A DNA stretch of 64,000 nucleotides from Apostichopus japonicus. Taxonomy: Eukaryota; Echinodermata; Holothuroidea; Aspidochirotida; Stichopodidae. This document shows, piece by piece, positions 1 through 64,000 of the stretch. The first letter of the stretch is position 1. Each line of letters starts with the position of its first letter. The DNA lies in assembly GCF_037975245.1 (NCBI RefSeq), contig NC_092579.1, forward strand, positions 16,640,178 through 16,704,177, read 5' to 3'. The notes below the pieces were generated by a model, which saw only the letters and a program-made list of their open reading frames with translations, did no database searches and was not told where the DNA came from. Made by a program: the position numbers and the translations under genes.

Positions 1-2846
<2,846 letters not shown>

Positions 2847-3590
2847 TCATGAATATGTAAATGATGATCCATATGTTGCATTATTTCCAGTCAAAGCATT
2901 TACTGTGTTTGATGGAGCTGCCGATATTGTTTGCTCGAATCCGTAACTCGATTGGTATGCACTGTTCGTAGTGTAGGTGGTACTTCCACCCCAAGGTGGA
3001 TTAGCAGGATTAGCGTACTGTGGATTAACCGAGCCCCATGCATTGACTTGACCCAAGTTGTTACCCGGATATGACGTCACTCGTGGAGAATAAGCAGGTG
3101 GTGCAGTTTGGTAGTGTGTCACGTTCCCACTTATTGACGGTAACACGTTGTATTGGGCTCCGTGAGTGCCACTTGCAATATCAGTAGGCATGTTGACGGG
3201 TGGGGCGCTCGTAACCACGGTGATGTGAGTACCTCCCGATATGGTAACTTGAGAACTCGTCCGCATAGTAGTCTGAACGTTCACTGGTCGATTGGCGGTT
3301 GCCATGACGACCCCACCTGCCGTATTACCATGGATTTCTCTGAATATTTTCAACATACGAATGAGCGAAGAAATAGTGAGAAAACTCATTACTAACATAC
3401 CAGCTCCAAAGATTATGTAAGGAAATACCCCAATGAGCCAGCCAACTAAGACAAATACCAACCCAGCAAAGAAAAGAGAACAGACTACAATTGAGGTCAC
3501 GATGATTCGCTGGTAAAACTGTTCTTTGGACAAACTCTGCAAATGCACCCTCATATTCCGTGCTCTTCCACGACGGTTCCCCACACCCAT
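2847..3590 (-). CDS. Two-span membrane protein with PPxY motif, paralog A
   Basis: Intronless frame of 247 aa; the family is not one I recognise. A short basic N-terminus (MGVGNRRGRARNMR) precedes two adjacent hydrophobic segments, about residues 29-54 and 55-80, joined by a very short turn. The remaining ~165 residues are hydrophilic, rich in Thr, Ser, Asn, Pro, Gly and Tyr, with PPAY at 164-167, a consensus site for WW domains such as those of NEDD4-type ubiquitin ligases. Both ends are thus likely on the same side of the membrane, with the tail cytosolic if the PPxY is used. The gene 2.5 kb upstream (6126-6830) has the same plan, the same MGVG start and the same FTYS end, which supports both as real genes from a tandem duplication. 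I chose the start because it is the first ATG and is shared with the paralog. Function is unknown. Confidence 0.75.
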   Translation of the reverse strand: MGVGNRRGRARNMRVHLQSLSKEQFYQRIIVTSIVVCSLFFAGLVFVLVGWLIGVFPYIIFGAGMLVMSFLTISSLIRMLKIFREIHGNTAGGVVMATANRPVNVQTTMRTSSQVTISGGTHITVVTSAPPVNMPTDIASGTHGAQYNVLPSISGNVTHYQTAPPAYSPRVTSYPGNNLGQVNAWGSVNPQYANPANPPWGGSTTYTTNSAYQSSYGFEQTISAAPSNTVNALTGNNATYGSSFTYS

Positions 3591-3753
3591 TTTTCAACCA
3601 GTCTCGTAGTTCAACTTCAATTTAGTGCAAAAGCTGTAAAAGATCATCAAAATTTTGTTTATGGATTATGTTTTATAATTTCAAATTGTGTGCATATATA
3701 TCAATATAAATATATTTAAATATGTTCTGGATTTTCCAACTCACTACGATTTC

Positions 3754-3792
<39 letters not shown>

Positions 3793-6125
3793 TAACTTAA
3801 GTTAAGATAACGTTGATATTGTTAAAGGCTGTGTCTTCTTTAGCAAAAACTAAACAAAGTTCACAAACACACACTATAGGCCTACAGCTGTGATTTTTTT
3901 GGGGGGGGGCATTAAGTCACTTGAAGGTCGATAAGGATGAAATAAACTAATGATGGTCTAAAAATCTAGGGGATTGAAGGTGATTTAAGGTAGTTTAGAA
4001 AATCCTAGGTGAAACATGAAGATTCCGCAGCGAGAGGGAAGATAACCTTTGATCTTTTCTAAATCAACATCTAAACGTTCATGGTGGCAAAAGAGAATTT
4101 TACGTTTTTCCCCTAGTGGGCGGGAATCGATGAATGTTTTCCCCTTATTTTAAATTTCGGTACTTCTTATCGGGCCCGGGCGGCCGCACTGGCTGTACTA
4201 GCCTAGTGACGCCTCTGCCCGGGCAACGGTAACACTTCCATGCACCCAACTCCATTGTCGACACCGCATGACTATAGAGGGTAACTTGTTGTTCAAAACA
4301 ACCACGTTTGCTCTCTTAAGGTTGCAACGTTCTGGTAATAGTAATCGATTCAAAAAATAAAATCTTCGTGAAGGCTCGGCCCGACATCGCACATTCTTCC
4401 TCCATGCATTTAATGCACTTTCTCAGAAATTACAAATTAAAGTAAATCACTTAGATTTTCATAGGCATGCATCTTTTAAAGATATTACCTTTTTTTAATG
4501 TTTTTGTTATAGTAGAAAGTTTTTATGTTCTGTGTTGAAATAATAGATTCAATTCATCGCACATTCTGAATTATTTGTGTTGTCATTGCTATTTTGCTCT
4601 CTCTTACATGTACCTTTCTGCTGTGAGCGATTCAAAAACATCATGCATCCAGATCTTTTTTACCTAATGACTCAGGTAATAATCAACTTAAAACCTGTGT
4701 AAAATATTTACTGAACGGGTGCTATGTAAACTTCTCTGGCAAATGATTTTACATAACAATATTGTATTTGCGTTACATGCTTATCATGTAAAACTTTACA
4801 AAACAGCAGTTAAGTAATTTTTACTTAAATGTTTTAGTGTTCTTCTTTGTCATAAATATTAAGTAAAATTTTAATTAACCTGTGTAAAACGTTTTCTGAG
4901 TGTGGCAAACCTTAAATGCTAAATAATTTTGAAAATATATGCTAGTGCATATACTTACCTCAATGACGTGCTGTCTGTCCCAATGCCAGCCGTTATATAT
5001 ATCCCAAGTTGAGGAAGATGAATCACTGATTTGTAAGTTCTAACAGTTCATCCTTATTCTCTGCTCAGTCGATGACGAGTAACGGTTTCAAAAGTCAGAC
5101 TTCCAACAATCATCAATCAATCAATCCAACTATCATCAACATTAAAAGGTTTGCATTTATTTGATATTCAGTTTTGCGCGGAAAAAAACGAGAGAGGAAA
5201 AGCTGTCTCTCGGTGAATCAATTGATAAACACTACAGAAGCCGATATGTATAATATTCATCTCTCGCTCTAACACTTCTTTTAACCCAGATTATGTTAGC
5301 CTAATAGGCAACACTCGGATAGATACACTAAATATGGTATACTTCTGTGGCCTACATATACCGATAAACCCTACACACAGGGATAGATAACGTTGTCTCC
5401 TACTACGAATGAGAAAAGGAAAATCAATATTGTCTTATTGGAAGCATTGTTTGCCTACTAAGTGATAGGCTTATATCACTGGACGTTACGCGTTATAACC
5501 TTAGGCTTGCCATGGCAACTGATCACAATGTACACTGTCTGGAAGACTTATGGTATACAAAGCCGTATATAGGTGAGTATCAGTTTATGGATCGCTGGAA
5601 ACTCATAAAGTGTTTACCAAAATAGTTAACTTAATTGTGGCATTAAAGCTGGTCAAAATTGGCGCTAATAAGATTCAGATTTACTTTTACGCATGGATTT
5701 ATTTAAATCAGCGTTCGTCGTATTTACCAACTTACTAACTTATATGGAGTTTATCACGTGGGACTCTGTATTGCTTGTGACATCATTGTCTCTGCGATTA
5801 AGGGCCTAACAAAGAAAGGGGAGAAATGGAGGGGGGGGGGGATACAATAAAAAGACAAATAATCGGTAGTGCAATGTTCTATATGGGTCTGTTATATATA
5901 ACTTCTTGTGATTGTATCAAAATGTATACACAAAAATAATATATATATTATTTTAAAATTTTGAAATTAGGTCTATAGACCTAATTTCAATTTCATTTCA
6001 ATCATTTCAGTAACAAATATTCATTCACCATTGAAAACATTGTGTTGTTAAATTCATCCGAAAGTGACGGTCGTCCTAATCCAAGATGATAAAGGTATCA
6101 ATGTATAAACTAAAGTACGTTTTAG
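3591..6125. other. Intergenic between the tandem paralogs
   Basis: No gene seen. It contains a short TA tract (about 3758-3789), a run of G around 3900 and ordinary AT-rich sequence. The 5' flank of paralog A lies at the left end (minus-strand orientation); no clear TATA element was found close to its ATG. Confidence 0.5.
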
Positions 6126-6830
6126 CTATGAATATGTAAATGCAGATCCTTTGTTATTCTCTGCTGCCTCATTCTTCACACTCGTCGTTGCGTTTTCGTG
6201 TTGAATTCCATACGTTGTGGCGTAATTAGGATCTTGCGTGAATTCGGTTTTAGCATCACCACCAACAAGGGTAGTGAAACCATAAGAAAATTGCCCGTAT
6301 TGCTGGGCGTTCTGCGTCGAGGGCCATGAAGGTGTATAGGGTGGATGGAGCTCCTGCGGCGTTCCTTGGTAATTTGTGTTAACTGCCACATCTGAGCCAG
6401 GTATAACAGTTTGATATGAAGGAGGCGCAGAAGGGCCTTCTGTTGGTTGGCCTACAGTTTGGTGACTTTCTTCCGATTGCGCCTGCGCAGCCATTGAAGC
6501 TTGTTTTGCTCGACGATAGATGTCGGCTACCTGTCTGTGTTTCAGTATGACATACACAAGACAAGGTCCAGCTAAGACAATAAAAACACATCCGATAATT
6601 AAAAGAAACGATCTGCTACCCAGGCTAATAGCTGATACAAGTACGAGTGGCAGAGCTGTGATAACCATGGTTACCAACATTACCCATGAGAATACGTAGC
6701 AATAGTAAATCCGGGCTTCACTGCTATTTTCAAACCGTAGAGGCGGATGAGCGTTACGGTGGTGACGGCGGTTACGGCGGTGACGACGGCGCCTACGCCG
6801 CTTGTGCCCTTCCCCTTCTCCGACGCCCAT
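6126..6830 (-). CDS. Two-span membrane protein with PPxY motif, paralog B
   Basis: Intronless frame of 234 aa, unrecognised family. After MGVG comes an extremely basic stretch (residues 10-26, mostly Arg and His), then two hydrophobic spans at about 43-70 and 73-97, then a basic juxtamembrane segment and a polar tail rich in Gln, Ser, Thr and Pro. PPSY lies at 136-139 and the protein ends SAFTYS; paralog A ends SSFTYS. SYGF is also shared in both tails. The basic N-terminus is a feature that paralog A shows only weakly (NRRGRARNMR), so the two have diverged most outside the membrane hairpin and the C-terminus. The paired PPxY and identical last four residues suggest that the tail recruits partners, but this is inference. 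Both genes lie on the minus strand, so B is upstream. Confidence 0.75.
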   Translation of the reverse strand: MGVGEGEGHKRRRRRRHRRNRRHHRNAHPPLRFENSSEARIYYCYVFSWVMLVTMVITALPLVLVSAISLGSRSFLLIIGCVFIVLAGPCLVYVILKHRQVADIYRRAKQASMAAQAQSEESHQTVGQPTEGPSAPPSYQTVIPGSDVAVNTNYQGTPQELHPPYTPSWPSTQNAQQYGQFSYGFTTLVGGDAKTEFTQDPNYATTYGIQHENATTSVKNEAAENNKGSAFTYS

Positions 6831-8152
6831 ATTTGAGATGATAATTCGTGAGGTTGAATTCTAGGCAAAAATTCTGAGGATTTAGAAAGAGAGTGAAAGT
6901 CCACTGGACGCAACTATATTTCGTTTTGTGATTTATAACTTTATAACCATATTGCAGGCCTACTTCCACAACGTGATCACTTATAAGGCAATAATGGTTT
7001 ATACAGCACGAATACTATGAAGTATCATTCTAGAGATCTCGTCGGGAGTCAGCAAGCTATCTATTAACCTTAAACCTATGAAGAATTATCAATGGTTTGT
7101 TAGATCCTCACTTTCGACTTTTAATTTCCAAACTTTTTGACGTTTTATCTCGAAATTGTGACTTGGTATCTCGAAAATTCATTACGCTGGCATAATAGAA
7201 ATCTCGGCGGATTATGAGATACAGTGATTATACAAATGACTAATTAACTTGATTTTTCAATACTCCATAATTTGTTCAAAGGTGATCGAAGCAACTTAGC
7301 TCGGTTCGTTGAACCAGGACACCCTGATATCCAGGAGCCCCAACCGGTTGTTACCACATTTTGGGTTAAATGTTTCGGATCACAACTGCCAGTCGTGTTT
7401 TTGAATGAATATTTGAACGAGCATGACAACACATTCCCTTTAGTCTATATTTATATCATTAATTAAAGGAGGGTACGTGCCAACAGCTGTTAAAGTTAAT
7501 TGTGAAATGTTTTTCGGAATATGGCACCTTTATCTTAAGTTGGCACGTTTGTTCATTGTTGCAAAACTTTCCAACGGTAGCCTAAAGTGAAACTGCACAA
7601 GTAAAACATATACTTAACAAAATCCAGCTGGAATTGTTCCCACTTTCCATCGAATTCATTAATTTTGGTTAGGCCTATATCTCGTTTTCTAGTGTTTTAA
7701 TAGGTGATGGGAGGGAGTTTCTTCAAATCTGAAGAGCTACGATGCATACGCGACCCCTGAATTAAGAACACGAAAAGTCCCCCGCCCCCCCACCAATCCG
7801 ACACCAAGTATTTGCGCCCTAATAACAAAATATGTTATGACAAGGGGCGAACCTACGTACACCCCCTAATTTAATCAGGGGATTATTCAATTGCAACCTC
7901 CAGTGCCCCACCCCTACTGGCAGACAGAATATTACAAAATATAGGCCTACGTACTGGCAAATTACTGGTATCGATATGTGTTCACATTGCACATTGAACA
8001 ATTTAATGCGTATTCCTTTCACATGTATATCCTATTAGTTCGTATAGGCATAGGCATACACATGTACACGCACAGTTTTTATACATATACAAGCCGACAC
8101 TTTTTTTGTGCTTCGTGGTTACAACGTTGGCTAGCTTTAGTGGCAAGTAGAC

Positions 8153-8502
8153 CAAGGGCGTAGGAACCGGGGGGCTGGGGGCGCCAGCCCCCCAGTGAAA
8201 AATATGGGGGGCGGAAGTATCGTTCCGCTCCGCAAGTCAGAAAACCCCTTTTTCATTTCCAAATGAGAAAAAAATCTCATTTGAAGCACCAAATTGCATC
8301 TAAGGCCAGGTGAAAATGCAAAATTCTTTACAAAATGGAGTGGTGTTGAAGTGTGCTATATTGCACCAAATTGCATCTGAGGCCACCTGGAAATGCAAAA
8401 AAATTCCAAAGGGGGAACCCCCTCCCCTTAGACCCCTCCCCCAGGCCGGCCATCAGTCTTCAGCCCCCCCCCCCCACTCAAAAGTACCTTCCTACGCCAC
8501 TT
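8153..8502. mobile_element. hAT-like MITE, 350 bp, with 8-bp TSD
   Basis: The unit is flanked by the perfect 8-bp direct repeat AAGTAGAC at 8145-8152 and 8503-8510. Its ends are inverted repeats: CAAGGGCGTAGGAAC on the left and, read from the right end inward, AAGTGGCGTAGGAAG. Next to each end is a run of G (left) or C (right). An internal segment, ACCAAATTGCATCT with flanking sequence, occurs twice. There is no coding capacity. An 8-bp target duplication and CA-type ends fit the hAT superfamily; the family assignment is inferred from these features alone. Confidence 0.88.
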
Positions 8503-10955
8503 AAGTAGACACACATGCCAGTACTTTATGACAAGAAAAACAAATCTAAAAGGGGTATCGGATTAAGCCTACATAACAAAAAGCATTGTTAATACCGGAC
8601 AAGGCTAGAAATAGTCTGTAAACTGTATATATATAGGTCTTTATAGATCGAACTATAACATCCTAAGAATATATCAAAAATAATTCCACTCATTTTGTTG
8701 TTGTTGTCACGATGGTCTTATATCAATATACAATAATGCGTCAATACTATAAGTCCTTCCAAAAATTGCGTACTTCATCAAAATCGCAGCAACTAACCCC
8801 CCCCCCCCCCCGGCTATCCCAAGTACTTATTAGTAATGCCTGAAGACCAATATGCAGCCTAGTGTGAGTAAGGCCTTATGTTTGTTGTTAATCCGTTATC
8901 ATCGGACGTGATGAGAATAGTAACATCAGGGAGTTGTTTTCCATAACAACTCCCTGGGCACATTTGCTCACCTGTCGTCAACTATAGTCTCTCGAAGTAA
9001 GCCTGGTAGTGAGCCTATGTTTAGTGTATGTATCAAAACGATATCCGAAAGCCCTTTGCAAGAAAGAACTGGAATAAACGACCCAATTCTGGAGACTGGT
9101 GTCAGCGGAAGGTCATTCCAACAGCCGTTGAAGCCATATCGATTCAACTTTATCAACTGTTTCCACTAGTCAAGAACGACCACACATATAATGTCCAGCA
9201 GTGCAGCGAAACAAATCAACTTATAATTAACGTGCGTACGTGGAAGCTCATCATTATCATACAAGCTACAATAAACTACAGCCTGTGTGTTGTTGTTTTG
9301 CTGAATGACGTTGATCTGTTGTAAATCCAGACCCGCATTATGTCGAATCAGTCATTCCGGGATTTTACGAGAACCGAGGTCAAATAGAAGCGAACAGAAT
9401 CAATGAAATATGACATATTAAATATACGTAATTGTCCGAATCCGTGAGATTTACAACTATAATGATTACATAGGGTTTCTGAACTCATTAAAGGGTGTGA
9501 AGACTCGCGCAAAAAGAAACGTCTAATGCCGGTAATCTGACCTTGTTTCGAATGAGGTGTAACAGAAGTGTAAGACACCACCATCGATCCCAGAAAATGC
9601 ACACACAGCTTGCTACCGTCGCTAATTAGACACTATAGTGTACAGTCAGTACATACAGCTGCGGTCAATACCCACAGCACAGTGTATAAACGATACAGCG
9701 ATGGACATCTCAGGTCCAGCTTAAGATAACAAGGTATCACGTTTCATTACTGTCTGCATTTTGTAGCGACACGAACAAAACGGCACTTGCAAGCAACAGA
9801 AAGTTAACTTTTTCAGACGGCCGCACACGGTGCGGGGCGAGTCTTCAACGCCTTTAAGAAGTGGGTAAATGTCATAATTCAGCTAAGACCACCAGCCTGA
9901 TATAAAAATGACAGAAAACACTTCATGATCAGTAGGCTAGGTATTAAAGCGTAACCGTTATAAATACGCATAAGGTGAGCCTACATTTTTGTATCCAAAG
10001 TTCTTGGCTCGTATATTCATAAATTAAGTTTAGATAAAGATGATACAGTTAATTCGGTGTCTCCTTTAGCAAAAACTACGCAAAGTTCACACATAGGCCT
10101 ACACACAAAGGACAATATGTGTCTTCAGTCAACCACAATCGCACCAGAAATGAAAAGGACAACTTCAAGGATCGCCAATCAAAGATAAATCAAAATGTCC
10201 TTCTTTTCGGCATACTCGCTGCCGAACGATGCGTTGGAGATACACATATCGTTACTTGATATACGCATTTTAGAATAATGAATTGTGAAAAAAAATGATC
10301 TTACATTAAATGATAAACTCAAATAAATGAGTTAACATTGATAAGTTCTTATTTAACATTAGCAGCGACTTGAAATCAATTTCATTTATGTCTCTCTTCA
10401 TGACAAATACATTTCTCCTATAATAGAGAATAAATCAATGAGTTGCTTCAAGAAAACATATTTACATCCTACAATGAGGGTCTTCCATATTTACACCCTA
10501 CAATGAGGGTATTCTTAGGGAAGGATGTGGTCGATGGGTGGGGGTGGTCTTGAGGGGGTGGAAGGTGGTTATGCATTGTAACAAAATCCAAACAATGAGA
10601 GATAACACAATGAGATATAGGTCTTCTTGAACTGTTTTATATTCACTCCATAACAAACAGCGTTATGAGAAACCACCTTTGAGTAACTTTTCATCATACA
10701 TTTAAGAACACGTGTAATGTCATAGCGAAGGCTGCATCGATACAATGTGGTCGGAGTTCTCATATTCCAAACAATGTCATCCCAGCCAGTCACATTCACA
10801 GTCCACTGCCAAACAAGTGATTAAATACATTTCAGTATCATAGTAACAAACTTTCCAAAGTCATAAATTTCTAGAATTAAACTTTACATATTTAGAAAAA
10901 AAAACTTCAATTCCATATCAAACATACTTTTCTAACAAAACATTTTGAAAGAAAT

Positions 10956-11038
10956 ACTCACAATGTCCTCTGAAAGTATTTTGAAATCAATATTTCCTTT
11001 CGTTGCAGTGACATGGCTATGATAAACTGTCAGATACT
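10956..11038 (-). pseudogene. Decayed duplicate of UQCRC2 exon 10
   Basis: Read on the minus strand, this closely matches the 3' half of real exon 10 (13055-13131): the ATKGNID coding segment, the ACTTTCAGAGG segment and a splice donor GTGAGT are all still visible. The copy is frameshifted by one extra base just before the ACTTTCAG segment, and its 5' half no longer matches. It lies about 0.8 kb beyond the UQCRC2 stop codon, on the same strand, so it cannot contribute to the normal protein. It probably came from a local segmental duplication that included the exon and part of its 3' intron. Confidence 0.72.
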
Positions 11039-11389
11039 AACTGAAGAATTTTCTTGGGTGAAATATATCTTTTTGAGTGTGAGGTAACCTTGCTGATATA
11101 TCTACTGATAAATACATCGCATGAATGAGAAACTAAGAATGTTTACGAAGGTTTGATAGTGGAAGCATTAAAACACTTATGTGTACAAGTATCCTCTGAT
11201 ATCTACACATCATGCATAAATCTTTTTCTAACTGTGGGTCATCCAAGTTGAGACCCAGTTTCCATGGTTTAAAGTCATTTCAAAGAGATTTTGGAAGAAT
11301 TTTTATCGATTAATTTCATACTGCTGTTGAACAAAACATGAATATATATTATAGAAGTTGAAAATAAACATTACAACATGCATTCCAAG

Positions 11390-11515
11390 CTTCCTGATAA
11401 GTCCCACCTTCCCCTGATAGGTCACGCCTCCTCCTCCTCATAAGTCCCGCCTACTCCTGCTAGGTTACGCCTTCTTCCGATAAGTCCTGCCAAATCCTGA
11501 TATGCCCACCTGGCC
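11390..11515. repeat. Imperfect minisatellite, ~18-20 bp unit
   Basis: Roughly six or seven degenerate tandem units of the type CTCCTGATAAGTCCCGCCT, alternating AAGTCC and GGTCAC/GGTTAC versions. It is non-coding and lies about 350 bp downstream of the UQCRC2 stop codon (minus-strand sense). Confidence 0.75.
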
Positions 11516-11847
11516 ACCTTCTATCAAAGTGTGACCATTTGCAACATCATTAACTACTATGTCTCTGTGGAACAACTGATTCATCTCAACCATCTAAAAA
11601 ATATCACTTAAAAAATCTCTTACAAGAAGACCATTCAATGCTCACTGGCATCATTACTACAAGAATGCAGCAAAACATACTGAAAAGTTACTCAAGGGTA
11701 TTTGAACACATTTCTCTTCTATAATTCTCAAAAACATAAATATCTGCTGTAAAGACTCAAGTTTTACAGACAATCAGCAAATAGCAACATCTTTTTTTTT
11801 TATAAACGTTTTTTCTTCTTCCATTTTTGAACTATGAGTCCCTTTCA

Positions 11848-14800
11848 TTAAGCAGACATCAATTCCTCCAGGTAGCTTGTGTTTGATAAATTCCCGCTTA
11901 CAGCCATGGAAGGTTTCCCGTTGAACATCTTCTTGGCAAGCTGTAAGAATAAAACAAATGATATTTCAGTAAATTCTTTGCTTTTTTTCAATTTATTTGA
12001 TACGAGAAAATTTTATAACCAAAGAAATCCATTTTACCCTTAAGTAAATCTTAATACTGGTAACTGTTCAAGATTACACTACCCCATTTACAGGATCCCT
12101 AACAAGATCTCTAAATTTGACAGAAAGGTAACACCCTTTTGCATTTCATTGTTGCATTCCTCACCGAGTTGGGACAATTTCTTATCGACCCTACTTTCAT
12201 TATCATGCCTCTACGGTATGATTTTTAGAGCAGTGCTAGCGTAAAGACTTCTCATGAATATTCAACTGTTCGTACTCACCCTGACCGCATCATCGGCGGT
12301 GATTGCATCGATGTCAGCTACCACCTCGGAGATTGGTTTGAATCCTCCGGTCGCCAGGGCTTGGATAGCGATATCCTCCAGGATGGTCTCTTGGTTCTCG
12401 TATTTCATGAGAAGGGATGATTTCAGCTGGTTCCTGATGACAGAGGGCGACAAAACTAAATCTTTAAAGGGGCCAGTTTATCATCGCGATACAATACATT
12501 CTCATTTTGTTGAACACTAATGGCAGTAAACAACAGTAGTTCAAGGACCATGGTATAGACGGTCCTTTATCTTCTTTTCGAGACGGCACACAGACGCTCA
12601 ACTCAGATAACGTTCATACCAGACAAGGTTGAGTAGGAATAAGTGGGCAAGTTACTGTCTGCAGCAATTACACTTTGCTTCTTTTCATCTCTGTACACAC
12701 TTTTCTTTTCATTCTTCAGCCACTCATGTTTCGTTATGTCCTTTTTCAAGAAAAATAAGGAGTGGTACAGAAACACAAACTGGACTGGAGGTGGTAGCTT
12801 TTTAGACCACCTAAGACACATGGACATTATATGCCTACAGCCAGCCGTTACTATTCTGTTTATCATGTTTTAATATCGGCTTGACTTGTTATCTAGTGCT
12901 GGACTCTTTTAAGTTTTCACCACTTTGTACTTTATGCATTATAATGCCTGCTAAAGCTTGAAATATAGTGTTCAAACCAAATAGAACAAATTACCTAAAT
13001 TTTCTCCATAGCAAAGAAACATGTGGAAGAGAATATTAGGAGAGATAAACTCACTTTGCCCTCTGAAAGTCTTTGGAATCAATATTTCCTTTTGTTGCAG
13101 CTCTGAATACACCCATGACAGACTTCAAAATCTGAGAAAAAAATGAAATAAATAGGAAAGGGATATTAGTAACTAGTTAAGTTATTACAGAAAGACCAAA
13201 AACAGCATCAAACAATGAATGACAGATGCAATATGTTTATATCAATGAGAATGGATTAATGAACAGTATTGTGTTTGTACACTATCTAACTTTTTCTGCT
13301 TTTAATTTATAGCAAATAAAAAGACGTATATATATATTAATTCCTTAAAGTATTAAAATTAATATTTGCTTACAGGATTCATATCTTGGCTCTGAGTGAT
13401 AGCACAAACTCCAAAGATGCCAGCATCGGTGTATGCCAAGTTGAAACAGTTTGTCTGGAAAGGAAATGGAAACAAGAAGAGAAAATGTTCACATCAGATT
13501 AAGAGTTGAAAATTTAAAGATGGAAACTTTGATTCTACTGTTTTTGTATCATCATATTTAAAAGAGGAGGGTGGCCAAGTTCAAGAATGATTTGATAAAA
13601 GTTGCTATCAGAATGTTGGTTTATTCCAGGCCCATATTTGTGACGCAAAGGGTTTCAATGGCTTGAGTAATCTATGAAATACTTTGATAAACATAACACT
13701 ATGTAAACACTTGACTGTCCAAGCATTACATGATTTGAACTTTTCGAACATAAAACTAAGTGAACACTAAGTGAATTTTCGACATTCCACCATATGAACA
13801 CTTATCCTCTTAATAATAATAATAATTAGAATCAAACAGACTTACTGAGGATGGCAACGACGTGACCTGGGCAGCACTTTGGTTGAGTCGAGAAGAGGCT
13901 ACGTTGCTCCCCCACTTAACATGCTGCCCTACTCCCATCAAATGTTGCAAAACACCAGCAGTGAGGAGATCCTTACTGGACAAGCTGGTGCCCTCCACTC
14001 CAATGGCTGCAAACGCTAGTGGCGAACTGGTGGGATTACGAATTTGTTGGCCTAGATGGGAAAAAATAAAAAAGTCAAGTGACGATATCAAATTTACAAG
14101 GGTGTATTAGGATGCAGCTATGGAGATATCTTTAATACAGTCTGCTTGCTGAAAGTTACAAAACCCTTCCTATTTCACAAAACATTTTGCATGCAATGGC
14201 TTCCATTGTGTACCATTCACATAGAATCAAATGATCTCCTTGAAATAAACCTACCGCCATGAAATTTTGCTGGTACTTTCTGTACAACTCCTCCTTCCTT
14301 CAGAGGCATCTTGTCACCGAATGCTCTGAGGTCATCATGATCAACACCTGTAGAATTGAGGGGAACAAAAAAAATTAGTCTGGGGTGGAAAACTTTTTTT
14401 TTGGCCTTTTTGACGAATGAGTGAGAACATTTTTGGAGCTGCTTGAACATGGAATGAGTATGTCTAACGTTTCACAACACAACACTTGTAGCAAAGCTAC
14501 CGTTTGTCACCTCAAAATTAGTAACCATGGTTATGATGTCACAAGAAAGGTTTTTCAAAATTCTGCTAAAACTGACACCTCAGTAATTTGTATAGAAAAC
14601 AATAGAAACTTCCTACTAAGATACCACAATAGGGCATTAAACTAAACTGCCACCACATTGGGAGGGGGGAGGTAGGGGGGTGGAGGAAGAGAGGGAGGCA
14701 GTAAACAGAAGAAAACTGTGGTTACTTTTGGGTAGTTACAGCTTTAACTCGGCCATGGAACAACTTTTAACTACAAGAACAAAACTGAGTGCTTTCTTAC

Positions 14801-17800
14801 CAACTCCAACAAGAGCCATATTACCGGCCAAGAAGTGACCGTCAACAAAGTCATGCAGCGACTGAGGACTGATGCTGGGGATCATAAACTCTGGTGCATA
14901 GAGAGATTTACCGAGAGACGAGCGGAAAGCAGCAGAGTGAAGACCCTCGATAACGTCTGAGGGAAAGAAGAAGACACAAAACCAAATGGGAATACTTTGA
15001 AGAGAAAGTTGTTGAATAAAAGGTGTCCAGCAGAAAATAATTGGACTACAATTACAATGGTGAAAATCTCAACAGCACTTAAAATTAGAACTAATGACTG
15101 ATGAATACAGGGGCAGCAAATCCAGGGGGTGGTTAACCCACCTACCTCAACGTTTGCGAATCTTTCTTTCAGGACGTTCCTGTTATGTTAATCACAAGTA
15201 TTAAGTACCCTCTTTTCTTTATTGTGACCAACAAAATGAAAACTTTTGCTTGTCATTAAATGTGATGTTAGTTACATACAAAATGCCCTGTCGATGAAAA
15301 AGTAATTACACTTTAGTAGTTCCCGTTTTAGGGAAAAAAAACATAAATTATTGGAATTTGTGGTACTTAATGCACAGAGGTTCCTTTTGCCAGGAAGTTT
15401 GAGGTAATTTTGTGGATTTCCCTACAAACTGAAGTCACATGTACCAGACAGCATATTATGGTTACCCTCTGCCCTTTATCTGCCTGAAGGCTTGGCAAGC
15501 AGATGTCATAATTGCTTGATTAATGGGAAAGTCCCTTATGAAACAACCCTGACATGGGCACTGAAAACCATTTAAGAAGGTTTAGTTACCAGCAATTAAG
15601 TCATTATTTCTGACAGCTAGATCCATTTTCAGTCTGATTTTATTGTCTTTCACTTCCCAGTCCCGGAACTCTTGACCCGTTGTCACAGCGGTCAGATAAT
15701 GGCATGCTGTATCTCTGAAATTGAAATGTGAAAATTTAACCAAGATAGAAAAGTCATGTTACTCTACTGTTAGTTTTATCTTAAACTTTAGAATGAAAGG
15801 TTCAGCTTCTTAAAATTCATGATAACTAAAATAAAAACTTGCACACAATTTAATCCACACTTCAAGGGAAAGAATACTCCAAATATTCCAAATTTAATTG
15901 TTTGCACGGGGTTCTCTGCTTTTTGTTATGTCTAACTTTTATCTTACAAAACTACAGTAAGAGTTGCTTCGATTGTAAGCAAGCATTTTTGTATTTGCCA
16001 AATTCTTTTTGCTCTTGTGAGATATTTTGTCATCTTGGAAGAGAAAAGATGAGCCATGGGTCTTATCATTGGGGAAGGAGGGGGGATGGAGGGGTGTTAG
16101 GAGATGGATTATGACTTACAAGTTATCTCTCAAGCACTGAACGGTATATGTCATGTGCTCTTTTGTGGTTGTTGCCTCCAAACTGGCTCCGATGTCCTCA
16201 AGTCCTCGACTAATGCTGAAACTGGATGCTCCCTTCGATGTCTACAATATAATTAAGACAGTGGTATAGAATAGACTGGTTGGCTAATTAATGGTACAGG
16301 TACAGTATGGAATATATTCTTCATCATAGACTGAAAGCAATGGGATATTCACAACCATTTAGCAAACTTGCTAAAAGTTTCAAATATAATGTTCAGTCAA
16401 ACATAGTTGGTAGTGTGTAAATTGGGGGACACCACAAATGAATCACACTCATGGAATGTGGAATGGCCTATTAAATATTCGCTACAGGAAATTAACCTCA
16501 CAAAAATATGAGGGAAAAAAAAACAGTCGCCACGCATCATTCCATTAAATCACTTTAAGTTAGATGAAACTAGTGAGAAGACCCTGTCTGTAGTCACTGT
16601 GACTTACCAAATTAGCAAATGTCCGGAGGCAATGTGTGATTCCCAGATTTTCTGATGTCTCGTACCTCGAACCGGCATTGACGACAACACTGACCTTCGA
16701 GACAGGAGAGTAGTTGTCCAATGATGCCACCGTTAAGCCATTTGCTAGTTTGGAGACCTACGGCGGGTGTAAAGGTTAGGGAAAAAAATATATACTTACA
16801 GTAGTGGTATTTACTATGAGTATGAGCTACGTGTCTTTTTAACATTTTGCATATATCTGTTAGTCTACAAGGCGGTTCAGCCATTTCTGAAGAGTGACAA
16901 CTGGCATTGAATAATGACATCTTTACTGCTAAGTGAAAAAAGGCAACAAACTTAGCAAGTTAGCATAAGTGCGTAAGTAACTTAGCATAAGGTCATAGGT
17001 TCAAGGCCCAGCTATTTTAATCAAGCTTTTACCATATGTAATTTTTTTTCTTCCCCAAATTGGTACCTTGTTGACTGGTACTGTTAATCAAGACATATAA
17101 GCAGTAGTTCATTTCACTAGTAATATTCAGAGAAAATGACTTAGGATGTGCCAATATGTGTTACTGATATCTTGCTGGATTGATTTTTCGGGATTATTTT
17201 GTAAAGCAGGTGGGTGGAGAGATAATGTGTACACTGTTACAACATGCATGCATGTGAACATTACAAAAGTAAAGAAATGTTTTCTTTACCACAACATCTT
17301 GTTTTGGTAAAATCGCCCCTTCTTCACTCTTCCTTGTGGCAGAAGCCTGAGCAGAATAGCACCTCCTCTGAAATTCAAACCAATCGTAAAGTGTAATGCT
17401 CTCCAAAAGAAAAACCACTTCCACATAGTCTAGTTTATTTAAAATGTCGTCAAAGATGCTACCTATGGTTGCAGTACTGACTGCAGTTATAAATACGGCA
17501 GTGTCTTTGCAAAATTCTTCTTCTTCTTCTTACGTTGCAGAAACCCATAGGGCATAAGCGCATCGAGGCAATGGAGATAAAGTGCCTTGCCCAAGGACAC
17601 AACGCAGTGATCTGACCAGGGCTCGAACCTGTAATCCTTAGATCACAAGTCCACTGCCTTAACCACTTGACCACAATGCCCCCCTTTAAAAAAAATTACA
17701 TTTCTTTTATCATCTGCTTTGACATCTTTTGCTAGAAGTAACCCGCGTCATATACCCTTTGTACTAAAAGTATTTCGGTCTCGGAAACTGTGGAAGTTAA

Positions 17801-19174
17801 TGGGCCTTTCCTTTATGAAGGACAACCAGGTCTTGATTTTGGTTGTCCAGCCAGCAAATTTGGTAGTCCAAAAAGATAGTGCAATGATAAAATGACCATT
17901 ATGTACACTGTACAGTAGGAGAAATGTATTGGTTTGGTGATATAACATTAGTTAAACTCTCCTATGGGTGGATCATATAGGCTTACCACTATTTTTGTTT
18001 TATTTTAATATTTTCAAGGTCATAGTTACAATGCAATCGGAACTTAGTGTAAGTTACACCTGTCATCCATCGGATAAACGTCAGAGCTCAATTGGTCGTA
18101 TGAACAGAAATTTGGTCGTCTCGGACTACCATTACAAATTTGCCCTGATGATGTTTTGCAATTTAACAAGTTTTTGTTGGAATACCTGATTGCCAGAGGT
18201 TCAATGTGAGGTGTAATCAATAAAATCACATATTTAAGAAGTCAGGAAGAATTCTTAAAATAAAAACTTTTGAGATGCCACATAGGTCAAATGCAGAGTG
18301 CAGACATTGACATCTTCTCCAACACTAACAGGATATTCATACTGTAAAAGAGTAAGAGAATTATTGATTTATTTTGCAAGGTGGAGAAGTTGTTACCGTT
18401 TTAGTACCTCATAAACGTTTTTGAGAATGACACATTAATGCAGAACATTGACATCTTGTTGAACAGTATAGTCTTGCTGGGTTGGTGATTATTTTATTAA
18501 TTAGGTGAGGTCTAATTTACTTTTTTGGCTGGAGACCAAGTCCCAGTGGGGAAGAATACTTTGTACTGGAGTTGGGTAGGCCTAGAGAAGTTAAACAGAT
18601 GGCACTGGGTGAAGAAGTTTAATAGCTGAAAAGTATTGACTGAGACCCATAAAAAAAACCGACCTGCTGAATGGTGAGGTATTCTAACTTAGGGCCTAGC
18701 CAAGACCCAACTGTTCTTTATGCCAAACTTAGTGATAATTACAATTGTACAGACCACAAGGTACTTGCTACTGCTAGCCGAACCAATTGGACCCTTTTCA
18801 ATATGTCTGAAATTGAGAGTGGAAACTATACCTAATGTACAAAGGTCATACCATTTGTTCATACTGAGTTATTGATGTCTAACTGTGTTACTAACACAAG
18901 TAACAGTACACTAACATTAGGCCGACCAGCCAGCCAAGCCTAACCATTGTTAACAATATTGCTACAATTAAATTGAGCGACATTAGTGTGTTAGGTTACA
19001 GAAGACTAGGCCTAGTCTAGATCTGGAGGGATATATCGGGTAGCTTCACCCGTATCAGAAAAGTTTGGCCCAAAAACTTTTCGATCAAAACATTGATGAC
19101 AGAGTTTCTAAGCATTTGGTACAAGTACTTACGGCTATCCTTGATACCGCGGGACGAACGCCTGACAAGGACAT
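11848..19174 (-). CDS. UQCRC2: Cytochrome b-c1 complex subunit 2 (core protein 2)
   Basis: Structural core subunit of mitochondrial respiratory complex III, in the M16 peptidase-like fold on the matrix side of the inner membrane. Coding exons (transcript order): 19133-19174, 17290-17367, 16608-16757, 16120-16241, 15590-15714, 14801-14956, 14255-14347, 13846-14051, 13374-13454, 13055-13131, 12280-12433, 11848-11940. All join in phase with GT-AG sites to give 458 aa; the human protein is about 453. Exons 1-2 encode a basic, Ser/Ala/Arg-rich mitochondrial presequence. The body contains hallmarks such as KLANGLTVASLDNYSPVSK (43-61), KGASSFSISRGLE (93-105) and the C-terminal MAVSGNLSNTSYLEEL. Where active M16 peptidases have HxxEH, this protein has HCLRT (82-86), so it should be catalytically inactive, as expected for this subunit. 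Intron 1 (about 1.8 kb) holds a SINE. I chose the start because it is the first ATG and gives a targeting peptide. Confidence 0.97.
16960..17010. repeat. Possible SINE fragment (B-box-like)
   Basis: Contains GGTCATAGGTTCAAGGCC, similar to a pol III B box, within UQCRC2 intron 2. No A box or tail is clear; weak call. Confidence 0.3.
17517..17684 (-). mobile_element. tRNA-derived SINE in UQCRC2 intron 1
   Basis: On the minus strand the element begins GGGGGGCATTGTGG, has a pol III A box TGGTCAAGTGG (17663-17673) and a B box GGTTCGAGCCC (17619-17629), and continues into the conserved non-tRNA segment CCTTGGGCAAGGCACTTTA, which is common in invertebrate SINEs. It ends in a (CTT/AAG)n tail at 17517-17531. 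The ~45-bp A-to-B spacing is tRNA-like. No convincing target duplication was resolved next to the A-rich flank. Confidence 0.88.
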
Positions 19175-20241
19175 TTTCACACTGTAACAGATAGGCCTTA
19201 CTCTCGAAGCTTACCGACTATGCACACATAATATAACACTAGGAGCCTAGCCTAATGCTGCCGACACCACGTACTAATTCAGCCATACACAAATTCTAAT
19301 TCACGCCCTCTAATTTACGTAAGGTTCCACACTCGGTTGGTGTATCTTCCTAAAGCTAAATTTGGGGTTGAGCGGCGGATGGAGAGGAGCCTACGTAACA
19401 GCAGCTTGGGCACTCAAAAGTGAACCCCTCTTGCACTGCCATGCTCCTGATTTTGGAGCTATATTCTGAATTATTAATCAGGTCGGATTGGCCCATATTA
19501 TTCAATGTTAGGGTTGCTTTATACAGCTTATTGGCATTGTTTATATACAGGGAACAAAATTATTCTTTTGCAAGTGATATTGAACTTTACTGCACTATCA
19601 TTGTGTGTCGGAATCTGTATAGACGGACTATGTAAATTTCTCAAATTAACAAATATAACTGCCGTAAAGTATCCTTTCACCGATTTACCTTGAGCTTTAC
19701 CCATCGATATTGAATACCCATAACATTGCATACCATGCAATTCACCCTTGCACTATTCAGAATTTCCCGAATTGGAATTGGCCGTTGATCGAAATGGAAA
19801 ATGTCTGACATACAATTGATCGCTTTATATGTTATTTTTAGTAATAATCGCGCATGGGTGGCGATCATGGCGGGGGGGGGGGGTGCGGGAGAGGGGATAT
19901 GGTCCCCATTTTTTTAGGTGGGGGATATAATATCTAATATCCCCCCAATATTGGGTGGCATAGTTTTTTTAAGAGGCTATAAATACAAAATAATGCGTGA
20001 GATTATTTTTCCAAATCATTGGCGGTGGCTAAAACTTCATCCAACACATGCTGCATGAGGGACTCTTCGTGGTCGTTTATGTGACCTGTGACCGTATAGC
20101 ATGTTGTCACTCATGAATATTATCATACTCATCATAGTTCATCTCTTGTGTATGAGTGCCGGTACGTACAATCATATGATCCACATCGATATGGGTTCAC
20201 TGGGTTTCCATTTGGCCTGTTTCCTACAAGATTTCTAACCA

Positions 20242-20950
20242 CAGGCGCGTAGCCAAAGGGAGGGGGCGAAGGAGGAAACCGCCCGCCCCCCCCCCTCGAG
20301 CATATTTTTTGTATTTTTAATGATACCGAAGTTTGATAGTAGCCGTTATAAGAGGTTTTAATATTTGCACACCAATAAATTAACTGTGTCTGAATTTTCG
20401 AAAATTCCCTGACCAACATTCTTCATCATACTTCCCTCTACTCGTGCAATTTTGACCGGCCTGTTAGGGTTGAAGGGGGTTTTTCTATATTGGTTTTCAA
20501 TAGATGAAATTTTGTGCAACATTATGGGTATGTTTTGAAATGAATTTATTATTCAAATTCTGAACAAATAATGGGCTTAAAACCTTGAAAAGTGGGGCTG
20601 ACGGGTATTGTGGGCCGTTACGTATAGTATTACCTACAAAAGCAATGATCCACAGGAGATGCGATGAGGTCGAAACATGATGTGTGACTGCATGGTGACA
20701 ATCTTGAAAAAGGTAATGGATGAAAAAAACTATTGCGAAAAACTTGGTTCTCAGGCAAAAGTGTACATCTGGTTGGTCATTTTCAAGTCCGAGAAATGCC
20801 ATTTCCGGTGATCTGGGGGCTATCAAAACCAAAAATTTTCTTGTACGCTGCGCGCCGACTAATGGTGGCGCTCCGCTTTGATAGTAATTCGCGCCCTCCC
20901 CCCGGGTTAGAAAATCCTGAAGTTGCTAAGCGCCCGCCCCCCCCCCAATA
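20242..20950. mobile_element. Degraded non-autonomous element, copy A of family 2
   Basis: The left end reads CAGGCGCGTAGCCAAAGGG, a hAT-like terminus, followed by a C-rich tract. From about 20384 the sequence is clearly homologous to 59367-59900, including TTTCGAAAATTCCC, GGGCTGACGG and ATGGTGGCGCTCCGC. The right end is decayed and I could not find a target duplication, so boundaries are approximate. Long open frames over it are repeat artefacts. Confidence 0.6.
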
Positions 20951-21867
20951 CTTGAACAAATCGCCGCCCCCTGTTAACTCGCGTACCAGTCAAAGTCGGT
21001 ACCAAACGCAACAGACTGCAATGAAGGATAGCTTACGCTAAAAAATAATAATATTTTCCCTTGTAGAACATTAAAACACACTGCCACCAATCAAGGTTGT
21101 CAGGCTTCTATATATAACACTTTTAATTTTCGAGGAATGACCTTTTAAACATCTGAGGCCCATCAATGAAAGGGACTGAGGGTTTACAATTTTGTTTTTG
21201 ATAATGGCCCCAAATAAGAAGGTTACAGCGCACCATAAATTAGTCAAGGACAAATGGTGTTGATTGTCATTCAGTCTGTTGTTTATTTAATGTTAAAAGA
21301 CCAGCTGGAAAAAAACACATTAACAGCTCCAATCCCCCCCCCCCCCCCGCCCTCTTTTCCTTGGACTATGACATGCCAAGATTAATTGTGCCTGAAAGTA
21401 ATCTTGAAAAAGGTATGAAAATAGAATATACTAAAGCTGATCATTTGTAGTATACGCTACCTTTATGAAGGGTCATGGCATTGGTAGATGCGTTCACTTT
21501 AGTTTTAGTCATTTATGACAGTTTAATAACTTCATCTGATATGCTTCATGAAGGCATCCATATAGATTTATACATCAGGCAAAATTGTCATTTTATTTCT
21601 TATCAGTTTACTTCTCATTACGGTACGTCACAAGCCTGAATGACATTCAAGTGTGAGGCTGAATCTGCCTAGATACGAAGATTCCTATTTGTGTCATTGC
21701 AATGACTAAATATCCGACCAAGAAAAGAAAAAGCAAAATATATTTGATGAAAGTTATCTCAAATGTATTGCCAAGTGGAAACCGCAAATTGAATAATCAT
21801 GTAAACTTGTGCTGTTTGCTATACGTTTTTATATATGTTAGAGCATAGTGAGAAAAACTACTAACAT

Positions 21868-22044
21868 TGTAAGGGATAAGGCCTATATACACATATATAG
21901 AGACACAACAAATAAACCTTGTACGGTATCAGTTAACTATATAGCACATAAACTAAACGACTAGCATTTTAAGGAATAAGGCCTACACATATAGACACAA
22001 GAAATAATACTTTTACGGTATAAATTAACTATATAGCACACATA
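21868..22044. repeat. Tandem duplication, ~103-bp period
   Basis: Two diverged copies, each containing AAGGCCTA, ATATAGA, ACACAA, a GTA/TACGGTAT segment and TTAACTATATAGCACA. Non-coding. Confidence 0.75.
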
Positions 22045-23380
22045 TAATTCTGCATAAATGATTCAAGAAAACAATATAAAACTATTTTTTTTTTATATGG
22101 TTGCGAATATATGTATAGCCAGCTTCACTGTTACGAACGTCAGACTTTTGGAGTAAAGTTATAAAGCTGTATAAATTAAATCCATCCAGACACGTATGAT
22201 GGGATTTATATTTGCTCCAGACCCATGTCGCCAGTAAATGCCGCATTAACAAGCTCTTGGGCCTTAGGGTATATAATGCTACTCCCCCCCCCCCCATCTC
22301 TCCCATTACATACCGATAAAAAGGAAATTGGTTCCCTGATCCTGTACCCTTAGTTGACGCTGGTGGCCCCTTTGGCACTAGTCTCACCCGCTGGATAATT
22401 TAGCAGCCTGTATATCTAAAAAAAACTTTTCAGCTAACTTATACATGCTATGACTAACAAATGTTTGTGCCTAAGTGATACGTGGTGAATATGATTTATG
22501 TTTTTATGTCCCGATTATCAGATATTAATTTCGCCCCTGTCCGCCCACATCTTGGATACCACTTGCTTTAGTTTACCATGTATATAACGGTATAATTTGT
22601 TCTTGTAAATAACACGCAGTCATAATATTTGAGGGTGTTATACTTGATATCTGTATTATTCGAATATTATTGTATATATCTGTTTATTGATATTGTGTCC
22701 TTTCCGATGATTCCAAATATAATTCAGACTTAGATTTAGTGATCTTCTTTTTGGTCCATATTTTCTGTAGCAGTCGTGCACCACACCGAGAAGAGCCGGG
22801 TGTAGGAGGGGGAGGTTGAAAAGGCATATGTAGATTCCACATGACTATATGGGCTACTGAGACGCATAATTTATTCGTATTGATTTATTACTAGTGGGCC
22901 TATACGAACAGAAAGGGTAATGAGGTAAACCAAATTCATCATGCTAGACCGTAAATCACATTGGGATGTAAATGCAAATGATGATTTTTCTAATAAAACA
23001 TACAATTTTTAAAAGAAAAAAGATTATATGCAAATTATAACATATAAACTATATGCATATAAGATTTTAAACAGTGGAACATGCCCATAGTTGTCGATAG
23101 ATTGCTGATATAATAATCATATCACTGGGATATTTTTGATAGTTTCAGTTTACATGTGTTTGGCAAATGCAGTTAACTTTCTTTCTCCATTTATTTACCC
23201 CTGGATATCATTCTACCAATTAGTAAGTGTTTATATAGGCCAGCCTATACAACAATTATTTGTCATAGAGCGACGGCAATCATTTTACACTTACTCTATA
23301 TTAAACATAATATTAAGATTGAGATGACACTTGTATTTACATAGTTTACTGTTGGTCTCTAAACATCAGTCGTTTCTACC

Positions 23381-23704
23381 CTATGATGTTTTCATCGGTA
23401 CTCGAGAATCGGGCGAAATCCTGTTTTTTGAGCTCACCCTACGTATGACTGTACTGTCTGATAGTAATTGCCTCTTCTTCATACTTTTTTCAAGGTTCAT
23501 AATTTTCCCAATTTGTCCAGGTAAATGTGTCACAGATGTCACAACTCGATTCGGTTTTCTTGTTGTCTTATCATCCTCCGACGATTTCTCTTCTACCGAT
23601 GATATGGTGTCATTCGAAGATGTCCGTTTTAATGAAGATGTGCTGATAATTTTCCGAAAGCGGAAAATTTCAGGAGTCATCGGATTAAGTAAGTTGCGTG
23701 ACAT
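23381..23704 (-). CDS. Small basic Ser/Lys/Arg-rich protein, family member 1
   Basis: Intronless 107-aa frame, unrecognised. It is highly polar and basic with a Ser/Glu/Asp patch at about residues 34-48 and no signal peptide or membrane span. Its last ~35 residues, from EKSMKKRQLLSDST through RISPDSRVP to the stop, align with the C-terminus of the 110-aa protein at 35367-35699. Shared positions include EK, Q, LSDST, RR, RI-P and RVP, and homology is visible at DNA level around the LSDST codons. A TATA-like TTTATATAGA (minus strand) lies about 40 bp upstream of the ATG, and AATAAA (minus strand; 23190-23195) lies 186 bp downstream of the stop. The opposite strand is also open (128 aa) but lacks the shared signature, so I prefer this strand. 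Function is unknown; Ser/Arg-rich spacing leaves room for phosphorylation. Confidence 0.6.
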   Translation of the reverse strand: MSRNLLNPMTPEIFRFRKIISTSSLKRTSSNDTISSVEEKSSEDDKTTRKPNRVVTSVTHLPGQIGKIMNLEKSMKKRQLLSDSTVIRRVSSKNRISPDSRVPMKTS

Positions 23705-23740
23705 TTTTTACCACTAATACACGGTACACACACACAGTGA

Positions 23741-23750
23741 TCTATATAAA
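23741..23750 (-). promoter_or_regulatory. TATA-like element of small basic gene 1
   Basis: The minus strand reads TTTATATAGA, ending about 37 bp before the ATG at 23704. That spacing implies a very short 5' UTR, as in compact intronless genes. Assignment rests on sequence and position only. Confidence 0.4.
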
Positions 23751-26156
23751 CAGTTACGTATCAAATATTTGTTGTAAAATCTAAAACGGCAACATGTGAC
23801 ACAATTTCTCAAAGTTGTTTTCCACCTACTAGACCACATTTGTCTATAGTTATTGAATTATTTCTTCCAAGATTCTAAAAGTCATGATATTTTGCTCAGT
23901 TATTGACAAAGAGGCAGCAGACGAGCAAGTTATTATACCAAAGCTCCCATTCGGTGAACAACTATAAAAATTGGCATACCCACTGAAGAAGAAAAAAGCG
24001 TGTATCTTCCGATTGTTTTATATATTTTCCGTGTTAAAGAGACAGGGTTGATAAACGGAGTTCGTTGGCAATCGGACGTCCTCATATGAGTAACGTATAT
24101 TTTCTACGTGCCAAAGCGGAGTTTCTAGTCTGAAAACTACATGCTGACAGTGATGAAGGATTCCATTCCAACCTGGAAAGAAAAACACGAAACGTGGTAA
24201 TTAACTGAATGATGGAAAATTGATTTTCGCAGACCTACAGTTGGCCCATATCATGCACAAGGGCACACTGGGTAGGAACCGGTGGGTAGCTGCATGGGTC
24301 ATATGATGTGAAATGCACAGACGGTCGAAATACATCGCTTGTTTTATGGCCTCTGTGTCACCGGTTTGATATCATTGAGCCGGTAGCAATTCATGCCCAG
24401 TCCGCCCCTAGTATATTTGTTAAATTTATTGAAGATGGTGGGCTTATGTCAGATATTAGTTAGATAATCCTAGACCTACTGTATACTTGGTGTGAAGAGG
24501 GCGGTGAAGGTGTGCGGGGCTATATATTGCCCGAAATATGTTATTTTTTTTTTCATTTAAAGTGTTGCAAAAAATTCCATAACATAGCAAACCTTATATC
24601 CTCATTAGGAATTTAATCTCGACGGTGTATCGGTAAATAATCACATGTACAACCATGCATGACGATGTACTTTTTTTTTTTGCCAGAATTGGAAGGGAAA
24701 ACAGGGGAGTGTAGGATTAGGGATCGGTATGTTCGTTTTATAATGGAATACATTAATGAGGCTTTAATACTACAGACTCATTTACGGTAACACTTTAATA
24801 TCAGATTAAATATGAGCAGGGGCAATGTACTAGAGGAATTTGCCACTTCACTCCAACACCCACCCCCTCCCCACCCCCCTCTCCCACTCAAAATATTAAA
24901 AGAAAAATTGATCAATGCCTCTATAAGAAAGATGTGTAGAATGAAAAGTATAATTTTTCTCTTTCATTTTTCAAAATGTAATACTATAGCAATTATATAA
25001 GTGCTCTTTGAGTTTAGAGTATGGAAGATGTTACTTGCTCTTGGGGTTCATTGTTACCATCTTTCTTCGACTATCATTAAAAACCATGATTAACACTTGC
25101 AGTATGTCATTTACGACTGCCTTACACGAATATGGTACTGATATATAACAAGCAATATATGGTATAGACCTATAATTAAATTCGGAAAATAAACAAACAT
25201 TTTCATATTGCATTTTACACGTGGTTAACTGATGAAAATTAGGAAATATTGATAATCGAACAGAATTAGTAAAGACTATAGTTGATTTAGTGCAATGGTT
25301 AATCTGGTCAGCAATGTTTCTTTTGAACCTAATCCCTGGTTTATTTCCATTTCAGCGACAACGTTATGTTTTCTGTATTGTCTTACATTTGATATATTTA
25401 CTAGTAGTATATAATCAGCTCGGTTAATATAATTTACTTCCACCATGGTATTTGTACTACAACCGACAAATCCAAAATAACGCCATATTTTGACCGAATG
25501 CAATCGTTTATATAATACCTATTATAAGAGTGTAAGATCCTGGATTTTAAAAGGAGGAATTGTGGCCCCGTGGTCATTGAAGCAGACTCCCATGTACGGG
25601 GAGAGGGTGATCCTCTCACAGAAAAAAATAATGAAACGTGAAATGGTGCATTCCCAGTGTGGTATATTATTAAGGTTACAAATTAGGTCTAAGATCAGTG
25701 TTTTTGACGCAAGGTTTTCAACACGACTATACACACAAGCCTTTCCCTCAACAAGCTCAAAACGAAATGAAATTTCACTTACCAGAGAGTGTGTAGCATA
25801 TACGAGAGTCTCGACTATAGTCGTCGCAGAGCGTTCTCTTTAGAATGCGTCTATTGCAGTATTAATAAATGTCTTCGATGTTTGGTTAAGGATTTTCTCT
25901 GATTCGTGTGCACGTTTAGCCTATCGTGAATTATACTAGTTCCTCATATGTGTCTTATATTTAAAGGCCACAGTACATAGCGCGCCTACACTCCACAAAA
26001 CAGTATACACATTAACGTATACGGTATGTGGCATATACTGATATCCTATGCATGGCTCAGATTGCCCCAAGTTTTATTTTGTTTGTCCCTGGACCAAAGA
26101 TTCAATAGAGACTGTATTGATTCGATGAGTTACATACACTGTGGCAAATAAGCACC

Positions 26157-26429
26157 ATGGCAACGGAACGCGGATCGCCGTGGACTCAGGCCTCAAACTA
26201 TATATGCGGAGTCAAAACGGCCTGGTCAATACGCTTGTATAGATTGCGGTCAAGGACAACGAAAGGTTTCAACAATAGGCCTAGTGCTTTTAGCACAGCG
26301 GTCCTGCCAACAACCCTTACGGCCCCTTGTATACGGAAACCTGTCAACCTTCCCACAAATGAACAGAACTTGACAAAAACGGGGAAAAAGGACCATTCAC
26401 TTCCTACTGTTAGAAATGTAATTGTATAA
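26157..26429 (+). CDS. Possible small intronless protein, 90 aa
   Basis: The frame starts at an ATG in a strong context (CACCATGG) and encodes a basic, Thr/Arg/Pro-rich protein without hydrophobic segment. It has no relative elsewhere in the window and I do not recognise it. It could equally be a first exon or a chance frame. The good initiation context and the slightly higher GC than its surroundings are the only support. Confidence 0.25.
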   Translation: MATERGSPWTQASNYICGVKTAWSIRLYRLRSRTTKGFNNRPSAFSTAVLPTTLTAPCIRKPVNLPTNEQNLTKTGKKDHSLPTVRNVIV

Positions 26430-29400
26430 TTATTTCACTGTTCAGTTTATTGGCACATCAATCCCTCTGGTGTATTCAACTTGATTTTTTTTTTTATGTA
26501 TTGGTCTCGATTGACTTCTGAAGCAGATCTTGCTGGGATCAAAAAAATGGGCCGTCACTCTTACAGAGAGGAAGAGGGTTCAATCTTGTAGGTACACAGA
26601 CCTAGAGCAGTGGGATAGAAATTATTAGCTATGACACAGATTTAGGGGAAAACCACAACGTTTCCTCAAAACATTCCAGCAAAATGGCTCTTCTGCATGT
26701 GTCTTCCATGCATGTCCCATTAATCCAGTATTTGACTGATATTCATCAAAAGGCCACAAGCCTATTTATTATACTTTTTTCTCTTAACTTTTGTCATAAC
26801 ATGACAAGTTTTCTTTACAGTTTTCATTTTTCAACAAAGATAACTTTTTGGATTACAAAGGACACAGTTTACCAACAGAAATTACCCCCCAAAAAGTATG
26901 CTCTTTGTTACCAAGCAAGGCAGGTAACTTATTAGTCAAAACTATTGAATGAAATGTTTCACCCGAAAGGAGGTGAGAGCGGTACTGAAGAACTCAGTAG
27001 TGCATAGACTCTAGATTTGTGGCCTGATTAATTCGCAGATGACATTGCAAGGGTCCTACCTATACCACGTAAGATTTGTCACAGAGGTTCTACTCGTAAT
27101 GCGTAAGCTAGGTTGGCATGTAATATGCATTTCTGAGTGGTCGAATGAGGACTTTATTTCAGGATCCGCGTTATAGTCATTGCCGACTTGGCAATCCGCG
27201 GTGCCACTCACAATTTTGCAAGATCGCTGAAAATGAATGCATAGTTGTCCCTTTCGAGAAATCAAAAGGGGCAGATTTGAGGTTTCTGTTACAAAACTGC
27301 AGGGAGGGCACGTGCTCCGTGGCATCTAGTGCCTTTGCTCATATATAAGATTAGAAAAGCGAATATAGCATTATTAAGTACTAAGTATTGAAGATCTTGA
27401 TTAAGTTATAAGCACATTACTTGGATACATGCAAAGTCATTTGTTTAATGCTTTCAAATATGATGAAATTAAGGCTATAACTCCTATAAAGGGCTAACGT
27501 ATAACTACAAGACAGTGAGACAACGTATAGGAGCTTGTGCGCGCGACGGTGAGTGAGTGATAATTTCCCATCAAACCTATATGGACAGCGCGAGGGCCGG
27601 ATGAGGCGAGGTGATGACGACATCCATTGAAGGACCTACACTGAAAATATAAACTAGTCAATATTACCACGGACTGACGTTAAATTAGTCTGTAACGTTA
27701 GTCAATGCACATGGACTAGCAAAAATCTTCGTTTCATCGCTGCTTCTTAGTCAGTTTACACTGACTAAGGAAAATATAATCGCAGCTTAGTCGGTGGCGA
27801 CGGACTAAGGTGTTTTAACCCATGGACTAAGAACGATACGGACACCCGATTTACGCCATAATCGTAGCTTAGTCGGTGTCGACGGACTAATGTATTTTAA
27901 CCCACTTCGATTCACTTCAATTTGGAAACCGAGAGGCAACGGCAGCTTGCTGGACTTGGCATAGTTTCAAACGATCACTCTAAGCAACTTTCAACCGTAA
28001 ATCACCCAAGAAGGTCTTTAGAAGAATGGAGGTATTAACTGCCATCATCGGCCTACCTGTTATTCCTTTAACTTGAAGGTAAATTTAAAGTTAATTGTGA
28101 GGCCACTGGCACTAGTACTGTATTATGGTTAGTGTAACGCTACCGTTGTCACGTTGGCGTTTCGCAATACACAAGTGTAATGACAGTGAGTAGCCTATAG
28201 GCTTCTACTGGGTACTGCAGTGCATTCTCAACACTAAAGTGTGCATTCTAAACACCAATTAACAATGTGTTATGTGTGTATTGGGCTAGATTGAACAGTG
28301 GCACATAATCTTCTAATTTATTCCCAAACAAATGCTGGAACTATAAGTCTCAATAGTTTATTTGAAGTCTACACTCATTTGGTAAAGATTTCCTGTAATT
28401 TCCCATGTGAATCTAAATGGTTAGGCTTTGTGATATTGAATAAGCAAGGCTAGACTTTCAAACGTACAGTCACAGTAAGCTGAACAAATTATGTTGGCTA
28501 GTCAACGGTATTATATGTTGCGAGCAGTCAGGATGCACGCTTCAGTTCTATTTAACCTTTTCATTTATCATTTTTTAGTATTTAATTTCCGGTCACGCCC
28601 AGGAAACAATTGCGACATTCCTTCACGGTCGACTTGTTTACTGTAAGAAGTATTAACCGTTTTTTCTCAGGAAAGCTTGATAGTCTGAAGTTATTATAAC
28701 ATGTGCTTTTAGTATACTGCCAAAAGAGTAAGTTGTTGTATTTGTATTGATATTTTATGTAGAAGTAACAGAAAATTTAGTATGTTTAGTTTGGTCTATT
28801 TGCACGTTTTTTTTTCTGTCCAATGTAGTGCAGGGTTCACTTGCGCGAATTCAAATTATTCTGTTTATGTATATGTATATGCATCGATTCGTAGATTATG
28901 ATGTTTTTTGACATTTATTTGTAATTCAAGCATATCTGTTTAGTAGTAAAGTTTAAAGGTTAAGATTAATTAGTTTTCTCTTTTTGGTCCTAGATTGAAT
29001 GAAACTCATTGACGTAAATAATAGATCAGATGATACAGTTTAACGCAGTTGCTAAAACTCTGGGTATTCTCTAGTCTTCGCCGGTCCATTATGTACTTTA
29101 GTACTACTAGTAAGACTAAATTAAAACGACCGAGAGACAAACTTAGTGTAACAAAGTACTGATTCTCCTCTAGCCTAGGTCTAAACAGGCTTGTTATGTG
29201 AGCAAGCAAAATAACAACTAAAAGCTATTAGGCCTATAAGTAAGTTGGCTCAGTGCATTTCTGTTTCTAAAATTTTATATTTTTAAAGATCATAAAAACA
29301 AACAAAGATTTAGCCCATGTTTTATTATCTCTGTATTCTGGGCATTTGATTCTGGTTGCAATGGTGATGACACTCTCGTTCAAATTTTCAGCTTTATGCA

Positions 29401-29598
29401 GTCTGCTTCAAACTTTGGGATTGTTTTTTGAGACTATAGTGGAAGCAAATCTCACATAACTTTGTGGTGACAACTTTATTTAATTTTTTTTCAAATGATG
29501 AATACTTTGCTGTTTCTTTTTTCCAGCAGGAATTGAAAAGCCAAATATCTAAGTCAAGGGTGAGGTTTCCTGTGATGTATGACACCAGTGTGGAGGCA

Positions 29599-30720
29599 AC
29601 AACAGAAGAGGAGAACTGTGTTATATATGGCTTAAAGACATGTTTTATGATGATATATTGGTACCCTCCGCAGAACAAAAGAGTTTATCCAAGAGTCCAA
29701 AAAGCAAAGGAACAAGTACCATAGAAAAAAAAGATGGAAGAGTGAGTTTAACTATTGTACCCAACTGTTTAATGATATTAAAGATACTTTAAAAAAAAAA
29801 CAGTCTAGTATATCATTAACGTGCAAGCTTCATAAGTTTGGTCAAATTTTCACTGATCTGTAGAGCGGGAGTCCAGAGGGTTTGGTTAGCTGGGAAGGTA
29901 ACCAATTGCCTGGTACATCACAATGTTCGCAATGCATTCCTGTATATGAAACCTGACGACTGGCAAACCGACTGTGGTGGATGTGGCTGGGAGAGCAATT
30001 TTAAAGTCACCTAATAGCTAACCTAGATCAGCTTTCATGGTAAGCACATCAAAGTAAGAACAATGTGTCAGGTATGGCCCCAAGAGCAACAAATGGCCAT
30101 CGCCAGTAATTATTGGTGGTGGGGTACCCCTGCCAGTGATCAACAATTGACCCCTCACGGCTGACCTAGGTCAGCTCATGAGGTAACCACTTGAAACCTA
30201 CTGGAAAATGTTGGTTAGGACTTCAGATAAAAGGGATGGTCATTGCCAGTATTTTTTATTGGTGGGGTACCCCTGCCAGTAGACCCCCAATATGCCCATC
30301 CCCTCATTGACCTAGGTGAGCTCATGATTTGACCAGTTGAAACCTACAGGAAAATGATAGGTATCACTTCATATGTAAGGATGGGCATTTGGGATCATTA
30401 TTAACATGATTAACATAATTATTAAGCTTTGAAAAATAACTTGGTGTTATGCTGTGCAAAGCTAATAATTATTTGGTAAAGCTGCTATTCCTGGCTTATA
30501 ATTTGAGGGACCTAGATTTAAATGTATACCTCCCAATATGTTATAAAATTTTAATGTAAATGTTAATGTATGATAATGTGAGTTATCATGTGCTATATCT
30601 GTATCTGTGCTTACACGTATATCATATTTTCTGTTCGCAGGTCAATAATGGTGCAGATTTTGGCTTCCTAAAGACAAGTGGGAGGCCATTTGTAGTTAAG
30701 AGAAACACTCTTTGTTCGTG
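29599..30720 (+). CDS. Possible spliced two-exon coding fragment inside the element
   Basis: Read from an acceptor-like ACACCAG, one frame is open to a good donor GTGAGT after codons for KKDGR (exon ending 29745). An in-phase acceptor TTCGCAG is followed by a short terminal exon (30642-30720) reading VNNGADFGFL and ending NTLCS before a TGA. Splice phases agree (phase 0), but no start exon or known domain is visible. It may be a captured host gene piece or a chance pairing. A competing frame over the first segment is open at 29464-29724. Confidence 0.25.
30105..30375. repeat. Tandem duplication, ~135-bp period
   Basis: Two imperfect copies with shared GGTGGGGTACCCCTGCCAGT, GACCTAGGT, AGCTCATGA and TTGAAACCTAC segments. 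It lies inside the 27641-31411 element and is non-coding. Confidence 0.8.
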
Positions 30721-31411
30721 AAGACTTAACTGGTGTCGATTTGGGGTACCACTTTAAAACGAAAGTGATGAGGAACCCTTGCCCAAGATTCAACTTTGCA
30801 TTATTGTGCAGTGCTATACTTTTGCGATTCATGTTTGATCCATTAACTTGTCTTAACTTTGTTGGAATAAGATCATATTTTCAGATTTTTGTTTACAGTG
30901 ATTTCTTCTCTATCTGTCGAAAGTCAGCCTTTGTAGACATCAGAAGTTTTATCAGAAATAAATACTGCCAACGTACACATTATTTGTGTTTCTTCTGCTC
31001 TCTTTTCTTTCAGTGATGCTAGTCAGTGAAACTAGTCGGGTTTAATTCTTTCAGTGATTCTAGTCAGTGCAACTAATCAGTCGATACCGACTAAGAAAGG
31101 TTAGTCGGGAGAGGCACCATCCTGACTAATGTAAAACCTGCTATAAACTAGTCGGTGGCTCATATAAATTAGTCGGTAAAGACCGACAAATGTCACCAAC
31201 TAATGTAACCGACTAATATACATTTAACGACTAAGAAATTGTTGATCGACTAAGCTGACGGACTAAGATGACCGACTAAGAAATCCAACTGACTAAGGAA
31301 TAAATTAGTCGGTATAGCAACTGACTACGGCTATGTTAGTCGGGAGAGGCACCAGATGGACTAACGTTTTGTTAGTCGGTGAACCAATTTAAGTTTTCAG
31401 TTTATAAACTA

Positions 31412-32901
31412 TCACGTAGCAGCTGAGTGTAAAGTAATAGGGACGTATACAGTTGTAACGATAACTCATTCTATCGTCATTTCGTGTTTAATTAAATGGA
31501 TATGTTAAATATATGAAAAATGTCGCCTTTGTGAGAATATCAGCAGAAATTGGTCAAATCAGTTTCGTATTTGCGTTAAGTTCAGAACTAACCATAACCA
31601 ATATTCCAGCGCTAGTGGTGTGATATACATGCATGGTTTTAGGCAGGCCTATTTAAGCACTAATATACAGTTAAGTGCTCATCCTTATCGAGTAGGCGAG
31701 TGCATTAGCCAATATTAACAGTGTGCCACTATGCATTTAGATCTGATCATTGCACAAAGATTACGCAGAGTAATAGTCAAATTTTGATTCACCTAACTAT
31801 TCTGCACGACGGACAGACCCCTCAGTGCACACTGTTCTTATTAATGAGTTACACCTCGAGAGAGCTTCGATTGAGATGAAACCTGAAAAAGATCTACATA
31901 TTACAGTCAAATGACCAGTAACTGCCTCGTAACGCCTCCCACCACATAAATGCTAAAAACTCAATTATATAATTTGTTAACAAGTGCAGTTAATCCTTAT
32001 AAAATGTGTTATGAAGTTGATACGTCTTTTTTTTTTTTTGCAGTTTAATTTGATAATGTTTGATAGAACTGATTCTAATCCATTCATATATACCATATCA
32101 CGTAGGTGATTATCTATAGTTATATTGGCTTTTATTTGATCATTATCTGATGATGTATAAATGTTAACATTTTGTCCAAATTGTTTGTCCAATGTATGTA
32201 AGAAATACTGACATATGAAACAGTGTATCGTGGAATCATTCGTGTCTTGCTTAGTGTCCTTCGTTGACGGGGGAGGGGGGCTGGGGGGTCTATGCGGCTG
32301 TCTAAACTTTGACCAATTGTTATCTTAATTTCAGTACCTTAATAGTCGATGCAAACAATCACAGCTTTGATGAGAATATCATAAGTAACCATGCCACATA
32401 TAGGCCTCGTTGACTTTAGTGGTTTGTCGAATATGAATTACACACAACCTGACGATTAGAATAGATCGGGGAAGCACATTCCCTGACACACTCAGGGTAA
32501 AAAAATTATTTACATTATTGATTGCATGTTATTGAGCATAACTGTAATGCAGGACACCGTCATCCGTGAACGGTGTGGTGCGGTAGGGTGCTTGTATGGG
32601 GGAGGGGGTATAACTTCATGTGAGCGCCAAAACAGGTTGAAATCGATGGGTAACTTGATCAGTTCCTCTATCAGTGGTTGCGCTAACAATTTATATTCCA
32701 GTTTCATTTTTCACTGCTTGAACATATTTTTGTTTTCAAAGCTCGCATATCTTGCTATGATTTGTTAGTTTTTGACTTAGGTTATGACAATATTCTGACT
32801 TAAGGACAAAAAAATTCATTTGGCAGAATTTACTTTGCGTTGAAACCTATCATAGCTTACGACGAAGTACATGTTTCTATAAGTGTAACTTATAATGTGT
32901 C
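31412..32901. other. Intergenic, no gene seen
   Basis: AT-rich sequence between the candidate element and the first MITE of the repeat island. Frames at 31977-32192 and 32526-32768 are short and unsupported. Confidence 0.5.
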
Positions 32902-32909
32902 GGTGGGTT

Positions 32910-33477
32910 CATGTGCGCAGATCAGTATTGGATAATGGTGGGGACGCGTGCCTGTTCTCTGATACTATCTAAGCGGAGCGCGACCATGGGTTTGCGCGTA
33001 GCGAACAATCATTTTTTTGTTGTTGTGGCAAATATACCTCCCAGATCGCCGGAAATAACACTTCCCACATCCAATGATGCTCCTAAACCTCCTTAAATTT
33101 CAGATCTCATGGCTTAGAAATTTAGTTTGGGGAAATACATGGGCGTCTGCAGAAAAAAAAAATGAGGGGACAATTAATCCAAGTAGACTTTTGTTTACGA
33201 TGGGTCTGGGGTCCTCTCCCAGAAAACAATTATAGACTGCCGCAAATGCGATTTCCGTCCAATATTTAACGACTGTGAATAAAATATAATAAAATGAGAA
33301 CTGCTGGATGTCATTTGCACAATGCTGGATCAACCTGCGCCAAAGTTCAATACAGGGGAATTTGAAATGCAGCGTTTGGTGAAGACAAATTGGTAGGGAC
33401 ACGGTATATCATGTCCTCACCACTGAACAAGTTGGTGGGGACGCGTCCCGCTGTCCCCACCAGGATCTGCGCCCATG
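32910..33477 (-). mobile_element. hAT-like MITE, family 1, copy 1 (568 bp)
   Basis: Flanked by the perfect 8-bp direct repeat GGTGGGTT (32902-32909 and 33478-33485). Its terminal inverted repeats are CATGTGCGCAGATC on the left and, from the right end inward, CATGGGCGCAGATC. The whole unit is the reverse complement of the copy at 58728-59284, matching along its entire length with small indels. It has no coding capacity. The 8-bp duplication with CA ends fits hAT. Confidence 0.93.
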
Positions 33478-33610
33478 GGTGGGTTTGGGGGACATGCGGA
33501 TTAAATTCTTCCACTGACTCCACAACTTGTAATGTATGATTGAGATTAGGTCAATTTTCATTTGACCAGTTAGACTTGCACGTACAGCAGTTAGTCCCTA
33601 TACGTACATC

Positions 33611-34247
33611 CAAGGGCGGCGGAACCGGGGGGCACAGGGGGCACGTGCCCCCCACTTTTCCTCAGGTTAAAAATGTGCCCTTTTTCTACATAAAAATTGA
33701 GTTGTCTCAAGTTAGCAAGAGGCCAGGGAACCAGAATGAACACTCGAGAAGGTCCGTTTCCGGCCATCTGAGGGGTTCGTAAAACCAAAAATTTTCTTGT
33801 ACGTACGCTCCGCGCCAACCGATGGTGGCGCTCCGCTCAGATAGTCGTGCATACAACTTTGCAAATCCTGGCTACGCCTGTGGGTCAAACTCAAAGCTAT
33901 TTCGAATGGAAAAAAATGGTAAGATATTAACAAGAAATAAACTCTAATTCGGAAGATTCCTACATTAGCAACTAGCATGATTTCACCTCATTTTGTCTCA
34001 AAAGAAAATTTGTTCCTTGTTTCCCAATTTGCAAATTGGATATTGCAGTGCTAATATGCATTTTTCTTTGAGAGGGGGGGGGGGGGGCGTTGATGGAGTG
34101 ATGTGTATACGCAAATAAGATAATACAATAAGATTTATAAAGGGTACTAAATATAAGGCTGCATCAGTCCAATGGAATTTCTGCAAAGTGCCCTTTGATG
34201 TCGGTGCCCCCCCCCCCCCCAGATTAAAAGTGCTTCCGCCGCCCTTG
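33611..34247. mobile_element. hAT-like MITE, family 3 (637 bp) with nested fragment
   Basis: Flanked by the perfect 8-bp repeat CGTACATC (33603-33610 and 34248-34255). Terminal inverted repeats are CAAGGGCGGCGGAA on both sides, each followed inward by a G/C-rich stretch (the right one a 14-base C run). Inside, about 33745-33872 is a fragment of the family-2 repeat (ATGGTGGCGCTCCGC, then a CTACGCCTG end), so one element has inserted in or recombined with another. Open frames over it are not genes. Confidence 0.9.
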
Positions 34248-34255
34248 CGTACATC

Positions 34256-35366
34256 ATGTTCAGTAGACCTTTTTGGCTTGGGGTGGGGCGAACAAGCTGC
34301 AAAATTATTGTTCTAATTCCTCTGACTATTGGAAGAGATCTATAACTGTGTACATCTTTTTTCAATCTTTTGTTCGTCGCTTTAATTTAGGTTTTAGGTT
34401 TAATTGCATTCGGCCATGGGGCTCTAGCCTGATGGCTGCTAAACGAACAGTTTCCACGTACTTGTAAAGCTATACCCTGACGTATAATCTCCCGGCAGAA
34501 TCGATAATAAGCTGTACAGGGGCGCATATGTGTATTGCATCCCTCATGAATAAACATATGTTCATACTATCACCAAGGCAGCCGTAATACGCCATCAGTG
34601 ATTTTGGCGAACGGTCATCTGTTACTACAATAGGCAATATAGCATCGACCGCCACGTTGGTAACTGGCTACCGAACAAGCTGCCGCTCTCTGTAGGTCTC
34701 GTAGGACTAATTGAAAGTTACTCGAGTGTGTCCAACATCAATAAATGTTTTTCTGGTTTCCCCGGACGATAATCCGTAACAAAGGCATGTTGATGAATGG
34801 CTCTGGAGAAAGAAAGAGGTAGTAAATATTTGGTCCTACTACACACAGCAACCCTCCGCATATATAGTTTGCTCGAACTGGCAACATTGACATTAGACAA
34901 AGCTATCATCTCTCAGAGATTACATTTGATAAAAACAAGCAAGTTGTGGTTTTCATTTCAAACATTATCAAGAAGATTTTGTTTATTGTTTATCGAAGAG
35001 ATTTCCATTTGGTAAACATTATTAATCCGTATAAATCAGTTGTTTTTGGAACCTTTTGTGGATTTTTACGGGCAAGATATCTAAGACATCAGCCGTGCGT
35101 GCTTGGACTTAAGTGGTTAAGACAACCATCTGAAAAGATATATTTAACGTGCAAAGGAACTGTTGATTTTTATCAAAACATACATCGCTTAGACGAGGAA
35201 CTATATATCCATTCCACTTATCATCAAGTAGCTGTCTTTTAAACAAAAGAAGCTGATTTTCATCGTTGGAGATAGCCATACTTCATCGAAGCCACGCAGT
35301 ATCTACGGTATATATACCTCAACCTCAATATCTCGATTTCACAAGTGAATCTTACCAACCATCATC
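34256..35366. other. 5' flank of small basic gene 2; no firm gene
   Basis: Contains a 98-aa plus-strand frame (34946-35242) rich in aromatic and basic residues, with no recognisable motif and an AT-rich composition like non-coding DNA. The last ~60 bases hold the TATA-like element of the next gene. Confidence 0.4.
35310..35317 (+). promoter_or_regulatory. TATA-like element of small basic gene 2
   Basis: TATATATA about 50 bp upstream of the ATG at 35367, giving the same compact promoter-to-start layout as the paralog at 23704. Confidence 0.4.
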
Positions 35367-35699
35367 ATGTCTTTCGATTTGATTACACCAGCAACCTCCC
35401 AAACACACCTCTACATGGCAGAAGAATATTATGTAGAACAAGAAGTAGATGGGAAGAAAGTGAAAAGAAAATTTAAGCTTTTCAAATCAATCAAGAAAAT
35501 TCCAAAAAGTGTAAAGAAAGGGATGAAGGCAGAGAAATACATCCTGAAAGAGCAATTTGGAAGAAGTTCAGCCGTAAACACAATGAAAACAGAGAAGAAG
35601 ATAGTAGGGAAGCAACTATCAGATAGTACAGCGGTGAGAAGAATGAAAGTTCAAGTACGAATTACTCCATCGTGCAGAGTTCCCGTTGCTGCAGCATGA
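35367..35699 (+). CDS. Small basic Lys-rich protein, family member 2
   Basis: Intronless 110-aa frame, unrecognised. An acidic/aromatic patch near residues 17-27 (MAEEYYVEQEV) is followed by a very Lys-rich middle (residues 29-60) with an amphipathic, probably helical pattern. The C-terminal third ends LSDSTAVRR...RITPSCRVPVAAA. That third aligns with the minus-strand protein at 23381-23704; the N-terminal halves do not. No signal peptide or membrane span is seen. I use the first ATG; an internal Met at residue 17 is an alternative start. The strong Lys bias suggests nucleic-acid or acidic-membrane contact, but this is inference. Downstream sequence carries an unusual array of CAGG...CCTG hairpins that may belong to its 3' UTR. 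Confidence 0.65.
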   Translation: MSFDLITPATSQTHLYMAEEYYVEQEVDGKKVKRKFKLFKSIKKIPKSVKKGMKAEKYILKEQFGRSSAVNTMKTEKKIVGKQLSDSTAVRRMKVQVRITPSCRVPVAAA

Positions 35700-36420
35700 T
35701 TCGGTATTGAACGTTAGGCTAAGCCAAAACTTTAGCCTATACATGCATGGACGCATTATCTAGACGGTGATCCACAGTCCGAGATGAATGTTGTGGTCGT
35801 CGGGAGTTAAGTCAAGATGTTCTCTAATCGGCAGAGGGTCTAAAGCCATATTTTCATCGAAATACTGTACCATCCGAGATCGAGTATTGAACCAAGTTCC
35901 TGACACTTACGCCGCAGCCCGGGAAATCTAAACGTGGTTGCTAAGCAAGTAATTTCCACCTGATGTGAATGCTGCGAGCAGAATTCGAAGTGTCCAGTGA
36001 ACCAGCTTTTCCACATTGGAACTATCAACATGGCCAATGTAGTTTAAACATTTGTAAAAAATTTAAATTTTCGTAAATTTAAAACAAAAGAGTTAAAATT
36101 TATGTATACTTTACAATACGTTCTACTCTGTTAACACGGATGACATGCTTCATGATGCATTTTGTACCTCGTCATTAGTATCTAAGCTTCTCCAAAAATG
36201 CTTGAACCTCTCAATTACTAGATGTTTAATTGGTCGTAATAGTTCGACCTTGATTCTTTTTATGTCTGTACACGGATAATTTCTCTCTCCTCAATAGGAA
36301 ATCTACTGAAATAACTAATTTCACTGATCACATTTATAGCCTAGGCAGGCTTAATTTGTAATCTGTGCTTACGTCATAATAATCTTATATAATGAATGTA
36401 TTAAAATGATAAATTCCTCA
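35700..36420. other. Downstream flank of small basic gene 2
   Basis: AT-rich, no further gene. It probably includes the 3' UTR; a clear AATAAA near the stop was not found. Confidence 0.4.
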
Positions 36421-37500
36421 GTGTTATGAATTGCTTGTTATGAAAAAGTTCAATTATTTTATGCATACACGATGAGCTTTTATAGGCTTTCCACTGTATA
36501 CACTGAGAAATAATTTTAAGCTTCAATTTCACGGGCTGTAAGCATACTTTTCTCGAATGTAATTGAAATACAGTAATTCTGACAAGGTTAATTAATATTC
36601 AGTGGTGTTTGTTTTTGGTTAAATTAATTATACATGTGCTAATTAGGCAGGCTAAAATCCTGCTATAACCAATTAGTCATCAACACACACACACACACAC
36701 AGTATTTTTATTTTTCTGTGGCGTCCAAAACTTACTCCTTTTTTGCAACTTTTCTTAAATGAATGGAAGTTAGACAGGCTTAAAACCTGATACAACCGAC
36801 TTAAATGTTAAATTCTTCAAATCTATGCATTGCTTGTTTATGGAAAGGTTAAATATTTTATGCATACTCAATGAGCTATCGTCGGCTTTCCTTTGCATAC
36901 ACTGACAAATAATGCTTCAATATCACATGCTGTAAACATAAATTTCTCGAAAATAATTGAAATACAGTAATTCTGACAAAATTAATTAATATTCGGTGGT
37001 AATTGGTATTTGTATTTGGTTAAGTTTATTATTTTATACATATGCTAATTAGGCAGGCCAAAATCCTGCTGTAACCAATTAGTCATCAACACACACACAG
37101 TATTTTCATTTTCCGATGTTTTAAGTAAATTTGATTCCTCCTTGTTATTGAACGGTTACAGATTTCAAAGTTACTTTGTTTTTGCCATGTTTTATTAGGT
37201 TATGGGGTTATCTTAGCCTAAACTTGGTTGTAAGTTAGGCAGGCTGAAAACCTGCTACAAACAACTTTAAAAGGGTTCCTTCATGGCACGTTTATGATAA
37301 TATTCGTTGTTTCTGTGGAGTCCAAAACTTACTCCTTTTTTGCAACTTTTCTTAAATGAATGTACGTTAGACAGGCTTAAAACCTGATACAACCAACTTA
37401 CATCAGAGTAGTCCACACGTGGAAACATTGAAGGTAATTTTATTTCCATTAAGTCATAGTCTTGGTATTTTATGCAGGTTTAAAACTTGCTATAATCAAA
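36343..37500 (+). repeat. Duplicated modules with CAGG...CCTG hairpins
   Basis: A ~185-bp block at 36426-36610 recurs at 36823-37008 (period ~397 bp), each followed by a CA-repeat-bearing block (36640-36720; 37048-37113). A separate ~88-bp block at 36717-36804 recurs almost unchanged at 37313-37400. Scattered through them are six short inverted motifs of the form (G)CAGG-spacer-CCTG(C) at 36647, 36775, 37053, 37239, 37372 and 37474 (the last degenerate), with a 7-base AT-rich loop and then TATAACCAA-like sequence; a partial seventh is near 36346. No long frame. Confidence 0.8.
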
Positions 37501-40500
37501 ATACATGATGGTTTACTTTAAAAAAAAAAAAAGGTTCAATTATTTCGAAAATTATGACCGTTTTAGAAGTTTGCTTTTAACATATAGGACAAATTAAACA
37601 ACTCTTATAATATAATTTTAAAATAGTGTAAATATTTTCAATTTGAATTTCATTAACGACATGACTTTAAACCAAAACTAAGTTTTAATTTTTTCTATTA
37701 TGCAATATCGTAATGTAACTGATAATGTGTATTTTACTTAATTAAATATGCATTTTTTTTAGTTAGTTGATAATCGTTATTTCTAAAAATTAATACCGGT
37801 AGTGTATAATATGTAAATGAATTACTTTGCCATGTACAATGTTTTTATGAAGTATAATTATTTTTAATGATGATGCAAATCAAATAAATGTCGACACAAA
37901 ATCAATACAAACGGATTATATTTCTTATTTAATTATTATATGTTCCTTGAATAACGATATAGAAAGACATTTGATATATCAAATTTGAGAAATAAATACA
38001 CCGGTCCCGTTCCCTTCCCTTTCCTTCATTGTTAAGTGGTAGAATATAATACAATAAACCACTTGCATATATGTTTACCCGTTAATTCCTCCTCTTCGCT
38101 GGTCTTATTGTTTTAAACTTAGAATGCCATTACAGACATCGTGTTGTATAAGCCACACTTCTGCATATACACTAGTTTATACGCGTTATTTCCAGTCCTT
38201 TAATGTTAAGGAGTGCGAACTGTAGGTGGTAAAACCACCGATATAACTTGTATCTACTTCTCGCGTAGATTATAGTAGTACAAATCTTTGCATATATTCA
38301 ACGCAAATTCGGCAAATTTCACACAATGGGATTATAGACCTCCTACTTATACGGACACACTAGTAGCCCCACTCCTAAACTCATCGATGTGAAATATGAT
38401 GACGCCGGTTTTCTTCCTCTTAAAAACACGACCAGATTCCATTTTCACAGCATGATGTCGGCATAACGCAGGCACAAGGCAAAACGTCGAGCCATATCGA
38501 TCGAACCACTCAACGACGAACTCGGACCGATATATTCCCGCCTAAAGCGGAATGGTCAAGTTAATTTCATTAATGCTCGTCAGAACCTCCGTGAACGTGG
38601 TACGTGTGCTTCTTTATAAAAGTGACCATTGGTTAATACTCTATCGGCGTTAGGGTTTCTTTTGTATTGTTATTTATTTCCATATATACTCCCAGGAAAG
38701 TTTCTTCGTTAGCATTAAAAACAGTTTTTCTTATTATTCCTTGTTATTCGTTCTACATAGTATTGACCATGACCTCGACGTGTTTGCCGGGCTGGGAAAA
38801 AAATAAAAGTGGAGAGAGAAACAAAGAATGAACACTATACACACTTGCACAGACCTCATGGGAGAGGGGGCGGTGTGGGCTACATTTCTAGTGGCAAAGA
38901 TCACTTTAGAGGCCCGTGAAGATATTAAGAGCCTAAGAAAATATGAGATAAAGACTAATATATTCTCGATCTGTAGATCGACGGCACAATGGAGAATGCA
39001 GAAAGGGATTCCGGTGGCATACTTTTTCCCGGGGCTCGGACTGGCTCCGCCCGACGCAACTCGGAAAACTATAACATTTGATCTTGGTTGCCGCGGTAAA
39101 CGTTTGTGCAGAATCCGTGGGTCTCGACTAAAAGGACGTACTATGCTCCAGTTATAGTATGAGGATACTAAATTGTATGGGAAATAACTTAACATGCACA
39201 TGTCCATCTGTTATGTTGAATTATATCCTTTCCCGCAATTTCCCACAACTTACAAAGTATATATACTTATTTCGTGCCCCTCCCCTTAATTGCTATAAGG
39301 TTCCACATGCCGCATTAATGACAACTTCTCGCGAACAGTAGGCCTAGAATATTTTCCGTGGGCAGCTCTGTTTTGCTCATGCGCCTGATGTGGTCCGCTT
39401 CGCCGTTCGCTAAGTTATGGAAAGACGAAGCACATGGATGCAAACTTTTCCTTTTATCAACCAAGTTAGGCCTACACAAGGACAAATGAAAACTAAAAAA
39501 CTAAAAAAAAACTAAAAAAAACGAATGAACACTGAAAAAACGTTGCATTAAATTTATGTGAAATAAATGTCTGTACTGATTTGTACTACATGGTTGTACA
39601 TCCTTTATCAGAAACAACCAAAATAGTTGTCAACATAAATTTCGTTAATTAGAATATGATAATATATTTATAAATGATCATTTTATGCATGTATATTATA
39701 AATGTCAACAAAATCATGCCTATGCATTTATTATGTATGACAACCAAAACATAAAACCCGACGCAGATTGCAGTCTTAACAAGCTTGCTCATTAGAAATG
39801 GCAGAAATGGCAATGGGGGTCTTAATGCCAGGCTTGCATCTCAAGGGTGCCAGGAGGAGGTGACGGGGATTGTATACTTTAAGCACCAACCTTTTATCTA
39901 TAACTCCTTTCCGCTTTTGCATTTACTGAGAACTAGGCTATACTGAACTTAGGCCTACATTTCAGTGAATCAGTGAAAAAAAAACCAACGAGAGACATAT
40001 AGCCGTAAATTTACGGTTAGGATAATAAATACGAGTTGACAATTAATATTGAGTAAGTGCTTGTAGATAAACATTCACATCCTTCAAGATATGCATGGTT
40101 ATCAGAATAAACATCTTTGCTTCTTATCAAATCATTTATAGCATAATACATATACAATTCACGCCAACATGGGCACTATGTGTGTATATATACCCTATAC
40201 AATCAGGAAACGGCGATATGAGGAAGTGAACTTTGTCCTTCTGGTAAAATCAGTGAAGCGGAACTTGTTGAAAAGATTCAGTGTACTATATCTGATACAC
40301 AAACTAATATAGCTAGGCTGCCTTTCCACGAAACAGCATACTATTATTAGCTGTACTACTTAATGTAGGCTACTGTAGCCTATATATATATATATGGTAC
40401 AGACAGGATCTTGTCGTTTTGGGGACTCATCTATCTCCGTTGATGTACGAATCAATGACCTACGCTATACCACAACGGCGTAATAGGTATACTTAATTGA

Positions 40501-40528
40501 CACTGGTTGTGCAGTGTATAATTGGAGC
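37501..40528. other. Intergenic, no supported gene
   Basis: Mostly very AT-rich. A more GC-rich patch at about 38390-38640 ends with a good TATA-like element (TTTATAAAAG near 38613), but no credible gene follows. Overlapping frames on opposite strands at 38734-39207 and 38828-39157 are unrecognised. Confidence 0.4.
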
Positions 40529-40537
40529 TATATAAAC
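40529..40537 (+). promoter_or_regulatory. TATA box of microprotein 1
   Basis: CTATATAAAC (TATAAA core) lies about 90 bp upstream of the ATG at 40624 on the same strand. A second, weaker TA-rich element follows at about 40541. Confidence 0.4.
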
Positions 40538-40623
40538 CAATATATATGGTTGGAACTTCGTATGTGTAGCTGCATCGGTTTCACATATTATATAATTCTT
40601 TTACGGTTTTACTCGCAAGGGCG

Positions 40624-40764
40624 ATGGAGCTAACTTTAGCCACCGTTGTAGCGATTATCTTATTTTTGGTATCACTTGGACCACTTGTGGAAAGTTTCAA
40701 AGATCTTGTCTGGCCCGAAGAATGGCCACCTCCAGGTCGCCGCAAGGAAGTTAAAGATTCGTAA
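40624..40764 (+). CDS. Single-span membrane microprotein 1 (46 aa)
   Basis: Short intronless frame. Residues 5-21 form one hydrophobic span (LATVVAIILFLVSLGPL), followed by a polar tail with an unusual WPEEWPPPGRRK segment (residues 32-43) and a charged end. The initiation context has G at -3 and G at +4. A TATA box lies ~90 bp upstream and AATAAA occurs at 40923-40928, ~160 bp after the stop, so a complete ~400-nt transcription unit is plausible. The layout resembles small regulators of membrane pumps and channels, but no known family motif is seen. A second single-span microprotein of nearly the same length lies 564 bp downstream in the same direction. Confidence 0.5.
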   Translation: MELTLATVVAIILFLVSLGPLVESFKDLVWPEEWPPPGRRKEVKDS

Positions 40765-41328
40765 AGGCGTGACAGACCGATCGTGTGTCTACTGATTTAA
40801 TTATAATTCTTCATATACTTGGTGCGTAATTACTGTCTCGATTTAACCGACAAGAAGTTAATAGAACATTTGATATAAGTAAAGGATCACGATCGTTAAT
40901 CTGACGTCATTCATAAACTGACAATAAAGTTCAATGCTGGATAGTGAGAAACATTTGCAGTATAGTCGTACGCTAGTCGAATCAAGTAGAGTACTTAAGT
41001 ATGTCTTTTTAAAGTTGTCCACCGACTAATAAGGCCTACTATCAGAAACTTGCAATTGGAAGTATCCATAAATATATCCACCTCTACGTGAAAATCGTCA
41101 CACCCTTCTGACAACGTACATATGATACCGGTTCCGCGAGACGGGTCGTGGAAATCTCCAGACTCAGTAACGAATCATTCATGCGGATTAATCTTTTACT
41201 ATTCTTGTGTGTCTCGTTGACCGATGAGAACGTTCTTGTTTCGAATTGTCCGGTGGATGAATGAATGAGTGGATACATTGGCATGAATTGAAGAAAGTCA
41301 GCCTCATCGGCCTGCTAAATCTTTCAAG

Positions 41329-41472
41329 ATGTTTGACTACTTTTGGGTTTTAATTTTCTTTGTGATCTTAGCGGCTATAGTGACAGTGATCAATGCCGTA
41401 CAGGAGATAATAATATCGGAAAGGAAAGAGGAGGCAAAAGCAAAAAAGAAAATTATGCAAGATTCCAGATGA
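41329..41472 (+). CDS. Single-span membrane microprotein 2 (47 aa)
   Basis: Short frame with one hydrophobic span at residues 5-24 (starting FWVLIFFVILAAIVTV), then a highly charged Lys/Glu tail (residues 30-43, ERKEEAKAKKKIM) likely to be helical and cytosolic. The ATG has A at -3. Size, topology and orientation match the microprotein at 40624, though the sequences are not alignable beyond this. No TATA element was found nearby, so a 5' non-coding exon is possible. Could be a chance frame; the sharp division into hydrophobic span and charged helix, with codon choice less AT-rich than the flanks, favours a real gene. Confidence 0.45.
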   Translation: MFDYFWVLIFFVILAAIVTVINAVQEIIISERKEEAKAKKKIMQDSR

Positions 41473-42424
41473 CCAACATATATCAGAGATGATAATTATA
41501 TTTCAACGCAAGTTTATGTCAAGTTGTCACTGGGTTTTGGAATGGGCCTTGTTCGAGTCCACTGTTTCGACCCTAGATAAATGGACGTTGTAACCATATT
41601 ATTTAATTGCGAAACTCCTGGAAATCTATGCGTTTTTAGACCTCACAGGTATGCAGGTGTCTTGTTCAAAGCGTTGATTATTAACTAATTTACACATAAT
41701 ACACTGAGGAGACGGATATTGATATATTCTGCATGTCCGGAAAGGACCACGTCTTCAAGTTGGTCCTATATAGCTTGTAAAGTAATATTGATGTGGTCAT
41801 TTTTAAGCTTACTGTAAATTTTAACGAAGTAAGAAGAGATGGAAATAGCCCAATGCCGAGTCACTTTGTGTATCAGATAATCGTGTTACCATTTCAATTC
41901 AAGTCAGGTGATGCGCGCAAATCTCACAAGCGCCACGTGCTCACATATTTGTAGAATTATGCCGACCACTACATAGACTTATATACGGGATCAAAGTTGC
42001 AAAGGGAATGTTTACCTTTTTTTTTTTTTTGCAAATAAGTAGTGGCAAATATATATAGGCAAACCATATTCTAGACCTAGCTATGATATTCAATTTGCTC
42101 AAACACATGTTGGCTTTGTTTTGTTGATTGTCATTGAACGTATTAGTGATGAGTGTGCGCCCCCCCCCCCATCTCCACTTTACCCAAAACACCGTCTTTC
42201 AGATGCTAACAGTGTGATATGTGTGGACGCCGTCACACCAATTGAACCCACATAGCCTCATATATAATTGAACAGCGGAAAAGGGGACCGAGAAAATTAA
42301 AAAATATATACGAATATGGTAAAGAACAAAGAATCTTCGTGGTAGAAAAGGATTTGACTCAATATGCAAATATATGTATGCATGTGACCTCAACCGAGAT
42401 CGCTGTTCATGTCTTTCTACCAGC

Positions 42425-42600
42425 AGGATGGGCTATCAATCCTTATTTGGTGGGTATCCCTTCAGATAACTATATTGCCACCGTGCTGGGGTAAGGGTGG
42501 AGGATAATGTCCTTCCACAAGGGTTACATCGCTCATTATAGCTTGGTTGAGTTCAATGGTTCAAAGCCCGTTCCAGCCAAGAATGCTTTGTTTTATTAAA
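42425..42600 (+). repeat. Possible SINE fragment
   Basis: ATGGTTCAAAGCCCGTTCC (about 42558-42576) resembles a pol III B box with its flank, preceded by SINE-like CCTTCCACAAGGGTTACATC. No clear A box or tail. Confidence 0.3.
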
Positions 42601-42986
42601 TCATATTAATAAATATTCTGAAATAATGTTTTGCAAGAGGCGAGAAATTAATGTGGACCCAATACAGTGGTATAAATATGTTTGTACGATAACGCATCGA
42701 ATTAATTTAGCGTATTGGCATAGCACTTACAATTTTCGACTTTTACCAGTCTTGTCCTAGAACTGTCTTAACCAAACGAATATTTCCCAAATTCTCTTTC
42801 AGTAGATGGAATGGTTCATAATTCTGATCTTAATTATCATATTCTTGCGATGTAAATGTACATATTTTATTGAACAGACCTGTTTTCTCCTGAATAGGGC
42901 GATTTTTAAATTTATTTGGCAGAGCCCAATACGCGGCTCTATATGTTGGTAACAACGGATAGTGATTTTCGGAGCACTATGACGAT

Positions 42987-42987
<1 letters not shown>

Positions 42988-43040
<53 letters not shown>
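42988..43040. repeat. (TA)n microsatellite
   Basis: About 26 uninterrupted TA dinucleotides. Confidence 0.97.
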
Positions 43041-43042
<2 letters not shown>

Positions 43043-43134
43043 GCGTGAAGGTCTAACAAATACTGCAAATTGGAAGTGAAAATATTAATCAATGAGAAAT
43101 TTGAGCTAGTTTTGCTAGTTAATGAGGATTTGTT

Positions 43135-43714
43135 AAAGGATTGGTTCAGTTGTCATACATGTCTATGTTATATGGCAGAGGACAATAAAAGAACACAACG
43201 GTGAAAAAAAACTGTTCAAATATCTTTTTCGGTTAAAGAGATATTCAAGTGTAAAGTTTTATCAGATTGTGTAGAAACTGCTGAAATCAGACTAGCTATG
43301 ATGTCACATCCTCACATTCCTGAAAAGTCTTTGTTTTTTTCTTTAAATATTTTGTGAGATTTCATGACTTTCAACCAAAAGATATGTCAGGAGATCTCAT
43401 ATTTGTCAAAGGAAGTATTTGTCTCAGATTAAACATCTGAAGAATTTTTGATTATATTATTTTCCAATGTGTTAAAAAAATGTAAATAATTTTTAAAGAA
43501 ATATATTCACAAATGATAAGGAAGTGAGGATGTGACATCACACCCTCACAGTAAGTCTTTCTACACCAGTCGTTTTCAAAGAAATTTTGATATCTTTAAA
43601 GTGTCATCTTTCCTTAATAGAGCATGCTATCATGGTAGTTTCTTCACTGTTCTTTTTGTCCTTTAGTGCTCTTTCATACAAAATAGACATGTCAAACACC
43701 TGAACCAATCCTTT
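43135..43714. mobile_element. Long-arm inverted-repeat (foldback) element, ~580 bp
   Basis: Begins AAAGGATTGGTTCAG and ends with its reverse complement CTGAACCAATCCTTT. The arms stay related inward over about 180 bases: CATGTCTAT, then an AAGAACA segment, then GATGTCACATCCTCAC at about 43300 facing GTGAGGATGTGACATCAC at about 43526. No coding capacity. The target duplication was not resolved. A transcript of it would fold into a long imperfect hairpin. Confidence 0.8.
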
Positions 43715-44712
43715 GAGTTTTGTTAAAAGAAAAATATATACTGTTGAGGACCACACTGGGGATCCCTGGTAGATAAATCTGGCCACTGACGATAGTTACT
43801 CAACAGCATCACAATTCCCCAGAACAAATATGGATTGTTAATGATAACTTCCTTGTAGTGATGCTGTCACCATGACTCTCGATTACTTCGGTAAAGTTTA
43901 TTTTTGACCACCGAGATCATTTGATTTGTCAGTTTAAAGAATATAGTAAAGAATATTGTTCTGAAACATGACTGTCCAAGCAAAAATCTGTTCAGGGCAA
44001 AATCTAGACCTACTGGCTCTACATGTGCCTGTTTATCCAAACAGTAAAATGTATTGTTTTTGTTTATATCTTTATCTCACTTGCACATTCAAAATACTAA
44101 ATAATAAGAAGCAGTCGATATAAAATATAAGGAGTTGGTCAGAGCTTTCCTTTTGAGTGGCTTGTATTTTTATAACACAGGAATGCAGTAGTGTTAGTGG
44201 TGGTCCACCCCCCCCCCCCAGTCACATTCAGTTGTATAATACTGAGTGACAGGGAGGTGACAACATCCTGTTAAAAATCACTACAGTAAAAGTGTCAGAA
44301 AGTTCACTTTGCTTGTTATTCAGTTTTCACTGGATTATCTTGACAATATGACAGCAATAAATTAACCTTGGACTGAACAATGTTCATAAGTGATAAATAA
44401 ATGGTTGAGATTTAGCTTCAATAAATATCATGCCTAGCTTATTTTTGTCGACATAAATCAATCACAAAAGAAGCTAGTAGACACACACAAACAAAGCAAC
44501 ATATCTTAATGTTTCAAAAATGAATGTTCTTGGTCATATTAAGAATGATACTTGTTTTAGTTGATAACAATATAAAATGGTTTGAAGTCTCAAATTAAAC
44601 TGGAACACAAATAATACTGACATTGTCAAAATAAATTAACTAGCCAAAAGGCAAGTACTGCTGGCTTTACAACTTTGTAGATAGAGAATTATACTATCAG
44701 TTTATGATATTT

Positions 44713-44965
44713 AGCTTATTTGCAACATACAATATTAAACATGTGATATCACTCAATTGGCAATAATCCAGGAAACGTAGCCATATCTTTGCTTAAGGAA
44801 GGTGGGGGGGGGGGGGCAAGGTATGGGTGGGGGAGTTAGTTAGTTGTCATCAACCAAAAGTTTGTAATATTTATTTTAATTGCAACATACAATAACATGT
44901 GATATCACTGAATTGGCAATAACCTAGGTAATGTAGCCATGTTTATGCTGAAGGCAAGGTGGTGG
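44713..44965. repeat. Tandem duplication, ~160-bp period
   Basis: Two copies share TTGCAACATACAAT, ACATGTGATATCACT and AATTGGCAATAA, followed by a GTAGCCAT segment and a G-rich stretch. The second copy runs into GTATGGGTGGGGGA repeats up to about 45010. Confidence 0.8.
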
Positions 44966-45184
44966 GGTAGGGAGGGGTATGGGTGGGGGAGGGGTATGGG
45001 TGGGGGAGGGAGATATCAGTCATTAGCCATACCACCTTGGGTACTGTGAAACCAGGCACCACACCCCACTTCCATTCAATAGAACATAGAAAGTGGTAGG
45101 TTTCAAGCAAAAGTTGCTTGTATGTATATTTATAGTTCAGAATAGGATTTTTAATAAAGCAAAGTTAAGAAAAATCTTTTTCGT

Positions 45185-45262
45185 TGTTGCTAGAACAGGA
45201 TTCAAACCAGTGGGACCTCGGGATATCAAGTCCTGTGATCTACAAACTGAGGTATCCATCCT
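45185..45262 (-). repeat. SINE-like fragment with B-box
   Basis: On the minus strand, GGTTTGAATCC lies downstream of a tRNA-like CAGTTTGTAGATCACAGGAC segment. A similar GGTTTTGAATCC stretch occurs at about 45858-45875 in the last HEXD intron. Both look like tRNA-derived SINE remnants. Confidence 0.45.
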
Positions 45263-45610
45263 TTTAGTTAGAGGTGATCAATATATAGCTATTTCTTTGC
45301 TGGATGAGGGCTGGTAGTTGGGCTGTTCTAACAGGAAATTCGTTTTGCTCTTTTCAAGTTTTATATAATTCCCCAGTCAGTTTTTCACTGTGATCAATTG
45401 TTTCCATTGGTTGGACAGTAGCATCGAGTTGACTGTTTCTCAAAATAATATAAATCAGATGGAATCGGAAATAACGGACGGAATATTGGTACCATGGACT
45501 GAATGAATCAATTTCAGGTACAAAACTGTCTCTTTACATTAACTTTGGAAATGGTAGTAAAGAAACACAAGAAAAGAATGTTGATAAAGGCAAATATCAC
45601 TAAGCATCGT

Positions 45611-48600
45611 CTACGAGGCAGTCGAGGATCCTTTGTGTAACTCGACATATTGAATCATTGGCATCAGTTGTTGCGTAATCCATTCTGTGATGGTTGGTTC
45701 GTGGTACACACTCTTCATCACCACCAGCATATGCTCCTTCACTTCATGCATCTTCTGCAATCTAAGGAGGATGAGGAACCAAAAACAGTTTTAGAATTTG
45801 TATTCACATAGATTTACATAGTAAAGTTCAAAAAGAGTTCAGAAGTTTATCGCTACAACAGGATTCAAAACCAGCGACCGATATATTTCATATTGCTACA
45901 CCTCTCCTTGCGATGCCATTCCCCCCCACCCCCCCCCAGACAAAACGGATAAATTTTTAATGTTCAACTGGTTATTAATAACTAAAGTGTGTTTGTGTGG
46001 ATGCAGGTGTGTGTGTATGTGTATAAATAACGTTACCCTTACCTAAGATCTGCATGTAATGGTGTAACTTCATCAGCCTGGACATGGAGCAACTCTGAGA
46101 AGATGATCACCAGTTGGAAGATAAGACTTCCTGGAAATGATAATGGACTCACTTCTTCCAAGTTATAGCTAAATAAAAATAAGAAACATGATCTAAATGA
46201 TATCTGTGAATATAACTCTCAGGTAACTTCTTTCATACAAATGACGCACACACAGTAAACAAGTATTACACCAGACAAAAAAACATATGCAGTCCCCAGG
46301 GATTCTAAGGGGGGCCACTTCAACATTCTACAATACTCACGTAACAACTATGCAACAGATTTTAATTTTGAAGTAATTATAGATATAAAGAAAGGAAACA
46401 TCTGAAAGAGCCACTGAATGAAGCAGCATTTGATAAATATGGAACCAAACTAAAGTTTGAAGCTGAAGGAACTGCATGAGAAATGTAGAAAGATGTCTGT
46501 ATTAGCTAATGAGCCTAAGTTAATATACACCAGGTCACTGAATTATTCTGTCATATTGAGTTCATTTATGTTCTCAATTCATATTACTTAAAATGAAGAT
46601 TGCAGCTGTCACTGCTGGTCATACTCTCCACCAATCTGGTAACCTTTCATGACTCGAGTCACGTGGTTTCCATCGCAATTTCCCTTTTTTATTTTTTACT
46701 TATATATATATGTATACATATATAATATGACGACTCGACTCAAGAAATAATCAAATTAAGGCCGCAAGGTTTATACAAGAAAATTGACAACCTTACAGTA
46801 AACAAGCCATCATTCTGTGAAGATAGCAAATGAATCACTAGCCCCAAATTGGTCCAAAAATTTGTTTTAACTGAATTTACTTACTCATGTTTTCTTCTTG
46901 GCATCTTCATGTCTAGTGAAATCAACGATGAGAAACCCAACTGTTTGGAGATATCCATGTGCATGTGTCTCCTGAAACTACCTTGAAGTGAAATAAATAT
47001 TTGAACAAGTTTTGGAGGTTTAAGTTGGATCAAGCAATCAAGCAACGGTTAAGGCAATGTTTCATGAGCCCTTTCCTACGGTGGCTTAATATGGACATAG
47101 GAAAGAAAAAAATTGAGATGAAAAGTCAAAACTGAGATAAAAAGTCAAAAGTTTGAGATAAAATGTCAAAATTTTGAGATAAAAAGTCAAAATTTTGAGA
47201 AGTGTGGAACACTCATTTTTTTTTCTTATGTCCATATTAAGCCACCGTACTTTCCAAAGGAAATCAATACTACAATTGATCGTAACCCAATGCTCGAAAT
47301 GGTAGTTACCATGACATCTTAACTTTTAACAACTTTAGTTTGTTTCCATCATCTCAAGGACAAAGCAGCTTAAAGACTTTTACTACATCAACGATACATG
47401 GCGATGCTATCAATCCGGAAATTATATAATAACACAGTATAATGCATTAATGCAATCATTTGAATTAACATTGTCTCCTGTTCATCCATTTTGGAGTCCA
47501 TATTATAACCATGCAGGGAATTAATATGAATTATATCAAACATTGGAAATTAATTTGAATTAAATCAAACATTACCATCAAACATCAATATATATATATA
47601 TGAAATTATTAATACACAAATTGATGCAAACACAAATATGGTCCACTCGCAAAGACTGTATTGGTTGGATCAAATTTGTTAACTTACCTTCTTGAAGTAT
47701 CCGTAGGTTACAGACTAGGCTAGGTAAACCGGCTGGTAGCAACTCACACAAAGGGCTGAAATGTTGATACCTAATGAAGACATCAGAGAAGCACACTTTT
47801 GTTGTCATAGTGATAACATTCTTCCAATGAAATAGATCATGCAGAAGTCATCTTAAACAGGGTGGCAGACAAGATCTACCAAGAACTGAAATAAGACCTA
47901 AAAACAGCCAAAATATTTATGTCATCAGTTGTCATGGTGACAATAATTTCCCAATGAAGAAAACATATAGCCAATCATTGTGTAGATTGCAGTTTGTTTT
48001 ACATTTTTTAAACAAATTGAAATTTGTATCTTATCATATGACCACATTCTAGGCAGAGGCAATATTTATCATCATGGAGGTCGGTGGAGGGCTTTTCTTG
48101 CACTGAAGATTATTGTTAAAACTCTGGTTTTTGCCGACAAAACAGTCAATAATCTATCATTAAATTTGAAACTAATTTTCTACTTTATGAGATTGTGGTG
48201 GCCAGGGCCACAGAATGACTGTCCTTTGACAGACAGTTTGCTTACTGGCCCTCCAACAAAGTGAGTGGACATTCTTAGTTTTGAGACTGTCCCAAAATTG
48301 ATTTTCCTTGCTAAGGAAATTCAATGTATAAAGAACGTTAAAAACATTAAATCTCCCAAACGATGTAATAGATTTTTTAGCTGTCTAAGGAATTTGTTCC
48401 TCACAAGTATATCTGTCACATATCAAATAGATATCGATGGCCGGGTATGGTTCAGCTTTAAAAAAAAAATCGGTTTATGAGTTTAGTAATGCTGCCACTG
48501 TGCAGGGATTCCATGGTGCTAAAATATCCTTACCTCTGCCAGCCAGTCAAGGCTATGCCTTTACATTTGAGAGTCTGTGGTACATTGTCATGAATTTCTT

Positions 48601-51600
48601 TCAACCAAAGATGATGGTTCTGAATATGACGTCCAGTCGGGACTAGGAATAAGGAGCCACCGAATGCTCCTTTAAACAAATGAAAGAATAAAAGAGAACG
48701 TTGTTTATTGTACAGGGAGGAGTAGATCCAGGTGGGGGTCCCAGGCTGCCCTCATGAGATTCAGTCGGGACTAGGATTAAGGAGCCACCAAATGCTCCTT
48801 TAAAGGAATAAAGAAAAAAAGAAGAAGAAAGAATGTGTTCATCTTATGGGGAGTGGACCCAGGTTGGGGACCCGGCGCTGCCCTTCTGAGATTCTTTTTA
48901 AAACTAAAAATTAATTACAGACATAATTTAGTGATCGAAACAAGGTATACAGTGGAGATATGTTTAGGAAGCTACATCCACAGGCATTCCTGCTGTCCGC
49001 TAGTTACATGCAGTTTTGCTGAAGGTAAAAAGACACCTCATAGCAATTAGGAGAAGTATATCTAGCATCCTTAAAGATGGAAAGTTGAAGGAGGGAGTGA
49101 GGGGGGGGGGCTGAGGATAAAGTACCAAAGACTTCAAATTTAAAACAATTCACTAATTAAAAATGGCAACCATGTCTCAGTGTTTTCACGAGAATAGCAT
49201 TAACGATAATACAATGGTTCTATTCAGAGGGTTGAACTAATTAATATTCAAATTAAAGATCAAACAGTGACCAAAAACACCTTTACTTCAATGATGATGT
49301 AAGTGGTACAAAAAAATGTGCTGGATAAGAATAAACATGATTGAGTCATTAAAAAGGCATGACGAGATTATACTTGGAAACTAAATTCTAGTACAAATAG
49401 AATCTGTACAGAATCTAGTACAGATAGAATGCTGAGTGTGCATGTTTTCTTTCCCAAAATTTGACACACACAACTCTTACATACTTTCCATTATATCCAC
49501 CTCACCTTTCACAAAGTGTTATCATTGCATTTGAGGAGCTTGGGTCTGGTGTTATCAAATAGGGAGCCACCTGCCTCAGATTGTATATTAAACTACTGTG
49601 TTTCCAACCACGGTATCATCTTCTGCCTGAAATGTAAAATAATTATTTCAATCACACCTCTCTGCAGAAGAAACCGATATAGCATGGTGACCATGCTGAC
49701 ATATGATAATATGCTAGCTAAGAATGAGAATATGGAATAAAACTGCCATCTTTGAATTAAAAAAAAAAAGATAGTTTTCAAGCATTTTCAACCGGGTAAA
49801 TGAAATGATGGGTCCGTGCCAGTTGTAAAGCTATTACTTCTGTCTTTTTGCTGTAGGTCATGAAGACAATCTGCTGATTTGAGAACTTTGAGACAATGTA
49901 GTTGTAGGGAAAATATCAGTTGCGTAGCAATAGATGGTTCATGGAACCATGGCTAATAAGGGTTGGTACTTTCTTTATGCCAAGAGCAGTTTAGATGAAG
50001 GGTGATGGGTTTCAGCTCTCACTATTAAACCGGGGGGCCACTGAATCTCTAGCTAAGGTATGTCAGAAATGTATTGTCATGAACTAAATGGTCACAGTAA
50101 TTCTAATGTCAGGAGATTGAAACTGGGAGAAGGGTTTTAGGTAACAGTGACATCATCTTTCGTTTTCATACTCGAAGGTTCTTTCATCCTGTTGTGGTTT
50201 TTCTTCAAAAGATGTAAATGTTACCTTTAAATGCGGACGCTGCCCAGTAATGGCTAAAAATTTTGGCAAATCTGTTCCATCCTTGTTTCCCGACAGTTTC
50301 TTGAAAATTGTAGACATCTGAGGAGTATATCCAGACCATGGGATCTACAAGGTCACCGAGTTTGTATTCTGTCATTTGAAAATAAAGGTAAAATTTAATC
50401 AAGAAATGATCATAGAGCTGATGCCCAATGTAAGCAGAAAAGTCTAGTAGGGCATCCCCACCCCCCCCCTTCCCCAAGGAAAGAAGGAGAAGAAGAAAAC
50501 AAAAGAGCTGGCAGATGCTGGACAAAGGATGGTTGGGCACTCTGCCTCTTTGCAGTATTCTATCACAGGGATTCTTTAAATTTGAACATCGTCTTACATT
50601 AAAGCTGCATCAGTTACCTAAAAGCAAGTTCACAATACGCAACTAACCATTTGGACATTTGAACCCCTGGAATGACGAGACCGATTCCTCACCATTTTTG
50701 AGACAAGACATCTATATGTAACTTTTATAATAATTTCAAATTGGTAATTGCTATGTTTGAATGGGTTTCTCTGTGCAATAAGTTAACGTTTTGAGTTTTC
50801 ACGCTCAAATTTCCCTCTATGAATGTAATTTTAATTAATTTTCTCTGAAGATGTACCGGAAACAAAATATTCTAAAAGATTAAAAAATGACATTGGCTTT
50901 CTTTATCCACTGAGGTTGATCAATCTTACCGATAATTTGTGATGCATCAATCTTTCTGAGCATATCGTCCCACATTATCAGCTGGAGATTGGGCTGTTCG
51001 TCTTTCATAAATTTGAGCACTTGAGCGACATGATCGAGATAAATATCAGCCAAGCTGCTATTGACAGATTTTGCCATTTTCTCCCGACAACGTTGACATT
51101 GTCCAAGTGACATTACCTGTGAATATCATAAATCGATGAAAAAATTAATCGGTTTTGAGCAAGGTACTGAGGTAAATAACAGAATGGAATGCTGTCTTTC
51201 ACAGAATAATTGTCTGCCGTAGGACAAACTTACGCAGGTTACAAACAAGGAACGGAATTCTTAAAGGGCAAGCAATAAATAATCTATTTATTAAAACCTG
51301 GAGCAATCATTCCATAACTGTGCTTTCATTCAAGTGTTTATGAAATGCTAGATGTAGCACAGCCTTCCTTCCTCCATGGACGCTTAATGTCTCTTTGTGA
51401 TCCTTTCTGAGACAAAGTAAGAAAACACATGAATTGTTTTACTCTAATTGATCATATCAAAAGTCATTTGTTTTTGGTGTAACTTGGCCTTTTAATCTTT
51501 GCAATGTCTGTGGTAAATTGAAAGGCTAGATATCTTTACAGAGAAAAGTGAACGAGGTTAACCTCATCGGCACCGATATGGAAATACTTCAACTCCCGAT

Positions 51601-54600
51601 GGGCTTCAATCATTTGAGTCAACATTTTCTTCAACAGAGGAAGTGACCCTGCATCAGAGAAAAATTAACAAATTTACTCAAAATAATAAAGTATAATAAA
51701 ATCATCCAAATCTCAGATAAAAGGTCCTCATTGACTGGTAAATCTGCACCACTTTATGACATCAAAATTCCACAGCAAATGCAGTTCATTAGCTTGAACG
51801 GATTCATTTTCATTTCAAATAATAAAAGAAAATACTTGTCTGATCAGTGGAGTTACAAAGAGTTGCATTAAAAACATTCAAACTAGTAAAGTTAAACAAA
51901 GTTGGACTTTCCTGTCAATATTTGAAATTAACTTTCCGAAATAAGTTTATAAGCTAAAGTTTGATGGAATTTTAGTATCTATATAACAAGTAGAATGCTC
52001 TAAGTGATTAAGTGACATAATTTACGGTTATTCACATCTCGTTAGCATTCCTCACAATGTTCACCTTGCAAACAGTTGAGTATCAGAGCCAGACTCTTTT
52101 CATTGTTAATATTTTATTATTATTCATATGACAAGTATCTATGCTTCCTAACAGGTTGTCGTGTTTACAAGGTTTTCAATCTTTGACCTCTGGTGACCTT
52201 TCACCAACACAAAAAAACTACAGCCTTCTTCTTCTCAATATGATGCACCACATGCCAAGTATAAAAGGTCTTCATTTTTTCCTATCATGAGATATTGAGT
52301 CTACAAGGTTTTCAGCATGTGACCTTTGGTGATCTCAGATGACCTCCGACCTCCACCAAAAACAATACCTATCTTCTACTCAATATGGGACATCTTACAT
52401 GCTATGTAGGAAAAGTATCCATGATTCCTATCTTGAGATATCGTGTTCACAACCTAGGCATCACACACACACACACATGTTTGTATTACATTCAGACCGA
52501 GGACCCCATTGTATTTTCCATTGTTCAAATCCACGAACCCTAACCTTAACAATACCCCATACAATAGAATTCTTCCGAGGACGTGGTGATTCTTTAGAAA
52601 TCACAACCAAGGACCTGGAATTCTTTTGTTCAAGTCCTCGGTCAGATAGAAAAACAAACGCACACATACACACACAAGCCAGCATTACTGCATAGGTTTC
52701 TCTTGTCATTTGAAACCAAAAAATGGTACTTTTGATTACCAAAAACAGCAATTCTACTTCATGAAAACGAGACTTTTGAGCATTTTCAAGCAGAGGCAAG
52801 TATCCCTGTGCCTCTACCCAACCCCCCCCCCCCCACCCCAAGCCCTTCTGCAAATAGTAACAGCAGTCTTACTGACACACTTCGTATTAGTAGGATGTAA
52901 TAGTTGTCTCCATCTTACCTGGGTGAGATGGACAGATGGCGGCACATGCAGGATCCTCGACTTCCCTGAGATGCTTAAATTCCTTCTGCTTCAGGACAAA
53001 CTGGAAATTGGATCAAGATATATTGAAAATAAATAATCTTAATCATAAGTTAATGATGAGAATTCATCATTTGCTTATTTGCTAATAATTTCATTATCTA
53101 CCTTTCTAGGGTAACAGTACGTTCCTGATCAACTGGTATTGTCCTGTTTTTGCAGCAAAAGTATTTTATCCCACCGGCAAACTACTCTAAATTGAAAGGT
53201 GTTTGTGAAAAGTTATTACTCTTAACATAAACTTAAAAAATATACACACGTGGTAAGCATCACTTTACGGGCCTGTTTCGGAAGAGTGATAAAATTGAAA
53301 CCTTTGACATAATTGATGGCCACATAATTTAGTGCAACTATGATAATACAGTATTAAAGAATGACATAAATTCATGAATATTAGTAAGTAATTGCAAATC
53401 TTCTCACCTCCAGATGACCAAATGTCTGTGCAAGAGGCACATACTCCAGTCCAAGTGATGAGGCCCTACTCTGCAGCTCAGCTATTTCAGATTTACTTGA
53501 AAAGTAGAAAGTACACAAACATTGACTACCTTTAATTATATACAGCACAGAAATGAGCTCACTTCACAGCATGTTGTGAAGTGTGATATAGATACAGGTA
53601 TCGGGAGATATTGCAAATATGACCTATATTGGATACAGGAATTTTGGGTTGTGGGGGAGGGGGTGGGCGGGGGGGGTATGGTGAGAGGTATGATTCATAA
53701 TATCATGGGTATCAGGAGATGTTGAAATAGTAGATTGCATGTAATATTGGATACAGAAGATGATATCTTATATTCCATATGATTAACATATGATGTATAA
53801 TTGGCCAATGGATAAAGGGAGATGTTACAATATATCACACTCAACACTACATGTTGGTATCAGTAGACATTGACTAGATAAGTAATCATAAGGTATATTG
53901 AATATTTCATGTACTGCAGGCATCATGACATAATGTGATACATACAATGTAACATTAACAAATATCGCGATTTCTTATCATGACGAGAATTAGTCCATTA
54001 ACCATAGGTTGCATTTTTCAGCTCTATTGACCTCAACTTACTAAAACTTTATCTCTCCTGCAAACAGACTGGTGAGTTTGGAAGAGCTGATTTGTTCACA
54101 CCTTGCCATGTGTGCCTTGATCTGATAGTGATATGGCTACTAGCTTTTGTGATGAGTTGCATAATAGACGGATAGGCAGCTCGACTAAAGTGCGAAAAGA
54201 TGTGACTGATCACTCAGCTAACCAACTCGAAAAAACCTGCCGTTCAGTACAAAGGGCTAGTTTTTGGATGCAACCTATAGTTAATGGTCACTTTCACAGC
54301 ATGATTATGACTATTACTTCATACTTGTATGACTCTACAGGTTTCCTCAAAACCTCCAGATCTCCATCAAATGGGAAAGTATCTTCATACTCCATCAAGA
54401 GACCAGTGGCACCCCAGATCTTCAATTTAGGAAGTAACTGTACATAGTGAGAGAAGATAAACAATGATGATAACAACGACAACGATGATGACGAATATGT
54501 GTAATTCACTGGTAAATGTCTCAAAAGATGATCATGGCGGAGTGAGGCAACGGTGAGAAAGAGAAAAGCAAGAAACAGACGAGGAATGAGATAACAAAAG

Positions 54601-55796
54601 GTCAAAGTCAACTACAATGCATGTTAACTGTCCTATACATTACTGTACGTACAATAACATACACAGGATATACACTGTACAGTGGCAGTACATTACATAT
54701 ACCGTATCACATGGCCAACTCAGAAAGTACAGTAACGTTGAATCACCGAGGCGTCTGAAATTGTCCTGCCCTTTAAATATGTCCTTGCCGAGTGTATACC
54801 TCTAAGTTCTAGAAACAGATGAGTTTTCAGACTAGATTTGAAGGAGAGAGCTAAGAGATACGACAGGAGTAGTCATACACTACGTACAGAGCAATAGCCA
54901 CCCCAATAGAAAGTTACATAGAAGGCTCAAACAAATATACTTTACTTGACCTTTATCAAGCCAATAAGCTTTGAAATTTAACTCAAATCTTGTAACTAAC
55001 TGTGCTATATCTGGTAGGATGAACTTGAATCATATGAAACTTGAAATTCAACGCCAGTCATGTAGGTCACTTGGCCAGTAATGGCCAATATTGTAGCGCA
55101 CAGGCGCACTGCAATAAAAAGAGTATAACTCAACCAACACATATTATTTTCAAACAAGTAAACAATACAACCTTATTATCATAAATTAATAATCATGTTC
55201 AAATTATGCAATCTACCTCCAGCAGATATGACAGCTTTGGTGCAGCTCCCTTTAAATCCATGTGGACCCATCTAAAAGCAAATCAAATGAAAAAAAGTAG
55301 GAATTATTGAAGAAGTTGGTAGCAAACAAACTCACAAGATAAATAAAATGAAACCAAAAAGCAGGTTGTTTCATGAACCTGATACCGTGGCAAAAAATAT
55401 AATATTGGGAATTCATAGAATATGAAAACAGTTACTTTATTACTATATTTGAGCATTTCTTGACTGTCAACTGAATTCTTCACATGTTGCTGCAAGGTTG
55501 GCCACACTGAAATACCCCCCCCCCCCACCCCCTTCTATTCTACACCCTCCCATCCTCTCTTCTCAAACAATAGGATACCACATATCTTTCTAAACATAGG
55601 TACAACACCACTATTATTATAAGATTTCCCTTGAAGACAACTTTTCATGATACTTAATAGCTAGAGCTACACAATGTCCAAGTTATGAAGAAAGAAAAAA
55701 ACTCTTAAAATATATAATAACTCACCTCTGAATTCCTGGAAGCCCTTGGATTGACTCACTGTAGAGTTCGTCTGTTGTGACTTCCACCAAATCCAT
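45611..55796 (-). CDS. HEXD: Hexosaminidase D (GH20 family)
   Basis: Glycoside hydrolase that removes terminal N-acetylhexosamine (prefers GalNAc in mammals), usually nucleocytoplasmic. Coding exons (transcript order): 55726-55796, 55217-55271, 54325-54437, 53408-53495, 52919-53000, 51563-51648, 50930-51116, 50225-50368, 48534-48669, 47688-47770, 46885-46981, 46043-46168, 45611-45761. All phases agree, giving 472 aa; the human protein is about 486. Diagnostic segments: HMDLKGAAPKLSYL (27-40), GLLMEYEDTFPF, FGHLEFVLKQ, HIGADE (160-165) with the GH20 catalytic Asp-Glu pair, WDDMLR (214-219), YWAASAFKG (268-276), TGWQRYQHFSPLCELLPAG. No signal peptide, as expected for this branch. The C-terminal region is shorter than in human. 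Most introns contain repeats. I chose the ATG in frame with exon 2; an out-of-frame ATG lies just 5' of it. Confidence 0.96.
47077..47249. mobile_element. Foldback MITE, 173 bp, in HEXD intron 10
   Basis: Flanked by the 6-bp direct repeat CTTTCC (47071-47076 and 47250-47255). Ends are long inverted repeats of about 33 bases beginning TACGGTGGCTTAATATGGAC. The core consists of four or five tandem units of the type GAGATAAAAAGTCAAAA. No coding capacity. Confidence 0.9.
48634..48893. repeat. HEXD: Tandem duplication across HEXD exon 9 acceptor
   Basis: Two ~130-bp units (48634-48761 and 48762-48893). The first unit includes the first 36 coding bases of exon 9 and its acceptor. The second carries a near-identical copy of both, 128 bp further into intron 8, with an intact AG acceptor. 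The rest of each unit holds GATCCAGGTGGGGGTCCC / GACCCAGGTTGGGGACCC and ends with a TGAGATT segment. Confidence 0.88.
52140..52460. repeat. Tandem repeat, ~150-bp unit, in HEXD intron 5
   Basis: Two diverged units, each with TACAAGGTTTTCA, a GACCTxTGGTGA segment, a CTCAATATG segment and a GAGATAT-type end. Non-coding. Confidence 0.75.
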
Positions 55797-58719
55797 GGCA
55801 TATGATTAGCTATAGCACTAGAAAGAAACAAAAATTTGTTAATATCTTCATAGTTTTGAAAAAGATTGCCAACATTGTTAACAAGTTAAGTTAGACCAAA
55901 TCAAGTTTTCTAATCAACCATTTTTTTGGTTTTGGTTTTTTATTTTGTGCAACCAAATGTTATGCCTTTTGTCACTAACTTTATGCTGGGAATCCATTTT
56001 GGCTCATATATAAATGTAGTCAGTAAGTAGTTGAAGCGTGCTCTTCAATTTGGACTAATAAAAACACATTGACTCAAATTAAGTAGACCGAATGAAGGTA
56101 AGTAACAATCTTTGGAAAAAATGGTCAAGCCATCTTGGATACACACACATGCAATTCACTCCAGGAGTGACACTGTGTGCAACTGACAGAATACCCTAGG
56201 CCCAAGGTTAGTTACTGTATATCCTACATAAATAGAGTTACCACTAAAGAGATATGTATATGTTGTTTATATAGTCAAAGTAAACTGAACATGACTAAAA
56301 ATACATTCACACCAAAAAACTACTCTGGGTTTCTATTTAGATGGGAGCTATTCTCCCCGATCATCCAAGAAGACTGGCGATCTCGTTCATTTACTGGATC
56401 ATCGGTTCAACAAGCATTGCTCTGGAGCTTATTTAGCAAATCATCACTTCAATAAGTTCGAGTTTGAGTCACTCCAAGATTAATGTATGTCGTCCAGTTA
56501 CATAGTTGTTGACAATTCATAATCATGGACGTTAAATATGAATCTAAGAGGCTGACTTTGGTCAGTTTGCAGCTTTGATAAGTCAATGATGACTTCTTCG
56601 CAAGTTCCTGCTTGCAGGAGGATCTAAAATACAAACATACATACAATAAGCTATGCACTGTGCTGTGCTTATTTACACAATCGTTGATTCAACTATGATG
56701 GCACTCTTTCTTAGTTTACCCGTTCGTCGGCTAAATTAGGGGTGCATATTTACCTGATTATACTAGGTATAATAAATCTGCGTGATGCAGAGCTTATTTA
56801 GCAGACCTCTGTGAGTGTGAGATAAAGAAAACAGTATCAGGCTCAGATACTGGGTTGGGTGCACACAGCCTTCCCATTTTCAGCTCTCATCCCCATACAG
56901 TAACACACAACAAAGTGAAAGAAGTTATTAGCCCAACCTTGCATTTAGACCTAATTATAAATCTAATTTGTGGCAATAAATATAACTTAGAATGTACCAT
57001 TTCACATCTAAACCCCTCCCCTCCCCTAACACTGGAGTCGGCTTTAACAGGCTCACAATACCCATTCCAACTTTCAGGTGCTTACAACTTACAAGTAAAT
57101 TTGGCGTTACTATATCGCAGGCACCTTTTGCGCGAGTCATTGTTTTGGGTGTACCAAGATGACGCGACTGGCCTTCAAATCGCTGCAAAGCGTATCATTG
57201 TCAGCTGTTGGAAGTAGCTTTTATGTGCTGAATATCTGTGATGTATAAACACAAATACTTTCCTGTGTAGCTATTGATCATGAGTCCCTCAGATCACTGA
57301 CTGTGATCGGGTGAATAAGCTAGAGCGCCATACTTATTCACCCAACGATCTGCTAAACCTTCTCTGGGCCTAACCTACTACTAGTACTATAGTAGCCTAC
57401 TATTAATCGCAACTTTAGTAGGCCTATATTGCTGATGCTAAAACATGACAAGGTTGAGTCATTAATATTTGAATCAATGGAGGGTCTGTTTTGCCTTCGA
57501 AGTCTTCAAAAGGGTCCTAGGTGGCAACACTTTGCCCCTTGTTTTCTAATTGATGTGCTCTCCCGAGGGCCTGATTACCGCACTTCGTTCTTGTTGTAAA
57601 TAACCTGTCTTCGTTCACGGAATTTATTATTTGTTTACCAGGTAGTGAGGGTGTTCAAAAGTATGTCCACGACCATGGTCCTTATTGGAACGCCAATGAG
57701 ATTTCATATTTCCTGGTTGCCTACACAGAAATGTATTAATTTCTGAGGTTCCCTATGGTCGTATAGGGCGTAAGGAAGGTGGCTCCCGATGCTATGGTTG
57801 TAAGTAATAATTCAAGGTGTGCTTTTGATGCACGTCCAGTATATACCCTTTGACCTAATAATGTATCACACAGTCAACTATTACCACCACTTTCCATGTG
57901 TTCCACTATACAGTCAATTCCTTCATGCCTTGCAAGCAACTCTTGTAAATCTACGGGAATATGCTGGTCAGGAAGATTACCAATATTTTTAATAGTAGGC
58001 CATGGCAGGTTCCGGACATTCAGGGTTACAAGCAACAGAGAAAACTGTTAAAGAACTGAAACAAACCTTTTATGAGTGGAGTTGTGTTTATTAATGTATT
58101 TTTACAACATCTCTCACAATATTATTATCATACAAAATCTTGTACACCAGTGGCGGAGAAACAGGGGGGTTGGGTTTTTTTTAACCCCCCCCCACTTTTT
58201 GAAGAGGGGGGTTGGCCCACACAATCAACCCCCCCCCCCCTAGTTTTAGCCAGTAATGTTCTGTTATAGCCTATGTTATGTGCTCCAAATGGCATAATAA
58301 ATCAAATTATTGAATTTGAAATTGTTAAAGTCATTTCAACCTTTTACCTGGTAGGCTACATCAACAATTAACGACCGAAAACCGAGTTAGAATTGACCCA
58401 CACATTATTTCTAGCCCCTTTCCCCCACCTTGCGCATTGGAACTTGTAGCTCATAGCGCTAACTTCACCCCACAACAGACATACACAAAATAACGTTTTG
58501 TTGCTGTTGAATAGCTTTGGAACTGTATACACTTGCCAACTTCAACGAGGTGAACGGAAGGAAAAGAAAAAGAAGAAAGAGAGAAAAGGATGGAGTAGAA
58601 AATACGGGAAAACGGGAAGAGAAAGAGGAACAGTGACAAAATTATTCGAATTTGTAAAGCAAACAGCAGATATCACATCATATCAGTGAGCATGAAAATG
58701 GCGTTCCCCGATAAACAGC
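55797..58719. other. Upstream flank of HEXD, no further gene
   Basis: Probable HEXD promoter and 5' UTR lie somewhere here, but no TATA element or clear leader exon was identified. A perfect 11-bp hairpin is present at 57309-57343. At 58148 an isolated hAT-like left end (CAGTGGCGGAGAAAC) precedes G- and C-rich stretches; its partner was not found. Confidence 0.45.
57309..57343. other. Perfect inverted repeat
   Basis: GGGTGAATAAG faces CTTATTCACCC across a 13-base spacer, with GATC just outside both arms. It lies about 1.5 kb upstream of the HEXD ATG. Role unknown. Confidence 0.7.
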
Positions 58720-58727
58720 CTCCAAAC

Positions 58728-59284
58728 CATGGGCGCAGATCCTGGTGAAGACAGCGGGACGCGTCCCCACCAACTTTTTCAGTAGTGTGGACATGATATA
58801 CCGTGTCCCCACCAATTTGTCTTGACCAATAGCTGCATTTCAAGTTCCCCTGTATTGAACTTTGGCGCAGTTTGATCCAGCATTGTGCAAATGACATGCA
58901 GCAGTTCTCATTTTATTGTATTGTTTCCACAGTTGTTAAATATAGGACGGAAATCGCATTTGCGGCAGTCTATATTTGTTTTCTGGGAGAGGACCCCAGA
59001 CCCATCGTATATACAAAAGTCTACTTGGATTATTTGACCCCTGATTTTCTTTCTGCAGACGCCCATGTATTTCTCCAAACCAAATTTCTAAGCCATGAGA
59101 TCTAAAACTTAAGGAGGTTTAGGAGCATCATTAGGTCTGGGAAGTGTTATTTCCGGCGATCTGGGAGGTATATTTGCCCAAAATATCGTACGCTACGCGC
59201 GAACCCGTGGTCGCGCTCCGCTTAGATAGTATCAGAGAGCATACACGCGTCCCCACCATTATCCAATACTGATCTGCGCCCATG
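58728..59284 (+). mobile_element. hAT-like MITE, family 1, copy 2 (557 bp)
   Basis: Flanking 8-bp repeats CTCCAAAC (58720-58727) and CTCAAAAC (59285-59292) differ at one position. Terminal inverted repeats CATGGGCGCAGATC are perfect on both sides. It matches the copy at 32910-33477 end to end in opposite orientation. No coding capacity. Confidence 0.93.
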
Positions 59285-59364
59285 CTCAAAACTGTCGATG
59301 TGTGTATAGTGTTCGGTTTTGGAAATATCTGGTATATTTTTATTTCCATCAACGAAATGTTTTA

Positions 59365-59900
59365 ATTGCGGTCTGAATTTTCGAAAATTCCCTAACCAAC
59401 ATTCTTCATCATACTTCATCATACTCGTGCAGTTTTGACCCGTCTGTTAGGGTTTGAAGGAGGTTTTTTCTATATCGGTTGTCCATAGATGATATTTTGT
59501 GCAACATTATGGGTATGTTTTGAAGTGAATTTATTCACGAGAATTGTGAATTTTCAAATTCTGAACAGTGGGGCTGACGGATACTGTGGGCCGCGATGAA
59601 GAATCACCTACAAAAGCAATGATCCACAGGATATGTGATGAAGTCGAACATGATGTGTGACTGGTGACAATCTTCAAAAAGGTTATAGATGAGAAAAAAG
59701 GGTATTTGGAAATACTTGGTTCTCAGGCAAAAGTGTACATATGGTTGGTCAGTTTCAAGCCCGAGAAGTGCCATTTCCGGTGATCTGGGGGTACCAAAAC
59801 CAGAAATTTGCTTGTACGCTGCGCGCCAACCAATGGTGGCACTCCGCGTAGAAAGTAATACGCGCCCCCCGGGTTGGAAAATCCTGCATACGCCCCTGGT
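59365..59900. mobile_element. Family 2 element, copy B (right part)
   Basis: Homologous to 20384-20930 across its length. The right end, read inward, begins CAGGGGCGTATGCAGGATTT, a typical hAT-like terminus. The left end is missing or lies beyond the MITE at 58728-59284. An additional related segment (59925-60020) follows, and another hAT-like terminus (CCGCCACTG, 60085-60093) closes the cluster. Confidence 0.65.
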
Positions 59901-60439
59901 TAAATGCAGCTTTTCAAGGCCTGGGCAGTGCCATTTACTGCAATCTGGGAGGCAATATTTGCCAAAAGATTCTTGTGCACTTCGCGCCAACTTATGGTGG
60001 CGCTCCACTTAGATAGTGAGCCAGCAGTTATGACTTTTTATTTCATCAATGGCCTGCAACCCCCCCACTTCTGACAAGAAATCTCCGCCACTGATCTGAG
60101 TTGATACATATTGGTGTATATACAATATGATAAATGATATGTAGGTCATAAGGTCAGCGGATAGACCAACGGGTGGTTTCGAAGAACCCTGGGAAGACCA
60201 CATCAGAATATACAAACTTTATCAATATATACTACAGTATAGGTGTGTATTTTGTTTTTTAAATCATGTTATGTAACTTACCATGTAGATACAACTAATC
60301 ACAACAACAATGTGGCACAACCATTTTAACAGATTGTTAAAAACAGATGATGATGCCAGAAATAAAAGTATGAGTTCATGTGTATAAGAATTTGGAATTT
60401 TGGAAGCTAGTCAAGTTTTGAGGAAGATCCCAGATAACA

Positions 60440-61080
60440 TCATGCTAGCGGTCCACCGGCGGCCCGCCAGCTGCACCACTGGCGGTCCACCGGCGGGGAA
60501 AGCCGGCGGAACGCCAGAGATTTGGCCGGCTTTAATCCGGCGGTCCGCCGGCGACAACGCCAGAAGACCGCCGGAGAAACGCCAGCGTACCGCCGGTGTA
60601 CCGCCAGTGTTTCACAAGCAGACCGCCGAAGAAACGCCAGCGTACCGCCGGTGTTCCACCAGTAGACCGCCAAAGAAACGCCGGTGAACCGCCAAAGAAA
60701 CGCCAGCGTTCCGCCGGTGTACCGCCAGTGTTCCACCGGCAGACCGCCGAAGAAACTCCAGCGTACCGCCGGTGTTCCACCAGTAGACCGCCAAAGAAAC
60801 GCCAGTGTACCGCCGAAGAAACGCCAGCGTACCGTCAGTGTTCCACCAGCAGACCGCCGAAGAAACGCCAGCGTACCGTCAGTGTTCCACCAGCAGACCG
60901 CCGAAGAAACGCCAGCGTACCGCCGGTGTTCCACCAGTAGACCGCCAAAGAAACGCCAGTGTACCGCCGAAGAAACGCCAGCGTACCGTCAGTGTTCCAC
61001 CAGCAGACCGCCGAAGAAACGCCAGTGTACCGCCGGTGTTCTACCAGCACACCGCCGGAGAAACGCAAGCTTACCACCGA
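60440..61080. repeat. GC-rich minisatellite, 44-bp higher-order unit
   Basis: The clearest units (for example two in succession starting at 60841 and 60885) are 44 bp long, starting TTCCACCAGC and containing ACCGCCGAAGAAACGCCAGC. They are built from shorter ACCGCC/GCCGGTGT subunits, and degenerate copies extend to both sides. Because 44 is not a multiple of 3 and the unit has no stops, long open frames appear in several frames on both strands (up to 164 aa); they are not genes. The region is far richer in GC than its surroundings. Confidence 0.93.
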
Positions 61081-61432
61081 AGTACCGCTGAATTTCTGTC
61101 AGAGAGAGCCACTGGCTATCCACTAGCTAATATCCAGTGTTCTGGCGACCTGCTAGCCCAAATCTGGTATTCCGCCAGCAACCCGCTAGGCAGAGATCTT
61201 CACATGAATTGCTAACCAAATATCTGTTTTCCGGCAGAAAACTGTTTGGGGTGTACTACTAGAACAGAGCTATTGGTCTACCTGCAGATTTTACTGAATT
61301 ACACATGCGGTTACATATGAAGAAATAATGACGAACACAGTGAAATAAGTTGCTATCATTTTATTACGCCTATAAATTACAAAGCGAGAAAATGAGTTCC
61401 AGCGTTAAATATTGCAACAGCACTAAAGAAAT
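61081..61432. other. Between minisatellite and DUF4806-like gene
   Basis: Sequence just after the array keeps weak similarity to its subunits (GCCAGCAACCCGCTAG near 61175). The rest would be 3' UTR of the minus-strand gene. No gene seen. Confidence 0.4.
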
Positions 61433-63413
61433 TCACTCGTCAACTGTTTGTGGTGTAGTCCGAGATTTTCGCCCTCCCTCACAATCAGATGCATCCTTCA
61501 GAAATCTCACCACCGCCGCCTGAATATCAGTTGAAGTCGATTGTGCAGTTCCTCCGTACAGCTTCTGTTAATACAAAACACATTACACAAAACATTACAT
61601 AAAAGACTGCATTCTACACAAGCAATAAAATGAAGCCAATAATGGGTTACCCGATACTCATAGCTAGAACAGTTATTACTGTTCATGTTCCACAACCATG
61701 CATCAGTTACTACTGTACTGTGCTCGTAACACAGTAACATGTGTTACAGGTGGCACGTGGCAAGTTTTTTGTAAATGCAAATTTAAAAAAAAAAAATAAT
61801 TTTAAATTATAAAATTTTAAACATTAAAATTACTGCAAATTTTCACCTGTCTGACTCTTAGTTCAACGTGTCACAGCTTTTTGATAATTACTGTGCCAAC
61901 TGTAACACTAGCTATGAGTATCGGCTGGGGTCTCACATTTGGTTAAACTACATTATTCACATTTTCACACATTTACCATTTTTTCAGTGATATACGAAAT
62001 ATTTCCTTTGCCTTTGACAGTCACCTTCTTTCATTTTATACTGAACACATGCATTACTGTTGCAAATCCAGGTCCCATCAATTGTGAAAGAAAGTGACAA
62101 TGGACTGGTCAATAAAATCATATGGTGAATTAACTTTAAAATCAATGCTGAATGCTGCTTTTCAACTGCATCTGAAACAACACATCTTACATCAACATAT
62201 ATTTGTAGTAACTTTTTTAAATGACCAGAATTCAATGTATATTAAAGCAAGAATTCTCGTTGAAGGGGTGTTGCATTGAAAGGTTGGCCGATCCATGAGT
62301 CAAATGCACAACCCCTTCCCCACAACTCGAGGTTCTCTTCACTGTTGCTGAAAACAAAAATGACACTTATAAACTCACTTTCAATTATGTATTTCATACA
62401 TGTAGCTTCGCAAAGGCTGTTTTCCCAGTGGTACATGTCCAGTTCAGTGTGGTAGCAACTGCATTTGCCAATACATCACCCAGGATTCTTTAAACGCACT
62501 CCTTCAACGTGTTGCCACCAAGAATTGATAGTCTTTTCTTCTTGAAACAACAAAAAGAAAGAAAAGTTAATCAGAAACCATTCAATAATTATTATACAAA
62601 CAGAAATATTCAAGTAATTCTATTTCATCCCACACTTTGTCATCTTTTGCTAATTTCTTATCAATATTTTAAGAGGAACTAGCAATGCAGTGCTGCAATG
62701 TTCCTTTCTGAGTCCAGTCAAAAACAAGATTGATTTAACAGCCCACTTTTGTAGAATGCACCGCAATGTAAAATCATTTCTGGCCAAACTCTTGTTACCT
62801 AAATGCTTTCATGTCTGTTACTACCTTAGAGTCTTAATTGTCTCCCAGGAAATGGAAATTAGCCCCTCAGGAAATATTTTATTTTGTACAGACCACTGAC
62901 ACAATAAAACCTGACTTGGCTTCAAATTTATAATGATAAACTAACATTACACTCTGGAAAACTGTTTTCTGATTACTTTCCTTACACTTTTAAACTGACT
63001 TACCAAATATCTTTCCAAAGCCTTGTTTGTTTCAATAGAGTCATCCAGGTTATTAAATTCCTCCAAAGATCCCACAGGAATAGTAATGCGCTGGCTTCTA
63101 ACTTAGTTCCTGAAAATCCTGATCTGGAAAAATTGATAAATTGTGATTAAATCTGCTGACTCCATCTTCCTCAAAAAACAACAACAACAGCATACTTTGG
63201 TGTTTGCATACTGCAAATTAAAGTTAACAGTAAATAAGTTCACAACAACATATTGTGCAGGAGAGGAATGGCTATCTGTCGCTCCTTTATATACTTAGAA
63301 TCCTTTCACTATTAACTTCAACTGTGTCATCATGCAGCTCGAAGTTGTTATCATTATTGCATGTTTCTTGTAAAATAGTATTGACATGCCCATCAACCTC
63401 ATTTTGTATTTTC
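61433..63413 (-). pseudogene. DUF4806-type gene, 3' part, with one in-frame stop
   Basis: Four exons join in phase on the minus strand: 63295-63413 (acidic, Asn/Asp/Glu-rich), 63004-63101, 62400-62540 and 61433-61564 ending in TGA. Together they give the pattern I know from DUF4806 proteins of invertebrates: a PVGSLEEFNNLDDSIETNK segment, LSILGGNTLKECV followed by RILGDVLANAV, NWTCTTGKTAFAKL and the end FLKDASDCEGGRKSR. Exon 62400-62540 has an in-frame TAA at 62490-62492, between ECV and RIL, where a Lys or similar codon would be expected. It is therefore either a pseudogene, a null allele or an assembly error. Upstream exons were not resolved before the window edge. DUF4806 has no established biochemical function. 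Confidence 0.7.
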
Positions 63414-64000
63414 CTTGTTTAGTTCGCCAGGGATTTCACATCAGTCATTTTTTTCCCTGTTAATCTACTGCAAAAAAGAACCAAAAACAACAACCTCTCT
63501 TCATTCTGTATCCATTACTTACAATGGGCATCACCCCTTCAATTATTATTATTTTTTTGGGAGAACTTTCTACAGTGTCCCTATATAAGGTCAAATTTAC
63601 ATCATCAAATACAGACAAATCATGTTATTTGTTACTTTGTCTGCAGAGCTTTTCAAACAGAATAACAACTGGTAATTACCCTCCTGCTTGCCCAAAGTTG
63701 TATCTACTTTCATTGCCATTTAATTCACCTGGGAATACAATAGAGGGGCAAATTGAACCTAAACTACCTCCACTAACTATGCTTTCAATGATTTATTGCC
63801 AAGGAATTTAAACAATTCTCCCCACAACACTGTAAACTTTTAACCCTTTAAAGTAACTTTCCATAGAGTTAAATAGTGGCATGCAATACAGACATAGCAT
63901 AGAGGCAGTTCAGCTATTGGGCAAATAAACTTTACTTTAAGTGAGGATCACTTCAATGTAGGCAGTTATTTTCTTGGAAATCATGCGCAGAATGATTCAC
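63414..64000. other. Right edge, probable upstream part of the DUF4806-type gene
   Basis: No exon could be supported, though the exon at 63295-63413 begins in mid-codon, so more coding sequence must lie upstream on the minus strand. A donor-like GTAAGT (minus strand) occurs at about 63520. Confidence 0.3.

Follow-up and report, generated by a model that had tools for sequence, protein, structure and literature searches.

Two small single-frame genes on opposite strands

Within the window, a 64,000-nucleotide stretch of the genome of the sea cucumber Apostichopus japonicus, two small genes that we call P1 and P2 lie 12 kb apart on opposite strands (Table 1). Both frames run from ATG to stop, with the lengths and positions given for them in an initial annotation of this DNA. 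We found an in-frame stop two codons upstream of the P1 ATG and seven codons upstream of the P2 ATG. The frames and these stops are consistent with a single exon in each case, which agrees with the earlier description of the genes as intronless, and a transcript of either gene would presumably be intronless as well. The initial annotation also placed a TATA-like element 40-50 bp before each ATG. The P1 element starts at 44 bp and the P2 TATATA at 56-58 bp, so this distance suits P1 alone. Of the 2620 ATGs in the window, 148 (5.6%) have TATA[A/T]A between -60 and -30.

Table 1. Positions of P1, P2 and their features within the window.
Feature	Coordinates	Strand	Details
P1 gene	23381..23704	-	107-aa ATG-to-stop frame, single open frame, basic (pI 11.0)
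P2 gene	35367..35699	+	110-aa ATG-to-stop frame, single open frame, basic (pI 10.1)
TATATA upstream of P1	23743..23748	-	starts 44 bp before the ATG
TATATATA upstream of P2	35309..35316	+	starts 58 bp before the ATG
P1 conserved tail LSDSTVIRRVSSKNRISPDSRVPM	23393..23464	-	last three residues and stop follow; last 35 residues score 66
P2 conserved tail LSDSTAVRRMKVQVRITPSCRVPV	35616..35687	+	
P2 repeat unit 1 MKAEKYILKEQFGRSSAVNTMKTE	35523..35594	+	score 49 against unit 2, 0/5000 shuffles as high
P2 repeat unit 2 MKTEKKIVGKQLSDSTAVRRMKVQ	35583..35654	+	unit common to P1
P2 residues 37-54	35475..35528	+	cationic amphipathic stretch, hydrophobic moment 0.77; aligns with P1 residues 53-70
P2 residues 15-42	35409..35492	+	predicted beta-hairpin; mean pLDDT 87 (residues 21-30) and 85 (31-40); two-sequence alignment, whole model pLDDT 57

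P1 and P2 are more similar than expected by chance

Compared as whole proteins, P1 and P2 gave a score of 82. None of 5000 full shuffles and none of 5000 local-composition shuffles scored as high, the shuffle maxima being 70 and 62. A blastp comparison of the pair gave E 3e-9 (single comparison), and tblastn searches within the window gave E 3e-6 to 5e-6. The tails alone, taken as the last 35 residues, scored higher than all of 10000 shuffles. We found that the shared C-terminal signature reported earlier, LSDST..RR.....RI[S/T]P..RVP, is present in both proteins, and the alignment statistics place it above chance.

As a background we used the 116 ATG ORFs of at least 50 aa in the window, which form 6617 non-overlapping pairs. 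The four pairs that outscored P1 and P2 lie in copies of repeats; below P1 and P2 came the two membrane-protein genes (81), another repeat pair (67) and then a pair at 50. A Gumbel fit gave p 6.3e-6 for P1 and P2, or about 0.04 when multiplied by 6617. Beside this corrected value, further support comes from the codon pattern and from the reciprocal match across the genome, both described below.

A weaker similarity extends beyond the tail. The bodies without their tails scored 45, a value reached by 18 of 10000 shuffles, and the N-termini, which both start with the obligatory Met, scored 25 (93 of 10000). The initial annotation held that the proteins share only the last ~33 residues, a conserved tail on variable, unrelated bodies. 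To judge from these alignments the bodies, too, seem to be homologous, with greater divergence than in the tails, and P2 contains an internal tandem duplication.

The tails differ in the manner of coding sequence

The coding-frame pair of P1 and P2 scored 82, while the other 35 frame combinations scored at most 55, a value that one antisense frame pair reached. In the tails, codon positions 1, 2 and 3 were identical at 13/25, 18/25 and 8/25 sites. Eight of the 13 identical tail residues are encoded by differing codons. These eight include the four arginines, of which three are CGN in one gene and AGR in the other. This pattern shows coding-type change. A comparison of only two sequences does not distinguish purifying selection at individual tail residues from divergence that is still incomplete.

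Codon usage gave no support for coding when compared with synonymous recoding (z 1.1 for P1 and -0.1 for P2), and among 141 ATG ORFs of at least 80 aa in 284 kb P1 ranked 43rd and P2 91st. This test is weak because its model was trained on 9 stretches chosen by eye as genes; even transporter-like genes of 313-317 codons reached only 1.7 to 1.9. For this candidate orphan pair it is the codon pattern between paralogues that indicates protein coding, codon usage being neutral.

Architecture of the predicted proteins

Everything before the last 35 residues has an average pI of 10.0 in P1 and 9.9 in P2. The N-terminal halves had been called strongly basic, which fits these averages but not P2 residues 1-30 (pI 4.1) or P1 residues 31-60 (pI 5.6). 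P2 residues 31-60 hold 13 K/R and 1 D/E. Each protein has exactly two Ser/Thr-Pro sites, one near each end; those at the N-terminus do not align, and those in the tails are retained as RISP and RITP. The initial annotation took the shared tail to point to a common partner or a modification site; the retained Ser/Thr-Pro would be a candidate for such a site, but constraint on individual residues does not show in a set of two sequences.

Hydropathy makes a signal peptide or membrane span unlikely in either protein. The best 11-residue value starting in residues 1-25 was 0.35 for P1 and 0.61 for P2, and the best 19-residue window reached 0.47 and 0.29, respectively. The structure models have a helix at P1 residues 62-92 (mean pLDDT 70 and 73 for residues 61-80 and 57 for 81-90), and in P2 a helix at 47-65 following the hairpin at 15-42. 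Both models are poor, and regions outside these elements have low confidence.

Only two convincing copies are found in the genome

Searched against the whole 671.6-Mb genome at E up to 10, each tail found itself and the other gene only (E 0.23 and 0.28), with 2 candidates scored in each search. Full-length P1 found P2 at E 4.8. These genome-wide E-values would not stand on their own. In a profile search of 284 kb around the window only P1 and P2 fell under E 1, and by tblastn in the window no third copy was found with the P2 tail, nor with the P1 tail among the matches listed.

The full-length P1 search gave three additional matches: L025 (E 0.48), L026 (E 2.6) and L028 (E 9.6). L025 lies 1.2 Mb off on the same contig, matches P1 residues 40-103 with a better E-value than P2 has in that search, and is partly tail-like (SMEKHHLLDDTS... 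versus SMKKRQLLSDST...). We rejected it as a third copy; it has an in-frame stop inside the match, LSDST, RR and RVP are all absent, and neither tail search gave it. It is a chance-level match that may be a broken remnant. L026 matches P1 residues 4-70 only, L028 is a lysine/glutamate-rich run, and neither was accepted. Since the same search gave P2 at only E 4.8, a third copy equally distant from P1 could be missed; at the sensitivity used, there is no third convincing copy in the genome. As to the new family of the initial annotation, a homologous pair with no Pfam match over cut-off is supported, and the searches made of the 671.6-Mb genome show a family of two members.

Between the 2.5-kb flanks of P1 and P2 the strongest similarity spans 40 bp (E 0.007) and is of low complexity when translated, and no repeat of note common to them was found. 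Repeats are frequent in the window, with copies at 20388-20919 and 32910-33478, within about 2-2.5 kb of the genes. Rfam searches of the window at gathering scores and tRNA searches gave nothing.

Searches for outside relatives

P1 matched no Pfam-A family at E up to 10. P2 matched none over the curated cut-off; its sub-cut-off matches at E up to 10 were DUF2024 (14.2 bits, cut-off 27) and UPF0223 (10.3, cut-off 25). A phmmer search of the PDB with P2 found no sequence relative, only two chains of ribosomal protein eL24 at E 4.2 and 9.5. Foldseek with the P2 model gave no match at E <=0.001 among 109 in the PDB; the best was at 1.9. The weak matches of this poor model to ribosomal proteins had E of at least 1.9 and TM about 0.2.

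With first-look peptides taken from the body and N-terminus rather than the tail, 600 pattern stretches in viral contigs and 308 in prokaryote genome contigs were retrieved and none was confirmed. Literature, motif-string and topic searches returned nothing on the family. One six-letter motif string occurs in papers on G-protein-coupled receptors and virus T-cell epitopes, unrelated by title. The words intronless, single-exon, orphan and uncharacterized are absent from the passages covered of a Holothuria genome preprint (PMC13228809).

Discussion

Our data make it very probable that P1 and P2 are a real gene pair. By chance alone they would be two spurious ORFs with a coincidental similarity of 24 residues. 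Their codon usage is not gene-like and the fitted p is only about 0.04 after correction for all ORF pairs, but no shuffle in any of the three sets scored as high, the codon-position identities are 13, 18 and 8 of 25, the sole other genome match of each tail at E up to 10 sits 12 kb away, and collinear extra similarity is found in body and N-terminus. We regard chance as very unlikely. It is extremely unlikely that the pair are decayed copies of the small ORF of a mobile element and not host genes. Repeats are indeed common in the window and some copies lie near each gene, yet no more than two convincing copies were found in the genome, the flanks have no noteworthy repeat in common, and both frames are open with diverged third positions and conserved residues.

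If the genes are real, their products could act in other ways. One candidate is a small protein that binds nucleic acid or chromatin, of the type made in testis, egg or early embryo, with a TATA-driven, intronless gene and a short basic product. It would fit the high pI of both proteins, the lysine clusters of P2 and the TATATA shortly upstream of both ATGs. This seems unlikely to us, given that no Pfam family exceeds its cut-off, that P2 has no sequence relative in the PDB and that its ribosomal Foldseek matches are so weak. A cationic membrane-active, antimicrobial-like peptide precursor is still less likely. It would act through the P2 stretch KFKLFKSIKKIPKSVKKGMKAEK, which is amphipathic and cationic and resembles the sequences of cecropins. 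The hydrophobic moment of residues 37-54 and the charge of residues 31-60 agree with this, and the cationic stretch is preceded by acidic residues 1-30, an arrangement that is a feature of some propeptides. However, a signal peptide is not likely in either protein, the Pfam list of P2 holds two sub-cut-off families and no cecropin (that of P1 is empty), the PDB search gave eL24 only, the matching P1 stretch is less cationic and has Pro-Gly, and AlphaFold makes P2 residues 30-42 strand rather than helix.

We favor the interpretation that P1 and P2 are an inverted local duplicate pair of protein-coding, single-exon genes, and consider this reading, together with the working proposed here, about evenly balanced between right and wrong. 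Both would descend from one gene of a sea cucumber, A. japonicus, that was duplicated locally and in inverted orientation long ago, and the copies would have diverged so far that no similarity is left at third codon positions or in the flanking DNA (2.5 kb examined on each side). Protein-level selection would have kept a helical module, M-[KN]-x-E-K-x-[IM]...-Q-L-S-D-S-T-x-x-R-R, which P2 has in duplicate, and likewise the C-terminal R-I-[S/T]-P-x-x-R-V-P tail. If expressed, the products are probably small, mostly disordered when alone, cationic and intracellular, in cytosol or nucleus. The amphipathic basic helix would contact an acidic surface, be it nucleic acid, membrane or an acidic protein. 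The Arg-Ile-Ser/Thr-Pro tail may serve as a short docking peptide or be phosphorylated, with a proline-directed kinase acting as a switch at Ser97/Thr100; such a mechanism we hold to be doubtful. That the 24-residue unit M-K-x-E-K-x-I-x-x-x-Q-L-S-D-S-T-A-V-R-R-M-K and the RI[S/T]PxxRVP tail form a new sea cucumber or echinoderm module, a duplicable helical docking unit under the switch of a proline-directed kinase, carried by cationic proteins that otherwise change fast, strikes us as improbable.

As it stands, this is an ordinary find, a diverged duplicate pair with a putative function. As a lead it is modest, and points to a gene that sea cucumbers alone may have. If transcribed, P1 and P2 would be a case of young or fast-evolving genes in a regenerating, farmed echinoderm, and of genes that can escape domain-based annotation. 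Searches for orthologues, and tests of partners or phosphorylation, have a defined target in the module and the tail.

The best PDB sequence match of P2 is eL24, over residues 30-99, but at E 4.2 this is not significant and does not make P2 an eL24 protein; the likeness is probably one of lysine-rich composition only. P2 has a lysine-rich amphipathic stretch in common with cecropin-type peptides. Unlike in those peptides, the best conserved part of P1 and P2 is the tail, and with no likely signal peptide by hydropathy and no cecropin family in Pfam at E up to 10 we do not count them as cecropins. PMC7441323 describes spiralian genes with spiralian-specific protein motifs that are strongly conserved within Spiralia, the expression of 20 genes having been examined. 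Like these orphan genes, P1 and P2 are known by a conserved motif, here one perhaps confined to one animal group, whereas P1 and P2 are known only as two paralogues of one species.

Results

We found that the two open frames of the initial annotation, encoding P1 and P2, agree exactly with the DNA. Aligned with each other the two proteins give a Smith-Waterman score of 82. The annotation had left it to alignment statistics whether this likeness lies within chance, and the score is above every shuffle (maximum 70 from 5000 shuffles of P2 and 62 from 5000 local-composition shuffles). As background we used 6617 non-overlapping pairs from the 116 ATG ORFs of at least 50 aa in the window. Only four pairs outscore P1/P2 and all four are repeat copies; ranking below are two membrane-protein-like genes at 2847 and 6126 (81), another repeat pair (67) and then a score of 50.

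The annotation described a shared C-terminal tail (LSDST..RR.....RI[S/T]P..RVP) on unrelated bodies, which we correct here. Without their tails the bodies score 45, equalled or beaten by 18/10000 shuffles, and the N-terminal residues, alike as MS..L..P.T with an obligatory Met, reach 25, as high in 93/10000. P2 also carries a tandem duplication, MKAEKYILKEQFGRSSAVNTMKTE and then MKTEKKIVGKQLSDSTAVRRMKVQ 20 residues on (score 49, 0/5000 shuffles as high), and this unit is present once in P1 as MNLEKSMKKRQLLSDSTVIRR. Since body, N-terminus and unit are alike in the two, P1 and P2 look homologous over their whole length. Judged from sequence, they are probably full-length homologs with the N-terminal part more changed and the C-terminal part better kept.

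A TATATA starts 44 bp upstream of the P1 ATG, within the 40-50 bp proposed for both genes, while that of P2 lies outside this range at 56-58 bp. TATA[A/T]A occurs in the span -60 to -30 of 148/2620 window ATGs (5.6%), so its presence before both genes is suggestive at most. If real, these elements would give 5' leaders of ~15 (P1) and 25-30 (P2) bases.

The genome searched comprises 671,581,487 bases in 35 contigs, with the window on contig 19 (bases 16640178-16704177). The window is very likely from the sea cucumber Apostichopus japonicus, whose published assembly is listed at 671.60 Mb (one table has 671,643,915, gaps included) and has 34 scaffolds, of which 23 are chromosomes (PMC10344927). 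At E up to 10 the P2 tail (38 aa) matched P2 itself and P1 (E 0.23) only, and the P1 tail (39 aa) matched P1 itself and P2 (E 0.28) only, although just 2 candidates passing the pattern pre-filter were scored in each search and a third copy equally distant could be missed. A single other match 12 kb away is as expected from local inverted duplication. Full P2 matched only itself at E 0.001. Full P1, at E up to 10, matched itself, P2 (E 4.8) and three more loci (E 0.48, 2.6 and 9.6). The locus at E 0.48 resembles part of the tail and has an in-frame stop, and either a chance match or the remains of a broken copy may explain it; those at E 2.6 and 9.6 do not cover the tail motif and were rejected as further copies. 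A P1+P2 profile run against the surrounding 284 kb found just P1 and P2 under E 1.

Outside the genome, Pfam gave no family over cut-off for P1 or P2. Viral and prokaryote contigs gave no relative with pre-filter patterns taken from the body and the N-terminus, not the tail, and six peptide strings of P1/P2 had no occurrence in the open-access papers searched.

Features in the window
Feature	Position	Strand	Remark
P1	23381-23704	-	107-aa open frame
P2	35367-35699	+	110-aa open frame
Membrane-protein-like gene	2847-3590	-	single frame
Membrane-protein-like gene	6126-6830	-	single frame
Exon-like frame	50208-50609	-	no Pfam family at E up to 0.1
Exon-like frame	50883-51125	-	glycosyl hydrolase family 20 at E 0.04, below cut-off
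Dispersed repeat copies, inverted	32910-33478 vs 58727-59284		90% alike
Dispersed repeat copies	20388-20919 vs 59371-59886		84% alike
Minisatellite	60545-61088		22-base units and multiples thereof (22, 44, 66, 110, 154); several frames open, both strands

Three membrane-protein-like single-frame genes with a basic start were observed, the third ~10.3-11.1 kb left of the window. The two within it have a Tyr/Pro-rich C-terminus, end in FTYS and match no Pfam family over cut-off. The exon-like frames resemble exons of one gene, which we take to be hexosaminidase D-like. Three receptor-like single-frame ORFs, presumably 7TM-like, lie to the left of the window at a distance of ~51-16 kb. Beyond its right end, ~46-63 kb away, stand four near-identical transporter-like ORFs in a row; local gene duplication is thus frequent in this region.

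The mitochondrion is contig 35, which has 16,099 bases and translates with the echinoderm code. Its genes run COX1, ND4L, COX2, ATP6, COX3, ND3, ND4, ND5, ND6 (minus), CYTB, and ND1 and ND2 (plus), names that we assume from the translations, COX1 alone being a Pfam match. This is the sea urchin and sea cucumber order, not that of starfish. Separate COX1 pieces on contig 29 (G000:C29:14745-31219) are either a copy in the nuclear DNA or a fragment of the mitochondrial assembly.

Discussion

That the P1/P2 similarity is chance draws on the number of pairs compared: the Gumbel-fitted p of 6.3e-6 becomes ~0.04 when multiplied by 6617, so the score by itself is not overwhelming. Support beyond the score comes from the codons. 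From LSDST to the C-terminus 13 residues are identical, with the same codon in 5 and a different codon in 8, and all four identical arginines differ in codon (CGN vs AGR in three, AGG vs AGA in one). Codon positions 1, 2 and 3 are identical at 13, 18 and 8 of the 25 codons from LSDST on. The coding frame scores 82 while the remaining 35 frame combinations reach at most 55, the 55 being from an antisense pair. This suggests that the divergence is of the coding type. Synonymous codon usage is neutral (z 1.1 for P1, -0.1 for P2), which counts against a coding reading, but the test is weak: it was trained on nine stretches chosen by eye as genes, and transporter-like genes of 313-317 codons reach only 1.7-1.9. 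A mobile-element remnant would suit the repeats in the window; the 2.5-kb flanks of P1 and P2 show no DNA likeness (top match 40 bp, E 0.007, low-complexity by translation).

Two further readings concern the product. A membrane-active peptide would fit P2 37-54, which as a helix would be cationic and strongly amphipathic (moment 0.77); part of this stretch is strand in the predicted model, and hydropathy makes neither a signal peptide nor a membrane span likely in P1 or P2. The other is a germ-line or embryonic protein that binds nucleic acid. Residues 31-60 of P2 are very basic and residues 1-30 of P1 basic. The annotation had both N-terminal halves strongly basic, which does not hold, as P2 1-30 is acidic (pI 4.1) and P1 31-60 slightly acidic. 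The top match of P2 among PDB sequences is a ribosomal protein at E 4.2, and Foldseek with the P2 model found nothing in PDB below E 1.9.

In the AlphaFold models, built from two sequences, P1 is helical over 62-92, where residues 61-80 have mean pLDDT values of 70 and 73 and residues 81-90 one of 57, and the rest is weak. P2 shows a hairpin over 15-42 (residues 21-40 at 87 and 85), a helix at 47-65, and residues 66-110 under 50. Both P1 and P2 contain exactly two Ser/Thr-Pro sites, one towards each end. The product would be a small cationic intracellular protein, disordered when alone. Its helix and tail might serve for docking, which the RI[S/T]P site might switch, a proposal that we consider rather unlikely.

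We conclude that P1 and P2 are a genuine and old pair of duplicated small genes that have no known relatives. The kind is a known one, the orphan gene pair, and within the searches made here its members are new.
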